From Flagellimonas profundi (GTDB lineage: Bacteria; Bacteroidota; Bacteroidia; Flavobacteriales; Flavobacteriaceae), in the NCBI RefSeq assembly GCF_017313275.1, contig NZ_JAFLNM010000001.1, positions 1,550,001 through 1,614,000 of the forward strand: a DNA stretch of 64,000 bases, in the 5' to 3' direction. Below, in pieces: positions 1 through 64,000 of the stretch. The translations under genes were made by a program, and so were the position numbers. The notes under the pieces are model-generated. The model was not told where the DNA came from. It made no database searches and saw nothing but the letters and a program-made list of their open reading frames with translations. The number at the start of each line of letters is the position of its first letter. Position 1 is the stretch's first letter.

Positions 1-482
1 TTTTTCTCAGTGGTAAAAGGTTCATACTTCTCCTGTAATTCTTCATCTGTAATATCGCCGCCTTGCACAAAACTTTGCGAAGGGTCCACCAAATACCTGC
101 CATTGATTGCCTCACGGCCCAACAACATGCGATACTCCATGGTATCCCTGTTCGCAAGAGTCAGTTCTATTTCGAATATATTGCCCGAAATGTTCACATT
201 GGCCCTGATTACTGGACGTTCTTCCGAAATACCTTGTGAACTCTTTACATGTCGTACATCGACCAATTTGGCCTGACATAAAATCGATATACTTCTATTG
301 TCTTGAACGGGGTTGACCTCAAAACGTACCCACTCTTCCAATCCTTTTGTAAAAATTTTAATCTTACTGGCTTGAATAGATGATGTTTTTGCTCCAGAAT
401 CCACCCTGGCCTTGATGGCCGGAATTCTCAAATCATCAAATTGGCACCATTCTTCGCTACCCAATATTTTAAAATCGCTCAA
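1..482 (-). CDS. RimK-associated (RimB/Zn-protease-like) domain protein, 3' part missing
   Basis: The first 160 codons lie in the window and the frame stays open to base 1, so the C-terminus is missing. An N-terminal DSGAKTSS motif (residues 28-35) and a downstream LLGRE match the ATP-dependent zinc protease / RimB family (PF05618), whose fold resembles retropepsins. In flavobacteria this domain is often fused to, or next to, a RimK-type glutamate ligase; that part would be outside the window. In-frame stops lie just upstream of the TTG at 482 and no ATG is available before the conserved region, so TTG is the likely start. It lies 13 bases after the RMD1-like gene and probably ends the polyamine operon. 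The family call is confident; the substrate is unknown. Confidence 0.75.
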   Translation of the reverse strand, partial: MSDFKILGSEEWCQFDDLRIPAIKARVDSGAKTSSIQASKIKIFTKGLEEWVRFEVNPVQDNRSISILCQAKLVDVRHVKSSQGISEERPVIRANVNISGNIFEIELTLANRDTMEYRMLLGREAINGRYLVDPSQSFVQGGDITDEELQEKYEPFTTEK

Positions 483-495
483 AACTTATATCTAT

Positions 496-1281
496 TTAAT
501 TGATTAATCGCATAATGAACAAGTCCACAACCTCGACCAAAATCAAAATAATAATGATCCATTCGAGTCTACTGCTTTCCCTATGGTCCATAATATTCAT
601 GAACAGACTTAGGTTTTCCTTGATCACAATGCCCTGTTCCTTTATATTTCGATATCGTTCCTTTAGATCAAAAATCTGTTTTAGACCTTTATCCAATCGG
701 TCGAGTTCCAAATCTTCCCACACTACTTCGTGAGAATCAAAAATATAGAGGTTTTCAGAGATCTGGTTGTTAATGTTCAACACTTTTGCAATGTGTTTTT
801 TCAACTTCTTCCCTCCTATGTCCAACCTTCCATTTAACTCCAGATAGGTAGTGTGCCGACGGGTCTCTTTCATTGCCTGTTCCGATAGCCCTGCAAAATG
901 ATCCAAGGCCACGGATTGCGATAAGTGCAACAACGCCAGTCTTATACCTTCCACATTGGATTTAGACAGTATTACCTTGTCCTGATCGATAATAGACTTC
1001 TCGTGATCGGAAACCAACTCCATTTCCATGGTCTCGGTAATATCGGACTGCCTCCATTCTTCACAAAATGGCTTGATTTCCTTCAAAAGTTGCGATATCT
1101 CCGCCTCACTGTATCCAAAAAAGGATACAACACCATATCTGAAGATATAAAGGTAACGTGATGCATCGGAATAAAAAAGTTCATCCCTATCGCCATAAAT
1201 CAATTCCATGTTCAAAGCTCTCCGACAGGCAGGTATATCAATACTTTTTGCCAAGTGAAGAGCCATTGCCTTTGATTCCAT
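496..1281 (-). CDS. RMD1/DUF155-family membrane-anchored protein
   Basis: A 261-residue protein of the RMD1/YagE (DUF155) family, recognised by the YIFRYGVVSFFG segment near residues 44-55, the central alpha-helical part, and the C-terminal RESSRLEW followed by a hydrophobic anchor (about 240-260). Eukaryotic homologues are mitochondrial inner-membrane proteins linked to translation (RMND1); the bacterial function is unknown. It starts at an ATG 22 bases after the stop of the acidic protein gene and is read on the same strand as the polyamine genes, so it is probably co-transcribed. Nothing in the sequence shows a direct role in polyamine metabolism, although ribosome- or translation-linked neighbours (polyamines, RimB-like domain) fit loosely. 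Confidence 0.8.
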   Translation of the reverse strand: MESKAMALHLAKSIDIPACRRALNMELIYGDRDELFYSDASRYLYIFRYGVVSFFGYSEAEISQLLKEIKPFCEEWRQSDITETMEMELVSDHEKSIIDQDKVILSKSNVEGIRLALLHLSQSVALDHFAGLSEQAMKETRRHTTYLELNGRLDIGGKKLKKHIAKVLNINNQISENLYIFDSHEVVWEDLELDRLDKGLKQIFDLKERYRNIKEQGIVIKENLSLFMNIMDHRESSRLEWIIIILILVEVVDLFIMRLIN

Positions 1282-1303
1282 TAGTATAGGTTAGGTGGTT
1301 GAT

Positions 1304-1612
1304 CTATTCTTCCTCGGAACCTTCCAATTCCTCGGTGTCCAAATCTGAGTCTTCGCTGTCGTCGGTATCCGAGTCGTCAAAATCTTCCATGGCCATGACC
1401 AAACGCTTGCTCACTTTAACCAAATAAGCAGTGTCTTCGGTCCTGACCTCAACACACTCCACGACTTCGTTACTGGCATTCCTGTAGGTTACGATATCAT
1501 CATCGTCGTAACCATCTGGAAACTTCTCCACAAGAAGGTTAAGCATGGTATTATCCAACTTTTTGTAATCAACGATCACTCTTTTTAAAACTGTTGTTTG
1601 TCCCTTTCTCAT
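1304..1612 (-). CDS. small acidic protein of unknown function
   Basis: The gene encodes 102 residues from the ATG at 1612. The open frame extends further upstream, but that stretch lies inside the deoxyhypusine-synthase-like gene. The first 75 residues look folded and mixed in charge. The last 25 are almost entirely Asp, Glu and Ser (DDSDTDDSEDSD type) and probably disordered. The start lies 2 bases after the stop of the upstream gene (ATGTAACCATG), which indicates translational coupling. I do not recognise a characterised family; its position suggests a polyamine- or translation-linked role, and the acidic tail could bind polyamines or basic partners, but that is speculation. Confidence 0.7.
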   Translation of the reverse strand: MRKGQTTVLKRVIVDYKKLDNTMLNLLVEKFPDGYDDDDIVTYRNASNEVVECVEVRTEDTAYLVKVSKRLVMAMEDFDDSDTDDSEDSDLDTEELEGSEEE

Positions 1613-1614
1613 GG

Positions 1615-2589
1615 TTACATGTCTAATAAGTAAGCGAAAATCAAAGGCGCTACGATGGTAGCATCTGATTCTACAATGAATTTTGGTGTATCGATATCCA
1701 GTTTGCCCCAAGTTATTTTCTCATTGGGAACTGCTCCCGAATAAGAACCATAACTTGTGGTGGAATCGCTGATTTGACAGAAGTAGCTCCAAAACGGGGT
1801 GTCGGTCTGCTCCAAATCCTGATACAACATGGGTACTACGCAGATAGGGAAATCCCCGGCAATACCTCCTCCGATCTGGAAGAATCCGATGCCATTTTCA
1901 GAGTTTTTAGCATACCAATCGGCCAAAAAGGTCATATACTCAATACCAGATTTTACCGTGCTGGCCTTTAATTCGCCTTTGATCACGTAGCTGGCAAAAA
2001 TATTTCCCATGGTGCTATCTTCCCAACCAGGAACCACAATAGGCAAGTTTTTCTTTGCAGCAGCGTACATCCACGAATCCTTGATATCTATTTCGTAGTA
2101 CTGCTCCAACACCCCTGAGAGCAACAATTTGTACATAAACTCATGCGGAAAATAGCGTTCTCCTTTCTCGTCTGCTTCTTTCCAAATGTCGTAAATGTGC
2201 TTTTGCAACCTCCTAAAAGCTTCCTCTTCTGGAATACAGGTATCTGTAACACGGTTGAGGCCATTTTCCAACAGGTCCCATTCTTCTTGTGGGGTCAAAT
2301 CCCTGTAGTTAGGTACACGCTTATAGTGTGAGTGCGCCACCAAATTCATTAAATCCTCTTCCAAGTTGGCTCCCGTGCAGGACACAATATGGACCTTATC
2401 GGTACGGATGATTTCAGCGAAAATTTTTCCAAGCTCGGCCGTGCTCATCGCTCCAGCCAAGGAAACCAACATTTTGGAACCTTTGTTCAGTTGATCCTCA
2501 TAACCTTTGGCGGCATCCACAAGAGCTGCGGAGTTAAAGTGCAAAAAGTATTTTTGTATGAATTGTGATATTTCTCCTTTGTTACTCAT
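1615..2589 (-). CDS. deoxyhypusine synthase-family protein, probable homospermidine synthase
   Basis: About 324 residues of the deoxyhypusine synthase (DHS) fold. The C-terminal SGAVPNEKITWGK segment keeps the lysine (near residue 296, in WGK) that forms the enzyme-imine in DHS, and the Gly-rich NAD-binding segments are present (IGGGIAG). Bacteria lack eIF5A, so the acceptor is unlikely to be a protein lysine. In organisms with such bacterial DHS homologues beside arginine decarboxylase and agmatinase, the usual inference is transfer of an aminobutyl group to putrescine, giving sym-homospermidine, a main polyamine of many flavobacteria. The ATG at 2589 overlaps the agmatinase stop by 8 bases; an ATG at 2598 is possible. 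Substrate assignment is inferred. Confidence 0.85.
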   Translation of the reverse strand: MSNKGEISQFIQKYFLHFNSAALVDAAKGYEDQLNKGSKMLVSLAGAMSTAELGKIFAEIIRTDKVHIVSCTGANLEEDLMNLVAHSHYKRVPNYRDLTPQEEWDLLENGLNRVTDTCIPEEEAFRRLQKHIYDIWKEADEKGERYFPHEFMYKLLLSGVLEQYYEIDIKDSWMYAAAKKNLPIVVPGWEDSTMGNIFASYVIKGELKASTVKSGIEYMTFLADWYAKNSENGIGFFQIGGGIAGDFPICVVPMLYQDLEQTDTPFWSYFCQISDSTTSYGSYSGAVPNEKITWGKLDIDTPKFIVESDATIVAPLIFAYLLDM

Positions 2590-3520
2590 CGTAATCATCT
2601 AAGTTGTTTTTGGATCTTTTAAAGTCGTCGACATCACCGTCAAAACCTTCATCCATAAATTCGTGATTGTTCGAAAATTTATAGCTCAACATTTTATAGT
2701 AAAGCTTTGCTGCCAAGAAATCGGAGGACCTGTCGATATCGTTCGGACATAGCTCCACAATATCAAACCCGACCACATTCTTTTCCCTGAAAACCCTGCG
2801 CAAAAAATCAAGGGTTTCGTACCAAAGAAGTCCCCCTGGCTCCGGTGTTCCCGTTGATGGCAAGATAGAGGGGTCAAAAGCATCCAGGTCAAAAGTGATG
2901 TAAACGTTGTCCGTCATCAAATCCAGGGCGGAATCCATCCAAAAATCATCGGAAATCATCTCGTGGGCAAAAAACACTTGATCCTTGTCCATCACCAATG
3001 TTTCGCTGTAATCCATGCTTCTAATACCCACTTGTACCAAATTGGTTGTCTCGTTGGCTTCGTACAATGCACAGGCGTGGTTATATTTTGTGCCTTCGTA
3101 TTCTTTGCGCAAATCGGCATGTGCATCAATCTGAAGTACGGTGAGATCTTCAAAACATTCGTTAAAGGCTCTGATTGCTCCTATGGAAATGGAATGCTCC
3201 CCACCTACCATGGTCACAAGTTTGTTGCGGTTAATATACTCTTTCACTGTCCTGTGTACCGCTTCTACCATGGCATCGGGTGTTTCAAAACCATCTAGGG
3301 TATCGGCCAGATAAACTCCCTGCTTGTAAACTTCGCTATCGGTTTCGATATCGTATACCTCCATGTTTTCAGAGGCTTCCAAAAAGGCTTCCGGACCTTT
3401 GTCCGCTCCTTTCCCCCAGGTACTGGTACCATCATAAGGAACTGGTAACAATACTACTTTTGCCTTTTCGGGCGAGCCGTATTCCTTTGGAATACCGGCA
3501 TATGTTCTTTCTGTTTTCAT
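2582..3520 (-). CDS. speB: agmatinase / ureohydrolase
   Basis: A 312-residue binuclear-manganese ureohydrolase. The three metal motifs are visible: GGEHS (His about 109), DAHAD (132-136) and DLDAFDPS (Asp 211 and 213). It should hydrolyse agmatine to putrescine and urea, using the product of the upstream arginine decarboxylase. An in-frame TTG at 3544 would add eight Lys-rich residues, but the ATG at 3520 starts where family members start. The C-terminal 40 residues are rich in Asp and Glu. It is located between speA (21 bases upstream) and the DHS-like gene, which it overlaps, so the three form one pathway operon. Arginase or another ureohydrolase is the alternative; the neighbours favour agmatinase. 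Confidence 0.9.
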   Translation of the reverse strand: MKTERTYAGIPKEYGSPEKAKVVLLPVPYDGTSTWGKGADKGPEAFLEASENMEVYDIETDSEVYKQGVYLADTLDGFETPDAMVEAVHRTVKEYINRNKLVTMVGGEHSISIGAIRAFNECFEDLTVLQIDAHADLRKEYEGTKYNHACALYEANETTNLVQVGIRSMDYSETLVMDKDQVFFAHEMISDDFWMDSALDLMTDNVYITFDLDAFDPSILPSTGTPEPGGLLWYETLDFLRRVFREKNVVGFDIVELCPNDIDRSSDFLAAKLYYKMLSYKFSNNHEFMDEGFDGDVDDFKRSKNNLDDYDE

Positions 3521-3540
3521 TTTTTTTACTACTTCCTTTT

Positions 3541-4995
3541 TCAATTATTGCTAGGTACTGGTAAATCATCGGCTTCTACCATAACATCGGCAGATTTTTT
3601 GTTACCGTAACCAAGTATGGAGAGAAACTCTCCTGCTGTTTGCTGCTCTGCAAACACTCGAGTGTTCAGGTTCCCTTCCTCATCCTTATCAATAAGGATA
3701 TGTTGGGGGTTGGGAATCAAACAATGCTGTAATCCACCGAATCCACCAATGGTTTCTTGGTAAGCACCCGTATTAAAGAACCCAATGTACAGGGGTTTAT
3801 CCTTTTTATATTTGGGCAAATAAATGGCGTTCATATGCTGCTCCGAATTGTAATAATCGTCGCTATCGCATGTTAGACCACCCAAAAGCACACGTTCGTA
3901 CTCATCGTTCCAACGGTTGATGGCCAACATGATGAACCGCTTGCTAATGGCCCAAGAATCTGGCATTGTGGTTATGAAAGATGAGTTGATCATGTTCCAC
4001 TTTTCACGATCGTTCTGTTGTTTTTGATAAAGTACTTCGTAGATGTTTCCTCCGCTTTCACCCACTGTGAAGCTTCCGAACTCCGTGAAGATATTGGGCA
4101 CCTCTACCCCAGCTTCCTCACATGCCTGACCTATTTGATGGATAATTTCGTCCACCATGTACTCATAATCATATTCAAAGGCCAGTGAGTTTTTGATGGG
4201 AAAACCACCACCAATGTTAAGACTGTCCAAGGTTGGGCATACTTTTTTTAGGGCGATGTATACTTTTAAACACTTCAAAAGCTCGTTCCAGTAGTAGGCC
4301 GTATCCCTAATTCCCGTATTAATGAAGAAATGAAGCATCTTCAACTGTACTTGAGTGTTCGGTTTTATGGACTGGTTGTAGAACGGAACAATGTTTTTGT
4401 ACCCGATACCCAATCTAGAGGTATAAAACTCAAATTTGGGCTCTTCTTCAGAGGCTATTCGGATTCCAATCTGGAACTTACCTTCAATGGCTTCGCCTAA
4501 CAAGTTGATTTCCTCATAATTATCTATAATGGGGATACAGTTGCGATGACCCTCATTGATCAGTCTGGCAATGTTTTGAATGTATTGATCTCGCTTAAAG
4601 CCATTACAGATCACATAGGTGTCCTTTGTTATTTTACCCGCCTTCTTTAAATGCTCCACAATATTGATATCAAAAGCAGAAGAAGTTTCGATGTGGATAT
4701 CGTTTTTCAACGCCTCGTTCAGTACATGCTCAAAATGAGAGCTTTTGGTGCAGTAGCAATAGTGGTACTTCCCAGCATATTTGTGTTTTTTAATAGCTGA
4801 GTTGAACCAACCTTTCGCTCTTTGTATGTTGTCCGATATTTTGGGCAAATAGGTAAACTTTAAGGGTGTACCATAGCGTTGCACCAAATCGTTAAGGTCT
4901 ATCCCGTGGAATTGAAGCGTATTGTTCTTTAATTCAAATTCCTCTTGGGGAAAATCATAAGTCTGCTCGATTAAATCGATGTATTTCGTTTTCAT
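3541..4995 (-). CDS. speA: biosynthetic arginine decarboxylase (PLP fold-type III)
   Basis: A 484-residue decarboxylase with the alanine-racemase-like barrel and C-terminal beta domain of ornithine/diaminopimelate/arginine decarboxylases. Visible features are the PLP lysine (K84 in CTKSS), the phosphate-binding GGGFP (262-266) and the active-site LTCDSDD (Cys 376, Asp 377). It is shorter than the proteobacterial SpeA (about 630-660 residues) and matches the compact arginine decarboxylase of Bacteroidota. The product, agmatine, feeds the agmatinase encoded next. It is the first gene of the operon, begins at an ATG, and is preceded by a leader of about 280 bases with hairpins that may regulate it. 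Confidence 0.88.
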   Translation of the reverse strand: MKTKYIDLIEQTYDFPQEEFELKNNTLQFHGIDLNDLVQRYGTPLKFTYLPKISDNIQRAKGWFNSAIKKHKYAGKYHYCYCTKSSHFEHVLNEALKNDIHIETSSAFDINIVEHLKKAGKITKDTYVICNGFKRDQYIQNIARLINEGHRNCIPIIDNYEEINLLGEAIEGKFQIGIRIASEEEPKFEFYTSRLGIGYKNIVPFYNQSIKPNTQVQLKMLHFFINTGIRDTAYYWNELLKCLKVYIALKKVCPTLDSLNIGGGFPIKNSLAFEYDYEYMVDEIIHQIGQACEEAGVEVPNIFTEFGSFTVGESGGNIYEVLYQKQQNDREKWNMINSSFITTMPDSWAISKRFIMLAINRWNDEYERVLLGGLTCDSDDYYNSEQHMNAIYLPKYKKDKPLYIGFFNTGAYQETIGGFGGLQHCLIPNPQHILIDKDEEGNLNTRVFAEQQTAGEFLSILGYGNKKSADVMVEADDLPVPSNN

Positions 4996-5101
4996 TTAAA
5001 TTTCGTAATGTTATAATTATAGATAGCTAAAAAGAGGCCTGTAGAACTGATGGTTCTCAGATACGAAATTCGAATACGGTATACGGTACAAAGTAAGGAG
5101 T

Positions 5102-5213
5102 CCGTGAAAAATCACGGTTAAAATGGTGTAGTTCTTCGAAAGTCAGCCCGTATATTCGGTGTCTTAATCTTAAGACGGCTTTTTGGGTAGACTTTCTTAT
5201 CCCCAAAAGCCCG
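5102..5213 (-). other. hairpin-rich 5' leader of the polyamine operon
   Basis: Between the predicted promoter and speA lie three inverted repeats in the transcribed leader. The arms are 5201-5211 with 5177-5187 (10 of 11 pairs, 13-base loop), 5171-5176 with 5161-5166 (6 pairs, 4-base loop) and 5112-5117 with 5102-5107 (6 pairs, 4-base loop). The first two are directly adjacent, as in a folded leader. No obvious run of U follows any of them, so translational control or RNA stability is as likely as attenuation. I do not recognise a known riboswitch class. Confidence 0.5.
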
Positions 5214-5279
5214 AACATGAAAAAAGTTTTCAAAGCTTGTAGGCAATGCGTCCAAATTAGTTGGACTCATTTATGGGGC

Positions 5280-5309
5280 AAACATAAATAAAAAACCAAT
5301 ACTGCAACT
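5280..5309 (-). promoter_or_regulatory. putative Bacteroidota-type promoter of speA operon
   Basis: On the minus strand, TATGTTTG (5287-5280) fits the -7 consensus TAnnTTTG. A GTTG (5309-5306) lies 18 bases upstream in the place of the -33 TTTG/TTG box. It would start a transcript near 5274 with a leader of roughly 280 bases before the speA ATG. Confidence 0.5.
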
Positions 5310-5397
5310 TTTTTTATAAAAATTTTTATTTAGTTTAAAATATTGTTTTTCAGATACTTATTGTGAAAAATTAAAATTAGTGAAAGACACAAATAAA

Positions 5398-5430
5398 AAC
5401 TGGCCAGTAAAAAGCATCTACTGACCAGTT
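5398..5430 (-). terminator. intrinsic terminator after the first molybdenum hydroxylase pair
   Basis: An inverted repeat (AACTGG-C-CAGTA paired with TACTG-A-CCAGTT, 11 pairs with one mismatch, 9-base loop) is followed on the minus strand by TTTATTT. It sits about 30 bases past the stop of the large-subunit gene, so it ends that transcription unit and separates it from the polyamine promoter. Confidence 0.7.
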
Positions 5431-5460
5431 GTTAATTCTAATTTTTAAATAGATTATGAT

Positions 5461-7662
5461 TTAACCAACCAATGGCGGTTTATCATTAATGAAAGGTTGT
5501 TTGTAATAACGTCTTCCAGTTGCTTTGTACAGCGCATTGGATAAGGCTCCAATTGCGGGTGGCAAAGAAGGCTCTCCCAGACCCGTTGGATCTATACCAT
5601 TATCCACGAAGTGTACCTCTATATTTTTGGGCGCTTCGGAGTGACGCATGAGACGGTAGGTATCAAAATTGGATTGCTCCGGCCTTCCATCTTCAAAGGT
5701 GAGGGCACTATAGGTCGAGTGGCCAATACCATCGATCATACCACCTTCTATCTGGTTTTTGGCGGCCAATGGATTGATCACGATACCGCAGTCCACAGCG
5801 CAAGTTATTTTATCAACTCTTGGCATGTCGCCACCATCCTCCAACTCAAGAACCTGAGCTACATAGGAATTATGGCAGTAATAGGCTGCTACGCCACGGG
5901 CTTTGCCTGTTTCGGAGCCCCAATTGGATTTTTCCTTTACCAATTTCAGCACTCCTGCGTAACGCTCTGCATCGTAATCGTTTCTTTCTGGGTCACCCAC
6001 AGGATTATTTATGGCCCTATCAAAGAGTGCCAATCGGAATTCCAATGGATCTTTACCGGCAGCTTCTGCCACCTCATCCATAAAAGCCTGTTCGGCACCA
6101 GCGATAAAATTGGAACGAGGCGCTCTCCAAGCTCCAGTAGTCACATTGGTTTCCAAGCTATGCTTTTCTGCCAAATAGTTGTCCACTGCTCCAGCCGGGA
6201 AGCGGTTTTCAAAAATTAAATCATCATTGGTACCTGCTCCACGCACATGCCATGCAATCAGGTTTCCGTTTTCGTCCAAACCTGCTTTATATTTTACTTT
6301 ATAAGATGGGCGGTAGGTACCTTGTGTCATATCGTCCTCCCTTGAATACACCAACTTAACGGGGGCATTCATTTTTTGGGAAATCGCAGCTGCTTCTACA
6401 GCAAAAGTTCCGTAGAGTCGACGGCCAAAACCACCTCCCATACGGGTCATCATCACATCTATTTTTTCCGCAGGCATTCCTAATCTGGACACCAAGGTTT
6501 GCTCTAAAAACTCCGGGGTTTGTATTGGACCGAGCAACTCAGCTTTTTCGGGCGTGACATGCGCAAAAAAGTTCATGGGCTCCATAGTATTGTGGGCCAA
6601 ATAAGGTGCTGAATAGGTACTTTCAACGATTTTGGCCGCTTTTGCAAAAGCTGCGTCCACATCCCCATCTTTTCTTGCTGGCTCTTCTTGTGGTTTTTCC
6701 AAAAGTGATGCAAGGGCTTGGTCGTGGTATGAGGTACTTTCCAATTTGGACACCTCTTCCCATTCTACATCCAACGCTTTTTTGGCCTGCATACACTCCC
6801 ATGTACTGTCGCCAACAATCGCCACCAATTCTGGAATGGCACCTCCATCGGACCATCTTTTTTCTGTATCTTCAGGATATGCTTCAAAATGGAAAACATC
6901 TTTTATTCCAGGCATTGATTTTACCGATTCGGCATTCATGCTTTTGAATTTCATTCCAAATGCTGGCGGGTGTACGATCATGGCTGTCAACATTCCTTCT
7001 TTATATACATCCAATCCAAAAAGTGGTTTACCGGTAACTATTTTTTTACCATCCACATTTTTCTTGTCCGTACCAATAATGGAAAAGTTTCCATTGTCTT
7101 TCAACTGCACCTCGTCGGGCACTTCAATGCTGGTAGCGGCAGAGGCCATTTCTCCATAGCCAGCTGAATTTCCACTTGCTTCGTGGGTCAACACCCCATC
7201 TTTGGTGGTAATTTCATCTGCAGAAACGCCCCAAGCTTGAGCGGCGGCTTCTTTCAACATATGTCTTGCAGTGGCTCCCGCCATACGCAAACTTTCCCAT
7301 CCTTGTCGAATGGATTGGCTACCACCGGCCAGTTGGCGTGTAAAAATATCAGTGTTCAGTGGTGCTTGTTCCACTATTACATCTTTCCATGCCGTATCCA
7401 GCTCTTCCGCTACGATCATGGGCATGGAGGTTTTTACATTTTGACCAATTTCAGGGTTCGGTGACATGATCGTAACCATACCATTGTCCCCAACTTTTAG
7501 ATATCCGTTAAGTTCAAACCACTCATCTGGCAAGCTTTTTACCTGCTCAGGAGTCATTTTACAAGAAGCTAACCAGCTAAACCCAATTACAAGCCCACCA
7601 CTAGCCAGTCCTGTATTCCTAATAAAGGCGCGTCGTCCTATTTTTGTCTTTACAAGTGTCAT
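5461..7662 (-). CDS. xanthine dehydrogenase-family molybdopterin-binding subunit (IorB-like), copy 1
   Basis: The 733-residue large subunit of a molybdenum hydroxylase of the isoquinoline 1-oxidoreductase beta / CO-dehydrogenase-L type. A twin-arginine signal (GRRAFIRN, RR at 10-11) is followed by a hydrophobic stretch ending in LASC (31-34), which suggests Tat export and perhaps lipid attachment at Cys34. Cofactor-site motifs include GGGFGRR (about 408-414) and the C-terminal GLGEP with the family's catalytic Glu. It works with the 2Fe-2S subunit encoded 17 bases upstream. There is no FAD subunit, so electrons probably go to a cytochrome or membrane acceptor. The substrate is unknown; aromatic N-heterocycles or aldehydes are typical for the family. 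Confidence 0.88.
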   Translation of the reverse strand: MTLVKTKIGRRAFIRNTGLASGGLVIGFSWLASCKMTPEQVKSLPDEWFELNGYLKVGDNGMVTIMSPNPEIGQNVKTSMPMIVAEELDTAWKDVIVEQAPLNTDIFTRQLAGGSQSIRQGWESLRMAGATARHMLKEAAAQAWGVSADEITTKDGVLTHEASGNSAGYGEMASAATSIEVPDEVQLKDNGNFSIIGTDKKNVDGKKIVTGKPLFGLDVYKEGMLTAMIVHPPAFGMKFKSMNAESVKSMPGIKDVFHFEAYPEDTEKRWSDGGAIPELVAIVGDSTWECMQAKKALDVEWEEVSKLESTSYHDQALASLLEKPQEEPARKDGDVDAAFAKAAKIVESTYSAPYLAHNTMEPMNFFAHVTPEKAELLGPIQTPEFLEQTLVSRLGMPAEKIDVMMTRMGGGFGRRLYGTFAVEAAAISQKMNAPVKLVYSREDDMTQGTYRPSYKVKYKAGLDENGNLIAWHVRGAGTNDDLIFENRFPAGAVDNYLAEKHSLETNVTTGAWRAPRSNFIAGAEQAFMDEVAEAAGKDPLEFRLALFDRAINNPVGDPERNDYDAERYAGVLKLVKEKSNWGSETGKARGVAAYYCHNSYVAQVLELEDGGDMPRVDKITCAVDCGIVINPLAAKNQIEGGMIDGIGHSTYSALTFEDGRPEQSNFDTYRLMRHSEAPKNIEVHFVDNGIDPTGLGEPSLPPAIGALSNALYKATGRRYYKQPFINDKPPLVG

Positions 7663-7679
7663 GATACTAGTTTTATGGA

Positions 7680-8135
7680 TTATGATTTAGCCGCTAGTTT
7701 CACGGCTTTTTTGATTCTTGTGTACGTTCCACAACGGCAGATATTGCCATTCATGGCCATTTCGATTTCTTCGTCCGTTGGATTTGGATTTTTCTCCAAA
7801 AGTGCGGAAGCGGTCATAATTTGACCTGCTTGACAGTACCCACATTGAGGGACATCGACTTCCAGCCAAGCTTTTTGGACTGGGTGGTCACCTTCTTCGG
7901 ATAATCCTTCTATTGTTGTGATTTCAGAGTTCCCTACGGATGAAACGGTAAGCATACAAGCTCTTGTCGCTGTTCCGTTCAAATGAATGGTGCAAGCTCC
8001 GCATTGTGCGATTCCACAGCCATATTTTGTTCCGACTAAATTTAAGTGATCTCGTAAAACCCAGAGGACCGGTGTAGATGGATCTACATCGACCTCTTGT
8101 TTTGTTCCGTTGATGTTAAGTGTAAAAGTTGCCAT
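7680..8135 (-). CDS. (2Fe-2S)-binding subunit of molybdenum hydroxylase (IorA-like), copy 1
   Basis: A 151-residue small subunit with two [2Fe-2S] clusters. The N-terminal plant-ferredoxin-like cluster is held by Cys 40, 45, 48 and 60 (CGIAQCGAC...RAC), and the helical second cluster by Cys 98, 101, 133 and 135 (CGYC...CRC). It has no signal peptide of its own and would be exported by hitch-hiking on the Tat signal of the large subunit, which is encoded directly downstream. It passes electrons from the molybdenum site to an outside acceptor. It is very similar to the second copy at 15354-15812, with long identical stretches around both cluster motifs. Confidence 0.9.
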
Positions 8136-8317
8136 AATGTTGATTAATTCCCTTTGAAGTTAAAAATTTCTGTTAACAATTCGAGTAGTTCCCCCCAACA
8201 TCTTCATAAAATTAACATTGTTTTTAGGTTTTTTCGAGTTACTTAAAATCAATACAAATAACAAGTAGCTGCCTCAGCTAAAAAATGAGAGTAACGACCA
8301 TGGTTGTTTTACTTCCA

Positions 8318-9148
8318 TCAATATTTCAACCGAGCAAAAACAGGCAAATGGTCCGATGGGTAACGGGTATCTTTGGAATCACTCAAAATTGCACTTTTCA
8401 AAACTTCAAAGTCATCGGAAACAAAAATATAATCGATTCTTCGTTCCACAGGTTTATTGAATTCAAAGCCATTAAACGTTCCTTTTGGACCAAAGGCATT
8501 TTTACCTGCAGCAATATGGGTGTCCGCCATTTTAGTTAACATTGCCTGTACGCCCGGACTATCACTTTCCAGATTAAAATCGCCCGTTACCACCACTGGA
8601 TAGTTTTCAGTGTTCAATTCGTTTATTTTTTCAAGGATGAGCTTGGAACTTTCTTCACGTGCTTTTACCCCAACATGATCGAAATGGGTGTTGAAGACCA
8701 TGAATTTTTCGCCATCACTTTTGTTTTCAAAGATTCCATAAGTACAAGTCCGTGGAAGAGCGGCATCCCACCCCTTAGATGGTTTTTCCGGTGTGGTGGA
8801 TAACCAAAACGTAGATTCTTTCAAAAGTTTCACCCTTTGTTTATTGTAGAAAATGGCTGTATGCTCTCCTCTTTCATCACCATGGTCTCGCCCCACTCCA
8901 AAATAAGCGTAGTCTTCCAATCCGTTATCAATTTCCTTCACTTGATGAATCAACCCTTCTTGAATTCCGAACACATCGGGATGATAAAAATTAAGTTGGG
9001 AAATCAAGAAATCCTTTCTATTGTCCCAGTTATTTGGCGCGTCATCTGGATTATCATATCGGATATTATAAGAGATAACGTCAATGGTCTGTCAATAAGA
9101 ATGCAGCATGGACCCGATGGCGAAAAGTGTAAGGAATAGGTTTTTCAT
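8318..9148 (-). pseudogene. endonuclease/exonuclease/phosphatase-family protein with an in-frame stop
   Basis: The frame reads as one secreted EEP-fold hydrolase of 277 codons from the ATG at 9148: a hydrophobic signal peptide, then DVISYNIRYDN, GIQEG (metal-binding Glu), GDFNLESDSP and the terminal SDHLP (catalytic Asp-His). A TGA at 9092-9094 (codon 19) interrupts it exactly at the end of the signal peptide. Reading on from a later start (for example TTG at 9007) would lose the export signal and the first beta strand. All catalytic motifs downstream are intact, so the mutation is recent, a base-call error, or bypassed. Relatives act on phosphodiesters such as nucleic acids, phosphoinositides or sphingomyelin. 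Confidence 0.65.
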
Positions 9149-9239
9149 TGACTTAAAGTAACTGAACAAGTTACAATATAGAGACCATTTCCTTGAAAAC
9201 GCACAAAATTGAATTACCAATTGTTTACGGTTTTCAAAT

Positions 9240-9851
9240 TCAGTTTGTTTCAATGGTTCTGAACGTAAGGTTCACTCTTGATGTTCCAACTTTTTTAGTT
9301 GGTGGTAAACGGTGCGACCAGTGCTCTTGGGTTGCACCTTTCATGACCAATAAACTACCATGGCCCAATTGTAACTCCACTTTTTTTTTGGTGGTTTTGT
9401 GTTTAAAAACAAATTTTCGCTCAGCCCCAAAACTCACAGAAGCTATGGCACCATTCCGTTTCAATTCTTTTTCATCATCGCTATGCCAACCCATACCTTC
9501 TTCTCCCGAATGATACAAATTGAGCAAACAGGAATTATAGGTCTCCTCCGTAAGTTTTTCGACAAGCTTTTTGAGCTCCATGAGCTCAGGTGTCCAGAAC
9601 AATGCCTTTTTAGTGCTTTGGGAATAGGTATATTCAAAGGGACTGTCCCCATACCAAGCCACTTTTCGTTTGGTCACGATTCGCTTGCCGAACATATGGA
9701 TCACATCGTGCTCCCAAGGAATGGTCTTTTGTAGTTGTCCAAAGTAAAAATCAGCTTGATTCTGATTCACCATAGGACCAAAATAATTTACAATGCCATC
9801 CTTGGGCAGTAAGTTTTGACCTGGGTTTATTTCATTGACAAATAAATCCAA
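9240..9851 (-). CDS. alkB: AlkB-family 2-oxoglutarate/Fe(II) dioxygenase
   Basis: A 203-residue DNA/RNA-repair dioxygenase of the AlkB/ALKBH2 type, which removes methyl or etheno lesions by oxidative demethylation. The iron ligands are in HSDD (His123, Asp125) and WSH (His180), and the 2-oxoglutarate-binding arginines in SRVNLTFR (Arg192, Arg198). No ATG exists before the conserved N-terminus and in-frame stops lie upstream, so the start is a TTG at 9851, two bases after the stop of the Asp-box gene; translation is probably coupled. The length is typical. The link to its neighbours is not obvious. Confidence 0.85.
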   Translation of the reverse strand: MDLFVNEINPGQNLLPKDGIVNYFGPMVNQNQADFYFGQLQKTIPWEHDVIHMFGKRIVTKRKVAWYGDSPFEYTYSQSTKKALFWTPELMELKKLVEKLTEETYNSCLLNLYHSGEEGMGWHSDDEKELKRNGAIASVSFGAERKFVFKHKTTKKKVELQLGHGSLLVMKGATQEHWSHRLPPTKKVGTSRVNLTFRTIETN

Positions 9852-9853
9852 AT

Positions 9854-12800
9854 CTAAATACCAGAAGCTTTTTCCTTAAGCTGGTTAAACTGGTTCAACA
9901 ACGCTTGATACTGGTCCTTTTCCTCTTGGCCCGGAACCTTATCCGCACTACTTAAAATATAGTATAGATACGAAATCTGTGACACCATCACCACTTCCGG
10001 ATAGGCGCCTTCATCATTCTTGAGCTGCTTTAAAATGTCTTTGTAATGCTTGATTTTGGCTTCCCCAACCTTTGATTTTTCAAGCTCTTTGATTTTATCC
10101 TCTACTTTATCCTGAAGCATCCTTGCCTCGGACAATAAATCAATTACTTTAAACTGAAGTTCCTGCTGTTCTTTCATATCGGACAAAGAAACCCCATCTT
10201 CTTCGAGTTTTGGATCCATAAGGACTTCAAAAGATTTCTCGAAGGATTGATCACCGACCGTTAGTTTTGCGGTGTACGTGCCAGGCAATACCATGGGTCC
10301 GTTTCTGTAGCGTCTTCTTTTGTTCTTTGCCCAAGCACCTTTTTGTTCCAAGTTCCAGTTGAAACGGTTCAATCCCTTTTTTGTTTCCAACTTTTCATCC
10401 ATATAAACAAAAGTCATACTAAGGCTCATGTCCTCAACTTTTTCAGTAGTGGATTTCAGTTTTGTAGAGTCGCTCACAATGGTCGCCACTTCTTTTCCTT
10501 GAGCATCCATAATTTGAAGGCTCACACCATCTTTGCTATCGGATGGCAGGTAATAATCGATAATTACACTGGTTGATGGGTACGCTGGGAAATCGCCTCC
10601 CCCCCTTGGAGTTTGATACCTGTATGTATCATCCGGCTTGAATAATACGGGAGTATCTCCCAATTGCGTAATGTTCTCATCTTGAAGGCTGGTAACATTG
10701 TCCAAAATCCAGAACCCACGTCCCATGGTACTCAACACCAAATCGCCTCGGAACAAGGTGATATCCGTTATAGGGGTCACCGGTAGGTTTTGTTGAAACT
10801 TTTTCCAAGTTCCGCCATCATCAAAGGACACGAACATTCCATACTCGGTACCTGCATACAACAATCCTTCTCGTACTGGATCTTCCCGTAACACCCTAGT
10901 GGTATGGTCGGATGGTATCCCATTGGATTCGGTACTGATCAGTTCCCAGCTTTTGCCATAATCATCCGTTTTGTAAAGATAGGGTGTGGTATCCCCCAAC
11001 AAATGACGATCTACCGCAATGTAAGCCTTTGCCGGGTTGTGCTGGGATGGCTCCACAGACTCTACCCTGCCGCCTTTCGGCAATTTCTTTGGTGTAACAT
11101 TGTTCCAGGTTGCGCCACCATCTCTTGTGATGGAAATAACACCATCGTTGGATCCCGTCCAAATAACACCTTTGCTTATTTTGGATTCACGGATGGAATA
11201 AAGCGTACTGTAATATTCTTCACCAGTAATATCCCTTGTGATCGGTTTTCCTGAAATAACCTGTTTATCGGGGTCATTTTCCGTTAAGTCCGGAGAAATA
11301 ATTTCCCATGTTTTTCCACCATTACTGGTTTTGTGCAAGAACTGGGAACCCATGTACACCACTTCAGGGTCGAATGGAGAAACATGGATAGGGGCTACAC
11401 GCTGGAACCTATATTTTAAATCCTTTGGATTGTGCCCATAAATATTGGATGCGCCAATGGAATACTCACGACTTTGCCCTGTTTTTTTGCTGTACACGCT
11501 AAAGCGGCCCTTACAGTTGTTATAAACGATATAGTGATTGCCGGGCATTGGAATTACGGGACCGGTTTCACAACCTCCAACAGCCATCATTACACTTCCG
11601 TTCGCTGGAGATGTTGCCTTTGGGGCCATACTTGGAATGGCCAAGGTAGTGTTGTCTTGCTGCGCTCCATAAACCCAATATGGGTATTGGTCATCCACTG
11701 CTACTTGATAAATTTCAGCTGTAGGTTGGTTGTATTGGGTAGACCATGTTTTTCCACCATTGTGGGATACATTGGCGCCGCCATCGTTACTTTGGATCAA
11801 CAAATCGGGATTGTCTGGATTGAGCCAGATATCGTGATTGTCACCATGGGGAACACTCATCCTTGTCCATGTTTTTCCTCCATCCGTGGATTTTATCAAA
11901 GGATTGGCATTGGAATAAACAATATCCGGGTTGGTAGGGTCCAATTCAATATTGGTATAGTAGAAAGGGCGGTTAACCAATCTTACATCGTCTGAAACAT
12001 GTGTAAAGGATTTACCTTGATCAACGGATTTATATAGTCCTCTATCCTCACCTGGAGCTTCAATAACGGCATAAAGTATTTTGGAGTCGATGGGTGATAC
12101 GGCCAAATCAATCTTTCCGATCAATCCTTCTGGAAGACCTTTTTCCAATTTTTCCCAGTCTTTTCCACCGTTAACGGATTTATAAATACCTCCTTCGCTG
12201 TTCTTTCCGCCGGAATCGATGGTCCAAGGCGTACGGCGTGCTTTCCACGCTGCAGCGTACACAACATTGGGATTACCAGGAAGAAGTTCCAAATCGGCAA
12301 AACCAGTTTCTTCGGAAACATATAACACCTTTTCCCAAGTTTTACCGCCATCGGTTGTTTTAAATATGCCGCGTTCTTTATTGGGTTTAAAAGCGTTACC
12401 AATAGCTGCCACCCAAACAATATTGCTGTTCGTAGGGTCTATTTCAACGGCACCGATCTGACCTGCATTTTCCAATCCGATATGCTCCCATGTTTTTCCA
12501 GCATCAATGGATTTATACATGCCTTTCCCTTGAATGATGTTACTACGAATTCCATCGGAACCTGTACCTACATAAATGATATTGGGATCATTGGCGGCAA
12601 CTTCGATAGCCCCAATAGATGGGGTTTTAAAAAATCCATCGGAAACATTGTGCCAACTGGTTCCGTAGTCCTCGGTTTTCCAAACACCGGCACCTGTAGC
12701 ACCAAAATAAAAAGTACCGGGAAGCATTGCCGTTCCTGTGACGGTGGTTACCCTACCTCCTCGAGCGGGTCCAATGGTACGGAATTGCAAGGCTTCAAAA

Positions 12801-12871
12801 TCTTGGGCAAAGGTTGCACAAGTCAATAAAAACGTAAAAAGAAAATAAAATGAGCGTTGTTTTGAGGTCAT
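9854..12871 (-). CDS. secreted BNR/Asp-box beta-propeller protein (sortilin/VPS10-like)
   Basis: A 1005-residue protein with a signal peptide (about 1-22, ending in FAQ). It carries many Asp-box repeats of the SxDxGKTW type spread through residues 60-700, as in VPS10/sortilin propellers and glycosyl hydrolase 74-like proteins. The last 150 residues are helical and rich in Lys and Glu. Such proteins are common and periplasmic or surface-exposed in Bacteroidota, and most have no proven enzymatic role despite annotation as glycosyl hydrolases. It starts at an ATG 22 bases after a predicted transcription start and is followed at once by the AlkB gene. Confidence 0.85.
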   Translation of the reverse strand: MTSKQRSFYFLFTFLLTCATFAQDFEALQFRTIGPARGGRVTTVTGTAMLPGTFYFGATGAGVWKTEDYGTSWHNVSDGFFKTPSIGAIEVAANDPNIIYVGTGSDGIRSNIIQGKGMYKSIDAGKTWEHIGLENAGQIGAVEIDPTNSNIVWVAAIGNAFKPNKERGIFKTTDGGKTWEKVLYVSEETGFADLELLPGNPNVVYAAAWKARRTPWTIDSGGKNSEGGIYKSVNGGKDWEKLEKGLPEGLIGKIDLAVSPIDSKILYAVIEAPGEDRGLYKSVDQGKSFTHVSDDVRLVNRPFYYTNIELDPTNPDIVYSNANPLIKSTDGGKTWTRMSVPHGDNHDIWLNPDNPDLLIQSNDGGANVSHNGGKTWSTQYNQPTAEIYQVAVDDQYPYWVYGAQQDNTTLAIPSMAPKATSPANGSVMMAVGGCETGPVIPMPGNHYIVYNNCKGRFSVYSKKTGQSREYSIGASNIYGHNPKDLKYRFQRVAPIHVSPFDPEVVYMGSQFLHKTSNGGKTWEIISPDLTENDPDKQVISGKPITRDITGEEYYSTLYSIRESKISKGVIWTGSNDGVISITRDGGATWNNVTPKKLPKGGRVESVEPSQHNPAKAYIAVDRHLLGDTTPYLYKTDDYGKSWELISTESNGIPSDHTTRVLREDPVREGLLYAGTEYGMFVSFDDGGTWKKFQQNLPVTPITDITLFRGDLVLSTMGRGFWILDNVTSLQDENITQLGDTPVLFKPDDTYRYQTPRGGGDFPAYPSTSVIIDYYLPSDSKDGVSLQIMDAQGKEVATIVSDSTKLKSTTEKVEDMSLSMTFVYMDEKLETKKGLNRFNWNLEQKGAWAKNKRRRYRNGPMVLPGTYTAKLTVGDQSFEKSFEVLMDPKLEEDGVSLSDMKEQQELQFKVIDLLSEARMLQDKVEDKIKELEKSKVGEAKIKHYKDILKQLKNDEGAYPEVVMVSQISYLYYILSSADKVPGQEEKDQYQALLNQFNQLKEKASGI

Positions 12872-12899
12872 GAGTCAGCTAGATAGTTTGGTTTATTCC

Positions 12900-12930
12900 C
12901 AAATCTACTAAATACCTAGCCAATCTGAAA
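12900..12930 (-). promoter_or_regulatory. putative promoter of the Asp-box gene
   Basis: On the minus strand, TAGATTTG (12907-12900) matches TAnnTTTG. Nineteen bases upstream lies TTTC (12930-12927), one mismatch from the -33 TTTG box. The spacing to the ATG at 12871 leaves a short leader. Confidence 0.5.
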
Positions 12931-13049
12931 TGGTAACTATTGAGAATTACGGGCTTTTTTATTAAAACCAGTATTAATTACAAAATTCATAAAGACCAAA
13001 AAACAAATTTTCACACACATCAAGGTCAATTGAAGCAGTATATCATCAA

Positions 13050-15320
13050 TTAGCCAACAATGGGTGGCTTATCAGCAATAAAGGGCTGATTGTACAATCG
13101 TCTTCCCTCTGCTTTGTACAAGGCATTGGCCAAAGCTCCCATTACCGGTGGAAAAGGTGGCTCTCCTAAACCTGTAGGATCAATTTCATTCTGCACAAAA
13201 TGCACCTCAATGTTTTTAGGTGCCTCGCTATGCCTAATGATACGGTACTTGTCAAAATTATCCTGTTGGGTTGCCCCATCTCTAAAAGTAAGTCCCCCAT
13301 ACATCGCATTGCCAACACCGTCCACAATACCGCCTTCGCACATATTCGCAGCGGCATCGGGGTTGACCACAATACCACAATCCATGGCACACACTGCATT
13401 TTCCACTCGAGGGTTTCCATCATTGCCCTTGACCACATCAATAACATGTGCCGCGTACGTATTATGACAGAAGTATGCCGCTACGCCACGGAATACACCT
13501 TGTTTTTCGGTGCCCCAATCGGATTTATCCCTGACCAATTCCAATACACCGGCCAATCTATCCGCTTCATAATCATTGTTCTCCCCTACCGGATTGGTCA
13601 TTGCCTTATCCAGAAGCTCCAATCTGAAAGAGATCGGGTCCTTCCCGGCCAATTCGGCAACCTCATCCAAGAAGGCTTGTTCCACACCGGCCATAAAATT
13701 TGACCTTGGTGCACGGAAAGCACCTATGGTGATATTGGAGTTATGCTCCCATTGCTCAGCCATATAATTGTCTACCGCCCCTGCCGGAAATCTATCAGCA
13801 AAAATGGGTGTTTCCGGTATTCCGCCGGCCTTCACGTGGAAGGCAACCAAATTATTGTTTTCGTCCAAAGCAGCTCTGTAGGTGGCCTGGTAAGATGGTC
13901 TGTAAATACCAAAGGTCATGTCGTCTTCACGAGAATAGACCAATTTTACCGGAGCTTTTACCTTTTTGGAAATGAGCCCTGCCTCTATGGCGTAGTGAGA
14001 ATAGGCCCTTCTTCCAAAACCGCCTCCCATTCGGGTCATTTCAATATCCACCTTTTCCGGAGGAAGGCCCAGACTTGCTGCAATGGCTCCCTCAATTAAC
14101 AGGGGTGCTTGCAAGGGTCCAGCCAATTTTGCGCCATCATCGGTAACATGGGCAAAGAAATTCATGGGCTCCATGCAGTTATGTGCCAAAAATGGGCAGG
14201 TATAACTTCTTTCAATAACTTTTGCAGCGTTTTTAAATGCACTTTCAGGGTCTCCATCTTTACGGACCACTTGCCCCGGTTTTGCAGCCATTTCTTCCAT
14301 TTTGGCATGATGTGCATCTGTACTTTCGAGACCACCGGGAACTTTTACCTGAGATTTATTGCCAAACCTATCTACTGTGTATTCATAATCGGAAAAAGGC
14401 TCCCATTGCACATCCAATTTCTTTTTGGCGTTCATTACCTCCCATGTGGATTTCCCCACCACTACGACCAATTCCGTGAAGGCATTGGTATCGAAAAAGT
14501 TTCGTTGGTAATCTTCGGCGTAAGTCTTTATTTGGAAAACATCGACAATGCCGGGCATGGATTTGGCCTGCGTGGCATCAAAAGACTTCAATTTTAATCC
14601 GAATGCCGGTGGATGGGCTGCCATGGCCACCAAAGCACCTTCATATTGATAATCCACTCCAAACATGGGTTTACCGGTCACAATTTTTTTGCCTTCAACA
14701 TTCTTTTTGGAATTGCTGATTATCTTAAACTCTTTAGGCGATTTCAACGTAACTTCTTCAGGTACGGCAACGTCCATAGCTGCAGCAGCCACTTCTCCGT
14801 ATCCCAATGTGTTACCTGTGGGATCATGGGTCAATACCCCATCAGCAGTCGATATTTCCGACACTGGCACTCCCCATTGTGTCGCAGCGGCTTCTTTAAG
14901 CATTTGCTTGGCCGAAGCGCCCACTGTTCTGAGTCCTTCCCATCTTGTACGTATCCCTTGACTACCCCCTGTAAATTGTCGGCCATAGATATCTGCATCA
15001 TAGGGTGCCATCTCTACCATTACCTTTTCCCAAGCAATATCCAGTTCTTCTGCCACCAACATGGGCATGGAAGTCATCACCCCTTGTCCAAATTCAGGAT
15101 TTGGACAGTAAATGGTGGCAACCCCATTTTCCCCGATTTTCAAATACGCATTGATTTCGAACCACTCCTCGGGCATTTCCATGACCGCTGCTTCCGTAAC
15201 CTGTTTGGGTTTACAGGAATTCAGCCAGCTAAAGCCCAAGATCAGTCCGCCTCCTGCCAAACTGGAGTTACGCAAAAAGGCCCTACGTCCAAGTGTATTG
15301 ATATTTTTTTGTTGTGACAT
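13050..15320 (-). CDS. xanthine dehydrogenase-family molybdopterin-binding subunit (IorB-like), copy 2
   Basis: A 756-residue paralogue of the subunit at 5461-7662, with the same layout: Tat signal (GRRAFLRN, RR at 12-13), a hydrophobic stretch ending in LNSC (Cys36), GGGFGRR near 431-437 and the C-terminal GLGEP motif. It is about 23 residues longer, mainly through an insertion around residues 300-330 (near a YEYTVDRFG segment). It is encoded 33 bases after its 2Fe-2S partner. The two copies are clearly related along their whole length but diverged more than the small subunits, suggesting duplication followed by specialisation for different substrates. The electron acceptor and substrate cannot be read from the sequence. 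Confidence 0.88.
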   Translation of the reverse strand: MSQQKNINTLGRRAFLRNSSLAGGGLILGFSWLNSCKPKQVTEAAVMEMPEEWFEINAYLKIGENGVATIYCPNPEFGQGVMTSMPMLVAEELDIAWEKVMVEMAPYDADIYGRQFTGGSQGIRTRWEGLRTVGASAKQMLKEAAATQWGVPVSEISTADGVLTHDPTGNTLGYGEVAAAAMDVAVPEEVTLKSPKEFKIISNSKKNVEGKKIVTGKPMFGVDYQYEGALVAMAAHPPAFGLKLKSFDATQAKSMPGIVDVFQIKTYAEDYQRNFFDTNAFTELVVVVGKSTWEVMNAKKKLDVQWEPFSDYEYTVDRFGNKSQVKVPGGLESTDAHHAKMEEMAAKPGQVVRKDGDPESAFKNAAKVIERSYTCPFLAHNCMEPMNFFAHVTDDGAKLAGPLQAPLLIEGAIAASLGLPPEKVDIEMTRMGGGFGRRAYSHYAIEAGLISKKVKAPVKLVYSREDDMTFGIYRPSYQATYRAALDENNNLVAFHVKAGGIPETPIFADRFPAGAVDNYMAEQWEHNSNITIGAFRAPRSNFMAGVEQAFLDEVAELAGKDPISFRLELLDKAMTNPVGENNDYEADRLAGVLELVRDKSDWGTEKQGVFRGVAAYFCHNTYAAHVIDVVKGNDGNPRVENAVCAMDCGIVVNPDAAANMCEGGIVDGVGNAMYGGLTFRDGATQQDNFDKYRIIRHSEAPKNIEVHFVQNEIDPTGLGEPPFPPVMGALANALYKAEGRRLYNQPFIADKPPIVG

Positions 15321-15353
15321 GTTGTGGTAGTTTTTAGATGATTAAATCAGTTC

Positions 15354-15812
15354 TTATTTGGAACTGGCAGCCAATTTCACAGCTTTTTTGATGCGGGTGT
15401 AGGTTCCGCAACGGCAGATATTGCCGTTCATGGCCATCTCAATTTCATTGTCGGTCGGGTTCGGGTTTTTGTCCAGCAAAGCTGCGGCGGTCATAATCTG
15501 GCCCGCCTGACAATAGCCGCATTGGGGCACATCCACTTCCAACCAAGCCTTTTGTACCGGGTGATCGCCCTCTTCGGACAAACCTTCAATGGTTGTGATC
15601 TGTTGATTTCCCACAGAAGCCACCGTAAGCATACAGGCGCGGGTGGCAGTACCTTCCAAATGGATGGTACATGCACCACATTGTGCGATACCGCATCCAT
15701 ATTTTGTTCCTACAAGGTTCAAATGGTCGCGAAGCACCCAAAGCATGGGAGTTGATGGGTCCGCTTCCACCTCATGGTTTTCGCCGTTGATATTGAGTGT
15801 ATATTTTGCCAT
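15354..15812 (-). CDS. (2Fe-2S)-binding subunit of molybdenum hydroxylase (IorA-like), copy 2
   Basis: A 152-residue protein with the same eight cysteines as copy 1 (40, 45, 48, 60 and 98, 101, 133, 135). Differences from copy 1 are few and lie mostly in the first 20 residues, around residues 65-71 and at the C-terminus. It is the electron-transfer subunit for the large subunit encoded just downstream. The strong conservation between the two small subunits, compared with the large ones, suggests that both must dock to similar surfaces or to the same electron acceptor. Confidence 0.9.
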
Positions 15813-15921
15813 TATTTAAGTGTTTGTCCTAAATTACAAACAAAACCCTATTCAATTCAAGTAAATGATAAATAGAATTCCATTTAATATGTTAAATATC
15901 AATAGTTTATCATACTGGACA

Positions 15922-18123
15922 CTATAAATTCAACCAGTACGTCAGTTTTAGGTTAATTGATCTAAAACGGGGACCAAAATCCCCAGTGAAATAATTATCG
16001 TTATATACAAGGAATAAATCAGAAAGCTGAGCAAATCGCCATTGCAACCTGGAATTTATACCAAGGTTTTCTTGGCGATCACTATACTGCGCCAAGGTTG
16101 ACCAAAAAAGCTTTTTGCTAAAGGAGATTTCCGCCCGAAAAGTCGTGAAAAATATTTCCGCCTCGGCATAAGGTCCCGGTAACCTGATATTGTTATAATC
16201 AAAACCCAAACTGAATTGTGCCTTTGGCTGTATACGTATACCAAGCTCTCCCCTTACACCTGTAATATCACCATTGAAAAACCGTCCCAAAGTTGTTTCT
16301 GCATTATACGTAAATACATTTGTCGCGTTGGATTGGTAACTAAGATTGAACTGGTTAAAATAATACCCAGTATCTCCCGGCAAGGGTTCAGCTCCAGGTG
16401 TTCTTGTAGGATCAAAAGGATCTAACAAATAGATATAGTTATTAGAGAACCTTGCCTCTACCCTTGCTTGATTTCTAAAGAACGTTTCCCAACCAAAACG
16501 ATACATATGGTCGGTTTTTTTGTAATCTAGACTTGGCCTCCAATAAGTAATGCCCAAAAAACCGGGAGAATGCGTGTTGAACACCTTTGAATTGTCATAA
16601 ATTATATAGTTGATCCCAGTGCCCCACTTCAATCTGTCGGTACGTGGCACAAAACCAAGATCAGCCGTAAAGTCTTCGTCAATGTATACCAGGTCCTGTG
16701 TTATGTCCCAATGGCGGGGATTATAGGTTACCGTAGCTTGAGAAGAAAAATTTCCCACACGGTCGTTGGGCTGAAATGATTTGTGGAGGTAGAACCGCCC
16801 GTTCCAAATATTATCGGCAGAGGCCAAATTGTAATCTACTCCAAAAACCCTATTAAACTCTTCACCAGGCTCAAGAAAAGAATCATTTCCCATAGCCTGT
16901 CGGTTGACCCAAAAAGCTCCAATATTCGAGCGTTTGCCTATTTTTCTTTGCAAGGTCACCATCATATTGTTGTTGGAAGGTATTTCGTTGATTGCGTCTT
17001 TAGCAGTTTGAATGTTCAAAAAACCTAAACGCCAATTATTATCCAATTTTCCGCTCAGTCGGGCACCTGCTATAATGTCATTTTGGATAAGGTTGCCCAA
17101 TGTGTCGCGGGCCAATCCTATTCTTCGTGAAAAAAACGGTCTAGCTTCATTAAACGTATTGCCGAAATTTTCGAAAAGGTCGCTATTATCAATAAAAAAC
17201 TGTCTCTTTTCGGGTAAGCGGACTTCAAATCGAGTCAGATTGGTAAAAATATCATCCACTTCCACGTTTGAAAAATCAGGGTTTAAAGTCAAATCCAGAT
17301 TCATCCCATTGCCAATGGCTATTTTGGCATCGCCCCCTGTTTTAAACTTTGTTTTGGCATCATCGACTGCATAGTCTTTTTCCGCCAGTGCATTTATATA
17401 GGGAATTATGGCAAACGGGGTCCTTGAACGGCCCAAAGGTTTTTCAAAGTGCAGTTCCCCCATATCCGCCAAACTGGATAAGTTTTGATTTTGGGGCACT
17501 TTTACCCAAGTATCCTGTTGATTTGCCTGATTATTCCATCGGTAAGGACGAAAACGCCAGCTTGTGGATCCCTCAACAAATTTCAATGAGGTAAAGGGTA
17601 TGGCAATCTCTATAACAAAGTGGTCATCAAAACGGGTGGCTTCTGCTTGCCATTTAATATCCCAGGTATTGTTAAAGTCATTCCCTCCATCGGAAACCAA
17701 CCCTTCGCGAAGTACGCCATAAGGGGTCACCCCAAAAAAATAGGCCGTAGTACCATCACTGAACGTATCGAACAATAATGAAATATTGTCATTGGAAAGT
17801 GCTCCAAAATCCCTTCTTAAGGTTGATACTACATAATCCCCAGGTGGTTTTTCCGCATAGATACCAACATATAAATGGGTATCGGAATAGAGGATACGAA
17901 TTTCCGTGGGATACTCAGCCGCAACCTGATCCGACGGAAAAAATTGTTGGAAATCCCCAGCTATCTCCGTTGTTTGCCATATAGGTTCATCCAGTACCCC
18001 ATCCAAAGTAATTTCTTGATCGATGTATTTTGCCGTAACAGTTTTAGGGGAATCTTGCCCCCAGATTTTACCCCAAAAAACAACAACAAAAATAATAAGT
18101 ACCCATTTCATATTTTTTTTCAT
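15922..18123 (-). CDS. DUF5916 protein with N-terminal CBM9-like domain
   Basis: A 733-residue exported protein: signal peptide (1-22, ending in WGQ), a carbohydrate-binding-family-9-like domain (about 35-220, beginning ITLDGVLDEPIWQ), and a long aromatic-rich beta-strand region to a terminal aromatic strand, as expected for an outer-membrane barrel (DUF5916). Members are widespread in Bacteroidota and their ligands are unknown. It lies upstream of the second hydroxylase pair on the same strand with 109 bases between, and is divergent from the AraC-family gene at 18293, which may control it. Confidence 0.82.
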   Translation of the reverse strand: MKKNMKWVLIIFVVVFWGKIWGQDSPKTVTAKYIDQEITLDGVLDEPIWQTTEIAGDFQQFFPSDQVAAEYPTEIRILYSDTHLYVGIYAEKPPGDYVVSTLRRDFGALSNDNISLLFDTFSDGTTAYFFGVTPYGVLREGLVSDGGNDFNNTWDIKWQAEATRFDDHFVIEIAIPFTSLKFVEGSTSWRFRPYRWNNQANQQDTWVKVPQNQNLSSLADMGELHFEKPLGRSRTPFAIIPYINALAEKDYAVDDAKTKFKTGGDAKIAIGNGMNLDLTLNPDFSNVEVDDIFTNLTRFEVRLPEKRQFFIDNSDLFENFGNTFNEARPFFSRRIGLARDTLGNLIQNDIIAGARLSGKLDNNWRLGFLNIQTAKDAINEIPSNNNMMVTLQRKIGKRSNIGAFWVNRQAMGNDSFLEPGEEFNRVFGVDYNLASADNIWNGRFYLHKSFQPNDRVGNFSSQATVTYNPRHWDITQDLVYIDEDFTADLGFVPRTDRLKWGTGINYIIYDNSKVFNTHSPGFLGITYWRPSLDYKKTDHMYRFGWETFFRNQARVEARFSNNYIYLLDPFDPTRTPGAEPLPGDTGYYFNQFNLSYQSNATNVFTYNAETTLGRFFNGDITGVRGELGIRIQPKAQFSLGFDYNNIRLPGPYAEAEIFFTTFRAEISFSKKLFWSTLAQYSDRQENLGINSRLQWRFAQLSDLFLVYNDNYFTGDFGPRFRSINLKLTYWLNL

Positions 18124-18160
18124 CCTACTTTACTTTGATTGTTTAGCTAATTATACACTA

Positions 18161-18168
18161 CAAAAATA
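18161..18168 (-). promoter_or_regulatory. putative -7 box for the DUF5916 gene
   Basis: TATTTTTG on the minus strand fits TAnnTTTG and lies 38 bases before the ATG at 18123. I see no convincing TTTG at -33, so this is a partial match; activation by the divergent AraC protein would explain a weak -33. Confidence 0.35.
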
Positions 18169-18240
18169 ACGGGTCGAACCGCCATCCCATGTACCCAAGT
18201 TACGGATGTTCCTACCATTATTACAGATTACCTATACTTG

Positions 18241-18274
18241 TTTTGATTTACTGACAATCAACTTCTTATATTTA
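18241..18274 (+). promoter_or_regulatory. putative promoter of the AraC-family gene
   Basis: TTTTG (18241-18245) and TATATTTA (18267-18274, one mismatch to TAnnTTTG) are separated by 21 bases, slightly longer than the usual 19. The ATG follows 19 bases later. Confidence 0.4.
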
Positions 18275-18292
18275 TGGGATAATTAAAGAGCA

Positions 18293-19204
18293 ATGAAGAA
18301 TATTCTTAACATTGACAACGTATCGGATTATTTTAATCTACGAAAATATGAGATACTACACCCTATGGTGGGTATTATGGACTATTCAAAAATTTCTGAA
18401 AGAAATTATTCCAACAGTGGTTTTGATGCACTCCATTTTGGCTGCTATGCAGTCTTTTTAAAAGAAAGTAAAGGATGTAAAATAAAGTATGGGGGCAAAC
18501 CCTATGACTACGATGAGGGAACTATGGTTTTTGTAGGACCTGGACAAACCGTGGAATTGACCACCAACGACCCAAACTATATCCCAAAAGGATATGTTTT
18601 GCTATTTCATCCAGATTTACTGCTCGGGACAGAGCTGGCCAAGAAAATACACGGGTACTCTTTCTTTTCCTATTCTGTAAAAGAGGCCCTGCATTTGTCC
18701 ACTAAAGAGCGTCATATAATGCTAAGCCTTTTGGATAAAATTCAGTTTGAGTTGGAACAAAACCTTGATAAACACAGTAAAAAGCTGATTGTTTCCAATA
18801 TTGAACTTCTATTGGATTATTGTTTGCGATTTTATGACCGACAGTTCCTCACCCGTGAAAATGTGAACCATGGTGCGCTACAGAGTTTCGAATCCTTATT
18901 GACCGATTATCTAAATTCAGACAAGCCTAAAGTCTCTGGTTTGCCTTCTGTGGCCTATTTTGCTGAACAGCTTCATCTATCTTCCAATTATTTTGGGGAT
19001 TTGGTCAAAAAAGAAACTGGCTACTCGGCCCAGGAATACATTCAGAACAAACTGATTGATGTGGCCAAAGAAAAAGTTTTTGACCCTAATAAATCCGTTA
19101 GCGAAATTGCCTACGAGCTTGGTTTTAAATATCCTCAGCACTTTTCAAGATTGTTCAAAAGCAAAGTAGGATATTCCCCAAATGAGTTTAAAATGCTGAA
19201 TTAA
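18293..19204 (+). CDS. AraC-family transcriptional regulator
   Basis: A 303-residue regulator with a cupin-like ligand-binding N-terminal half (about 1-170) and a C-terminal double helix-turn-helix (about 205-300), including the conserved ISEIAYELGF-type second recognition segment (here VSEIAYELGFKYPQHFSRLFKSKVG) shortened to its core in this note. Small organic ligands are typical for the family. It is divergent from the DUF5916 gene across 169 bases that hold promoter-like boxes for both, so that gene and the hydroxylase pair behind it are reasonable targets. It ends at a strong hairpin terminator. Confidence 0.85.
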   Translation: MKNILNIDNVSDYFNLRKYEILHPMVGIMDYSKISERNYSNSGFDALHFGCYAVFLKESKGCKIKYGGKPYDYDEGTMVFVGPGQTVELTTNDPNYIPKGYVLLFHPDLLLGTELAKKIHGYSFFSYSVKEALHLSTKERHIMLSLLDKIQFELEQNLDKHSKKLIVSNIELLLDYCLRFYDRQFLTRENVNHGALQSFESLLTDYLNSDKPKVSGLPSVAYFAEQLHLSSNYFGDLVKKETGYSAQEYIQNKLIDVAKEKVFDPNKSVSEIAYELGFKYPQHFSRLFKSKVGYSPNEFKMLN

Positions 19205-19636
19205 ATTCATGCATTACCTTCAATTACACTCGTAATTCCGTTGCATTAAGGATAAAAAAACCGGCAAAACTTTGTTTTGCCGGTTTGTCGGGATGACTGA
19301 CCTCTTGAAGAGGCGCTAACCCATTAATATCCAGAATATTATGTCGATTTTCCCAAAATAGGACATCCCATAGGACATCTTCGTGTGAAATAATGATTTT
19401 CACAACGTAAATATCGATATTTAAAATCAAACCACACCATCTTGTTTTATTTAATTTTAAATCAAAATAGACAAAGGAATTTTTGTGAGTTCAAAATCTC
19501 ATCACAAACAAGATGAGTATCTATTCACTTGCCAACCCTTTGGGACGTTCCGGGACAGCTTTGGAACAAACACTACTCTTACTCAACTAAATTTACATAA
19601 TGATTAATCTTACTCATACTATCTTTAAGCATAACA
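19205..19636. other. gene-free interval between convergent units
   Basis: These 432 bases hold the bidirectional terminator at 19261-19283 and otherwise AT-rich sequence. Short open frames here lack family features. A GTCGGGATGACTG segment right after the hairpin recalls the end of a tRNA gene, but no cloverleaf could be built from the following bases. Confidence 0.5.
19261..19283 (-). terminator. bidirectional intrinsic terminator
   Basis: A perfect 10-base-pair stem (CCGGCAAAAC / GTTTTGCCGG) with a 3-base loop. On the minus strand it is followed by seven T, ending the response-regulator transcript. On the plus strand it lies 56 bases past the AraC stop and is followed by TTTG, so it can serve both converging units. 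Confidence 0.8.
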
Positions 19637-20020
19637 TTATTCTTTGAATTTTCCCAAAATAAATGACTCCATAGCAGATTCATCCAATGGTTTTTCTATA
19701 AACGACGAAACGTTTGGCAACGCATTGGCTCTTTCCCTATCCCCTGGGTATATGGAAGACGTCAAAACATGAATCTCCATGCTTGTTTCAAGCATTAAGG
19801 AATCTATCTCCTCAAGAAACTCCCAACCATTCATCACGGGCATATTGATGTCCAAAAAAATAATAAAGTGTTTATCCGGATTGTTCTTGATATATTTCAG
19901 ACCTTCCAAACCGTTATAGAATATGGTAATGGGAATGCCCTTTATTTTCTGTTCGATCAAGTTTTGATTTAAAAAATTGGTGATGGCATCGTCATCAATC
20001 AGTAGTATTTCCTTGTTCAT
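19637..20020 (-). CDS. CheY-like response regulator
   Basis: A stand-alone 127-residue receiver domain. The acidic pair at 9-11, phospho-acceptor Asp57 (FLDINMP), the TSS switch at about 87-89 and the EKP lysine near residue 109 are all present. There is no output domain, so it acts by protein interaction or as an intermediate in a phosphorelay. It overlaps the end of the PAS/GAF protein gene by 26 bases, showing that the two are co-translated partners. Confidence 0.9.
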   Translation of the reverse strand: MNKEILLIDDDAITNFLNQNLIEQKIKGIPITIFYNGLEGLKYIKNNPDKHFIIFLDINMPVMNGWEFLEEIDSLMLETSMEIHVLTSSIYPGDRERANALPNVSSFIEKPLDESAMESFILGKFKE

Positions 20021-23000
20021 TCTGAAAATTTTGGTTGGTTATCTCTATAACTTTATGTAATTCTTTATCTATTTCGTCAACGGAACTGGAAATAATTGCC
20101 AGAAAATCCTTTGTTGAGAAAACTTCCTCCCCATAAGCTTTTTGATGGATCAAAAGGGACATAATCCTGGTCAAGGGCAAACGAACGGCATGTGACTGTA
20201 GCCAGGCAATTTCCGTGAGCATTTTGTTTTGTCCCTTTATTTTTTCCAATTGTTCCCTTGCCTCCGTAATGTCCGTTACCGATCCAATGGTTTTAACTGG
20301 TTTATGATGGCAATCCCTCTGGACATAAAAACTATCCAGAACATATGCCATGGAACCATTTTCGGATATGGTCCGATATTCAATCGACCAGTCGTCTTTT
20401 TCAGATTCGAACAAATGATTCTCAAGGGTATTCCAGACATGTTGCCTGTCTTTTGGATGGATTCTTTTGAACCAATCATTGTCTATTTCAAAGGACTGTT
20501 TGGATATTTGTTCTTCAACACGGTCCGAAACTTGGCAATATAAAAAGGTATTGGAACGGTGGTCAAGTTCCCATATGACCTGTTTACTGGCCGACATAGC
20601 CAATAGAAATCGTTCCCTACTTATCTTTAACTGCAACTCATATTCCTTCTCTTGGGTAATATCCCGGATCGTTCCCTCAATATACAGTGGTTCACCTGTG
20701 GATTCATCGGCAATCATTTGGATTTCCTGATGCACCCATTTTACGTTCCCGTTGCCAGTGATGATCCTATGTTCAAATTTTGTAATGACACCTGGTTCCA
20801 AATGGTTGTTGGGGTTTTCCTCGATAAGGTATCTATCCTCGGGATGAAAGGCCTTGGTGATATTTTCCATGGTCGGGATGAAATTATCAGGCGTATAACC
20901 ATAAATCCGATATGTTTCAGGACTCCATTCTCCTAGGTTAGAACGGAAATCCCTATACCAATATCCTATTTTTGCTATCCGATGGGCCCTGATAAGCCTA
21001 TCATTGGTCACCCTTAAAGTACGTTCTAGGTTCTTTTGGCTCGTAATATCCTTGGCGACAGCCATTACGAGCTCTTGATCTGTATTAACGGTACTTGACC
21101 ATATGAGCCATTTATTCATATCATTTTTGGCCAACATTCGTATTTCAATACCCTCGACCCTTTCCAGACCACAACGGTTTGGCAACATTTGATCCAATTT
21201 GTCCCGGTCGGATTCATGCATAAATGCTTCAAATTGCCCTCCAATGATTTGGGATTGATTTTTGCCTATTGCCATAGAGAAGGCTTTATTGGCCTGTTTT
21301 ATTCTTCCATCAAAGCCAATGATGCAGAAGGGGTCGGGTGAAAGTTCGAAAAATTCCAAATATTCTCTTTGGATCATTCTTTGTTTGATCATCCCCCCTA
21401 ATTGCTGACCAACTCCATCCAAAAAATATAAGGCATCATCCAATTCAACTTTTGGCTTTTTTGAGAACAGCAGAAGACATCCGATGGATTCCTGACCTGA
21501 AAGTATGGGCAGACCTATACAGGTTCTGAGCCCAACTTTTTTGGCAAAACTTGATCGAATAAATTCGGACTTCTTGTCAAAATCATCCCATATCATCAAT
21601 GTATTCGTCCGGTCGATTTTACCCTGCACTCCCTTCTCCGTTGAAAAATAATCAACGGGCATGGGGTGATTCAAAAAAAGCTCACCGCTCTTACCCTTGC
21701 TGGCTTGCCCCAGTAAGTTAAATTTCGTTCCGTCCTTCGATTTCAACCACACCTCAGCTGCTTCCATATCGCATATTCCGGACAATTTATCCAGCATATG
21801 GTCAAGGCCGCCCCGTAGGCTTCCCTTTTTCCCAAAAGCTTTTAGGAGGTCCAATGAAACCTCTTTTTTCGATTTGGCCATTACCCGATCGGTAACATCT
21901 TTGGAATTCATGACAATTCCTTGGATACTGGGCTCGGCCAAATGGTTGCTCAAAATGGATTCGACCCACCTCCAGTTCCCATTGGAATGCCTAAATCGGA
22001 AGGGGTCCACCGCTATTTGTTTGGTGTCTTGCACTATTTTAACGGCTTTCCTCAACCTTGGTACATCTTCAGGAAACAAATGGTCAAAAAAACAAGTATC
22101 CAATAAATCATGGGGCGAATATCCCATTTGGTTTTCATGGGACGGGGAAAGATACCTGCAAGTCCCCTCCGAATCCAAGATAGAGATCAGATCGGTCCCG
22201 TTCAGTACCAGACTTTTGAACCTACTTTCGCTGTTCTTCACTTTGTCCAACACCTCCGATTGATTGATCAAATGGTTTAGATTTGTTGTAAGTGTATTCA
22301 ACAATTGCACTTCTTCCTTTGTCCAGATCCTTTCCAACTTTTGGTCTTCCAAACCAATAAACCCACGGAAAGTACCAGACACTAAAATAGGTAATGCCAA
22401 TAAGGACTTTATGTTTTCCGAATCCATTGAATCCAAAAGACCTGGATCGATCACCTCCGACTTCTTAATTGCAAAAACCCTTCCTTTCCGGACTCGTTCC
22501 ATCAGGTATTGTAATACCGGAAAAGGCAATTGGGGAAATTCCCTGCTATCCGGGTCAGTTTCCATATCAGAACCTGTCTTAGCTTTCATCAAAGTGATCC
22601 TATCCTGAGTTGGATCGCTCTGAAAAAAATATATGCGATGGATTTTCAGGGTTTCCAACAACAATGTAAAACAAACATCCAACGCTTTCAACCAATCCGA
22701 ATGACGGATCAAATTGTTGTTCATATCCGAAATAGCTTGAAAAAGTCTGGTTTGGGAGAGCAATTTTTTTTCGTATTGAACAGTGTCGGAAATATCGATG
22801 GCCACGATAAGCTCCGCCATCTTACCCTTGTATTGGATCAAATTGCCCTTCAGGAATACTGGAAAAACCGTCCCATCTTTTTTTTTGTGACGATAATAAC
22901 CTTCCTTATAGGAACCATCCCGTTTTTGGGTATTTTGTACGGCCATTTTCAATTTGGGGACATCCTCTTTTGGTCGAATAGCCTTAAGGGTCATATTTAG

Positions 23001-23153
23001 AAAACGGCCCCTTGAAAAGCCATACTGGCGGACAGCGGCATCATTTACCTTTAGAAAACGTAGTGTCTCTATATCGTAAACCCACATTGGGTGCGGGCAC
23101 AAATCAAAAATGTAATCTTCCGAAAAACTGGAAACTTCTAGGATGGGGGACAT
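19995..23153 (-). CDS. multi-PAS/GAF sensor with a His-box but no kinase ATPase domain
   Basis: About 1052 residues from the ATG at 23153 (an in-frame TTG at 23201 is possible). No membrane segments are seen. In order, I see PAS, GAF, PAS, GAF, then three PAS domains with PAC motifs, and a final 60-70 residue helical part with WLQSHAVRLPLTRIM, which resembles the H-box of HisKA dimerisation domains. The protein stops there: no N, G1 or G2 boxes of an HATPase domain follow. It cannot be a normal self-phosphorylating kinase; it may be a phosphotransfer or regulatory partner of another kinase and of the receiver protein that it overlaps. Signals could be light, redox or small ligands. Confidence 0.8.
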   Translation of the reverse strand: MSPILEVSSFSEDYIFDLCPHPMWVYDIETLRFLKVNDAAVRQYGFSRGRFLNMTLKAIRPKEDVPKLKMAVQNTQKRDGSYKEGYYRHKKKDGTVFPVFLKGNLIQYKGKMAELIVAIDISDTVQYEKKLLSQTRLFQAISDMNNNLIRHSDWLKALDVCFTLLLETLKIHRIYFFQSDPTQDRITLMKAKTGSDMETDPDSREFPQLPFPVLQYLMERVRKGRVFAIKKSEVIDPGLLDSMDSENIKSLLALPILVSGTFRGFIGLEDQKLERIWTKEEVQLLNTLTTNLNHLINQSEVLDKVKNSESRFKSLVLNGTDLISILDSEGTCRYLSPSHENQMGYSPHDLLDTCFFDHLFPEDVPRLRKAVKIVQDTKQIAVDPFRFRHSNGNWRWVESILSNHLAEPSIQGIVMNSKDVTDRVMAKSKKEVSLDLLKAFGKKGSLRGGLDHMLDKLSGICDMEAAEVWLKSKDGTKFNLLGQASKGKSGELFLNHPMPVDYFSTEKGVQGKIDRTNTLMIWDDFDKKSEFIRSSFAKKVGLRTCIGLPILSGQESIGCLLLFSKKPKVELDDALYFLDGVGQQLGGMIKQRMIQREYLEFFELSPDPFCIIGFDGRIKQANKAFSMAIGKNQSQIIGGQFEAFMHESDRDKLDQMLPNRCGLERVEGIEIRMLAKNDMNKWLIWSSTVNTDQELVMAVAKDITSQKNLERTLRVTNDRLIRAHRIAKIGYWYRDFRSNLGEWSPETYRIYGYTPDNFIPTMENITKAFHPEDRYLIEENPNNHLEPGVITKFEHRIITGNGNVKWVHQEIQMIADESTGEPLYIEGTIRDITQEKEYELQLKISRERFLLAMSASKQVIWELDHRSNTFLYCQVSDRVEEQISKQSFEIDNDWFKRIHPKDRQHVWNTLENHLFESEKDDWSIEYRTISENGSMAYVLDSFYVQRDCHHKPVKTIGSVTDITEAREQLEKIKGQNKMLTEIAWLQSHAVRLPLTRIMSLLIHQKAYGEEVFSTKDFLAIISSSVDEIDKELHKVIEITNQNFQNEQGNTTD

Positions 23154-23201
23154 TCCTTTTGAGGTTGGTGAATAAAATTTGGGATAACTAAAACGGTTCA
23201 A

Positions 23202-24645
23202 GATCCTTGACCGTCACTGATAATAAATAAACCTTCTAAGAATCATATTGATCAGAAAATTGGATAATGGACTAGAATCAATACCTAGTAACTTCAAAAT
23301 CCAATATTACCTTAATTTAACATGCTATATTGGTAGTTCCAAAACTATAAATTTAATACAAAATTAACAATAGAAATTTCGCATTGAAGGGATATAAATA
23401 TTTATAGATCCAAATAGTAATCTTACCTTAAGACATATCCAATACTATCCATAAAGCGTCGAATCAACGTTTATCTCCAGTTACGGCATCTACCATTATT
23501 TTTTTTTACCACATGAAAGAATACCCCATGTAGTCACTTGGTTTTGCCGTGACTCGGATGGCTCAAAGCCATACCATTTTTCAATTTCGTTTATTAAAGA
23601 ACTTTTGATACGTATTCATATTGATTTAAAGAGGAGATAATTGCAAATTCGATGTTTTCCGAAATTACGAAACACACGTATTATCCGAAACCCAGATGAA
23701 CCTGGAATTGTACTTTTTGAACAGTCATGATCTACACCCGTAACATCTATGATACAATCCCGAATGCATATGGCATTCTCCCATCTTTTCTGGAAACGCC
23801 GGACATAGTATAGCGCCTTTCCCGGGCCACGGTGAGCATTGTTAACCCATATTAGGGCACTAGTTTTGATTTGACCTCTCCGTAACGTTCCAAAAGTCGT
23901 TTTATGCCAAAAAGTACCATTGTGAACAACCAGATAGACAAATGAAAACTATATCGGATGTTAAAGCGCAATACCCTAGGTTAGATCAAATAGCGGTAAG
24001 ACCGGAAATCAAGCCTCACCTATAACACTGTGGCAGGAATGCCATTTCAGGTATCTTAGTTCCAACAATTCAAGTATTGGTGTGCCCAATGGTGTAAGAA
24101 GGCCGCTACAGTAAGGCAGATGGAACACACGGTCGACGAAAAGTATTTCATCGATTTCACGAGCAAGAAGCTCACCATAGTTGACAGGGACACCGGGGAA
24201 CTGAAGGAACTGGAATTGTTCGATTGTATATTGGGTGGCACAGCAGGTAAAACTATGTGATGGCCTATGCCAGCTACATGCTAGAGGATATCAGCTGCTT
24301 CCCCGGGAATGGACTGTGGTTCTACCTCAGTGTAGTGAGGTGAATACCCCACAACCCAAAATTGACCGTTACCAAGAGTAGCCACTTTAAAACAAAAAAC
24401 ATTGCGGATATGCAACTTTTGAAGAAGTAATTTAGTTTGCAAAAAAAGTAAGGTAACAGAAAGCCCTGAAGATGAAAAAAAGTTCAATAAAGACCAGCTT
24501 TGAAGATAACAAAACTATCGCTTAACTTTATGCCAAGTTCACTCCAATATCGTGTACTTCCAACCAATTGGTCCCTAGTGGGTGAAGTAACCTTAAAATG
24601 ACTACATACATAAGACCGGAGCAGTTTATAAATCAAGAATGAAGA
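23202..24645. other. 1.4-kb gene-free interval with transposase remains
   Basis: No intact gene is visible. The right third holds the decayed IS21-type transposase described separately. The rest (about 23220-23940) has no reading frame with recognisable features and is full of stops on both strands. It marks the border between the sensor genes and the metal island. Confidence 0.6.
23945..24410 (+). mobile_element. decayed IS21-family transposase (istA) fragment
   Basis: From 24063 the plus strand reads QFKYWCAQWCKKA, MEHTVDEKYFIDFTSKKLTI, VDRDTGELKELE and ILGG. This corresponds to the segment of IS21 IstA proteins that normally reads like 'MEHKAGDKMFVDFAGK...IVDKDTGEI...AILG' and includes the first catalytic Asp region. 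After a frameshift near 24260 come AYASYMLEDI and later KLTVTKSS, matching the family's NLKSAVTKSS. Upstream, from about 23945, LITLWQE recalls the N-terminal LLWEEY part. Stops and frameshifts make it inactive, and I see no istB. Confidence 0.65.
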
Positions 24646-26160
24646 ATGGCAGATAATATAAAACTCGGATTGACAGAGAATTGGAAACAATTCACCCTAT
24701 TGGTTATCGTAAATGCTTTCGTGGGGGGAATGATCGGAATGGAACGTTCCATCTTTCCTCAATTTGCCCAATTGGAATTTGGTGTTGCATCAAAAACAGC
24801 CATACTTTCATTTATAACTGCATTTGGTATTACCAAAGCTTTCGCGAACTATTATACTGGACGACTTGCCAATAAATTTGGTCGCAAAAAACTCCTTCTT
24901 ATAGGTTGGCTACTTGCCATTCCCATTCCATTTATCCTGATTTATGCATCCAGTTGGGGGCTTGTTGTATTTGCCAATGTGTTATTGGGTATCAGCCAAG
25001 GTTTGACATGGAGCAGTACCGTTGTTATGAAAATTGACCTTGTTGGTGAAAAAGATCGTGGTTTTGCAATGGGACTAAACGAATTTGCCGGCTATTTTGC
25101 TGTAGGTCTCGTTGCATTTTTGACAGGATATATCGCCAATACCTATGGCATTACCCCCTATCCGTTTTATATGGGAATCTTCATTGCTGTCACAGGCTTT
25201 CTACTTACCATTTTTTGGGTTAAAGATACACGGGTATTTGTGCACAAGGAAAGTGTGATGGACAATACAGTTCAGTTGGATAATATTTTTTTGGAGACCA
25301 CTTTCAAGAACAAGACTTTGAGTTCGGTCACACAAGCGGGTCTTATCAATAATTTAAATGACGGGATGATTTGGGGTCTTTTACCAATGGTTCTGTTATC
25401 GATGAATTATGACAATGAAAATATTGGGATACTTACGGCAATCTACCCTACTGTTTGGGGTATCGGGCAGCTGTTTACAGGTAAAATGTCCGATCATTAC
25501 TCGAAAAAGTCAATGCTGTTTTGGGGAATGCTTTTGCAAGGCTTGGCGATTTTGTTCATCCCAATGAGCAGTGATTTTTATGTTTTGACATCCATTTCAG
25601 TGATTTTGGGTTTGGGAACCGCTTTGGTTTATCCTACTTTCCTTTCGACAATTGCCCAAGTGACAAGTCCAAGACAGCGAGCGGAAAGTATAGGCTCATT
25701 TCGTCTTTGGAGAGATTTGGGTTACGCTTTTGGAGCAGTGATTTCAGGTATCACAGCAGACTTGTTCGGAGTTGAATATGCCATTTTTTTGATTGGCGGG
25801 TTGACGATTGTTTCTTCATTGATCATTAAATTCCGTATGCCCGAGCAAATAAAGAACGTAAAGGAATGTATTGAAGCCAACAAAGTAAGACAAGCCCTTC
25901 AAGCGAATAAAAAAATTCAAATCATAGATGTGAGAAGCAAAGAAGAATATGATTATGCACACATTCCAAATGCCGTGAACATTTCACTCCAGGAATTAAA
26001 GGACAAAATCTTCCAACTTGACAAGAGCCTTCAATACATTACCACATGTGAAAAAGGTGGTGGGCGTTCGGCAGACGGGGCAAAATTATTGAAAGAATTC
26101 GGGTTAAATGCAATTTGGTTATGTGGAGGCACCAATGGTTGGTTGAAAGGCGCGGATTAA
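24646..26160 (+). CDS. MFS transporter fused to a C-terminal rhodanese domain
   Basis: A 504-residue protein with 12 predicted membrane segments of the major facilitator superfamily (about 15-395; the loop-2/3 motif GRLANKFGRKK is clear). It ends in a cytosolic single rhodanese domain (about 405-504), with VRSKEEYDYAHIPNA and the active loop CEKGGGRS (Cys468). The fusion suggests transport of a sulfur compound, or of a metal or oxyanion whose handling uses persulfide chemistry. It is transcribed on its own, directly after the transposase relic and opposite to the copper genes. Its codon use is more AT-rich than the copper block, suggesting a separate origin. Confidence 0.85.
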   Translation: MADNIKLGLTENWKQFTLLVIVNAFVGGMIGMERSIFPQFAQLEFGVASKTAILSFITAFGITKAFANYYTGRLANKFGRKKLLLIGWLLAIPIPFILIYASSWGLVVFANVLLGISQGLTWSSTVVMKIDLVGEKDRGFAMGLNEFAGYFAVGLVAFLTGYIANTYGITPYPFYMGIFIAVTGFLLTIFWVKDTRVFVHKESVMDNTVQLDNIFLETTFKNKTLSSVTQAGLINNLNDGMIWGLLPMVLLSMNYDNENIGILTAIYPTVWGIGQLFTGKMSDHYSKKSMLFWGMLLQGLAILFIPMSSDFYVLTSISVILGLGTALVYPTFLSTIAQVTSPRQRAESIGSFRLWRDLGYAFGAVISGITADLFGVEYAIFLIGGLTIVSSLIIKFRMPEQIKNVKECIEANKVRQALQANKKIQIIDVRSKEEYDYAHIPNAVNISLQELKDKIFQLDKSLQYITTCEKGGGRSADGAKLLKEFGLNAIWLCGGTNGWLKGAD

Positions 26161-26298
26161 AATGTTCAACTTGCCATTAGGGATGCGTAAAACTATAGTT
26201 GCGGTTTTCACCAGATATTTAAGGTCCGTTGGACTCCATTCAAAAAACATATCCAATCCGAATAGGACCAAGGCAATCCCCAATCCTATTCGAACCAT
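26119..26298 (-). CDS. possible small membrane protein, perhaps truncated
   Basis: This 59-codon frame begins 27 bases after the stop of the HMA protein gene. Its first 40 residues (MVRIGLGIALVLFGLDMFFEW...) form one hydrophobic helix with an amphipathic follow-up, as in real small membrane proteins. The last 14 codons are antisense to the end of the transporter gene, so the original 3' end may have been replaced when that gene arrived. No family recognised. Confidence 0.35.
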   Translation of the reverse strand: MVRIGLGIALVLFGLDMFFEWSPTDLKYLVKTATIVLRIPNGKLNILIRAFQPTIGAST

Positions 26299-26324
26299 TT
26301 TATATACTCCTCTGGACGTTCCTT

Positions 26325-26540
26325 TTATTTCTTGGTCAAATGATATCCAGCCGATTCAACGGCAGAAGTGATTTCCTCTTCGGTGGCACTTGTGGTCTGT
26401 ACGGTCAACAATTTGTCTTGGGAAGCAAAGTCTACAGACCAATCGGTCACGCCATCCACCTTATCCAAAAATGGTTTTACGGTATTGGCACACCCACTGC
26501 ACTTAATATTTGATTTGAATTGTAATGTACTCATGTTCAT
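26325..26540 (-). CDS. HMA-domain copper chaperone (CopZ-like)
   Basis: About 71 residues forming one heavy-metal-associated domain. The metal site is CSGC (Cys14 and Cys17), and the fold ends with the typical SAVESAGYHL. It would carry Cu(I) to the P-type ATPase encoded 21 bases upstream on the same strand. Two ATG codons (26540 and 26534) are possible starts, and a TTG lies just before them. It is one of two soluble HMA proteins in the cluster; the other is at 29793-30017. Confidence 0.88.
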   Translation of the reverse strand: MNMSTLQFKSNIKCSGCANTVKPFLDKVDGVTDWSVDFASQDKLLTVQTTSATEEEITSAVESAGYHLTKK

Positions 26541-26561
26541 CAATTTTAAATTAGAGAATTA

Positions 26562-28820
26562 TTAAAGTTTAATTGTTTTAAGCCTCAAACTGTTCAATAC
26601 GACCGATACACTGCTAAAGGCCATAGCGGCACCAGCTATCATCGGGTCCAACAAAAATCCATTGATCGGATACAGCAGCCCTGCAGCTATAGGAATTCCA
26701 ATGATATTGTATATAAAGGCCCAAAAAAGATTTTGTCTTATACCCACAACGGTCTTATGGGAGAGCTTCAACGCTTTGGGAATGGCATTTAAATCAGAGG
26801 TGATCAAGGTCATTTTCGCGACATCCATGGCAATGTCGGACCCTTTGCCCATCGCGATACTGACATCTGCTTGGGCAAGTGCCTGCGAATCATTGATACC
26901 ATCGCCCACCATGGCGACCACCTTTCCACTTTCTTGAAGCCTTTTCACAAAATCAGCTTTCTCTGATGGGAGCACTTCGGCTTCATAGCTTTTGATACCC
27001 ACCTGTTGTGATACGGCTTCGGCGGTCATCTTGTTATCACCGGTCATCATGTAAACTTCCATACCATTCCCCTGCATTTCCCGTATGGCTTCCTTTGAGG
27101 ATTCCTTTATACTATCCATAATGGCCAAAATCGCCTTCACCTTGCCTCCACCGCCAAAGTATATGACCGTTTTGGCTTCCTGCTCTAACCCTTCGACCAT
27201 GTGCCCCAGGTTGTCATCCATGGCGATTCCTTTTTCGACCATCAACTTATGATTGCCCACAAGGTATTGGGTTCCATCCAATGCCTCAGCGCGCACACCT
27301 TTTCCTGTAATACTATTGAAGTTCAAAATTTCGACCGGATTTACCTTTCTATTTTTTAAAAAGGAGACCACGGCTTCAGCCAAGGGATGTTCGGACTGTC
27401 CTTCCATGGCATATAAAATTTGCTCCAGGGCCCTGTGATCGGTCACATGGTCCGCAAAGACCATATCGGTCACCACAGGCTTTCCTTCAGTTATGGTACC
27501 CGTTTTATCCAGGACAATGGCATTCACTTTGTAACCCAACTCCAGGCTTTCCGCATCTTTGATGAGAATATTGTGTTCGGCCCCCTTGCCTATTCCCACC
27601 ATGATGGCTGTGGGGGTTGCCAAACCCAGCGCACAGGGACAAGCTATTACCAATACGGCAACTGCGGTCAACAGTGCATGGGTAAAAGCGTCCTCACCTC
27701 CCAGGAACATCCAAGTGATAAATGTCACCAGTGAAATCGTCATTACCACGGGAACAAAAATACCGGCAATCCTGTCCACCAATTTTTGTACGGGCGCTTT
27801 GCTCCCCTGTGCTTCCTGCACCATCTTGATGATCTGGGACAAAAGGGTCTCCCCTCCCACCCGGTCAGCTACAAACTGAAAGCTTCCTTTTTGGTTTACG
27901 GTACCGGCAAAAACTTTTTCATCCTTTGTCTTTTCTACAGGGACGGGTTCGCCTGTGATCATACTTTCATCAACATAGGAACTTCCTTTGGACACCGTTC
28001 CATCCACAGGGATTTTCTCTCCCGGTCTGACCAATATCGTTTGACCTACCTTGACCGAAGAAATAGGGATTTCCCTTTCCTCCCCATCTGCTATCACCTT
28101 TAAGGTCTTGGGCTGCAACCCTATCAATTTCTTTATGGCGGAGGATGTATTTGATTTCGCCTTTTCTTCCAATAATTTCCCCAATGAAATAAAGGTGATG
28201 ATCACTGTGGCCGCCTCATAATATACATGGGGTTCCATGCCTTTACTGAGCCAAAATTCAGGAAAAAAGGTATTGAATGCACTGAACAAAAAGGCAATGC
28301 CCGTACTGAGTGCGACCAAGGTATCCATATTGGCCTTACCGAATCTGGCCTGCTTGAGGGCATTTATGAAAAAGCTTCGGCCAAACCAGAACAGGATAGG
28401 AACGGCAAGTACCAACGAAATCCACCTACCCAGGACCCAATCCATAAAAAACATCCCCAGAAGGAAAATGGGAAGTGTCAAAATAGCGGACCAAAGGGTT
28501 CGCTTTTTTATGGATACATAATGCTTTTTCGAAAGCTCTTCCTGTACTTCGGTAGGATCCTCGGCATCCACAATTATATCATAACCGATTTGACGTACCG
28601 CATTTTGAAGATCGCTTAGGTCCATAGCACTGTCATACTCCACAAGGACCGTACTGTTGGCAAAGTTGACACTGGCATTGTAGACCCCTTCGGTATGGCC
28701 CAGCATGGATTCCACGCTGGATGCACAGGCAGCACAGGTCATTCCAGTGACCGGGAAAGATTTTTTTGACACCGTCTTCGCTTTCCTTTCGGTGTCCTCA
28801 ATAATATCGATTGCATCCAT
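26562..28820 (-). CDS. copA: copper-exporting P1B-type ATPase
   Basis: A 752-residue P1B-1 ATPase. One N-terminal HMA domain with GMTCAAC (Cys29, Cys32) is followed by eight membrane segments with the ion-path motif CPC (about 394-396), the phosphorylated DKTGT (about 436), SEHP in the nucleotide domain, GDG(I)ND and the late-helix Asn/Met/Ser residues of Cu(I) pumps. It moves Cu(I) or Ag(I) from the cytosol to the periplasm. It begins the transcription order copA - HMA chaperone - small membrane frame. A separate CopB-type ATPase is at 58809-60878. Confidence 0.93.
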
Positions 28821-28966
28821 TTTCTACTCCGATTTGTATGGTACAAATTTCAGAATAGACCTAAAATGGACTGTTACGTTATTTACTGAAAGAGTTGTAG
28901 AATTTTCCGAAAAATCAACTTTTATCTTTCCTTGTCAAGTACTTAACCTTAATTGGTGAGTGGTTT

Positions 28967-29090
28967 TTAGAATTCGGCAACATCTATGAGATCAGGTTCG
29001 CCCACGTCAATCTTTTTTGGAAAATTTGCCCCGATCAGTTTAGAATATATTCGATAGGACAAACCATTGTAGTGAACTTGGGGCAAAACA
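28967..29090 (-). pseudogene. possible remnant of an AbiEii-type nucleotidyltransferase
   Basis: A frame closed by TAA at 28967 reads SYRIYSKLIGANFPKKIDVG, which resembles the strand pair before the DVG motif of AbiEii/AbiGii toxins. Only about 40 residues remain, with no start and no partner antitoxin. It lies in the 297-base space between copA and the DUF305 gene. The match is from motif memory only. Confidence 0.22.
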
Positions 29091-29117
29091 AGAACATTGG
29101 TTGTAAGTAATCGCCTT

Positions 29118-29681
29118 TCATTCGGCCAGATTCTTTGTTTCTTCGCTAAGCGATCCCTCGAATTTAGGAATAGGCCGCTTTTCTTTTCCTGCTTCAGTTT
29201 CCACTATTCCATTTTCCTTGATGTCGTTTATCAACCACTGCATTTCCATTATCTCCCTGCGTTGTGCCTTGATAATTTCATTGGCAAGCTCCCGTACCCT
29301 GACATCTTTTATTTGAGAACGTTCACTGGTCAAAATAGCAATGGAATGATGGGGTATCATTCCTTCCATGTAGTCGACTCCTGAAACGGTAACCTGACTC
29401 CTGACCAGCCATATCCCACCTGCAATCAACAAAACACCCAAGGCTAATATTGACATGTTCTTGCGTCGGTCTTTATACATCTGTAGCATATATAGTAGCA
29501 TAATAATGATCATCGACCCCCCCATGATCAAAGTCATGAAAAATCTAGTCTCACTATACCAAAAGTGATCAATGATTTGATATGAGTGGGTGTACATTAA
29601 AAAAAACATGGCGACCATTGAAGTACCAATCATCGCAAAAAACTTTAAATAATTATTGGATTTTCTTTGACTATCTTCCAT
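29118..29681 (-). CDS. DUF305-family membrane protein
   Basis: A 187-residue protein with three predicted membrane helices (about 12-32, 45-65, 75-93) followed by a periplasmic helical DUF305 domain. Signature residues are MIPHHSIAI and the REIMEMQWLI helix, rich in His and Met, as in ferritin-like metal-binding bundles. DUF305 proteins are regularly found in copper and silver resistance clusters and probably bind metal in the periplasm. It lies between the second HMA protein and copA on the same strand. A biochemical role is not established. Confidence 0.85.
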   Translation of the reverse strand: MEDSQRKSNNYLKFFAMIGTSMVAMFFLMYTHSYQIIDHFWYSETRFFMTLIMGGSMIIIMLLYMLQMYKDRRKNMSILALGVLLIAGGIWLVRSQVTVSGVDYMEGMIPHHSIAILTSERSQIKDVRVRELANEIIKAQRREIMEMQWLINDIKENGIVETEAGKEKRPIPKFEGSLSEETKNLAE

Positions 29682-29792
29682 TGTGCAAATTTTATCTGGT
29701 TATTGTGATTATTCCTTGACTTTCGAGTATTGTATTGTTCCATTCCAATTGTAGGCCTGACAATTTACCTGTCCCAGTTATCGTATATCGGT

Positions 29793-30017
29793 TCAATTGG
29801 CTTTGTTCATCGCTTGTATTTTATATTGACCCCCCTTATTTTCCAATGCCTTTTGTAGCTTTTCAAGGGGGACCTCAAATTGCGACTCCACTGTAGCTTC
29901 TGCGTTTTTTAGATCGACCGCTACATCGGCTACACCGGCCACATTGAAAAGAGCTTCTTCAACGTGCCCCCTACAGCCATCACAAGTCATTCCTTCTATT
30001 TGGTATCTTCTTTTCAT
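29793..30017 (-). CDS. HMA-domain metal chaperone
   Basis: The gene encodes 74 residues from the ATG at 30017, forming one heavy-metal-associated domain with GMTCDGC (Cys12, Cys15). The open frame continues upstream of the ATG, but that part is not HMA-like and probably untranslated. It resembles the C-terminal half of MerP/CopZ-like carriers and ends in a Lys-rich tail. Its distance from the other CopZ-like gene and its different sequence suggest that it serves another partner, perhaps the HMA-AraC regulator encoded just upstream. Confidence 0.85.
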   Translation of the reverse strand: MKRRYQIEGMTCDGCRGHVEEALFNVAGVADVAVDLKNAEATVESQFEVPLEKLQKALENKGGQYKIQAMNKAN

Positions 30018-30222
30018 GTTGTGATCATTTTTTATTTTAACAATTTTACACCTAGAATCAACAATGTTGGTTCCAACACGTATGGGAAAAGTAACACTTT
30101 CTGTATAAGGGCGTTGTTTGAAAAAAAACAAACCTTGACCCATTTGCGAAGAAAGGTGTTTTTTAAATTAGCGTTTAGGAGGCTGGTTCCTTGGGAAGGT
30201 ATTGCGCCCTTAATGGTAGAGG

Positions 30223-30810
30223 TTAAATATCATCAAGCGATATTCTATTTTGAATGGCACTTTTCTTAAATTGTGTAGGTGTCATTCCAGTTACTTTTTT
30301 AAATTGGTTGCTTAAATAGGCAACGCTGCTATAGTCCAATTGAAACGCTATTTCCTTTAAGCCCAATTCGTCATAAACAAGAAACTCTTTGATCTTTTCA
30401 ATCTTTTGGTTGATGATATATTGCTCCAAGGTAATGCTTTCCACCGCGGAAAACAGTGAACTAAGATACTTATAGTCAAGATGCAATCCATCGGAAAGGT
30501 ATTCGGGCCATTTGACCTTTTCCATGGGTCCGGTGTAGTGTATCGCCTCAATCACTAGGTTTTTGATCTGTTCGATCAACTGACCTTTACGATCATTGAC
30601 AATCGTAAATCCGATTTTCCCAAGTCTTTTGTTGAGACCTTCCCGTTTTTCATCCGTTATTTTTCCGCTAAGTGTTATTTCACCCAACGACACATTCATA
30701 TAGGGAATGCCCTCATCGTCCAAAATACCTTTGACGGCCATGATGCATCTCGGACAGACCATGTTTTTGATGTACAACACATCTTTCGATTTACTGGACC
30801 CAACTTCCAT
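30223..30810 (-). CDS. AraC-type regulator with N-terminal HMA-like metal-binding domain
   Basis: A 195-residue protein. Residues 10-75 resemble a degenerate HMA/ferredoxin-like fold with a MVCPRC metal site (Cys19, Cys22). Residues about 105-190 form an AraC helix-turn-helix (LKEIAFQLDYSSVAYLSNQF). The fusion gives a one-component metal sensor that could bind Cu(I), Ag(I) or Zn and activate the cluster. A clear paralogue is at 46214-46795, on the other strand at the other end of the minus-strand copper block. Known copper sensors (CueR, CopY, CsoR, CusR) have other folds, so this class is less well described. Confidence 0.8.
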   Translation of the reverse strand: MEVGSSKSKDVLYIKNMVCPRCIMAVKGILDDEGIPYMNVSLGEITLSGKITDEKREGLNKRLGKIGFTIVNDRKGQLIEQIKNLVIEAIHYTGPMEKVKWPEYLSDGLHLDYKYLSSLFSAVESITLEQYIINQKIEKIKEFLVYDELGLKEIAFQLDYSSVAYLSNQFKKVTGMTPTQFKKSAIQNRISLDDI

Positions 30811-30811
30811 A

Positions 30812-30994
30812 TCATGCAGTGAATTTCCACAGGGCCTTCAAAAAAATGACGACCACTGCCAATATAACGATCAATATCAAGGCCAATATGCCAAGGATTT
30901 TCATTCTTTTTTCCTTTCTATTCTTGGCCGGGTCCCTTTTCTTTTTCGCCAGACCCCTTTTTTTCTTTCGTCTTTGCCTCCTAAGTTCGCTCAT
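30812..30994 (-). CDS. small basic single-pass membrane protein
   Basis: 60 codons: a strongly basic N-terminal half (RRQRRKKKR... with many Lys and Arg) and one hydrophobic helix at about 32-55. An internal ATG would give a 30-residue version (MKILGILALI...). Its TGA lies two bases from the ATG of the HMA-AraC gene (TGATATG), so translation may be coupled. No family recognised; helix length and charge layout support a real membrane peptide with its N-terminus in the cytosol. Confidence 0.45.
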   Translation of the reverse strand: MSELRRQRRKKKRGLAKKKRDPAKNRKEKRMKILGILALILIVILAVVVIFLKALWKFTA

Positions 30995-31082
30995 TTTTCC
31001 AAAAATGGTTCAACTGGCACAATAGCCAACTATTTGCTCCTAACAGGAGTCCTTTGCCAAATAATATGTCAATGTGTTTGAA

Positions 31083-31784
31083 CTATCGCCTTTTCCATAA
31101 TTTTCTGATCGTTGGCGAGCTGACATACCACAACAAGAATCCGCTCAAAACGGTAATCAATCCCATCAGGGAAAAAATCCGTAAAACCATGGTGTTAAAA
31201 TCGTCCCGTCCCTCATAGTCCATGGTATGGGTCATCCACAAAAAATCGAACCATCTCCAGGACCGATGCCTTACACGTTGAAACGACCCATCGGTCTCTG
31301 AGACATACGCTTTAAGGTTTTCATCCGTTTCATAGGTGATCACATAGGCTGGTAATGGACGTCCACGATACTCGTGCTGCCCACCTGTTTGGGTGAGTCT
31401 TTCAACACTTTTGACCTTAAGTTCGGGCAACATATACTGTGAAGCAACGGCCAAGGCCTGTTGTTCATCGATACCCTTTTTGATCTCCCCCGTTTGTGCA
31501 TCCATCAAAACCCCACCATTGATCCAATAATAGGGACTTCCCCCTATATTTCTCATTTCCAAAGATTTGATTTTAACGTTCCCGTGTCCATTGGGAGCAA
31601 TTAAATTCCCAAATTCTGACTGGTCCGGATGCTCCTTGATGAATTGATCTCCATGGATCTCGTCAATGTCCGTCCAACTAAAATATAGTCCACTGATGGT
31701 CCACATTAGGAACTGGATCCCAATAAATAGGCCAAGATATCTATGTATCTTTCTGACCTTCATCGATGTTTTTCTTCCGACCAT
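31083..31784 (-). CDS. PepSY domain-containing membrane protein
   Basis: A 233-residue protein with an N-terminal membrane helix (about 16-37, HRYLGLFIGIQFLMWTISG) and a C-terminal one (about 203-223). They flank periplasmic PepSY-type modules with AVASQYMLPELKVKSVE and a WMTHTMDYEG segment. This layout matches the PepSY-associated transmembrane proteins often found with iron or copper uptake and redox genes. It may act in cofactor or metal reduction, but no function is proven. Its ATG overlaps the stop of the NTF2-like gene (TAATG). Confidence 0.82.
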   Translation of the reverse strand: MVGRKTSMKVRKIHRYLGLFIGIQFLMWTISGLYFSWTDIDEIHGDQFIKEHPDQSEFGNLIAPNGHGNVKIKSLEMRNIGGSPYYWINGGVLMDAQTGEIKKGIDEQQALAVASQYMLPELKVKSVERLTQTGGQHEYRGRPLPAYVITYETDENLKAYVSETDGSFQRVRHRSWRWFDFLWMTHTMDYEGRDDFNTMVLRIFSLMGLITVLSGFLLWYVSSPTIRKLWKRR

Positions 31785-32281
31785 TAGTTCTTCCCGTTGT
31801 TCCGTGAGGAGTTATGCATCTTTACAATTTTCCATTCCCCATCCGTTTTTTTAAGGATGGTGGTGGCAACCCCTTTTCTGCTGATCGTTTTGCCCTCACC
31901 TCCATTTTCCGATTTTAGGCCAATGGTATAGACATAGCTTTCCGTAGTAAAGGCAAAGGGTAGCTCCACCTTCACTTCAATGGTATAATCCGAGAACCTA
32001 AAACTATTGAAATGTCCAAGTTCTGGACCTATATGATGGTCGAGATAATGTTGATAGGTGCCTTCCACGCCCCCGGATTCAAAAACTTCGGAATCTTCCG
32101 CAAAAAGCTCCAAGGTACCTTCCGTGGTCAAATTTTGCAGTGCTTCTTTATAGCTTTCCAATATCCTGAGCACAGCGGCCCTGTCCTGGTCTAGGTTTTC
32201 CTTGTTAGGGTTTGTTTGGCCAAAGCTTGTCCCTGTGAGAAATACGGCCATTAGAAAAATCCGTAAAGTAATACGTTTCAT
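31784..32281 (-). CDS. exported NTF2/SnoaL-like protein
   Basis: A 165-residue protein with a signal peptide (1-21, ending in SFGQ) and a cone-shaped NTF2/DUF4440-like domain (helix 30-60, then long strands with VKVELPFAFTTESYVYTIGL and a closing WKIVKMHNSS). Such domains often form small-molecule pockets. A His-Asp pair sits in HYLDHHIG. It is linked by overlapping start and stop codons to the PepSY protein, so the two probably act together in the periplasm. The ligand is unknown. Confidence 0.78.
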   Translation of the reverse strand: MKRITLRIFLMAVFLTGTSFGQTNPNKENLDQDRAAVLRILESYKEALQNLTTEGTLELFAEDSEVFESGGVEGTYQHYLDHHIGPELGHFNSFRFSDYTIEVKVELPFAFTTESYVYTIGLKSENGGEGKTISRKGVATTILKKTDGEWKIVKMHNSSRNNGKN

Positions 32282-32300
32282 TAGTTTGTTTTAACATTGT

Positions 32301-32450
32301 TTAGGTTAGTATATATTGTATGATAAAGGCTCCCAGGACAATCGAAATGACGATCCCATACAGGATATAGGCCAACCATTTTTTTAAAATGGCCTTTTTC
32401 GGCTGCACAGGTCCATTGTCACGACAACAGTCTTTCATCTTTTTTTCCAT
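32301..32450 (-). CDS. small Cys-Cys membrane protein
   Basis: A 49-residue frame from an ATG at 32450: a short polar N-terminus with KDCCRDN (Cys8, Cys9), then one long membrane helix (about 25-48, WLAYILYGIVISIVLGAF). The vicinal cysteines facing one side of the membrane would suit binding of soft metals. It ends 20 bases before the NTF2-like gene and is read in the same direction as the copper genes. Confidence 0.55.
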   Translation of the reverse strand: MEKKMKDCCRDNGPVQPKKAILKKWLAYILYGIVISIVLGAFIIQYILT

Positions 32451-32455
32451 TAGTG

Positions 32456-32530
32456 CCTGACAAGGGAAGGGAACGATTAACTAACTAACTCACCAACCAA
32501 TCAACTTTGGGTGTTCCCCTCCCTTTCAGG
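32456..32530. repeat. imperfect inverted repeat between copper-cluster genes
   Basis: CCTGACAAGGGAAGGGAAC (32456-32474) pairs imperfectly with GTTCCCCTCCCTTTCAGG (32513-32530), leaving a loop of 38 bases that contains three TAACTAACT-like units. As RNA it would form a long hairpin in the intercistronic space between the heme-binding protein and the small Cys-Cys protein. No T-run follows on the minus strand, so mRNA processing or protection is more likely than termination. Confidence 0.5.
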
Positions 32531-32620
32531 ACTTTATTTCCTCATTCATAGTAACCGGACATGACCAACAACAATAGCAATATCGTTTGTCCCGGTTTTA
32601 GGGTAATTTCCATGTCATTT

Positions 32621-33079
32621 TCAATTATCCAATTCTTCCATTAGATCATTTACCAAGGTCAATATCCGTTCTTTCTCTTCCACCGATAATTTTGCATCCT
32701 TATGGATCAGGGTATAGGAAGATAGGGGCATCTTATCGTCTTCGATCTGACTTGCGATGGACTTTAGTTTGCTCCTTTTTCTTCGATCCGAATAGTCGCC
32801 CCATTCATTAAAATTGAGTTCTTCCTTTCCCTCTTTGATGTGTTCTTCCAAAAACCAGGCGATGGGTTGGACCTTATTGTACCACGGGTATTGGGTGTTG
32901 TTACTGTGGCAATCATAGCAAGATACCCGCAAATCGTGTTCGATATCCTTGGCAACCTGGTTCACCGACATGAAGTCCGTATCGGGAACCACATCGCTCA
33001 AGTTGAGATCTGTGGGCACAAACTGGATGCCCACAAATCCCAACAGCACTACCAATACTATGATTTTCAGTACTTTCAT
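32621..33079 (-). CDS. heme-binding domain (Haem_bd) protein
   Basis: A 152-residue protein with one N-terminal membrane anchor (about 4-21) and a periplasmic domain with a single c-type heme site, CYDCH (Cys54, Cys57, His58). The downstream W-x3-HIKEGKEELNF(N)EW pattern and a later conserved SSYTLIH segment fit the Haem_bd family (PF14376) of Bacteroidota. It would act as an electron carrier or sensor at the periplasmic face. It starts directly after the stop of the DUF3347 lipoprotein gene. Confidence 0.83.
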   Translation of the reverse strand: MKVLKIIVLVVLLGFVGIQFVPTDLNLSDVVPDTDFMSVNQVAKDIEHDLRVSCYDCHSNNTQYPWYNKVQPIAWFLEEHIKEGKEELNFNEWGDYSDRRKRSKLKSIASQIEDDKMPLSSYTLIHKDAKLSVEEKERILTLVNDLMEELDN

Positions 33080-33709
33080 TTAATTGATTTCCTTTTGCAC
33101 CTTACCACAGGTCAACATCTTACTTCCAAAAAATGGATTCTGGATTTCGCTGCTTGCGCTGAGCCACGTTCCTCCTTGGTTGTTGTTGTACATGGGGCAG
33201 AATTGTTGGTACAAGGTTTTGGAAGTCCCGGTTATGGCAATAAAATCGACCATATCCTTGCCCAGTCCCTCAAAGTGTTCCCGTTGGTGACCGATATCAC
33301 TTTTGGCGATGTGCTCCCCATGTTCCTTGGCCACTTCAATGATATCGGACAGCTCCTTCTGTTGCTGTTCATCGTATCCGCTGATATCAAAGCTGCCCAA
33401 GGCACTGGCCAAGGCTTGGCCCGATTTGGCCGCTTCATCCTTATTGTCCGCCACCAGGGCATCCTTAAGTTGGAGGTAGCTATCGATCACGGATGTGCCC
33501 TGTGCATCGGACGAACCCATATCATGGTCCATGGTCCCGTGGTCCATTTCCCCCGCAGAGCTCTCATGGTGATGGCCCTCTTCCGTTCCCATCTCCATAT
33601 GGGCTCCTTCCTTGTCATTTGTTTCCTTCTTACCGTCCTTACAGGAAATCACGGTAACGGTCAAAAGCGCAATGGCAATTGTACTTAATGTAACTGTTGT
33701 TCTTTTCAT
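33080..33709 (-). CDS. DUF3347 lipoprotein with His/Met-rich linker
   Basis: 209 residues from the ATG at 33709; the longer open frame adds 23 residues without signal character. A lipoprotein signal ends in VISC (Cys about 23), followed by a linker rich in His, Met, Asp and Glu (GHHHESSAGEMDHGTMDHDMG) quoted here in part, then DUF3347 (SVIDSYLQLKDALVADN...). The C-terminal part has FCPM and MLTCG. The same DUF3347 domain closes the CusB protein at 37631-39472. It probably buffers periplasmic copper or silver and may hand metal to CusB. Confidence 0.85.
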   Translation of the reverse strand: MKRTTVTLSTIAIALLTVTVISCKDGKKETNDKEGAHMEMGTEEGHHHESSAGEMDHGTMDHDMGSSDAQGTSVIDSYLQLKDALVADNKDEAAKSGQALASALGSFDISGYDEQQQKELSDIIEVAKEHGEHIAKSDIGHQREHFEGLGKDMVDFIAITGTSKTLYQQFCPMYNNNQGGTWLSASSEIQNPFFGSKMLTCGKVQKEIN

Positions 33710-33840
33710 TGTAATTGATTTTATGATTAATTCTTCATTTTGATTGCCCGGGGTCGGCATATTTGTATTATCCCCCATTATTGTTACTATTTTAATTTTT
33801 TCATCTAATTTTCCATTTCTCCCACGCAGGCACTCTGCCC

Positions 33841-35148
33841 TTATTCTTCCTCGACCGTACGCTTTTCCCCCAAAAACAATCGTTCCCCGAAAAAAATAAG
33901 CACCATCAATACCAGGGCAACAATGACCACCAAAAGATCACTACCGGCCTTTGACCAAATAAAGGCGCCCAACACCAGTGCATCCAGCACAAGGGCCGTA
34001 ATGAGGATAATGGGATTTGCACCGATTTCCTTTCGTAGATTGTTTAGGACCCCCCAATGGATCCCGATATCCATGATCAAATAAAAGATGGCCCCCAATG
34101 CAGCGATCCGGCTCAGATCGAACAACACGGTGAGCCCTATGGCAATCACCACGGTATACACCAACATATGTTTCTGTATGTCCCCGGGCATCCCAAAATG
34201 TCGATGTGGTATCAATTCCTTTTCAGTGAGCATGGTGGTCATCCGGGAAACGGCAAAAATGCTGGCAACGACCCCGGAAACGGTGGATATGATCGCCAGA
34301 CCAACGGTGAACCAGACCCCATATTTTCCAAAAGCGGGTCTGGATGCCTCGGCCAGTGAATAGTCCTTGGCCGCAATGATTTCCTGGATGGAAAGATTGG
34401 AAGAGACCGCAAATGCCACCATGAGATAGACCAGGGTACATATCACCAAAGAAATGACAATGGCCCGTCCCACGTTACGTTTGGGATCGACGATCTCATC
34501 CCCGCTATTGGTAATGGTGGTAAAACCCTTATAGGCCAATATCGACAGTGCCAATGCCCCCAAATAATCCACCAGGGAATGCTCGGTCAAGGACTGGGAA
34601 GGAACGACCTGATCAAAGGTAAATCCAGCTGCCCAAAGGCCACCAATGGCAAAAACCGCTATCCCGCCGATTTTTAGTATGGCCATGACCAAGGACGACC
34701 TCCCGATCGCTTTGTTTCCCATCACATTGACAATAAAGGCTGTGATCAACAACATTACCCCAAGGACAGGGGGCCAGAATCCTTTCGACTCCACATCAAA
34801 AAGCTCCAATACGTAGGTCCCGAACGTCCGGGCCACCAAACTCTCATTGATGACCATGGAAAGAGCCATCAGCAGTGCACCGGTAGCGGTCCAGGCCGTT
34901 TTACCGTATACCTTTTTGAGGTACATGCCAATGCCCCCGGCAGAGGGGTAGGTGTTGGACATTTTGACATAGGTATAGGAACTGAAACCTGAGATGACTG
35001 CCCCGATTAAAAAAGCAAAGGGAAACCATTGGCCGGAGAGTTCGGCAACCTGACCCAAGAGCGCAAAAATTCCCGCACCGATCATCACACCAGTTCCCAA
35101 AGCAACGGTATTGGTCAGACTCAGGCTATTTTTTTTGTATTCTGCCAT
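33841..35148 (-). CDS. APC-superfamily amino acid permease
   Basis: A 435-residue protein with about 12 membrane helices. The N-terminal TGVMIGAGIFALLGQ motif is the unwound substrate-binding helix of APC transporters, and KGFTTITNSGDEIVDPKRN is the family's helix-6/loop signature. It has no metal-binding motifs, so a role inside a copper cluster is unusual. Import of an amino acid used for metal chelation or repair, or export of a ligand, is possible. It starts immediately at the stop of the multicopper oxidase gene (TAAATG), so it is co-translated with it. Confidence 0.85.
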   Translation of the reverse strand: MAEYKKNSLSLTNTVALGTGVMIGAGIFALLGQVAELSGQWFPFAFLIGAVISGFSSYTYVKMSNTYPSAGGIGMYLKKVYGKTAWTATGALLMALSMVINESLVARTFGTYVLELFDVESKGFWPPVLGVMLLITAFIVNVMGNKAIGRSSLVMAILKIGGIAVFAIGGLWAAGFTFDQVVPSQSLTEHSLVDYLGALALSILAYKGFTTITNSGDEIVDPKRNVGRAIVISLVICTLVYLMVAFAVSSNLSIQEIIAAKDYSLAEASRPAFGKYGVWFTVGLAIISTVSGVVASIFAVSRMTTMLTEKELIPHRHFGMPGDIQKHMLVYTVVIAIGLTVLFDLSRIAALGAIFYLIMDIGIHWGVLNNLRKEIGANPIILITALVLDALVLGAFIWSKAGSDLLVVIVALVLMVLIFFGERLFLGEKRTVEEE

Positions 35149-37608
35149 TTAAAAACGGGCTAGCAGGCCTCCGCCCCAACCATATCGGTTGTTGTAGTTG
35201 GCCTGGATTGAAAAATTACGTGAAAGGATATAGGAGGCCCCTACCAGCCATTGGGTCTCACTTTCATAGGATGAATTCCCCAAATCGTTGACCCATCCAA
35301 AATCGGCCCGAAATTCATATTCCCCCTCGAGGAAAATCCTTGGAAAAAGCAATAGTTCCCTATCCAACCTTATTCTTGGACGCAGCTGGTGGTCCATACT
35401 CACATCCATATTAAAGCGGTATGGGGTAAAATACTTGACCCCTATCAGTCCCACTGTATTGAAGCGGTCATAGGAATCAGGGATGGAGGTTTCCGTGTTC
35501 ACCCCTGCATAGACCCGTACCCAGTCATTGAGATATCTGTTATAATTGAATTCCACCTCGGCATTTTGGTCGTAGTCAAATTCTGCCCGTACCCCAAATT
35601 CATTCCTGATATTACTTGAAACAAGGAAGAGTTCATTAAAATTGGAACCCAATCTGGCAGCACCCCAAGCATAATAATGGTCAGTTTCATCTACCAACTT
35701 TTGAACAGGAAAATCCTTCATCCTCACATCCCTTGGGGTATCATAACTGAAAACCCTGGCCATGCCCCCCATCATGTGATAGAGGATATGACAGTGGAAA
35801 AACCAATCCCCGTACTCTTCATTATAAAATTCGATGACCACTTTCTGCATGGGCGGCACATTGACCGTATGTTTCAAGGGTGACTTTTCACCATTCTCAT
35901 TGATGACCCTGAAATAATGCCCATGGAGGTGCATCGGATGGTGCATCATGGTCAGGTTGTTGAGGGTGATCCGGGTTACTTCCCCACCTTTGATCTTGAT
36001 CTTATCGGTTTCTGAAAGTGGCACACCGTTCATACTCCAGATATACCGTTGCATATTTCCCGTCAGGTTCAACAGAATGTCATTGACGGGCAGATCGGCA
36101 TTATAGGTAGTACTTTCCTTTGCTTTTAAGAAATCATAGTTGAAATACGTTTTACGGGTATCGTAATCAAAAGCTGAAGTGTCTTTCTGCATCATTGGCA
36201 TAGTCTGAACCATAGGGTCTTCCATCTTATCCTTATGTCCGGTGGATTTCATTGACGTTGAATCCTTTTCCATTCCTGCCATATCCCCCATCTTTTTATC
36301 CATCTCCATGTGCCTATGATCTTCATTCGCATTCATAGGCCTTTTATCATCCATCTTCGCAATGGGTTTATCCTTTTGACCGCTCATTTCGGTCTTATCC
36401 ATCGACATCCCATTGTGCATACCCATATCCATGCTGCCATCCTTCATGTCCATCTGCATCCCATACTTTTGCATCAAATATTCGGGTGTATTTTTCTTCT
36501 TGTTGCCGGCCATTGCCGGAGCTCCCATTTTCATGTCCATTTGGGCCATTTGTTTCATCATCGCCACTTTGTCGGGCCTATCGATGGTCGTTGCGGGAAA
36601 AAGCGTTCCCTGCCCTAAATGCAACGAGGTATGCCCGGAGCCGTCCTGTGCCGTGGCGGTTACCTCCAAAGTGCCTTCAGGAACGGTCACGATGACATCA
36701 TAGGTCTCGGCAATGCCAAAAAGAAAACGACTTTTGGAAACAGGCTCCACATCGACACCATCCCCGGAAACCACCATGGGGTTACCGCCACCGAAATCCA
36801 TCCAATAATAGGTGGAGGCAGAGGCATTGACGAACCGGAGCCGCACTTTTTCCCCTGGTTTGAAATCAGGGTATTCGGCCAATGTTTTCCCATTGGTCAA
36901 AAATGCGGGGTAGTAGATATCCGCAATATCCGCTCCCTCCATACGATCTCGCCAAAATTTGAGCTGTGCACCTAGTGCACCTTCCTTAATGACCCTGCTC
37001 AAGGGCACCGCGGTCCCTTTTTTGACCTGGTACCACTCGTTTCCCCGTTTAAGGTTTCGGAGCACGTTCATGGCCTTTTCGTTCGTCCAATCGGAAAGCA
37101 CCACGACCAAATCCTTATCGTAGTCCAACGTCTTTTCCTTGGGATGGATCAATATCGAGCCATACACCCCCTTTTGCTCTTGTAGCATGGTGTGGGAATG
37201 GTACCAATAGGTACCTGATTGGTTGATCGGAATCCGATATTGGAAAGTTGTGCCAGGTTCTATGGGCGGTGTGGTCAAATAGGGAACCCCGTCATAAAAA
37301 TTGGGCAAGATCAATCCATGCCAGTGTACGGAGGTTTCCACATCCATCTTATTGGTCACGTTGATCAGGGCGAGGTCACCCTCGTTGAATTCCAAGACCG
37401 GTCCCGGAATACTCCCATTGATGGTCATTGCATCGGCAGTGACCCCACCGAGGGTCAATTTGTTCTGTTCCAGTACAAGATTGTATTCCCGAACGGGTCT
37501 ACCTTCCTCTTTTCTGTCCTCACCATTTGTCCCCACTTGCCCAAAAACATGGGTCGTCAAGGCAGTTAGGACAAAAAACAAGATTTTAGATTTCAATATT
37601 TTCATCAT
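35149..37608 (-). CDS. multicopper oxidase fused to a CopB-like outer-membrane barrel
   Basis: 819 residues: signal peptide (1-24, ending in VFGQ), cupredoxin domains with the copper ligands HWHG (95-98), HSH (137-139), HHPMHLHGH (about 554-562) and HCH plus axial Met (about 604-613), and a Met/His-rich insert (about 345-475) like that of CopA and CueO. The last 180 residues no longer look like an oxidase. They are amphipathic strands (YYAWGAARLG..., LLFPRIFLEGEYEFRAD, final aromatic GGGLLARF) like CopB/PcoB barrels. It would oxidise Cu(I) to Cu(II) at the outer membrane. A fusion of CopA and CopB functions is the best reading. Confidence 0.85.
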   Translation of the reverse strand: MMKILKSKILFFVLTALTTHVFGQVGTNGEDRKEEGRPVREYNLVLEQNKLTLGGVTADAMTINGSIPGPVLEFNEGDLALINVTNKMDVETSVHWHGLILPNFYDGVPYLTTPPIEPGTTFQYRIPINQSGTYWYHSHTMLQEQKGVYGSILIHPKEKTLDYDKDLVVVLSDWTNEKAMNVLRNLKRGNEWYQVKKGTAVPLSRVIKEGALGAQLKFWRDRMEGADIADIYYPAFLTNGKTLAEYPDFKPGEKVRLRFVNASASTYYWMDFGGGNPMVVSGDGVDVEPVSKSRFLFGIAETYDVIVTVPEGTLEVTATAQDGSGHTSLHLGQGTLFPATTIDRPDKVAMMKQMAQMDMKMGAPAMAGNKKKNTPEYLMQKYGMQMDMKDGSMDMGMHNGMSMDKTEMSGQKDKPIAKMDDKRPMNANEDHRHMEMDKKMGDMAGMEKDSTSMKSTGHKDKMEDPMVQTMPMMQKDTSAFDYDTRKTYFNYDFLKAKESTTYNADLPVNDILLNLTGNMQRYIWSMNGVPLSETDKIKIKGGEVTRITLNNLTMMHHPMHLHGHYFRVINENGEKSPLKHTVNVPPMQKVVIEFYNEEYGDWFFHCHILYHMMGGMARVFSYDTPRDVRMKDFPVQKLVDETDHYYAWGAARLGSNFNELFLVSSNIRNEFGVRAEFDYDQNAEVEFNYNRYLNDWVRVYAGVNTETSIPDSYDRFNTVGLIGVKYFTPYRFNMDVSMDHQLRPRIRLDRELLLFPRIFLEGEYEFRADFGWVNDLGNSSYESETQWLVGASYILSRNFSIQANYNNRYGWGGGLLARF

Positions 37609-37630
37609 TCATTCATTTACATTTGTTCAA

Positions 37631-39472
37631 TTACATTTCATCGGTGATTTCACCGCAGGTCAACATAGCCTCTCCGAAATAGGGGTTTTTGATCTCTTTG
37701 GTCGTACTCAACCAATAGGCACCTTTGTTGTTATCGGCCATCGGGCAAAACTGTTCGTATATCTTTTGATCCACCCCAAAAAGCTTGATACCATTGGATA
37801 AATGGGCGGACAGCTGTTTAAAATGGTTGCGTTGCACCTTGACATCCGATATCTTTGAAATGGAATTCGCCGAACTGGAGATTTCCTTCGATATCGTCAT
37901 CCAATGGCCGTGCGCCTTCTTGTCCGTCAATTGTTTCATATCCACATGTTCCAAGGCCGACAATACTTTTTTTGCAGCGGCATTTGCCTTGGTACCATTA
38001 TCATTGACAAGGGCATCCTTTAACTCCAAGTAGGCGCTCAACACCTGTTTCAATTGGTTTTTAAAAGTCGCTGTCGCCGTCATTCGCTGGTCCATGTCGG
38101 AATGGTCCGTTTTACTTTCCTGTTTGACATCGCCCATATCCATATCCGAATGATCGCTACCGCCTGTACCCTTGTCATCCCCCATCTTCATTCCTCCGTG
38201 GTTATGTCCCGTCATGGCGGGCCCACCTTCAGGATTCATCATGCTCGGTTTCCCGGCCAATTGGGCCGCCGCGTCGATACTAAAGGTCCCATTTACCGCG
38301 ATCTCATCCCCTTCCTGCAGCCCCTCCTTCACAATGAACCCATTTCCCAACGATGGTCCCAAGGTGACATCGCGCAACACAAAATTCACCCCATTGGATG
38401 TGGTATTCTTGATGTATACCACAGAACGTTCCCCGGTCCACATCACTGCCGACTTAGGAATGGTTATCGCTTCTGATGCAATGGGCTGTTTTGCTTTCAC
38501 GGTTCCGGAAGCGAACATTTCCGGCTTTAACCTTAAACCGGCGTTCCCGATCTCGATTCTGGCCTTGGCAACCCTAGTCATGGGATTGATTACCGGGTCG
38601 ATATAGGAAATCCTGCCTTTGAAATTTTCGCCCGGGAGGGAGGGTATGGTAAAGACCACTTCGTCGCCTTTCCTTACCCAGGGCATGTCGGACTCATAAA
38701 TATCGAACAATACCCAAACGCTGTTCAGGTTGGCAATTTGATATAATGCCTTGCCCTTGTTGACATAGTCGCCAAGGTTTACCATTTTTTCGGTAACGTA
38801 GCCTGAAACATCGGCATGTATCGGCAATTCCTCCTTAACGGTCCCGGATTGAAGTATCTGTGCGATTTGGTTGTCGGAAAGCTTCCAGTTTTTTAATTTT
38901 TCCTTGGCGGCATTAAAAAACTGCGGTTGGGTGTCCGCCACCTTTCTTGCTTCAAAAAGTTCCTCTTGTGCAGTGACCAGGTCAGGGGAATAAATATAGG
39001 CGATGATCTGCCCCTGCTTGATGTACTCCCCTGTAAAATTGACCATTAGCCGTTCCACCCTCCCGGGAATATGGGAAGATTGGGAATAGATCGATCGTTC
39101 ATCCGCTTCCACCTTGCCATTAAGATCGATCAATTTGACCGGGGCGGTCTTGCCCACGATTTCCGTAGAGACATTGGCAAGCTGCATGGCCGTTTTCGAC
39201 ATGTTTACGGCCATAGGGTCCAGTTCCGAACCGTTATCACTTTCCAAAGGGATCAAGTCCATCCCACAAATGGGACAATCTCCCGGTTCCGGCTGTCTGA
39301 TCTGCGGATGCATCGAGCAGGTCCAAGTGGTTTCTTCCGATACTTCCGAAGCATGTTGGTGTTCCTCCGTGGCATTGCCCTTCGAGCCTCCGAACAATAG
39401 CCAACCCAGCAAAAGTCCAAGAACCAGGGTGGACAAGGCTATTTTTACTATTTTTTGTGTTTCTGATTTCAT
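37631..39472 (-). CDS. cusB: CusB-type RND periplasmic adaptor with DUF3347 tail
   Basis: A 613-residue membrane-fusion protein: N-terminal anchor (about 9-27), a heavy-metal-binding CSMHPQI...CPICGMDL module (about 50-75), the lipoyl/hairpin/beta-barrel adaptor core (about 100-420), a Met/His/Asp-rich linker (GHNHGGMKMGDDKG and following), and a C-terminal DUF3347 domain (about 470-610) with FCPM and MLTCG. It links the inner-membrane CusA to the outer-membrane channel and may collect metal from the DUF3347 lipoprotein. The fusion of three metal-binding elements in one adaptor is notable. Confidence 0.9.
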   Translation of the reverse strand: MKSETQKIVKIALSTLVLGLLLGWLLFGGSKGNATEEHQHASEVSEETTWTCSMHPQIRQPEPGDCPICGMDLIPLESDNGSELDPMAVNMSKTAMQLANVSTEIVGKTAPVKLIDLNGKVEADERSIYSQSSHIPGRVERLMVNFTGEYIKQGQIIAYIYSPDLVTAQEELFEARKVADTQPQFFNAAKEKLKNWKLSDNQIAQILQSGTVKEELPIHADVSGYVTEKMVNLGDYVNKGKALYQIANLNSVWVLFDIYESDMPWVRKGDEVVFTIPSLPGENFKGRISYIDPVINPMTRVAKARIEIGNAGLRLKPEMFASGTVKAKQPIASEAITIPKSAVMWTGERSVVYIKNTTSNGVNFVLRDVTLGPSLGNGFIVKEGLQEGDEIAVNGTFSIDAAAQLAGKPSMMNPEGGPAMTGHNHGGMKMGDDKGTGGSDHSDMDMGDVKQESKTDHSDMDQRMTATATFKNQLKQVLSAYLELKDALVNDNGTKANAAAKKVLSALEHVDMKQLTDKKAHGHWMTISKEISSSANSISKISDVKVQRNHFKQLSAHLSNGIKLFGVDQKIYEQFCPMADNNKGAYWLSTTKEIKNPYFGEAMLTCGEITDEM

Positions 39473-39476
39473 CTTA

Positions 39477-40700
39477 TTATTTTTTTGCCGTGATATAGTT
39501 AAACTTGGCCAACGCTATTTCATACTGCGTCAATGCGCTTATTTTCAATTTAGTATACTTCAACAACTGTTGCTGCATTCGCAACACCTCCTCGAAGTCC
39601 TTCCCGGAATTCCCATAGGCTGTGAACAACAGATTGAGTGCTTGTTCCGATTCCATGATCTGCTCATCAAAGAGGGAAATCAAATCCGTCTGCTGCCTTA
39701 TGTCAAAAACGGCCATTTCATAATTGGTCTTCAATGTATTGGTGACTTCCTTTTTTTGCAGTGCATAACTTTCCTGCATCAATTGGGCCTCCTTTTCGGC
39801 TGCCCTGTACTTACCCCTGAATAGGGGCAGGCTCAAGGTAAGCATGGGCATCAATACATCCTTGCCGTTATCGGGAACCACCATGTCCGTTCGCTCATCG
39901 ACCATTACATAGTCCAGTCCGATCCCGACTTTTGGCAAGCCTTGTTTAAGGGCTGCCCTTTCAGAGGCCTCTGCTGCCTTGACCTTTAATTCCAGGGAAT
40001 TCAAGAGCGGATGGTCCACCACCAAGGAATCTTTTGTGTAATCAATGGGCAGTACATTGGCCCCAAAGGTCTCAGGGATGTTTATTTGTTCATCTTCCTT
40101 ACGGTCCAATAATTTATTGAAGGACGCCAGAAGGGGGATTTCCTTATGTTTAAGGATACCCAGATTCGTCCGGGCTTCCTTTAAAAGCACGTCCACCCTT
40201 AAGACATCGACCAATGATCCCAGGCCGTTTTTAAATTTCGTATTGGAAACCGTCCTGTAGGATTCCAGGATGGCGATGTTGTCCTCTTCGATCCGTACCC
40301 ACTCCTTAAGTTCGTACAATGGGAAATAAGCTGCTGAAACCTCGTAATAAAGTTTGTTCCTGGCATCCAAAAAAGACTGGTACTTGGCCTCTGCCATAAG
40401 TGCAGTGGCATCACCTTGGGCCTTTAAGGTTCCAAACCAAGGAAACATCTGAGTCAGTGAAAACCTTGCCTTTTGGGGCCCTACCCGGGTTTCGACCGGG
40501 GAGATGAAGTACCCAAAGGACAGGTTTGGATCTGGTAAAGCCTTCACCTGCGGTACTTTTTGTAACGCCGCCTCAAAATCTTTGTACTGTGAAAGCAACC
40601 CTGGATTGTTCTCAGCCGCTACCTTAAAGTAATCCTCCAAGGTCTGGCCGTTGGAAAGGATACTTGTCAAGACAAATATGATGGTCAATACATTTTTCAT
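39477..40700 (-). CDS. cusC: TolC-family outer membrane channel (CusC-like)
   Basis: A 407-residue protein with a signal peptide (1-18) and the two long helical-hairpin repeats of outer-membrane factors (about 25-205 and 215-405). The opening DYFKVAAENNPGL and the PDPNLSFGYF segment match the metal-efflux branch. It should form the exit duct of the CusABC pump. Its ATG follows the cusA stop by one base (TAAAATG) and its stop is 4 bases before the cusB ATG, so the order is cusA-cusC-cusB. Confidence 0.88.
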   Translation of the reverse strand: MKNVLTIIFVLTSILSNGQTLEDYFKVAAENNPGLLSQYKDFEAALQKVPQVKALPDPNLSFGYFISPVETRVGPQKARFSLTQMFPWFGTLKAQGDATALMAEAKYQSFLDARNKLYYEVSAAYFPLYELKEWVRIEEDNIAILESYRTVSNTKFKNGLGSLVDVLRVDVLLKEARTNLGILKHKEIPLLASFNKLLDRKEDEQINIPETFGANVLPIDYTKDSLVVDHPLLNSLELKVKAAEASERAALKQGLPKVGIGLDYVMVDERTDMVVPDNGKDVLMPMLTLSLPLFRGKYRAAEKEAQLMQESYALQKKEVTNTLKTNYEMAVFDIRQQTDLISLFDEQIMESEQALNLLFTAYGNSGKDFEEVLRMQQQLLKYTKLKISALTQYEIALAKFNYITAKK

Positions 40701-40701
40701 T

Positions 40702-43700
40702 TTACTGTATTTTTTTCAATGCTTTGTTGCGATTTATAATGACTGTTTCCCTCCAATAGGCTTGGAGTACCGGGACCACGAACATGGTCATGATCTGAAT
40801 GGCCATTCCCCCAAAAGTCGGGATGGCCATGGGAATCATAATGTCGGCCCCTTTTCCGGTCGAGGTCAGCACGGGCAAAAGGGCGATGATGGCCACGGCG
40901 GCCGTCATCATGGCGGGACGGACCCTCTTTTTCCCTGCCTCCAAAACCGCCGCTCTTACATCCGGTACGGTTTGAGGGTTCTTTTCCTCAAAAACCTGGT
41001 GGATGTACGTACCCATGATGACACCATCATCTGTGGCAATACCGAAAAGTGCGATAAAACCAACCCAAACCGCAACGCTTAAATTGATCGTGTGCATTTG
41101 GAACAGATCTCGCATGTTGACCCCTGAAATGGCAAAATTCATGAACCAATCCTGACCATAGAGCCAGAGCATTATGAAACCTCCCGCAAAAGCAACAAAA
41201 ACCCCGGAAAAATGGATGGAGGAAGCGATGACCGTCTTGAACTGAAAAAACAGCAGCAAGAAAATAACGATCAAACTGATCGGTATGACAATGGACAGTC
41301 TTTTCACTGCCCGGATTTGGTTCTCATAACTCCCTGAAAACTTATAGCTTATTCCGGCGGGGACCGTTAATTCACCTGCATTGATTTTTTTCTGGATGGC
41401 TTCCTGGGCATCGTTCACCACATCGACTTCCGCAAAACCGTCCCGTTTATCAAAAAGCACATAGCCTACCAAAAAGGTGTTTTCGCTCTTGATGGCCTGA
41501 GGCCCGCGGACATATTCAAAATCCACCACTTGGGATAAGGGAATTTGCGCCCCTACCGGTGTGGGAATCAAAATTTTCTTCAACGATTCCGGGTCGTCCC
41601 TTAATTCCCTCGGGTAGCGCACCCGCACGGGAAAACGTTCCCTACCCTCAACGGTGGAGGTGATTTTCATCCCACCGATCGCTGTTTCAATGCTTTGCTG
41701 CACATCTTCAATGTTCAAACCATATCGGGATATCCCGTCCCTGTTGATATTGAGGTGCAAATAAGGTTTGCCCACTATTCTATCGGCGAATACGGCTTCT
41801 GCCTTGACCGAGGGCACTTCCTTCAAGATACCTTCCAATTGCATCCCAAAATCCTCGATGGTCTTCAGATCGGGACCAAAAACCTTGATCCCCATGGGAG
41901 CGCGCATTCCGGTCTGCAACATCACCAACCGGGTTTCTATGGGCTGTAATTTGGGAGCAGAGGTTATACCCGGGATTTTGGTGACCTTTACGATCTCGTC
42001 CCAGATATCATTGGGCGATTTGATATGGGGTCGCCAGTTTCGGTAAAACTCACCGTCCTCATCCACGATCAGGTCCTTCTCGGCAATCCCTTGCCGTAAG
42101 GCCTCCTCATTGGTCAAAGTGTCCTTATCCTGGGTAATGAACCTATCTTTCCGATCCACTTTAAAACGGATCCTATGCCCCTCTTCATTCACAATGAATT
42201 CAGATTTATAGTTGATGATGTTCTCATACATGGAGATGGGTGCAGGATCCAGTGCGGATTCAACGCGACCGAGTTTACCGACAACCAAGTCCACTTCGGG
42301 TATGCTTCCCAAGAGCATATCCAACTGTCCAACCACCCTTTTGTTGTATTCCACCCCAGAATGCGGCATCGATGTCGGCATCAACAGGAACGATCCTTCA
42401 TTGAGCGATGGCATAAACTCAGATCCTATTCCCGGGAATCTCTTGGAAGCTGCCTGCCATCCCGAGGTCTGTCGGACACTTTTCCAACCTACCGATTCAA
42501 AACCTTTGGCCACGATTCCAAAGGTGCTATCGAACCCCAGCCAAACCAATACCCCAAAAAACAGGGTCACGAATGGGATGAGCATGAACTTTCCCTTGTT
42601 TTCCAGACACCACTTTAGGACCGGGGTATAGAAATGTACGATTCCCATCAAAGCGGCCAGGATAATGCCCACTAGGAACAACACAAAAAAGTAGTTGACC
42701 ACAATACCGTTTTGGGGTCCCAAGGGCATCCATTCCTCGGTCAGGAAGAAGGAAGCGATAAAAACGGTCAGTCCCAAATTGATATAGTTGGGAAACGATT
42801 TATAGTGCTCCGGCCATTTGGGTTCCATCAAATTGTTCAACCCAATGAGTGAAATGACCAATGGCAACCACATCTGGGCATAGAATGCAAAGATAAGCCC
42901 GGTGGATATCAATAGAATGGACCAAAACCGTCGCACCCGTTTCTTGTCATAATCCACCCCCATTACAAAATGGGCCAATGCCGGAAGCACAACGATTCCC
43001 AGCACAAAGGCGCTCAACAGGGCAAAGGTCTTGGTAAAGGCCAAGGGCCTAAATAGCTTCCCTTCTGCCGATTGCATGGCAAAGACAGGCACAAAGCTCA
43101 CGACGGTGGTCGCCAATGCGGTCGTAATTGCCGAGGCCACTTCCACGGTGGCCTTATATATTACCTGAATGAGTTCCTTGCCCTTGGCACCATGGTTCTC
43201 GGGCATTTCCAAATGACGGATAATGTTCTCGACGAACACGATCCCCACGTCCACCATCACCCCTATGGCAATTGCTATCCCGGAAAGGGCCACCACATTG
43301 GCATCTACCCCGGCATATTGCATGACAATAAAGGTCATTAGCACCCCGACAGGCAATAGACTGGATATGATCACAGAGGCTCTCAGGTTGAGCACAAGTA
43401 CCAGTACAACGATGATGCTGATCAGTATTTCGTGGGACAGGGCATTTTCCAAAGTACCTATGGTCTCGTGGATGAGCTGTGTCCGGTCATAAAACGGGAC
43501 CACGGTCAATTGGCTTTCCACACCATTGGCCAAGGTCTTTTTGGGCAAGCCGGGTGCGATTTCCTTGATCTTGTCCTTCACATTATTGATGACCGCCAAG
43601 GGATTGGAACCATAACGGGCGACCACGACGCCACCTACCACTTCGGCGCCCCCTTTATCGAGCACGCCCCTTCGTGTGGCCGGTCCCAAGCTGACCACCC

Positions 43701-44538
43701 CAATATCCTTGACCCGAACCGGGACATTGTCAAAGACGGCAACCACGGCCTTTTCTATGTCTTCCGTATTTTTGACATATCCCAAGCCCCTGACCAAATA
43801 TTCTGCTTGATTGACTTCAATGGTCTTGGCGCCCACATCCCTGTTCGACTTCCGTACGGCCTCCATGACCTTGTATAAAGGAATATTATAGGCTTTCAGG
43901 GCATCTGGATTTACATCCACTTGATATTCTTGGACGAAACCACCGATCGAAGCCACTTCGGACACCCCGTCCACGGCATTCAACCCGTATTTCACATAAA
44001 AATCCTGGGCAGTCCGTATCTCGTGCAGATCCCATCCTCCCGTAGGGTTGCCATCCTTGTCCCTTCCTTCCAGGGTATACCAATATACCTGTCCCAATGC
44101 CGTGGCGTCAGGACCCAAAGTCGGGGTTACCCCATCGGGCAACAGCCCTGCGGGAAGTGAATTCAATTTTTCAAGGATCCGGGAGCGCGACCAATAAAAT
44201 TCCACATCATCATTAAAAATGATATAGATACTGGAAAATCCAAAGATGGATGAACTACGGATCGTTTTCACCCCTGGAATTCCCAGTAAATAGGTCGTCA
44301 TTGGATAAGAAATCTGATCCTCGATATCTTGTGGCGATCGCCCGGGCCATTGCGTGAAAACAATTTGCTGGTTTTCCCCAATATCGGGAATGGCATCCAC
44401 GGGCACCGGGTCTTTTGGGAGAAAGCCCGTATTCCAATTGAAGGGGGAAGTGACAATCCCCCAGGTAACCAACGTTATTAAAACGAGAACGGTCACCAGT
44501 TTGTTTTCTAAAAAGTATTTTATGATTTTATTAAGCAT
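40702..44538 (-). CDS. cusA: CusA/CzcA-family heavy-metal RND transporter
   Basis: A 1278-residue inner-membrane pump, about 200 residues longer than E. coli CusA. The N-terminus (VPVDAIPDIGENQQIVFTQW quoted in part), the TM4 region with GVMVDVGIVFVEN, and the C-terminal AVWVGFIALFGIATDDGV are heavy-metal-efflux hallmarks. TGMRAPMGIKV contains the Met region that binds Cu(I)/Ag(I) in CusA. The extra length comes mainly from added hydrophobic segments near residues 530-640 and a polar insertion near 800-850. Related long forms occur in other Bacteroidota. It exports Cu(I) or Ag(I) with CusB and CusC. Confidence 0.92.
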   Translation of the reverse strand: MLNKIIKYFLENKLVTVLVLITLVTWGIVTSPFNWNTGFLPKDPVPVDAIPDIGENQQIVFTQWPGRSPQDIEDQISYPMTTYLLGIPGVKTIRSSSIFGFSSIYIIFNDDVEFYWSRSRILEKLNSLPAGLLPDGVTPTLGPDATALGQVYWYTLEGRDKDGNPTGGWDLHEIRTAQDFYVKYGLNAVDGVSEVASIGGFVQEYQVDVNPDALKAYNIPLYKVMEAVRKSNRDVGAKTIEVNQAEYLVRGLGYVKNTEDIEKAVVAVFDNVPVRVKDIGVVSLGPATRRGVLDKGGAEVVGGVVVARYGSNPLAVINNVKDKIKEIAPGLPKKTLANGVESQLTVVPFYDRTQLIHETIGTLENALSHEILISIIVVLVLVLNLRASVIISSLLPVGVLMTFIVMQYAGVDANVVALSGIAIAIGVMVDVGIVFVENIIRHLEMPENHGAKGKELIQVIYKATVEVASAITTALATTVVSFVPVFAMQSAEGKLFRPLAFTKTFALLSAFVLGIVVLPALAHFVMGVDYDKKRVRRFWSILLISTGLIFAFYAQMWLPLVISLIGLNNLMEPKWPEHYKSFPNYINLGLTVFIASFFLTEEWMPLGPQNGIVVNYFFVLFLVGIILAALMGIVHFYTPVLKWCLENKGKFMLIPFVTLFFGVLVWLGFDSTFGIVAKGFESVGWKSVRQTSGWQAASKRFPGIGSEFMPSLNEGSFLLMPTSMPHSGVEYNKRVVGQLDMLLGSIPEVDLVVGKLGRVESALDPAPISMYENIINYKSEFIVNEEGHRIRFKVDRKDRFITQDKDTLTNEEALRQGIAEKDLIVDEDGEFYRNWRPHIKSPNDIWDEIVKVTKIPGITSAPKLQPIETRLVMLQTGMRAPMGIKVFGPDLKTIEDFGMQLEGILKEVPSVKAEAVFADRIVGKPYLHLNINRDGISRYGLNIEDVQQSIETAIGGMKITSTVEGRERFPVRVRYPRELRDDPESLKKILIPTPVGAQIPLSQVVDFEYVRGPQAIKSENTFLVGYVLFDKRDGFAEVDVVNDAQEAIQKKINAGELTVPAGISYKFSGSYENQIRAVKRLSIVIPISLIVIFLLLFFQFKTVIASSIHFSGVFVAFAGGFIMLWLYGQDWFMNFAISGVNMRDLFQMHTINLSVAVWVGFIALFGIATDDGVIMGTYIHQVFEEKNPQTVPDVRAAVLEAGKKRVRPAMMTAAVAIIALLPVLTSTGKGADIMIPMAIPTFGGMAIQIMTMFVVPVLQAYWRETVIINRNKALKKIQ

Positions 44539-44539
44539 A

Positions 44540-44632
44540 TCATGAGTTTATTGTGTTGGAAATAGTGAAAATGTTCCAAAGGCAATAAATACCTAGGGCC
44601 ATGCCAAAAACCATAGCACGGCCAAACGTCAT
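44540..44632 (-). CDS. possible 30-residue membrane peptide upstream of cusA
   Basis: A frame from ATG 44632 to TGA 44540, between the HYC_CC_PP gene and cusA. It reads MTFGRAMVFGMALGIYCLWN with a short polar end, a single hydrophobic helix. The TGA lies next to the cusA ATG (TGATATG), the same geometry as at 30810. Compact spacing and helix content support it; size and lack of homologues known to me argue caution. Confidence 0.35.
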   Translation of the reverse strand: MTFGRAMVFGMALGIYCLWNIFTISNTINS

Positions 44633-44642
44633 CGATATGCTC

Positions 44643-45059
44643 TTAAATAAGGAAAGTTTGATCAAGAATCTGAATATCCTTGACCAAAAGGGGCGGAGGG
44701 TAATGTACGACAGAAACTATATTTTCCTGTAATCCCTCAAAAAGATTGATGTAACTGTAGGTGAAGGCAACCAGGAACTGATGCTCCCCAACACTTAAAT
44801 TTTCAACGGAAAGCAATAGATCCCCATTTCCTTGTACGGAAAGCGTTTCGTCATCGCAACACTGTTTTTTCTGCAGCTTGTGCTGGTGTGAATCCGATGG
44901 CTGCTGCACATCCATTCCACAGGATTCCGCTTTACCGAAGAAGGAAAAATCAACAAGATCTTCCCCACAATAGTGTTGTGCCACCGCAAAGGAAAAGGTG
45001 GATGCCAGCACGTTGAGTGCCATAAAACAAGATAATATTTTGAACCAAAATATTCTCAT
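44643..45059 (-). CDS. HYC_CC_PP family protein, copy 1
   Basis: A 138-residue exported protein with signal peptide (1-27), an HYC motif (QHYCGED, about 29-35), a central CC (KKQCCDDE, about 69-76) and a terminal PP segment (HYPPPLLVKDI). These three marks define the HYC_CC_PP family of Bacteroidota, whose function is unknown. Four cysteines and several His could bind soft metals in the periplasm. It is upstream of cusA on the same strand, and its paralogue lies divergently at 45622. Confidence 0.85.
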   Translation of the reverse strand: MRIFWFKILSCFMALNVLASTFSFAVAQHYCGEDLVDFSFFGKAESCGMDVQQPSDSHQHKLQKKQCCDDETLSVQGNGDLLLSVENLSVGEHQFLVAFTYSYINLFEGLQENIVSVVHYPPPLLVKDIQILDQTFLI

Positions 45060-45621
45060 AAGCGGTTACAAAACTACAAAAATTTTAACAACCTCATTAA
45101 ATTTAACACAATTTATACAAGGATTCCGCATAAAGCCCCTGCTTTTCAAAGTACCGACCATGGCACCCCATACTTTTGACCATCAATCATTTATACGACC
45201 ATCGTATCTGGTCCGGGACGGTATAAAGCACATCGTGGTTCGAAGGCCCTCCTTACTGGCAACGGATGGAACCCTGACCAATAGCATTGTATTTTCAACC
45301 CAATCAAATTTGGAACCATTGCCTTTAAATAAACCCTTATGGACCTAAAGTCGCCCGATACCGAATCCGATCGTTGGACAGCTTACGGTCATTCCTTTCC
45401 CCACATATTGTATACCAGTATAGTATTGTGATCCTTGTGGTGGCCCAATGCCAGTACTTTTGGTAAACCTGATATTTGTCATGTTTTTTCCGAATCCCAT
45501 ACCTTACATTTGGAACCAAATCCTGCTGAAATCACACACAAACAGTAATCATATAGATAACTGCATAATTTATTACAGTTTGATTTTTAGCGAGTTAAAC
45601 AAAATTTAGTAACTTTAGGAA
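45060..45621. other. divergent intergenic region between the two HYC_CC_PP genes
   Basis: These 562 bases separate the minus-strand efflux block from the plus-strand block and should hold both promoters. On the minus strand TAGTTTTG (45076-45069) fits a -7 box but lies only about 10 bases before the start codon. An open frame of about 65 codons at 45160-45348 (+) has no recognisable features. No clear regulator-binding dyad stands out. Confidence 0.4.
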
Positions 45622-46041
45622 GTGAAGCAAACCGCATCGAAAATATTGTCCCTGTTTCTGGCCTGTTCGGTATTGATCAGCACCACTTCCTTTGCATCGA
45701 GTGCCCATTTTTGCTGTAACAAGTTGGTCAGTTTTTCCGTGACCGGCAAGGCAAAACCCTGCGACCAAAAGCTTCAAAATCCCAAAAACACCTCAAGGAA
45801 GTGCTCTTTGGAACAAAAGGATTGCTGCAGCACCGATACCTATGCCAATATTGGCAAGGATGACCTGATGATGGATTCCTTTGACCTTGATTTCGATACA
45901 CTTGTATTTCTACACGCCTTTATTTTTTACCATATCGATCGTTTCGAAGGGCTACAGGAAAACGTAATCCCTTTTAAAGACTACGATCCCCCGTGGATCG
46001 AACAGGATCTCCTTGTCCTTCATGAGACTTTCTTAATTTGA
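45622..46041 (+). CDS. HYC_CC_PP family protein, copy 2
   Basis: 139 residues from a GTG start at 45622 that has AGGA in front of it. Signal peptide (about 1-26), HFCC (29-32, in place of HYC), CDQ and KDCC (about 67-70) and a YDPPW segment near the end give the same layout as copy 1, but overall similarity is low except at the ends (both finish in TFLI). It starts the plus-strand half of the island. The presence of two divergent members flanking the divide suggests paired roles. Confidence 0.82.
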   Translation: MKQTASKILSLFLACSVLISTTSFASSAHFCCNKLVSFSVTGKAKPCDQKLQNPKNTSRKCSLEQKDCCSTDTYANIGKDDLMMDSFDLDFDTLVFLHAFIFYHIDRFEGLQENVIPFKDYDPPWIEQDLLVLHETFLI

Positions 46042-46213
46042 TCTTTACTTACCCTAGCGGATCGGTAATGCCATGATCCGTTCTTAGCAATGGCCTTTGC
46101 ACCTAGATGGCCCTTTCTTGTTGTATCCAAGTCCCACGACAGCTTATACAGATTGATGGCCGAACAGGGTTTTACCTGTTGAGAGATTTACAGTTAACAA
46201 TAATTCAGGTACC

Positions 46214-46795
46214 ATGGATTCCAAAAGGGAATACTGGATAAAGCATATGGTCTGTAGGCGATGCCTAAAGGTCATAAAGCAAGAATTGTATGACCTGGGC
46301 ATTGAGGTTCTATCCCTTGAACTGGGGAAACTTACGGTAAATGCCCCGGAAATAGGGATTTCCGAAGTTGACCAAAAAGTCGTGGACGTCCTACATTCCA
46401 ACGGCTTTGAAATAGCCAAAAGCGAAGAGGAAATGATCGTTGAGAAAATCAAGATTGGCTTGATTTCGTTGGTTGCGGACATCCCTGTCGAAAATAAAGG
46501 GAACACTTCGGATTACCTGGCCAATTTACTACATCGGGATTACAAGGTACTGAGCAAGATTTTTTCCAGAAATGAAAACATCACTATCGAAAAGTATTTT
46601 ATCAAGCTCAAGCTCGAAAAAGTAAAGGAGCTCATCCAACTGGGACAATATACATTTTCCGATATCGCCTATATGCTCGATTACAGCAGCGTCAACCATT
46701 TGTCCGCACAGTTCAAGGAAATTATGGGGATGAGCATGACGGATTACAAAAACGGACAAATGTGGCAAAGGGATTTTCTTGACGAAATAATATAA
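46214..46795 (+). CDS. AraC-type regulator with N-terminal HMA-like metal-binding domain, paralogue
   Basis: A 193-residue protein with the same two-part structure as the regulator at 30223-30810: an HMA-like N-terminal part with MVCRRC (Cys14, Cys17) and a C-terminal AraC helix-turn-helix (SDIAYMLDYSSVNHLSAQF). The Pro of the CPRC site is replaced by Arg, which may alter metal choice. It lies at the head of the plus-strand block, 76 bases before the cytochrome gene, so it may drive the plus-strand genes while its paralogue serves the minus-strand ones. Confidence 0.8.
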   Translation: MDSKREYWIKHMVCRRCLKVIKQELYDLGIEVLSLELGKLTVNAPEIGISEVDQKVVDVLHSNGFEIAKSEEEMIVEKIKIGLISLVADIPVENKGNTSDYLANLLHRDYKVLSKIFSRNENITIEKYFIKLKLEKVKELIQLGQYTFSDIAYMLDYSSVNHLSAQFKEIMGMSMTDYKNGQMWQRDFLDEII

Positions 46796-46870
46796 ATATC
46801 CAGGAATATTATGAAGATGGCCTGTCAGGTCAAACAGTAGTTTTAACGCAACAACCTAACAAATAATAAA

Positions 46871-47278
46871 ATGAAACTTACACAAAAAAAATCAATACCC
46901 ATAATGCTAACATTCCTAATGACCCTTTTGGCCCTACAGGCGACCAGAGCACAGACCCAATGGGAAGCACCGGCCAGTGCGGACAATTTGAACAATCCCT
47001 TAAAAAATGATGCCACGGCGACAGAAAGCGGCAAACGGACCTTCAGAATGCTCTGTGTGATCTGCCACGGGGCCAAGGGTAAGGGAGACGGCATGGGCGG
47101 AGCCGGATTGACCCCTAAACCCACCGACTTGACCAGTGCCAAGGTACAGTCCCAATCGGACGGTGCCCTATTCTGGAAATTGACCAACGGTAAGCCCCCT
47201 ATGGCTTCCTATGAAACCGCACTTCCCGAAAACAAGAGATGGGAATTGATCAACTATATCAGAACCTTGAAAAAATGA
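46871..47278 (+). CDS. monoheme c-type cytochrome
   Basis: A 135-residue protein with a signal peptide (1-28, ending in RAQ) and a single cytochrome c domain. The heme site is CVICH (Cys62, Cys65, His66), and the distal ligand is probably the Met in KPPMASYE. It is soluble and periplasmic. The stop overlaps the porin start by four bases (ATGA). The arrangement cytochrome - porin - cytochrome lipoprotein suggests electron transfer or an adaptation of the outer membrane to metal stress. Confidence 0.88.
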   Translation: MKLTQKKSIPIMLTFLMTLLALQATRAQTQWEAPASADNLNNPLKNDATATESGKRTFRMLCVICHGAKGKGDGMGGAGLTPKPTDLTSAKVQSQSDGALFWKLTNGKPPMASYETALPENKRWELINYIRTLKK

Positions 47279-48432
47279 AAAAACTACTAATGACCCTAAT
47301 TATCTTAGGGTTGGGATCTTCGGCTTTGGCCCAGACCTACAACACCTTTGAACCCAGTAAGACGCAGTTCATGCTGCGTGGTTACGGACACACCGGATTT
47401 GAATATTTGGATACCGGTGGTGAACAAGAATCCACCTTTTTAGGGGCCACTTTCGCCCCTATATTCCTCTACAAGCATTCCGACAAGCTCATGTTCGAGG
47501 CCGAACTGGAGTTTGAGCTTGAAGGAAATGAATTGAAAACGGGACTGGAATATGCCGATGTGATGTATGTACTCAACAAGCATATGACCGTAAGGGCCGG
47601 TAAATTCCTGCTTCCCTTCGGAACCTTTATGGAGCGTTTGCACCCTGCATGGATCAACCGACTTCCAAGCAGACCCCTTGGATTTGGTCACGACGGAATT
47701 GCACCGGCCTCCGATATCGGCGTCGAACTCAGGGGGGCATTCGATCTGGGCGGTCCCAAAATGAACTATGCGGTTTATGTGACCAACGGTCCGCGCATCA
47801 AGGATGGAAGTGAGGAGCCTGAAGAAGCGGGTATGCTGGATTTCGGTTATTATGAAGATGTGAACCTGGCCAAGGCCTTGGGTGGCAGGATCGGCCTACT
47901 CCCGCTCTCGGATTCATCCATGGAATGGGGGATTTCCGCCTATACCACCAACAGTACCGGCGCAGAGGACTCCGATTACAAGGATGTGGGTGCCTTTCTT
48001 TGGGCGCTGGATCTTTCCTATGTAAAATCGATCACCCCCTTACAAGGGGTTGTGGACATCAAGGCCCAGTACAACAGTTCCAATGTGGATACCGCCACCT
48101 ACTATGAAATCGAAGATGGGATTTCCGAACCTTACTCCTTTGACAACCAAAGCAGCTCCTTTTATACACAATTGAGCTATCGCCCCATCATGTCGGGAAG
48201 CGACTTTATAAAGCAACTCGAATTTGTGGGTCGATATTCCGATTTCAACGCCCCTGAAGGAGCGGAGTGGGAAGAGAAGTCAACGCAGTACGCTTTTGGT
48301 TTGAACTATTGGCTGAGTTGGCGTTCCGTGGTCAAACTCAGCTATCAAACCACCAAGATGGAAGGTGGTCATGACAGTGATGGCACGACCCGAACCAATG
48401 GATTGTTTGTGCATTGGGCCATTGGATTTTAA
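47275..48432 (+). CDS. outer-membrane porin-like beta-barrel protein
   Basis: 385 residues from the ATG at 47275. A signal peptide (1-19, ending in ALAQ) is followed by amphipathic strands with aromatic girdles, a strand-rich body (MTVRAGKFLLPFGTFMERLHP) and a final strand ending in IGF, as in phosphate-selective-porin-like (OprP/OprO) or DUF-type barrels of Bacteroidota. It has no plug domain, so it is not TonB-dependent. The tight junction with the cytochrome gene argues for a shared complex, perhaps metal ion or electron passage. The substrate is unknown. Confidence 0.82.
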   Translation: MKKLLMTLIILGLGSSALAQTYNTFEPSKTQFMLRGYGHTGFEYLDTGGEQESTFLGATFAPIFLYKHSDKLMFEAELEFELEGNELKTGLEYADVMYVLNKHMTVRAGKFLLPFGTFMERLHPAWINRLPSRPLGFGHDGIAPASDIGVELRGAFDLGGPKMNYAVYVTNGPRIKDGSEEPEEAGMLDFGYYEDVNLAKALGGRIGLLPLSDSSMEWGISAYTTNSTGAEDSDYKDVGAFLWALDLSYVKSITPLQGVVDIKAQYNSSNVDTATYYEIEDGISEPYSFDNQSSSFYTQLSYRPIMSGSDFIKQLEFVGRYSDFNAPEGAEWEEKSTQYAFGLNYWLSWRSVVKLSYQTTKMEGGHDSDGTTRTNGLFVHWAIGF

Positions 48433-48452
48433 AATCAAAAAAAGAAAGTGAA

Positions 48453-48770
48453 ATGAAAACAACAACGAATTTTAAAGCAGCAATAATCCTGTCCGTCATG
48501 GCATCGATCATGGTCGCCTGCTCCTCCAATAAAAAACCCATTGCGACGGATACCGCGACCGAGGTGGCGGGGAGTGAAGTGGATTTCAAAATTGAAAAAT
48601 CCGGGGCGCAGCTCTGGGGCGAGGTGTGCAACCGATGTCATATCGCCCCTTCACCCGCGGATTACAACGATACCGATTGGGAAACCATAAGCCTGCACAT
48701 GCGGGTTCGGGCCAACCTGACGGAAGAGGAGATCACCAAAATCGAAACCTTTCTGAAATCAGCCAATTGA
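48453..48770 (+). CDS. monoheme c-type cytochrome lipoprotein
   Basis: 105 residues from the ATG at 48453. The signal ends at a lipobox (MVAC, Cys23), so the protein is lipid-anchored, followed by a small helical domain with CNRCH (Cys59, Cys62, His63). Its size and the later HMRVRANLT segment with a Met suit a class-I-like monoheme cytochrome. It lies 20 bases after the porin gene. Together with the soluble cytochrome it could deliver electrons to or from the outer membrane. Confidence 0.82.
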   Translation: MKTTTNFKAAIILSVMASIMVACSSNKKPIATDTATEVAGSEVDFKIEKSGAQLWGEVCNRCHIAPSPADYNDTDWETISLHMRVRANLTEEEITKIETFLKSAN

Positions 48771-48794
48771 CGATTAATCTTTAATTCATATACA

Positions 48795-49247
48795 ATGAGA
48801 ACTTTAGTAATTATTTTTTCAGTAATCGGGCTTATGTCCTTGAACGGTTGCAAACAATCAACCGATGTACAAACCTTGCTTCAAAACGAAGAAACCAGAA
48901 GCGAGATCCTTAAAGATCTGGTACAAAACCATGATTATTTGATGGAATTCATGGAACAGATGCAAGGGAGTGACCATGCCATGCAAATGATGCAGGGAAA
49001 CAAAAAAATGATGGGCAACATGATGAAGGGACAAGGCATGCAAATGATGATGGGCGACAGCACCATGATGAACCAAATGATGGGCAACAGACAAATGATG
49101 CTTTCCATGATGAACGGAATGATGAAGGATGGCGAGATGATGGGCGAAATGATGCAAATGATGCATGACAAAGGGATGATGAGCGAGGAATGCATGCAAT
49201 CCGGCATGAAAATGATGGGGGACAAAGGAATGGGGATGAACCATTAG
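48795..49247 (+). CDS. Met-rich copper-binding lipoprotein
   Basis: A 150-residue lipoprotein (lipobox LNGC, Cys19) whose second half is dominated by MM, MMG and MMxxM clusters. About 40 of 150 residues are Met, and there are almost no hydrophobic core residues. Methionine thioethers bind Cu(I) and Ag(I), so this looks like a periplasmic metal sponge. The His-rich frame on the opposite strand is only the mirror of the ATG codons. The nearest comparison is the Met-rich insert of the multicopper oxidase in the same island. Confidence 0.83.
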   Translation: MRTLVIIFSVIGLMSLNGCKQSTDVQTLLQNEETRSEILKDLVQNHDYLMEFMEQMQGSDHAMQMMQGNKKMMGNMMKGQGMQMMMGDSTMMNQMMGNRQMMLSMMNGMMKDGEMMGEMMQMMHDKGMMSEECMQSGMKMMGDKGMGMNH

Positions 49248-49309
49248 ACCATGGGTTCGATCGGCCATGCCGAACACTTTGAATTCTTGACAACTAAAAC
49301 GGATATCTC

Positions 49310-49516
49310 ATGAAAAATCACTGGATATGGATGGTCCTGGGATGTGGACTACCACTGTTGTTCATTTTTTTGGCGCCTTCAATCGGGATGGGCGATGGCG
49401 CTTCCCTTTTCATTTTCATCCTGGTCATGTTCGCCATCCACCTGTTCATACCGCACGGTTCGCATGGACATGGTGGAAATAGCCACACCCATGACAGGGA
49501 AAACGAACAGGGTTGA
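49310..49516 (+). CDS. small DUF2933-like membrane protein
   Basis: 68 residues: two hydrophobic helices (about 6-23 and 31-48) followed by a His/Gly-rich tail (HGSHGHGGNSHTH). Such proteins with a His-rich end occur in metal-resistance clusters and may bind metal at the membrane surface. It is the first of three small membrane proteins in a row. Family assignment is by general appearance. Confidence 0.65.
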   Translation: MKNHWIWMVLGCGLPLLFIFLAPSIGMGDGASLFIFILVMFAIHLFIPHGSHGHGGNSHTHDRENEQG

Positions 49517-49582
49517 TCGGAACAATAGCACCCATGGACACCAAGGAACGAAATATTTTAATACAACCTTAAATCAAGTATC

Positions 49583-49822
49583 ATGCATTATTACGACGGA
49601 CATTTTGGAGGTATGCACCTTATATGGTGGATTATCTGGATCATCTTTTTGGCTTGGATATTCTTTATCCCATCGGACATTCCCTATCAAAGGCACCAAG
49701 AGGATAGCCCACTGGAAATTTTAAAAAAAAGATTTGCGAAAGGCGAAATTTCCAAGGAGGAATTTGAGGAATCAAAAAAGGTTCTTCAAACTGACAATGA
49801 ATCTAAAACAGAAAAACCATGA
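49583..49822 (+). CDS. SHOCT-domain membrane protein
   Basis: 79 residues: one membrane helix (about 12-30, IWWIIWIIFLAWIFFI) and a C-terminal SHOCT motif (SPLEILKKRFAKGEISKEEFE), a short domain thought to promote oligomerisation. His residues cluster near the N-terminus (MHYYDGHFGGMH). Its last four bases overlap the next gene (ATGA). It is a typical companion of heavy-metal resistance genes; its role is unproven. Confidence 0.8.
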   Translation: MHYYDGHFGGMHLIWWIIWIIFLAWIFFIPSDIPYQRHQEDSPLEILKKRFAKGEISKEEFEESKKVLQTDNESKTEKP

Positions 49823-50097
49823 ATCGATTTAATGTAAAAAAATTAGGCTTTGCCTTTGGTCTTACTGGGGCCATAATCTATTTGGGCTGTATGATCGTAA
49901 TGGCAACGGCCGGCAAAGAGGGTACGATATCCTTTTTCAACAGTCTACTGCACGGATTGGACACCACCAGCATCATACGAATGGATGTGCCCCTGTCCGA
50001 GGCTTTTTTGGGGCTTGTACAGACCTTCATCATAGGTTGGCTCATCGGGGCGTGCATAGGTGGGCTTTACAATGCCCAGATCAAACATCGAAAATAG
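49819..50097 (+). CDS. DUF5676-family membrane protein
   Basis: 92 residues with two membrane helices (about 12-30 and 64-84) and a loop containing SLLHGLDTTSIIRMDVPLS, matching the DUF5676 family that often lies beside SHOCT and other small proteins of metal clusters. It overlaps the SHOCT gene and lies 18 bases before the lycopene-cyclase-domain gene. Confidence 0.75.
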   Translation: MNRFNVKKLGFAFGLTGAIIYLGCMIVMATAGKEGTISFFNSLLHGLDTTSIIRMDVPLSEAFLGLVQTFIIGWLIGACIGGLYNAQIKHRK

Positions 50098-50115
50098 CCT
50101 TACGTTTCGAAGATC

Positions 50116-50838
50116 ATGCAGTACGTTTGGTTCATATGGTCCCTTATCATCCTGGCACTCTGGGCACTCCTTTTTGTGTTGAAAAAAGGGTATAGGGAAG
50201 AAATGCTCAAGATGAGTCTTATCACCATGCCCTTTGGATTGACCGAGCCCCTGTTCGTGCCGGAATATTGGCTTCCCCCCTCTTTGTTCCAATTGGCCGA
50301 AAAAACGGGTTTTGACCTGGAAAGCTTGCTGTTTTCCTTTGCGATAGGTGGGATAGGCACCGTGCTCTACAATTTGATATTTGGAAGGGTCCTTTCCAAA
50401 ATCCCTTTGATCGAGCGCCATCATAAAAGGCATAATCTGCACCTATATCTTCTTTTTGTGCCCGCATTGGTCTTTGTCCCCTTGGCGTTGTTCACAACAC
50501 TTAATCCCATTTATTGTGGTGTTTTGGCCCTGCTTGCGGGTGGGTTGGCCACCCTTTATTGCAGGCCCGATCTAAAGGGAAAGGTCTGGGTGGGCGGCTT
50601 CCTGTTCACCTTGTTGTATTTTTTGTATTTCGGGAGCATACTTCCCTTCTACCCCCAATACGTCGATCTGTACTGGAACCTGGACAATCTTACCGGTATC
50701 CTTGTTTTCGGCATTCCCATGGAAGAGCTATGGTTCGCTTTCACTTTTGGAATGTACTGGTCCGGGTTGTACGAACACCTATTCTGGAGAAAACCCGTGA
50801 AATCCGAAACCCTATCCATTGACCCAAACCCTGATTGA
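50116..50838 (+). CDS. lycopene cyclase-domain membrane protein
   Basis: A 240-residue protein with about seven membrane helices and two copies of the short lycopene-cyclase (CarR/CrtYcd) pattern: GLTEPLF in the first half (about 38-44) and GIPMEELWFAF in the second (about 205-215). Known two-copy proteins cyclise carotenoid ends, but no phytoene synthase or desaturase is present here. It is followed directly by an NDH-2 gene. It may have another role, for example in membrane quinones or isoprenoids; substrate not inferable. Confidence 0.78.
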   Translation: MQYVWFIWSLIILALWALLFVLKKGYREEMLKMSLITMPFGLTEPLFVPEYWLPPSLFQLAEKTGFDLESLLFSFAIGGIGTVLYNLIFGRVLSKIPLIERHHKRHNLHLYLLFVPALVFVPLALFTTLNPIYCGVLALLAGGLATLYCRPDLKGKVWVGGFLFTLLYFLYFGSILPFYPQYVDLYWNLDNLTGILVFGIPMEELWFAFTFGMYWSGLYEHLFWRKPVKSETLSIDPNPD

Positions 50839-50840
50839 AC

Positions 50841-52208
50841 ATGGACACAACAAATTGCGACACATCAAAGATAATCTGTCTACCAGAGCCGGGCATGCCC
50901 CGGATAGTGGTCATTGGCGGTGGTTTTGCGGGACTGGCCTTGGCAAAGGAATTGAAAAACAAGAAGGTTCAAGTGGTCCTATTGGACAAAAACAACTTTC
51001 ATGCGTTTCAGCCTCTATTGTACCAAGTGGCAACGAGCGCCCTGGAACCGGACAGCATTGTTTTCCCATTCAGAAAGCAGTTCAATGGCTTCAAAAACCT
51101 AGTGTTCCGATTGGCGGAAGTATCAGAAATCCAACCTGTGTCCAATACGGTTGTGACCGACAAGGGGGCCGTTTCCTATGATTACCTGGTTTTGGCCACT
51201 GGGACAACGACCAACTTTTTTGGTATGGAAAGCGTTGCTAGGAACAGTTTGGGCATGAAGGGCATACGTGATGCCCTCAACATCCGGCATTTGATGCTTC
51301 AAAATCTGGAGCAGGCCGCCATTACCTGTGATGGGGAGGAACGCGATGCCCTCACCAATTTTGTCATCGTGGGCGGCGGTCCGGCCGGGGTTGAAATGGC
51401 AGGGGCCCTGGCTGAATTTCGTAGGTACATCCTGCCCAAGGACTATCCGGAGTACCCATCCTCCACCATGGAAATCTACTTAGTGGAAGCCCTTGACGAA
51501 CTATTGGGCACCATGTCGGACAAGGCCTCCACCAAGACACTGGCCTATTTAAGGGAACTTGGGGTAAACGTACTGTTCAACGAATCGGTAAGTGGGTATG
51601 ACGGTAGTGTGGTCACCACAAAAAGTGGAAAGGAGATCAAGGCAAAAAACCTCATATGGACCGCAGGGGTGCAGGGGCAGTTCCCCAAAGGCATTGCCCC
51701 TGATAAAGTGGTAAAGGGCAACCGTCTCAAGACCGATCCCCATTTACATGTTGAGGGGTATGGGAATATTTTTGCCATTGGGGACATAGCCGCCTTGATC
51801 GGGGAAACGACCCCCAAAGGGCATCCCCAAGTGGCGCAGGTAGCCATCCAACAAGGCAGGTACCTTGGGCGGTCCCTTTGGGCCACCCTTCATGGAAAAC
51901 CAACAAAACCCTTTTCCTACAAAGACAAGGGATCATTGGCCACAGTGGGCAAGCGCAAGGCCGTCGCCGATTTGGGCAAATTCAGGTTTGGCGGGTATCC
52001 CGCCTGGCTATTGTGGTCCATCGTTCACCTTATGTCCATCAGTGGTTTTAGAAATAGAATCCTGGTCGGTTTGAACTGGGCCGCAAGTTATTTCACCTAT
52101 GAAAAGGGCAACCGTTTGATCATAAGGAATTTTAGCCCTCGAGACCAAGGCCCACCTAAAAAATCCAGAACGGGAAACTTCGGGAACCATAAAGAAAAAG
52201 TCCAATGA
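50841..52208 (+). CDS. type II NADH:quinone oxidoreductase-like FAD protein
   Basis: 455 residues from the ATG at 50841, two bases after the stop of the preceding gene. It has two Rossmann folds, with FAD-binding IVVIGGGFAGLALAKEL near residues 18-34 and NAD-binding FVIVGGGPAGVEMAGAL near 173-189. A C-terminal amphipathic/hydrophobic part (GYPAWLLWSIVHLM) would anchor it in the membrane as in NDH-2. It would oxidise NADH with a quinone without pumping protons, useful when complex I is damaged by metals. Sulfide:quinone reductase is less likely because the redox cysteines are missing. Confidence 0.85.
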   Translation: MDTTNCDTSKIICLPEPGMPRIVVIGGGFAGLALAKELKNKKVQVVLLDKNNFHAFQPLLYQVATSALEPDSIVFPFRKQFNGFKNLVFRLAEVSEIQPVSNTVVTDKGAVSYDYLVLATGTTTNFFGMESVARNSLGMKGIRDALNIRHLMLQNLEQAAITCDGEERDALTNFVIVGGGPAGVEMAGALAEFRRYILPKDYPEYPSSTMEIYLVEALDELLGTMSDKASTKTLAYLRELGVNVLFNESVSGYDGSVVTTKSGKEIKAKNLIWTAGVQGQFPKGIAPDKVVKGNRLKTDPHLHVEGYGNIFAIGDIAALIGETTPKGHPQVAQVAIQQGRYLGRSLWATLHGKPTKPFSYKDKGSLATVGKRKAVADLGKFRFGGYPAWLLWSIVHLMSISGFRNRILVGLNWAASYFTYEKGNRLIIRNFSPRDQGPPKKSRTGNFGNHKEKVQ

Positions 52209-52375
52209 AGCGGAAACCAATATCCTATGATGTGATCAAAGGGAGGCTGATTTTTGAAAGAAAGGCCTTCCATGGACCCTTCAGGGACAGCGTCCAATTT
52301 TTGAGCTATGTCCAATGGATATATCTGGACGACACGATCACAATTGCAGAACACATAAAACCCTATGAGCCATGA
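52205..52375 (+). CDS. small protein of unknown function between NDH-2 and UspA
   Basis: A 56-residue frame overlapping both neighbours by ATGA (with the stop at 52206-52208 and with the next ATG at 52372). This is strong evidence for a real, coupled gene. The sequence has no membrane helix; it contains KGRLIFERKAFHGPFRDS, basic and aromatic, and ends in AEHIKPYEP. I do not recognise the family. Confidence 0.65.
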   Translation: MKRKPISYDVIKGRLIFERKAFHGPFRDSVQFLSYVQWIYLDDTITIAEHIKPYEP

Positions 52376-53202
52376 ACAATATTCTAGTACCCACCGACTT
52401 TTCCAAAAACTGTGAAAAAGCAGCACAATTGGCCTTGGAAATGGCCAAGGCATACCAATCCGAGATCCATTTTTTGCACCTTATGAAAACACCCGTGGAT
52501 TGGATAAAGCTGGATAAGGAAAAGGAAAAGCGCTATCCGGAGACCCTTAAACAAATCGGCAAGGCCAAAGCCGCCTTACGGGAGTTGGAAAAAACGGCCG
52601 AACGGAAGGGACTGAAGTGCCGGACCTTTCTTCAGTTTGATGCCGGACAAGCAGATATCCTGGAGCATTCGGGACATTTTCACCATGACTTCATCATTAC
52701 CGGGAGCAGCGGTACCAAAGGAGTCGTCCGCGAATTGACGGGAAGCAATGTGGAACAAATTGTACGAAAGGCCCATGTCCCCGTTATCGTTGTAAAGGAC
52801 GAAAAGGTACACTTTCCCTTTAAGAACATCGTGTTCGTTTCGGACTTTGAGGAAGATTGCAGCCAAGCCTTCGAGAAGGTCATCTCCATTGCCAAAAAAT
52901 GCAATGCTCGGATACACCTCTTGCGCATCAATACCGAAACCGACCACAACAGTATCCGATTGGGCCTGTCCCCCATTGAAAATTTGCTGAAGAAATTCCC
53001 GGGATTGGAAAACTATGCGCTGGCGGTCTATAATGAACCTTCCGTCGAAACGGGGATCAATACCTTTGTTGCACAGCATCCCATCGATCTGATCGCCATG
53101 GTCACCCATGGCAAAACAGGGTTTTTAAGCCTGTTCCGAACCAGTATTGCCGAGGGCGTCACCAACCATGCGTCCTTGCCCGTAATGACCTTACACCTCT
53201 AA
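52372..53202 (+). CDS. tandem universal stress protein
   Basis: A 276-residue protein with two UspA domains. The first (about 1-142) begins NNILVPTDFSKN and has a typical ITGSSGTKGVVRELTGSN ATP-loop; the second (about 145-276) has IVFVSDFEE and ends with MVTHGKTGFLSLFRTS and PVMTLHL. It is cytosolic and binds ATP or AMP. It leads the tightly overlapping nucleotide/RNA block, and its stop lies 3 bases before the ATP-cone gene, so it is probably a sensor or regulator for that block. Confidence 0.88.
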   Translation: MNNILVPTDFSKNCEKAAQLALEMAKAYQSEIHFLHLMKTPVDWIKLDKEKEKRYPETLKQIGKAKAALRELEKTAERKGLKCRTFLQFDAGQADILEHSGHFHHDFIITGSSGTKGVVRELTGSNVEQIVRKAHVPVIVVKDEKVHFPFKNIVFVSDFEEDCSQAFEKVISIAKKCNARIHLLRINTETDHNSIRLGLSPIENLLKKFPGLENYALAVYNEPSVETGINTFVAQHPIDLIAMVTHGKTGFLSLFRTSIAEGVTNHASLPVMTLHL

Positions 53203-53205
53203 GCC

Positions 53206-54063
53206 ATGGCCAAATCCGTTAACCTTATCAAACATTCGGGCGATGTAGTCCCGTTCGATCGTAAAAAACTGATCCATTCCTTACAACGTGCCCACGCAAG
53301 CGATGTACTCATACAACAAATTGTGGAGCAAGTCGAGCACCAGATCCAGGATGGCATGACCACAAAAAAAGTATATCAGCTGGCCTTTACAATGCTTCGG
53401 AAAAAGTCCCGTGTGAGTGCCTCCAGATACAAGCTCAAAAAAGCATTGATGGAATTGGGCCCCTCCGGTTTTCCCTTCGAGAAATTGGTCGGTGAACTCA
53501 TGGGGCGCGAAGGATTCTCCACCCAGGTAGGTGTCATAGTAGCGGGCAATTGCGTACAGCACGAAGTGGATGTCATAGCCCAAAAGGAAAATGTACATTA
53601 TATGATCGAATGCAAATACCACAGTGACCAAGGCCGGTTTTGCAATGTCAAGACCCCTTTGTATATCCATTCCCGCTTTCTGGATGTGGAAAAGCAATGG
53701 GTCCGCCAAAAGGGACATGGTGCCAAACTCCATAAAGGTGGGGTGTACACCAATACCCGGTTGACCACCGACGCCATCCAATATGGGAACTGTGTTGGAT
53801 TGCTCCTGTGCAGTTGGGACCATCCGAACGGAAACGGACTCAAGGATAGAATAGACAGGGCGGGTCTTCATCCCTTGACCGCCTTGACGACCCTTACCAA
53901 AGGGGAAAAAACAAAATTACTGGATAAGGGCATCGTCCTTTGCAAGGACATCCACGAAAACCCAATGTTGTTGGATGACATTGGAATCTCCAGATCCCGG
54001 CAAAAAAACATCTTGAACGATTCAAGGGAATTATGTAAAACCCATAGTCATGGACTTAAATAA
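53206..54063 (+). CDS. ATP-cone plus Mrr-like restriction endonuclease fold protein
   Basis: 285 residues. Residues about 4-88 are an ATP-cone (VNLIKHSGDVVPFDRKKLIHSL), the nucleotide sensor of ribonucleotide reductases and NrdR. Residues about 92-190 are a Mrr-type PD-(D/E)xK nuclease (EVDVIAQKENVHYMIECKYH, with Asp and ECK as the metal and catalytic residues), and the tail (about 240-280) looks like a short helix-hairpin-helix element (LLDDIGISRSRQKNIL). It could cut nucleic acid when the ATP/dATP or ATP/AMP balance changes. It overlaps the beta-CASP gene by 14 bases. Similar fusions are known only as uncharacterised proteins. Confidence 0.82.
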   Translation: MAKSVNLIKHSGDVVPFDRKKLIHSLQRAHASDVLIQQIVEQVEHQIQDGMTTKKVYQLAFTMLRKKSRVSASRYKLKKALMELGPSGFPFEKLVGELMGREGFSTQVGVIVAGNCVQHEVDVIAQKENVHYMIECKYHSDQGRFCNVKTPLYIHSRFLDVEKQWVRQKGHGAKLHKGGVYTNTRLTTDAIQYGNCVGLLLCSWDHPNGNGLKDRIDRAGLHPLTALTTLTKGEKTKLLDKGIVLCKDIHENPMLLDDIGISRSRQKNILNDSRELCKTHSHGLK

Positions 54064-55426
54064 AACAAACATTCATTTTTTGGGGGCTTCCGGTACGGTC
54101 ACCGGCTCAAAATATCTTTTGGATACAGGAGACAGAAAAATACTGGTGGATTGCGGACTGTTCCAGGGACTGAAGGAACTGCGCCTTAAAAACTGGGAAT
54201 ATCCATCCGTAACGGTTTCAGAAATCGATGTGGTATTGCTCACCCATGGCCATATGGACCATACGGGATATCTTCCCCGATTGGTGAAACAGGGATTCAA
54301 TGGGTCCATTTATGGAACATATCCCACCTTGGACATCACAAAGATCATTTTAAACGACACTGCCAAAATACAAGAGCAGGAAGCCGAACGTGCGAATAAG
54401 GAGGGCTATTCGAAACACCGTCCTGCCCAACCTCTCTACGACCTAAAGGATGTGGAAAAGACCCTTCCGCATTTCAAGGGGGTTCCCCAATCCCAATGGA
54501 TTACCCTATTCGATGACATCAGGGTCCGGTTCCAATACAACGGACACATCCTGGGAGCCACACATATCGACTTGGACATACGCGGAAAGCGCTTTGTTTT
54601 TTCAGGGGATATTGGAAGAACCAAGGACCTATTGCTTTACCCACCCCTAAAACCGAGAAAGGCCGATGTGCTTTTCATTGAATCGACCTATGGTGGAAGG
54701 TTCCATCCCGATGAGGCGGAAGCCCTCCCCTTGATCGAAAAATTGGTCCAGGACACCATAGCCAGGGGCGGTAGTCTTTTTATCCCCAGCTTCTCGGTAG
54801 AACGGGCCCAGCTCATGATGCTCATTTTTTGGAGGTTGCTGAAGGAGGGCAAAATCCCCAAGGTCCAAATGATCATGGACAGTCCGATGGGTACCGATGT
54901 ATTGGAGCTTTTCCATCGTACAAGGGATTGGCACAAGTTGGAAGACCATGAATGTGATGAGATGTGTTCCCACTTCAACGTGGTAAGCAGCTATCGTGAA
55001 ACCATGGAGCTGCGTATGGATTATAGCCCCAAAATCGTCATCGCGGGAAGCGGGATGCTAACCGGGGGGAGAATGCTCAACTATTTGGAGACCCAGGCCC
55101 CAAACCCGAACAATACCTTGCTTTTTGTAGGGTATCAGGCCGAGGGTACCCGGGGCAGAAAGCTGTTGGAAGGTGAAAAAGAACTAAAAGTATATGGAAA
55201 ATGGGTGCCTTTCAACATGCAGGTCTTCGAGGTCGAAGGCCTATCGGCACATGCGGACCATGAGGAACTCCTGGGCTGGATGGACAGCATGGCCAATGCA
55301 CCGGAACGGATATTCATCGTCCATGGGGAAAAGGATGGTGCCATCGCCCTACAAAGGGGCATCAAGGAAACCTATGGTTGGGAGGCCGAGATCCCACAAT
55401 TATATCAAATCGAAGAAATCGCATAG
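54050..55426 (+). CDS. beta-CASP metallo-beta-lactamase ribonuclease (CPSF-like)
   Basis: A 458-residue RNA-processing hydrolase. The zinc motif THGHMDHTG sits at about 64-72, further ligands lie near SGDIGR (about 186-191), and the beta-CASP/RNA-specificity motifs follow: GSGMLTGGRM (about 327-336), GLSAHADH (about 399-406) and HGEKDG (about 425-430). Bacterial members of this type, for example in Thermus, act as endo- and exoribonucleases. It overlaps the ATP-cone gene and precedes the phosphorylase. In this block it could supply 5'-nucleotides from RNA. Confidence 0.9.
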   Translation: MDLNKTNIHFLGASGTVTGSKYLLDTGDRKILVDCGLFQGLKELRLKNWEYPSVTVSEIDVVLLTHGHMDHTGYLPRLVKQGFNGSIYGTYPTLDITKIILNDTAKIQEQEAERANKEGYSKHRPAQPLYDLKDVEKTLPHFKGVPQSQWITLFDDIRVRFQYNGHILGATHIDLDIRGKRFVFSGDIGRTKDLLLYPPLKPRKADVLFIESTYGGRFHPDEAEALPLIEKLVQDTIARGGSLFIPSFSVERAQLMMLIFWRLLKEGKIPKVQMIMDSPMGTDVLELFHRTRDWHKLEDHECDEMCSHFNVVSSYRETMELRMDYSPKIVIAGSGMLTGGRMLNYLETQAPNPNNTLLFVGYQAEGTRGRKLLEGEKELKVYGKWVPFNMQVFEVEGLSAHADHEELLGWMDSMANAPERIFIVHGEKDGAIALQRGIKETYGWEAEIPQLYQIEEIA

Positions 55427-55429
55427 ACC

Positions 55430-56932
55430 ATGGAACCCAATTCAAACACCTTAACATACAAGCACCTTGGCATATACACCCAAAATGAAAATGTGGTGTA
55501 CATGCGGTATGATTGCCATGTCTGTAAATCGGAAGGATTCGAAGCCCTTGTCCGGATAAGGGTCTCCAAGGCACCCCGTTCCATTGTGGCAAGCCTGAAC
55601 GTGGTAAGTTCGAACATGCTCTTACCCGGTGAGATCGGTCTGTCCGATGCTGCGGCCCAGAAACTGGACGTTTCCGAAAACGACCTGTTGCACGTCTCCC
55701 ATTTGGAGCCCATTGCGTCCCTTGGCCATGTCAGGGCAAAGATCTACAACAACAAACTCGACCGTGAGGCCTATGGGCATATCATTTCGGATATCATTGC
55801 GGGGGACTATTCCAACATCCACCTGTCGGCCTTCATCACGGCCTGTGCCGGTGACCGTATGGACTTGGATGAGATCACCGACCTGACCAAGGTCATGATC
55901 ACCTCGGGCAAAACCCTGGACTGGAACCAAAGGATCATCGTCGACAAGCATTGCATCGGTGGACTTCCCGGTAACCGGACGACTCCCTTGGTGGTGGCCA
56001 TGGTCACCGCATATGGCCTTACGATGCCCAAAACATCCTCGCGGGCCATCACCTCCCCGGCAGGGACCGCGGACACCATGGAGGTCATGACCAACGTGAC
56101 GCTTTCATCGGATGAAATAGAGCGGGTCGTAAACCAGGAAGGAGGCTGTTTTGTGTGGGGCGGGACAGCACAACTGAGCCCTGCGGACGATGTGCTCATC
56201 AAAATTGAAAAGGCCTTGGATATCGATAGTGAAGGGCAACTAATCGCCTCGGTCCTATCCAAAAAAGCAGCCGCAGGCTCCACCCATGTGGTCATAGACA
56301 TTCCTGTGGGCGAGACTGCCAAGGTTCGAAGCATGGAGATGGCCCAAAAACTTCAGAGGGATATGGAGGCGGTCGGCTGGGCCGTTGGCCTCACGGTAAA
56401 GATTGTGATAACGGACGGTACCCAACCTGTGGGAAGAGGCATAGGACCATCCCTGGAGGCCATGGATGTGCTCAGTGTGTTGAAAAATGAGGCCATGGCC
56501 CCACAGGACCTTAAGGAACGTGCTGTTTTATTGGCAGGCGAACTGTTGGAACTTTCAGGAAAGGTGGTGTCAGGGGAAGGCAACAGAAGAGCACTTCAAG
56601 TATTGGAATCGGGAAAGGCCTACGATAAATTCATTTCCATTTGTGAAGCCCAGGGACGTTTCTCCCTCCCCGTCCCGGCACCCCATACCTTGGAGGTCAA
56701 AGCTGAAAGATCAGGTGTCCTACACCACATTGACAACAGAAAAATTGCCAAGCTCGCCAAGCTTTCAGGGGCGCCCCGGGCCAAATCCGCAGGGATTTCA
56801 CTGTACGTCCGATTGGGGGACCGTATAACAAAGGGCCAAATCCTTTATACCCTGCATGCGGTAACAGAGGGTGAACTACGATATGCGCTGGACTATAAAA
56901 ACGATCATGAAGACATCATAACCATCCTATAA
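55430..56932 (+). CDS. AMP phosphorylase-type thymidine phosphorylase-family enzyme
   Basis: 500 residues. The N-terminal 80-90 residue extension (RIRVSKAPRSIVASLNVVSS), the KHCIGGLPGNRTTP loop (about 180-193) and SSRAITSPAGTADTMEVM (about 211-228) match the long archaeal-type enzymes that split nucleoside 5'-monophosphates, rather than plain thymidine phosphorylase (about 440 residues). The reaction is NMP plus phosphate to base plus ribose-1,5-bisphosphate. It follows the RNase gene by 4 bases and is followed by a PRPP-synthetase-like protein, fitting nucleotide salvage. No RubisCO or ribose-bisphosphate isomerase is in the window. Confidence 0.85.
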   Translation: MEPNSNTLTYKHLGIYTQNENVVYMRYDCHVCKSEGFEALVRIRVSKAPRSIVASLNVVSSNMLLPGEIGLSDAAAQKLDVSENDLLHVSHLEPIASLGHVRAKIYNNKLDREAYGHIISDIIAGDYSNIHLSAFITACAGDRMDLDEITDLTKVMITSGKTLDWNQRIIVDKHCIGGLPGNRTTPLVVAMVTAYGLTMPKTSSRAITSPAGTADTMEVMTNVTLSSDEIERVVNQEGGCFVWGGTAQLSPADDVLIKIEKALDIDSEGQLIASVLSKKAAAGSTHVVIDIPVGETAKVRSMEMAQKLQRDMEAVGWAVGLTVKIVITDGTQPVGRGIGPSLEAMDVLSVLKNEAMAPQDLKERAVLLAGELLELSGKVVSGEGNRRALQVLESGKAYDKFISICEAQGRFSLPVPAPHTLEVKAERSGVLHHIDNRKIAKLAKLSGAPRAKSAGISLYVRLGDRITKGQILYTLHAVTEGELRYALDYKNDHEDIITIL

Positions 56933-56948
56933 AACTTAAACAACACCT

Positions 56949-57842
56949 ATGGAAACCATTTTGTTCAGTCTACCCGGAAATGAAGAGCTCACTGCCCTTA
57001 TGGCCAAGCAAATGAATGCCGAAGTGGGAAGGGCCATTTTGAGGAAATTCCCCGACGGGGAATCCTACACACGCATCCTTTCAAAGGTGGAAGGCAAGTG
57101 TGTTGTCCTGGTCTGTACCCTTCACGAACCGGATGAGAAACTGTTGCCCCTCTATTTTTTAAGCCACACCGCCAAGGCACTCGGGGCAAAGTGTACCTGT
57201 TTGGTGGCCCCCTATCTCGCCTATATGCGACAGGATACGATCTTTCAGGAAGGGGAAGGTGTGAGCGCTGCATTTTTCGGAAAGTTGGTTTCGGGCTTTG
57301 CCGATAGCATGGTCACGGTGGATCCCCACCTGCACAGGATCACCTCCTTGGGCAAGGTCTATACCATTCCCAACAAGGTCATCCCTGCTGCCGACAACAT
57401 ATCCAAGTGGATAACGGAACATATCAAAGATCCGGTATTGATCGGCCCCGATTCAGAAAGTGAGCAGTGGGTCTCGGAGGTCGCCAAGAATGCCGGTGCC
57501 CCATTTACCGTATTGCAAAAGATTCGCCATGGCGATCGGGAGGTGGAAGTTTCGGTCCCCGAAATAGATACCTACAGGGATGCCACCCCGATCTTGGTGG
57601 ATGATATCATATCCACGGCACGAACCATGATCGAGACTGTCGGCCATCTTAAAAATGCGGGCATGAAACCACCTGTTTGTATCGGGGTCCACGCGGTATT
57701 CTCGGGCAATGCCTATCGTGACCTATTGGCCGCCGGGGTCGGGAATGTGGTGACCTGCAATACCATCCCCCACCCATCGAATGCCATCGATTTGAGTGGT
57801 ATATTGGCAAGTGAAGTACAAAAAATGATGCATCACTTATGA
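56949..57842 (+). CDS. ribose-phosphate pyrophosphokinase-like protein
   Basis: A 297-residue protein of the PRPP synthetase family: KFPDGE (about 35-40), YMRQD (about 95-99), VTVDPHLHR (about 122-130) and the PRPP-binding loop VDDIISTARTM (about 217-227). It is 15-20 residues shorter than standard Prs, and the PRPP loop has STARTM in place of the usual DTAGT-like sequence. It belongs to the archaeal-like branch and may use a different sugar, such as ribose-1,5-bisphosphate, made by the preceding enzyme. Its stop overlaps the next start by ATGA. Confidence 0.83.
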   Translation: METILFSLPGNEELTALMAKQMNAEVGRAILRKFPDGESYTRILSKVEGKCVVLVCTLHEPDEKLLPLYFLSHTAKALGAKCTCLVAPYLAYMRQDTIFQEGEGVSAAFFGKLVSGFADSMVTVDPHLHRITSLGKVYTIPNKVIPAADNISKWITEHIKDPVLIGPDSESEQWVSEVAKNAGAPFTVLQKIRHGDREVEVSVPEIDTYRDATPILVDDIISTARTMIETVGHLKNAGMKPPVCIGVHAVFSGNAYRDLLAAGVGNVVTCNTIPHPSNAIDLSGILASEVQKMMHHL

Positions 57843-58489
57843 AAAAACAAGGTTTTTTGTTATTGTTCCCATTCCTGATGTTCGCTCTCACCGCGAACGG
57901 ACAGACGGACATGCTCATAGGCCAAATTTCAGGCCGATCCATCGTACGGGAAAATTTTGATGGCCAAGGAACATTGCTCAACAAACAAACGTTCAAAGTC
58001 GGCGAGATCATGGAGAAAAATGGCAATTATGCCATTAATGTGGTCGCACAAATGTTCGATAGGGACAACAAACCGACCGACACCTACTCCACCCTCTATA
58101 GCTGCAAGCCCGATCAGGCCAGTATGATGGTCATGGCCTTCCCGTTTTCCGACCCAGGTTCAAAGGAGACCGAGATCAACGCCTCATCCACGGGATTCAA
58201 GGGGCTGTATGACTTGGATCACCTTAGGGACATTGAGATGAAGTTGACCTTTGATTCGGGCCTTTTGAACTTTTTTGGATCCAAGAGCCTGATACGGATC
58301 TACGGGAGGACTTGGGACAACGGGCAAAATGAACTTGATTCAAAAATCGAGATCAAGGCCTATGCCCTGGGCATACGGATAAAACAACTCCACTATACCG
58401 TCAAGGAGGAATTGAACGAGGACGGTTTATTGAAATTTCAGAAATTTACCGAAGAGGACCAAAGTTATTTCACGATGACCTATAATTGA
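57839..58489 (+). CDS. exported protein of unknown function (DUF3108/TapB-like appearance)
   Basis: A 216-residue protein with a signal peptide (1-22, ending in ANGQ) and a beta-rich body with no cysteine cluster. The strand-heavy pattern with 'LQISGRS...F'-type turns and a late KEELNEDGLLKFQKFTEEDQSYF resembles the DUF3108/TapB class of exported proteins, but I cannot assign it. Linkage by ATGA to the cytosolic PRPP-synthetase gene is curious for an exported protein. Confidence 0.7.
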   Translation: MKKQGFLLLFPFLMFALTANGQTDMLIGQISGRSIVRENFDGQGTLLNKQTFKVGEIMEKNGNYAINVVAQMFDRDNKPTDTYSTLYSCKPDQASMMVMAFPFSDPGSKETEINASSTGFKGLYDLDHLRDIEMKLTFDSGLLNFFGSKSLIRIYGRTWDNGQNELDSKIEIKAYALGIRIKQLHYTVKEELNEDGLLKFQKFTEEDQSYFTMTYN

Positions 58490-58495
58490 AAGCCC

Positions 58496-58789
58496 ATGAA
58501 AAATTACGATACCCTTTCAGAAGCCATATCCGATTTACAGGCAAAGGGCTATACCTATGATTTTAACCTCAAGCCCCATTGCCTGGAATGCGCTTCCCTT
58601 AAAATCGAAATTCGACCGGAGGACTTTAAGGTCGACCAGACCCATCGTTTTGAGGGGATGAGCAGCACCGATGACAACAGCGTGCTGTACGCCATATCCT
58701 CCAAGGATGGCATCAGGGGCATCCTGGTGGATGCCTATGGCGTCTATGCCGAAAACATTTCTGAAAAAATGAGAAAAAAATTACGATAA
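58496..58789 (+). CDS. small conserved protein annotated elsewhere as 'PRPP synthetase'-like
   Basis: A 97-residue cytosolic protein with a conserved body: LSEAISDLQAKGYTYDFNL (helix and strand), a short HCLECA pair of cysteines, RPEDFKVDQTHRFEG, SVLYAISS and LVDAYGVYAE. Relatives in Bacteroidota often carry the name phosphoribosylpyrophosphate synthetase although they are far too small for that fold. Its location two genes after the real PRPP-synthetase-like gene may explain the name and hints at a regulatory partner. Confidence 0.75.
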   Translation: MKNYDTLSEAISDLQAKGYTYDFNLKPHCLECASLKIEIRPEDFKVDQTHRFEGMSSTDDNSVLYAISSKDGIRGILVDAYGVYAENISEKMRKKLR

Positions 58790-58808
58790 CCCAAAAAAAG
58801 GACCAATC

Positions 58809-60878
58809 ATGGAAAAGCACCAACACCACGACCATTCACAGATGAACCACGATAAGACCGACCACTCCAAAATGGACCATGGTCCCGGGGACCATTCGGG
58901 GCACAACCCCGCACATGGCCAAATGGGCCACGACCACCACAAAATGATGATCGCCGACTTTCGAAAGCGATTTTGGACAACACTAGTACTCACCATACCC
59001 ATTTTGTTCCTATCACCCATGATCCAGGATTTTTTTGGGTATGAATTCCTGCTTCCCGGTAACCCTTACTTTCTTTTCGGGCTTTCCACCATTGTATATT
59101 TCTATGGGGGATGGCCTTTTTTGAAAGGTTTTTGGTCAGAAATAAAACAGGGGGCACCGGGAATGATGACCTTGATCTCCATGGCCATTTCCGTAGCCTA
59201 TTTCTATAGTACGGCCACCGTATTCGGACTGAAGGGCCAAGACTTTTTCTGGGAGCTGTCCACCCTTATCGCCATCATGCTGCTCGGGCATTGGATAGAG
59301 ATGAAGAGTGTCCTTGGTGCCTCAAAAGCCTTACAGTTGTTGGTCAGCATGATGCCCGCCGATGCACACCGTGTCAAAGGGGAAACCATAGAGGACATAC
59401 CGTTGGAAGCGGTATTGAAAGATGACATCATACTGGTCAAGCCGGGGGAAAAGGTCCCAGCCGACGGTACCATCGTCGAAGGCAGCAGTTACCTGAACGA
59501 ATCCATGCTCACGGGGGAATCGAAACCTGTAAAGAAAGAGGAAAAGGACAAGGTGATCGGCGGTTCCGTCAATGGCAACAGTACCTTAAAGGTCAAAGTG
59601 GAGCACACGGGCAAGGATAGTTACCTCAACAAAGTAATCACGATGGTGGAAGAGGCCCAAAAGACCAAGTCCAAAATGCAGAACCTTTCCGATAGGGCCG
59701 CCAAATGGTTGACCTATATCGCCTTGGCCATTGGTTTTGGGACCCTGGCGGTATGGTTGGCCCTGGGTTTCCCCTTTGTCTATGCCCTGGAACGCATGGT
59801 GACCGTTATGGTCATTGCCTGTCCCCATGCCCTGGGTCTTGCCATCCCTTTGGTGGTGGCCATTTCCACCGCGGTATCCGCCCAAAACGGCCTATTGATC
59901 CGCAACAGGACCGCCTTTGAGGAATCCCGGAAGATATCGGCCTTGTTATTTGATAAAACGGGGACCCTGACCAAAGGTGATTTTGGCGTTACCCGAATCC
60001 AATCGGTCGATGACAACTATTCCCAGGATGAAGTCCTTCGCCTGGCAAGTGCCTTGGAACAAAGCTCGGAACACCCCATTGCCGTGGGTATCATCAAAAG
60101 GGCCCAAGAGGAAAAGGTCACCATTCCCAATCCCTTGAACTTTCATGCGATCACTGGAAAAGGGGTCGAGGCAACCGTGGAGGACAAACCGGTAAAAGTG
60201 GTCAGTCCCGGTTTTTTAAGGGACAACAACATTCTCATTCCCAAAGACGCCTATAGCGATGCCGCCGAAACCGTGGTATTTGTGTTGATCGAGGAAAAAC
60301 TGGCCGGATACATTGCACTGGCCGATGAGATACGATCGGAATCCCAAGAGGCCATCCAGGTATTCAAGAAGAACGACATCAAGGTATTGATGGCCACTGG
60401 GGACAATGAAAAAACGGCCAGGGCCGTTAGCGAAAAACTCGGTTTGGATGGCTATTATGCCGAAGTGTTGCCCCACCAAAAAGTGGAAATAGTGGAAGAA
60501 CTCCAACGTAAGGGCGAGTTCGTGGCCATGACCGGGGACGGTGTGAACGATGCCCCGGCCCTTGCAAAGGCCAATGTGGGCATTGCCGTTGGTTCCGGTA
60601 CGGACGTTGCGGCGGAAACCGCCGACATCATCTTGGTCAACAGTAACCCCAAGGATATTGCCAATCTCATCCTGTTCGGCAAGGCCACCTACAACAAAAT
60701 GATCCAGAACCTGATTTGGGCAACGGCCTACAATGTAGTCGCCATTCCGTTGGCCGCCGGTGTACTGTATTCCTCAGGGTTTGTCATGGGCCCTGCCGTT
60801 GGTGCGGTGTTCATGAGCCTGAGCACCATCATTGTGGCCATCAATGCGCAGCTGTTAAGACGTAAGATAGGAAGGTAA
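58809..60878 (+). CDS. copB: CopB-type P1B ATPase (CPH motif)
   Basis: A 689-residue ATPase with a His/Met/Asp-rich N-terminus (about 1-55, full of HHDH-like repeats) instead of an HMA domain. The membrane motif is CPH (about 338-340), and the phosphorylated Asp is in DKTGT (about 381). SEHP and GDGVND are present. CPH marks the P1B-3 group, which exports Cu(II), Cu(I) or Ag(I) to the periplasm. It closes the nucleotide/stress block and complements the CPC-type ATPase at 26562-28820. Confidence 0.92.
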   Translation: MEKHQHHDHSQMNHDKTDHSKMDHGPGDHSGHNPAHGQMGHDHHKMMIADFRKRFWTTLVLTIPILFLSPMIQDFFGYEFLLPGNPYFLFGLSTIVYFYGGWPFLKGFWSEIKQGAPGMMTLISMAISVAYFYSTATVFGLKGQDFFWELSTLIAIMLLGHWIEMKSVLGASKALQLLVSMMPADAHRVKGETIEDIPLEAVLKDDIILVKPGEKVPADGTIVEGSSYLNESMLTGESKPVKKEEKDKVIGGSVNGNSTLKVKVEHTGKDSYLNKVITMVEEAQKTKSKMQNLSDRAAKWLTYIALAIGFGTLAVWLALGFPFVYALERMVTVMVIACPHALGLAIPLVVAISTAVSAQNGLLIRNRTAFEESRKISALLFDKTGTLTKGDFGVTRIQSVDDNYSQDEVLRLASALEQSSEHPIAVGIIKRAQEEKVTIPNPLNFHAITGKGVEATVEDKPVKVVSPGFLRDNNILIPKDAYSDAAETVVFVLIEEKLAGYIALADEIRSESQEAIQVFKKNDIKVLMATGDNEKTARAVSEKLGLDGYYAEVLPHQKVEIVEELQRKGEFVAMTGDGVNDAPALAKANVGIAVGSGTDVAAETADIILVNSNPKDIANLILFGKATYNKMIQNLIWATAYNVVAIPLAAGVLYSSGFVMGPAVGAVFMSLSTIIVAINAQLLRRKIGR

Positions 60879-61104
60879 TCGAAGGATGATAGGCAATTAG
60901 AGCAATTTAGTACATATTAGGGCATCCCCATTTTCAGTGATTCCGAAACCCTGTTAGGCCACTTCAAGGAAAAGGTGGGGCTCTTGCATATCCGCACTCG
61001 AATCATCACTCGACTGATGGATTATGTCTAAAAACTTCATTCTTAAGAAATAAATCCAATAACTTTAAACTTTACCTTTAATCAACAAATCATCATAATT
61101 TAAA

Positions 61105-61968
61105 ATGATCAAAACGCTTTTTACAGAATTCAGGACATTGACGTTGATTGTAATTATCATACTTCTCACGATTACAATTGCTTTGGCCTTTAACTGGTTC
61201 CTAAACCGTTTTATCAAAAAATCCTTGCTGAACCATCACAAGGATTTGACCGGGTTTCTCTTCATCAAACATATTTCTACTGCACTGATCTATGTGGTGG
61301 GCATTGCATGTGCCTTGGTACAGATTCCTGAATTCAAAATTGTCGGTCATTCCCTTTTGGCAGGTGCCGGTGTTGTTTCCCTGATTGCCGGTCTGGCATC
61401 CCAACAGGCACTGAGCAATATCATGAGCGGCATCTTGATTGTCATCTTTAAACCTTTCCGTGTGAATGACAAGATTACCATCCGTGAAAGTTTTACTGGA
61501 ATTGTTGAAGACATAAATTTACGCCAAGTCGTGATTCGTGACTTTGAGAACAATAGGATCATAGTCCCCAATTCAGTGATAAGTTCCGATTTGATCATCA
61601 ACGCCCATTTGGGGGATACCAAGTGTTGCAAAATGATTGACATTGGTATAGGCTATTCCTCGAATGTGGAACAAGCCTTGGATATCATGAAGGAAGAAGT
61701 AGCGAAACACCCACTGCATATCGATCCCAGAAACAAGGAGGATTTGGAGAACAAAGTTCCTCCTGTGATTGCCAGGGTAACGGCCCTTAACGATTCATCC
61801 GTAAACCTACGGGTATGGGCCTGGGCGGCCAACTCAGCGGATGCCTTTGTCCTTCAATGCGACCTTTTACAGAATATCAAGAAAAGGTTTGATGATGCAG
61901 GTATCGAAATCCCATTCCCCCAACGCACCGTTACATTCCCCAATACCATGGACAAAAATGAAATCTAA
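61105..61968 (+). CDS. MscS-family small-conductance mechanosensitive channel
   Basis: A 287-residue membrane protein with three N-terminal helices (about 7-32, 50-75, 82-110). The pore-lining third helix carries the Gly/Ala-rich SLLAGAGVVSLIAGLASQQALSN segment (quoted in part), followed by the beta domain (FKPFRVNDKITI) and C-terminal alpha/beta vestibule. It releases solutes on osmotic downshift. It overlaps the DUF1003 gene by one base (TAATG). Codon use is closer to the non-island flank. Confidence 0.9.
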   Translation: MIKTLFTEFRTLTLIVIIILLTITIALAFNWFLNRFIKKSLLNHHKDLTGFLFIKHISTALIYVVGIACALVQIPEFKIVGHSLLAGAGVVSLIAGLASQQALSNIMSGILIVIFKPFRVNDKITIRESFTGIVEDINLRQVVIRDFENNRIIVPNSVISSDLIINAHLGDTKCCKMIDIGIGYSSNVEQALDIMKEEVAKHPLHIDPRNKEDLENKVPPVIARVTALNDSSVNLRVWAWAANSADAFVLQCDLLQNIKKRFDDAGIEIPFPQRTVTFPNTMDKNEI

Positions 61969-62360
61969 TGGAAATCAAGAACACCAACCACGTCTATAAA
62001 AACAATTTAAAACCATCGGAACGTTTCGCCATATGGATCACGGATCGGATCGGAACCATCGGTTTTTTTATTCTTATCCTAACATGGACCATATTTTGGC
62101 TAGGATGGAACATGTTCGCGCCCGTTCATTTACGTTTCGACCCCTACCCCGCTTTTGTACTTTGGTTGTTCATTTCCAACATGATCCAGATATTTCTGAT
62201 GCCCTTGTTGATGGTGGGGCAAAACCTTCAGGCCAAAAGAGCGGAGATAAGGGCTGAAAATGACTATAACGTCAACATCAAGGCGGAAAAGGAAATAGCG
62301 CTTTTGATGCAAGAAATCAAGGAATTGAAAAAAATGCTTTCGGAAAAATCATCAAAGTAA
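61968..62360 (+). CDS. DUF1003-family membrane protein
   Basis: 130 residues with two membrane helices (about 27-47 and 61-84) and a C-terminal coiled coil (about 88-128, rich in Glu, Lys and Leu). LKPSERFAIWITDRIGTIGFF and the DPYPAFVLWLFIS segment are typical of DUF1003. It is coupled to the MscS gene (overlapping stop and start). The function is unknown; a membrane-organising role is likely. Confidence 0.85.
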   Translation: MEIKNTNHVYKNNLKPSERFAIWITDRIGTIGFFILILTWTIFWLGWNMFAPVHLRFDPYPAFVLWLFISNMIQIFLMPLLMVGQNLQAKRAEIRAENDYNVNIKAEKEIALLMQEIKELKKMLSEKSSK

Positions 62361-62363
62361 ACC

Positions 62364-63134
62364 CTACCTGTTTTCTTCAAGGATTTCCATAAGCTTTGGT
62401 ATTTTCTTCAAGGTGGACTCGTAACCGATTTCAAAAAGTGTTTTGGATTCCTTGATGTCAAACATATTGAACCGATAGCTGTCCTCAATTTCCAAGGCCA
62501 AATCGCATTGCTTGAGACGCGGATAGACCGTGTTCCAAATGGCCAATTGAAAACAACGTGAGCCAACATTCCGTCTTCCCTGGATATCATATCGTTCCTC
62601 ATGGGGACAGACACTGGAACCGATAACAGTATCACAGCTGGCCATCAGGGGCTCAATGGGTAAATTGTTCAACAACCCTCCATCTACATAGGTGTTTCCA
62701 TTGAGAACAATGGGTTTAAATAGTAGCGGAAGGGCACAAGAGGCCATCAAGGGAATAATAAAGTTACCTTCCGAGGCAATTTCAAACTTCCCTGAATTGA
62801 TATTGGACACACAGACATGAAGTCCGTTCTTGGGATTCTGGTGCCCAGTCACATGGATATGGGCTTCGAGAAACTTCTTCAAAAAGGTAAGCTCGGTAAC
62901 TCCCTTATTGAAGATTCCCAATTTAAAGATATTTAAAAACTCTTTTTCGTGTGAAAGGTCAAGAATCTCCATCGGGGTATATCCAAAACAGTACAATGCC
63001 GCGATGATACTTCCTGCACTGGAACCGGAAACATGTTCCAGAAATATCCCGTGCTCGTTAAGGGCCTGAAGGACCCCTATGTGGGCTACTGCCCTGGCAC
63101 CACCTCCGGACAAAGCAATTCCAATCAATCGCAT
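62364..63134 (-). CDS. patatin-like phospholipase
   Basis: A 256-residue cytosolic or membrane-associated acyl hydrolase with the Ser-Asp dyad of patatins. The oxyanion-hole GGGARAV is at 10-16, GSSAG (nucleophile Ser39) at 37-41, and DGG (Asp151) at 151-153. It would release fatty acids from phospholipids or lysophospholipids. It is convergent with the DUF1003 gene (3 bases apart) and lies just after the RND transporter gene on the same strand. Related proteins (RssA/YchK) have unproven physiological roles. Confidence 0.9.
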   Translation of the reverse strand: MRLIGIALSGGGARAVAHIGVLQALNEHGIFLEHVSGSSAGSIIAALYCFGYTPMEILDLSHEKEFLNIFKLGIFNKGVTELTFLKKFLEAHIHVTGHQNPKNGLHVCVSNINSGKFEIASEGNFIIPLMASCALPLLFKPIVLNGNTYVDGGLLNNLPIEPLMASCDTVIGSSVCPHEERYDIQGRRNVGSRCFQLAIWNTVYPRLKQCDLALEIEDSYRFNMFDIKESKTLFEIGYESTLKKIPKLMEILEENR

Positions 63135-63146
63135 TCTTTATTGTTT

Positions 63147-64000
63147 CTACGTTTTCAACAATTTAAGCATTATTGGAAGTACCACCAATAACAATGGCAA
63201 TGCGAAGACCAACCCTCCGATGACGGCAATAGCCAAAGGTTGGTGCAACTGGGCCCCTGCTCCAATACCCAGGGCCAAGGGAATCAAGGCCATGATTGCC
63301 GCAGTGGCTGTCATTAACTTGGGCCGCAATCGTTGGGCTATGGAATATTCGATCTTTTGAAGATGTGATAACGAAACATCACATTCTTGGTACTGTCGAT
63401 AGGTAAAAATGGCATTCTCCCCGATAATCCCGACTATCATAATGATACCAGTGTAACTCCCTACGTTCAAAGGTGTTCCTGTCAATAATAGACTCAACAG
63501 ACAACCTGCAACCCCTAAAATGGCAATGAATATGATGGCAAGAGCAATCTTGATCCTTCTGAACAGAAACAATATGACGGTAAAGACCAACAGTACCGCG
63601 GCAATCAAAATGAGCATCAATTCCTTAAAAGCCTGTTGTTGTTGCTGGTATTCCCCTCCATATTCAATATGATACCCCGGGGGAAGGCTGATCTTCGTGG
63701 ACAGATTGTTTCGGATATCGGTCAAGGTCGACCCCAGGTCCCTGTTGTTCAAGCGAGCCGTAACGACTCCCATGGATTTTTGGTTTTCCCGATTGATCTC
63801 TGCCACTCCCTTCCCTATTTCAATTTTAGCCACCTTTTGTAGGGGTACAATATCCCCACTGGGCAATTGCAGGGTCATTTGTTGGATATCGGAAACCGAA
63901 TTGGTGTTGGTGCCGGGAAATACCAACCGGATGTTCACTACCTGCTCCCTTTCAATGATACTACTGATGACCACCCCTTGGATCTGGGTTTCCAGTTGCG
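63147..64000 (-). CDS. RND efflux transporter, C-terminal part (runs off the window)
   Basis: The last 284 codons are in view and the frame is open to the right edge, so the true start lies beyond 64000. Hydrophobic helices from about 15 kDa before the end (LILIAAVLLVFTVILFLF, GIIMIVGIIGENAIF, and final AVIGGLVFALPLLLVVLPIM) and the large periplasmic loop (LVFPGTNTNSVSDIQ..., PGYHIEYGGEYQQQQ) match the second half of AcrB/CzcA-like pumps. ENAIF in the TM10-11 region corresponds to the EN dipeptide of heavy-metal and HAE families. Substrate cannot be judged from this part. Confidence 0.85.
   Translation of the reverse strand, partial: QLETQIQGVVISSIIEREQVVNIRLVFPGTNTNSVSDIQQMTLQLPSGDIVPLQKVAKIEIGKGVAEINRENQKSMGVVTARLNNRDLGSTLTDIRNNLSTKISLPPGYHIEYGGEYQQQQQAFKELMLILIAAVLLVFTVILFLFRRIKIALAIIFIAILGVAGCLLSLLLTGTPLNVGSYTGIIMIVGIIGENAIFTYRQYQECDVSLSHLQKIEYSIAQRLRPKLMTATAAIMALIPLALGIGAGAQLHQPLAIAVIGGLVFALPLLLVVLPIMLKLLKT

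Follow-up and report, generated by a model that had tools for sequence, protein, structure and literature searches.

Which signal is sensed by a protein that joins an HMA-like ferredoxin domain to an AraC-type DNA-binding domain, and which genes does it control? The question is raised by a regulator encoded among copper genes in the 64-kb stretch of Flagellimonas profundi DNA analyzed here, referred to below as the window. The relevant features, all on the minus strand except the last, are as follows.

30223..30810, minus strand: HMA-AraC regulator, 195 aa (exact ORF, translation)
30595..30786, minus strand: HMA-like ferredoxin fold, aa 9-72 of the regulator, putative sensor domain (AlphaFold model, hhalign, structural neighbours)
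30745..30756, minus strand: CPRC, aa 19-22, putative Cu(I) ligands (translation and alignment)
30262..30495, minus strand: AraC-type helix-turn-helix domain, aa 106-183 (Pfam HTH_18, E 5.5e-15)
30812..30994, minus strand: small basic single-TM protein of 60 aa (MSELRRQRR...), directly upstream of the regulator (ORF)
29793..30017, minus strand: small CopZ-like HMA copper chaperone (HMA E 3.8e-15 on the longer ORF 29793-30143)
29118..29681, minus strand: DUF305 membrane protein with weak similarity to CopM-type chaperones, 42 bits vs a cut-off of 90 (Pfam/NCBIfam)
26562..28820, minus strand: copA, Cu(I)-type P1B ATPase with an HMA domain, predicted target (Pfam/NCBIfam)
35149..37608, minus strand: multicopper oxidase in the same block as the regulator (neighbourhood annotation)
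37631..44538, minus strand: CusB-like (HlyD, HMBD and DUF3347), CusC-like OEP and CusA-like RND genes, same block (neighbourhood annotation)
46214..46795, plus strand: second, divergent HMA-AraC member, 38% identical (family search)

The block begins with the CusA-, CusC- and CusB-like genes, the multicopper oxidase, an amino-acid permease, and DUF3347 and haem-binding proteins, and continues with DUF4440, PepSY, the 60-aa membrane protein, the regulator, the CopZ-like protein, DUF305 and copA. The first-pass annotation had described a minus-strand copper block with an HMA chaperone beside the regulator, and this description holds: the chaperone (30017-29793) is accompanied by CopA, the multicopper oxidase, and the CusB/C/A-like genes. 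In 15 of the 16 Flagellimonas-group loci compared (L038-L052), DNA identity to the window block is 97-99.6% over the sequence available, and in L053 it is 92-93%. The stretch at 26.2-36.8 kb of the window is ~98% identical over up to 9.6 kb across many Flagellimonas/Allomuricauda genomes, with four block copies in F. pelagia, and the block seems to have spread recently among these genomes. The small single-TM protein (30812-30994) has no Pfam family over the cut-off; counting copies, similar basic ORFs of 49-74 aa, often starting with MSEnRRnRRK..., occur at 75 of the 195 family rows. On the plus strand at 46214-48432, the second family member, with the motif CRRC, is followed by a cytochrome c gene and a porin-like gene (Pfam match just under the cut-off), and the same three-gene set recurs in this genome at L221 with 82, 72 and 79% identity; a matrix scan of the window found no strong operator-type site at the 46214-48432 locus.

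The presence of both domains in a single protein, noticed at first pass, was confirmed by the exact ORF, the Pfam helix-turn-helix match, hhalign, and the structural model. The AraC-type DNA-binding domain is certain: the regulator exceeds the curated Pfam scores for HTH_18 (55.9 bits vs 33.6) and HTH_AraC (42 vs 26.6), and the VIA-align neighbours of this part of the model are the AraC domains 6swi, 3lsg and 1bl0 (Z 12.7-13.9), which share its two-HTH helical fold. The N-terminal part carries KNMVCPRC at aa 15-22, within YIKNMVCPRC, and M17, V18, C19, R21 and C22 are invariant in 67 aligned proteins, 65 of which were fetched by peptide patterns. The Pfam search gave no row for HMA (PF00403) at E<=0.1, the gathering score not being reached, and the 20 NCBIfam rows all concern other AraC-type regulators and fall far under their cut-offs; thus the HMA-AraC architecture is named by neither library. 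Phmmer against PDB returned AraC domains together with a weak row to the HMA domain of CopA (3fry, E 0.11). By hhalign, a profile built from residues 1-75 of the 146 members with CxxC matches HMA domains with 97.5% probability and both cysteines in register, the HMA set having been taken from the same loci and chosen by its motif. The AlphaFold model, for which 67 proteins from the window and the named loci were aligned (mean pLDDT 88.7), has the order E-H-E-E-H-E (beta-alpha-beta-beta-alpha-beta) at aa 10-71, a helix at 74-92, and then the AraC domain, so that alignment and model together give a ferredoxin-like fold with CxxC in loop 1. Its VIA-align neighbours include HAH1, CopZ and TM0320 (Z 7.0-7.3) and ACT domains (Z 7.8); since ACT domains fit as well as HMA domains and a Z below 8 possibly reflects a common arrangement, structure alone leaves the HMA kinship unproven. 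In a Foldseek search with the model, the top HMA chaperone has rank 42 (E 0.098). Profile and model nevertheless point to a real HMA-like domain in the N-terminal half, too diverged for detection by Pfam. The regulator also differs, as had been claimed, from CueR, CsoR and CusRS: the Pfam/NCBIfam searches gave no MerR row, the Pfam search gave no PF02583 row at E<=0.1, and a receiver or histidine-kinase domain is absent, HTH_18 and HTH_AraC being the only Pfam rows.

The regulator is not a singleton but, judging from sequence searches, belongs to a large and apparently undescribed family in Bacteroidota. This genome alone encodes seven full-length members (100, 76, 52, 40, 38, 38 and 36% identity), and a match at E<=1e-12, counting CxxC and non-CxxC members, was found in 142 of 296 genomes of an even Bacteroidota sample. 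Contigs of named genomes contain at least 507 encoding loci among at least 596 pattern matches, from which 80 named loci, mostly named Flavobacteriaceae, were kept among the matches listed. Plasmids contribute 30 matching records out of 72,556; the ten plasmid genus names tallied are presumably all Bacteroidota (three are confirmed by taxonomy lines), most of the 25 rows listed among the 30 are annotated as 'AraC family transcriptional regulator' or 'helix-turn-helix ...', and the three plasmid loci inspected all lie among copper or metal genes. Of the 98 members in the phylum sample, 83 keep the CxxC motif, beyond chance, as do 146 of the 166 non-identical rows of the tree, from which one row without the strict motif was left out; a broader count of 163/178 adds the 80 named loci, all CxxC, which were fetched by peptide patterns, one of them spanning the motif. 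The 15 focal members without CxxC (L143, L147, L149, L153, L157, L161, L166-L169, L174, L184, L196, L198 and L200) mostly read KYMVSxRC, with the first cysteine lost; a further family member lies close to several of them.

The genomic context of the family was analyzed with one hit per genome in 100 genomes and up to 6 kb on each side, the hits being drawn from the matches listed and hence leaning to the better ones; two loci, L199 and L201, in which tblastn finds the regulator but ORF calling gave none, were left out. Single-linkage clustering of the neighbours merged HMA-bearing genes and was not used. A P-type ATPase with both DKTG and CPC occurs near 56 of the 98 sampled loci (among the matches listed), another P-type ATPase near seven, and 47 CPC ATPase genes lie on the same strand less than 1 kb downstream of the regulator. 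The remaining 42 loci, without a CPC ATPase nearby, count against a copper-sensor reading. The association follows the cysteines: a CPC ATPase is near 56/83 CxxC members vs 0/15 others (Fisher 5e-7), and among tree rows near 88/146 with CxxC vs 0/20 without, while any copper marker accompanies 129/146 vs 3/20 rows. These cases are not independent events, as the cysteine state changes four times on the tree, two of the changes being forced by starred branches. Loss of the cysteines was accordingly rejected as an independent test of linkage, because the two independent pairs on starred branches allow no valid sign test.

The same data bear on the idea that the N-terminal domain binds no metal and is of an ACT-like or protein-contact ferredoxin type, its link to copper being an inherited neighbourhood only. 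The equally good fit of ACT and HMA domains (Z 7.8 vs 7.3) and the existence of sister members without CxxC speak in its favour, but the profile match to HMA with cysteines in register, the retention of CxxC in 83/98 sampled members, and the lack of CPC ATPases near the other 15 make it highly improbable.

The gap between the regulator and the next gene on the same strand measures 60-150 bp in 110 of 173 cases, and we learned a motif by expectation-maximisation from 108 non-redundant gaps with coding bases excluded. Motifs obtained with coding bases included were discarded, as they represent coding sequence, namely GMTCxGC codons from HMA genes further downstream and an MSENRR start. The resulting repeat has a log-likelihood of 515.6 vs 75.4 for shuffled gaps, for which fewer random starts were used (width 26, fraction 0.66). 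In its wider form, AAATTnTRYAAM-N9-AAATTnTRTAAC, it consists of two 12-bp direct half-sites with a 21-bp period, i.e., about two helix turns. The half-sites of AraC itself are also ~21 bp apart, and a repeat of this period is as expected for AraC-type proteins. When the matrix was trained on one half of the gaps, 29/54 and 25/54 gaps of the other half exceeded the 99th percentile of the controls (AUC 0.785 and 0.796); the controls were 326 intergenic regions, four of which pass by construction. Fifteen of 65 regions upstream of homologues of window-block genes also exceed this percentile. Sites scoring >15 are present in 59 of the 108 gaps and absent from 49. We consider this direct repeat a newly found, probable operator of the HMA-AraC family. 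Autoregulation as a general rule was rejected, with a site upstream of the regulator in only 1 of 40 cases, yet the paralogue L228 has a one-mismatch site.

The repeat usually lies ~50 bp before the start codon and ~20 bp before a -7 box. Downstream of the site, three positions stand out in 57-60 sequences, of which 90% have A at +22, 97% have T at +25, and 95% have T at +26, and TAnnTTTG, which we take to be the Bacteroidota -7 box, has with up to one mismatch 44 matches at offsets 20-21 vs 31 at all other offsets (adjacent offsets may both match in one sequence), all nine exact matches being at 21. With this spacing, the proximal half-site would fall on -33, as is the case for class II activators; the -33 sequence in these promoters is mostly like GTAAC, not TTTG. 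The same geometry could serve a copper-released repressor, in which the apo-protein sits on the repeat over -33 and is removed by Cu(I): a protein bound there could block the polymerase, and the known copper sensors CsoR and CopY are repressors. We hold this to be quite unlikely, since AraC-family proteins with a proximal site beside the core promoter are mostly activators, and GTAAC-like rather than TTTG sequences at -33 are, going by the consensus, what activator-dependent promoters have.

In the window, the operator search identified one site, together with its presumed promoter element.

28873..28905, minus strand: putative operator AAATTCTACAAC-TCTTTCAGT-AAATAACGTAAC, two 12-bp direct half-sites with a 21-bp period (matrix and pattern scans)
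28844..28851, minus strand: putative -7 box GAAATTTG, one mismatch to the presumed consensus TAnnTTTG, 21 bp after the operator (offset scan)

This putative operator, 52 bp before the copA ATG (28820), is the only strong site in the 64-kb window, with a score of 30.0 vs 8.0 for the next, and vs a mean maximum of 9.8 and a largest value of 19.8 in 30 shuffled windows. The window copA promoter was outside the training set, which included the promoters of its relatives L056 and L087. A consensus search with two mismatches gave three window matches, a chance number, of which only 28873-28905 is exact. The gap between the window regulator and copZ has no site (score -5.6). A common dyad had been suggested upstream of 30017, 45059 and 46871; there the learned direct-repeat matrix gave nothing strong, and the suggestion gives way to the single site before copA. 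In the copA promoters of the diverged loci L053, L054 and L056, and in that of this genome's second copy, the site and the -7 region can be aligned, the flanks only poorly. Exact sites also precede small HFCGG/HYCGG proteins at L256 and L258, which by eye resemble the HYC_CC_PP protein at 44643-45059; the latter has no strong site of its own in the matrix scan of the window.

Genome-wide, the exact pattern AATNNTRYAA-N11-AATNNYRYAA has three matches in 4,001,012 bases vs one for the reversed pattern, and all three lie 53-56 bp before CopA-type ATPases. Allowing one mismatch gives 20 matches in all, the reversed pattern giving 10. Of the 17 additional matches, five precede, at distances of 46-74 bp, two HMA-like proteins of 73 aa (one of them slightly below the Pfam cut-off), a DUF326 protein, a family member (L228), and an HMA-bearing ATPase, DUF326 being presumably a domain of copper storage proteins; seven of the other 12 overlap long ORFs. 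This composition of the predicted regulon bears on the alternative that the cysteines sense redox or thiol stress, Hg(II), Zn(II) or Cd(II), copper being one target among several. HMA-fold CxxC motifs are known to bind several soft metals, 17/146 CxxC rows lack a copper marker within 6 kb, and one plasmid member precedes a transporter annotated as Cu/Zn. On the other side, CPC is present in the linked ATPases, each of the three exact sites in this genome precedes a CopA-type ATPase, and DUF326 and multicopper genes are nearby, so that we regard a signal other than copper as unlikely.

The repeat was also sought at copA loci apart from the regulator. We compared 27 sampled genomes that have a focal CxxC regulator without a CPC ATPase in its region (set 1; 26 with CopA matches) with 30 genomes without the regulator, from which family f17 was deliberately left out (set 2; 26 with CopA matches). 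Sites scoring >15 were found at 8/30 copA loci of set 1, not adjacent to the focal regulator, vs 0/27 CPC-ATPase loci of set 2 (Fisher 0.005), although part of this difference may be due to composition, as the higher G+C of set 2 (52.0% in loci without the regulator vs 43.5% in set 1) lowers the chance of an AT-rich site. None of the 27 set 2 loci scores even 10; seven of the set 1 sites are 47-53 bp and one is 84 bp before the first ATG; and random 500-bp pieces contain a site in 2/300 (set 1) vs 0/300 (set 2) cases. By coordinates, three of the eight site-bearing loci (L280, L289 and L298) are within 1 kb of another family member, and three are further away from any family member among the matches listed (L276, ~10 kb; L272, 16 kb; L273, 32 kb). 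Neither of the last two, L275 (on another contig, score only 16.9) and L293 (on the contig at a distance of 2 Mb, score only 16.4), is beside a family member among the matches listed. Counts of the exact vs reversed pattern are 263 vs 19 in the 17 genomes of genus g2, 176 vs 63 in 125 other genomes with the family, and 53 vs 25 in 154 without it; we rejected these counts as proof of co-occurrence, the separation being too weak outside g2.

The central proposal of the first-pass annotation, a one-component copper sensor built of HMA and AraC domains, is well supported by the conserved CxxC, the linkage to copA, the conserved direct repeat in copA promoters, and the lack of a site at the 27 CPC-ATPase loci of regulator-less genomes, which are richer in G+C. 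The fusion of an HMA-like to an AraC domain and a likely DNA switch before copper-export genes make a copper sensor probable, and we propose with some confidence that the regulator is a one-component Cu(I)/Ag(I) sensor and transcriptional activator of copper efflux via copA, a proposal that rests on comparative sequence data.

The distribution of the repeat is wider in g2 (perhaps Flavobacterium), where at the G218 and G170 loci L332-L351 the same 21-bp direct repeat precedes general-stress-type genes, identified by Pfam as ferritin (ferritin/Dps-like), CsbD, DUF892, DUF2383, DUF4142 and lipocalin, and by eye as alcohol dehydrogenase and alpha/beta hydrolase. The repeat is thus probably common to related proteins. 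Members with SxxC (KYMVSxRC) were considered as rulers of these sites but found no support, because eight g2 genomes with at least 15 sites (G021, G025, G154, G170, G174, G206, G222 and G289) have only CxxC among the matches listed for a pattern that fits both types. A third type of family member without CxxC, with LFIKFD... and similar sequences replacing LYIKNMVCxRC, was observed at L374-L387 and L389 (g2) and at L388 (G226). It is present in 15 of the 17 g2 genomes with a median of 18 sites, two of the 15 having six and seven; the two g2 genomes without it have six and 10 sites. These figures are suggestive only, and make the metal-blind LFIKFD-type member a candidate regulator of the g2 stress-type genes.

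Occurrence of the same repeat before many stress-type genes in g2, together with its absence from 49 of the 108 regulator-linked gaps, also leaves room for a different AraC-type regulator that binds the repeat, with the HMA-AraC protein acting elsewhere. We find this very unlikely, because the repeat was found in gaps adjoining the HMA-AraC family, precedes one of its members (L228), and is absent from the 27 CPC-ATPase loci of family-less genomes.

For the preferred reading, a copper-responsive activator, we envisage the following mechanism. The N-terminal HMA-like domain would bind cytosolic Cu(I) via the two cysteines of MVCxRC, possibly with copper handed over by the CopZ-like chaperone. 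Two regulator molecules would then occupy the 21-bp-period direct repeat, a site defined by sequence, and the proximal half-site, ~20 bp before the -7 box, would replace the -33 element, so that copA is presumably switched on. The metal may either stabilise the dimer, e.g., by Cu(I) shared between two CxxC motifs, or free the DNA-binding domain. Sharing of Cu(I) between two CxxC motifs occurs in the crystals of copper-HAH1.

As to other copper sensors in Bacteroidota, CueR (TIGR02044) is over its cut-off in none of the 296 sampled genomes, and CsoR-domain proteins occur mostly in one family that lacks HMA-AraC. Weaker CueR matches are present in 178 genomes (best 138 bits vs a cut-off of 147). 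CsoR-domain proteins were found in 86/296 genomes, 64 of them in family f17, which has no HMA-AraC match in this sample. Both proteins are encoded in 10 genomes, among the 296 sampled, HMA-AraC only in 132, CsoR only in 76, and neither in 78, but the split follows clades, and the Fisher value of 1e-16 is therefore too strong; the window's genome encodes the two together. It is tentatively conceivable, though we would not favour it, that much of Bacteroidota relies on HMA-AraC as its main cytosolic copper sensor in place of CueR and CsoR, and that duplicates that lost the ligands kept the DNA site and took over the general-stress regulon of g2. Among the titles and abstract openings found by searching open-access literature, a body mostly without subscription journals and preprints, none concerns an HMA-AraC copper regulator, and what is new here is the combination of AraC-type DNA binding with an HMA-type sensor, the proteins themselves being already public under generic names. 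If our reading is true, a ligand, operator and targets can be assigned to a family listed as 'AraC family transcriptional regulator', whose metal-blind sisters offer a natural test of the rewiring of a sensor domain. The direct repeat could serve to predict copper regulons in Bacteroidota, and the HMA-AraC protein could serve as a template for copper biosensors.

Compared with known systems, the regulator has in common with the AraC/XylS activators (AraC, MelR and YesN-type C-terminal domains) the two-HTH domain and the repeat of 21-bp period, but it has no cupin-type sensor domain, the sensor being an HMA-like domain of ~70 aa. YbtA, one of the AraC regulators of siderophore loci that are reportedly linked to copper (PMC8725597), likewise acts in a copper response, but belongs to a siderophore system and is not known to have an HMA domain. 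With CopZ, Atx1/HAH1 and the HMA domain of CopA (PF00403), the N-terminal domain shares the fold, M-x-C-x-x-C in the same loop, and profile similarity; unlike these chaperones and N-domains, it lies below Pfam detection and is fused to a DNA-binding domain. CueR, CsoR, CopY and CusRS are known to do the job at copper-export promoters that is predicted for HMA-AraC, but with unrelated DNA-binding folds or a two-component design. Archaeal CopT/CopR, in which an HTH is fused to a TRASH metal domain, likewise join in one component an HTH and a small Cys-rich copper domain, and differ from HMA-AraC in the HTH class, the metal domain, and the domain of life.
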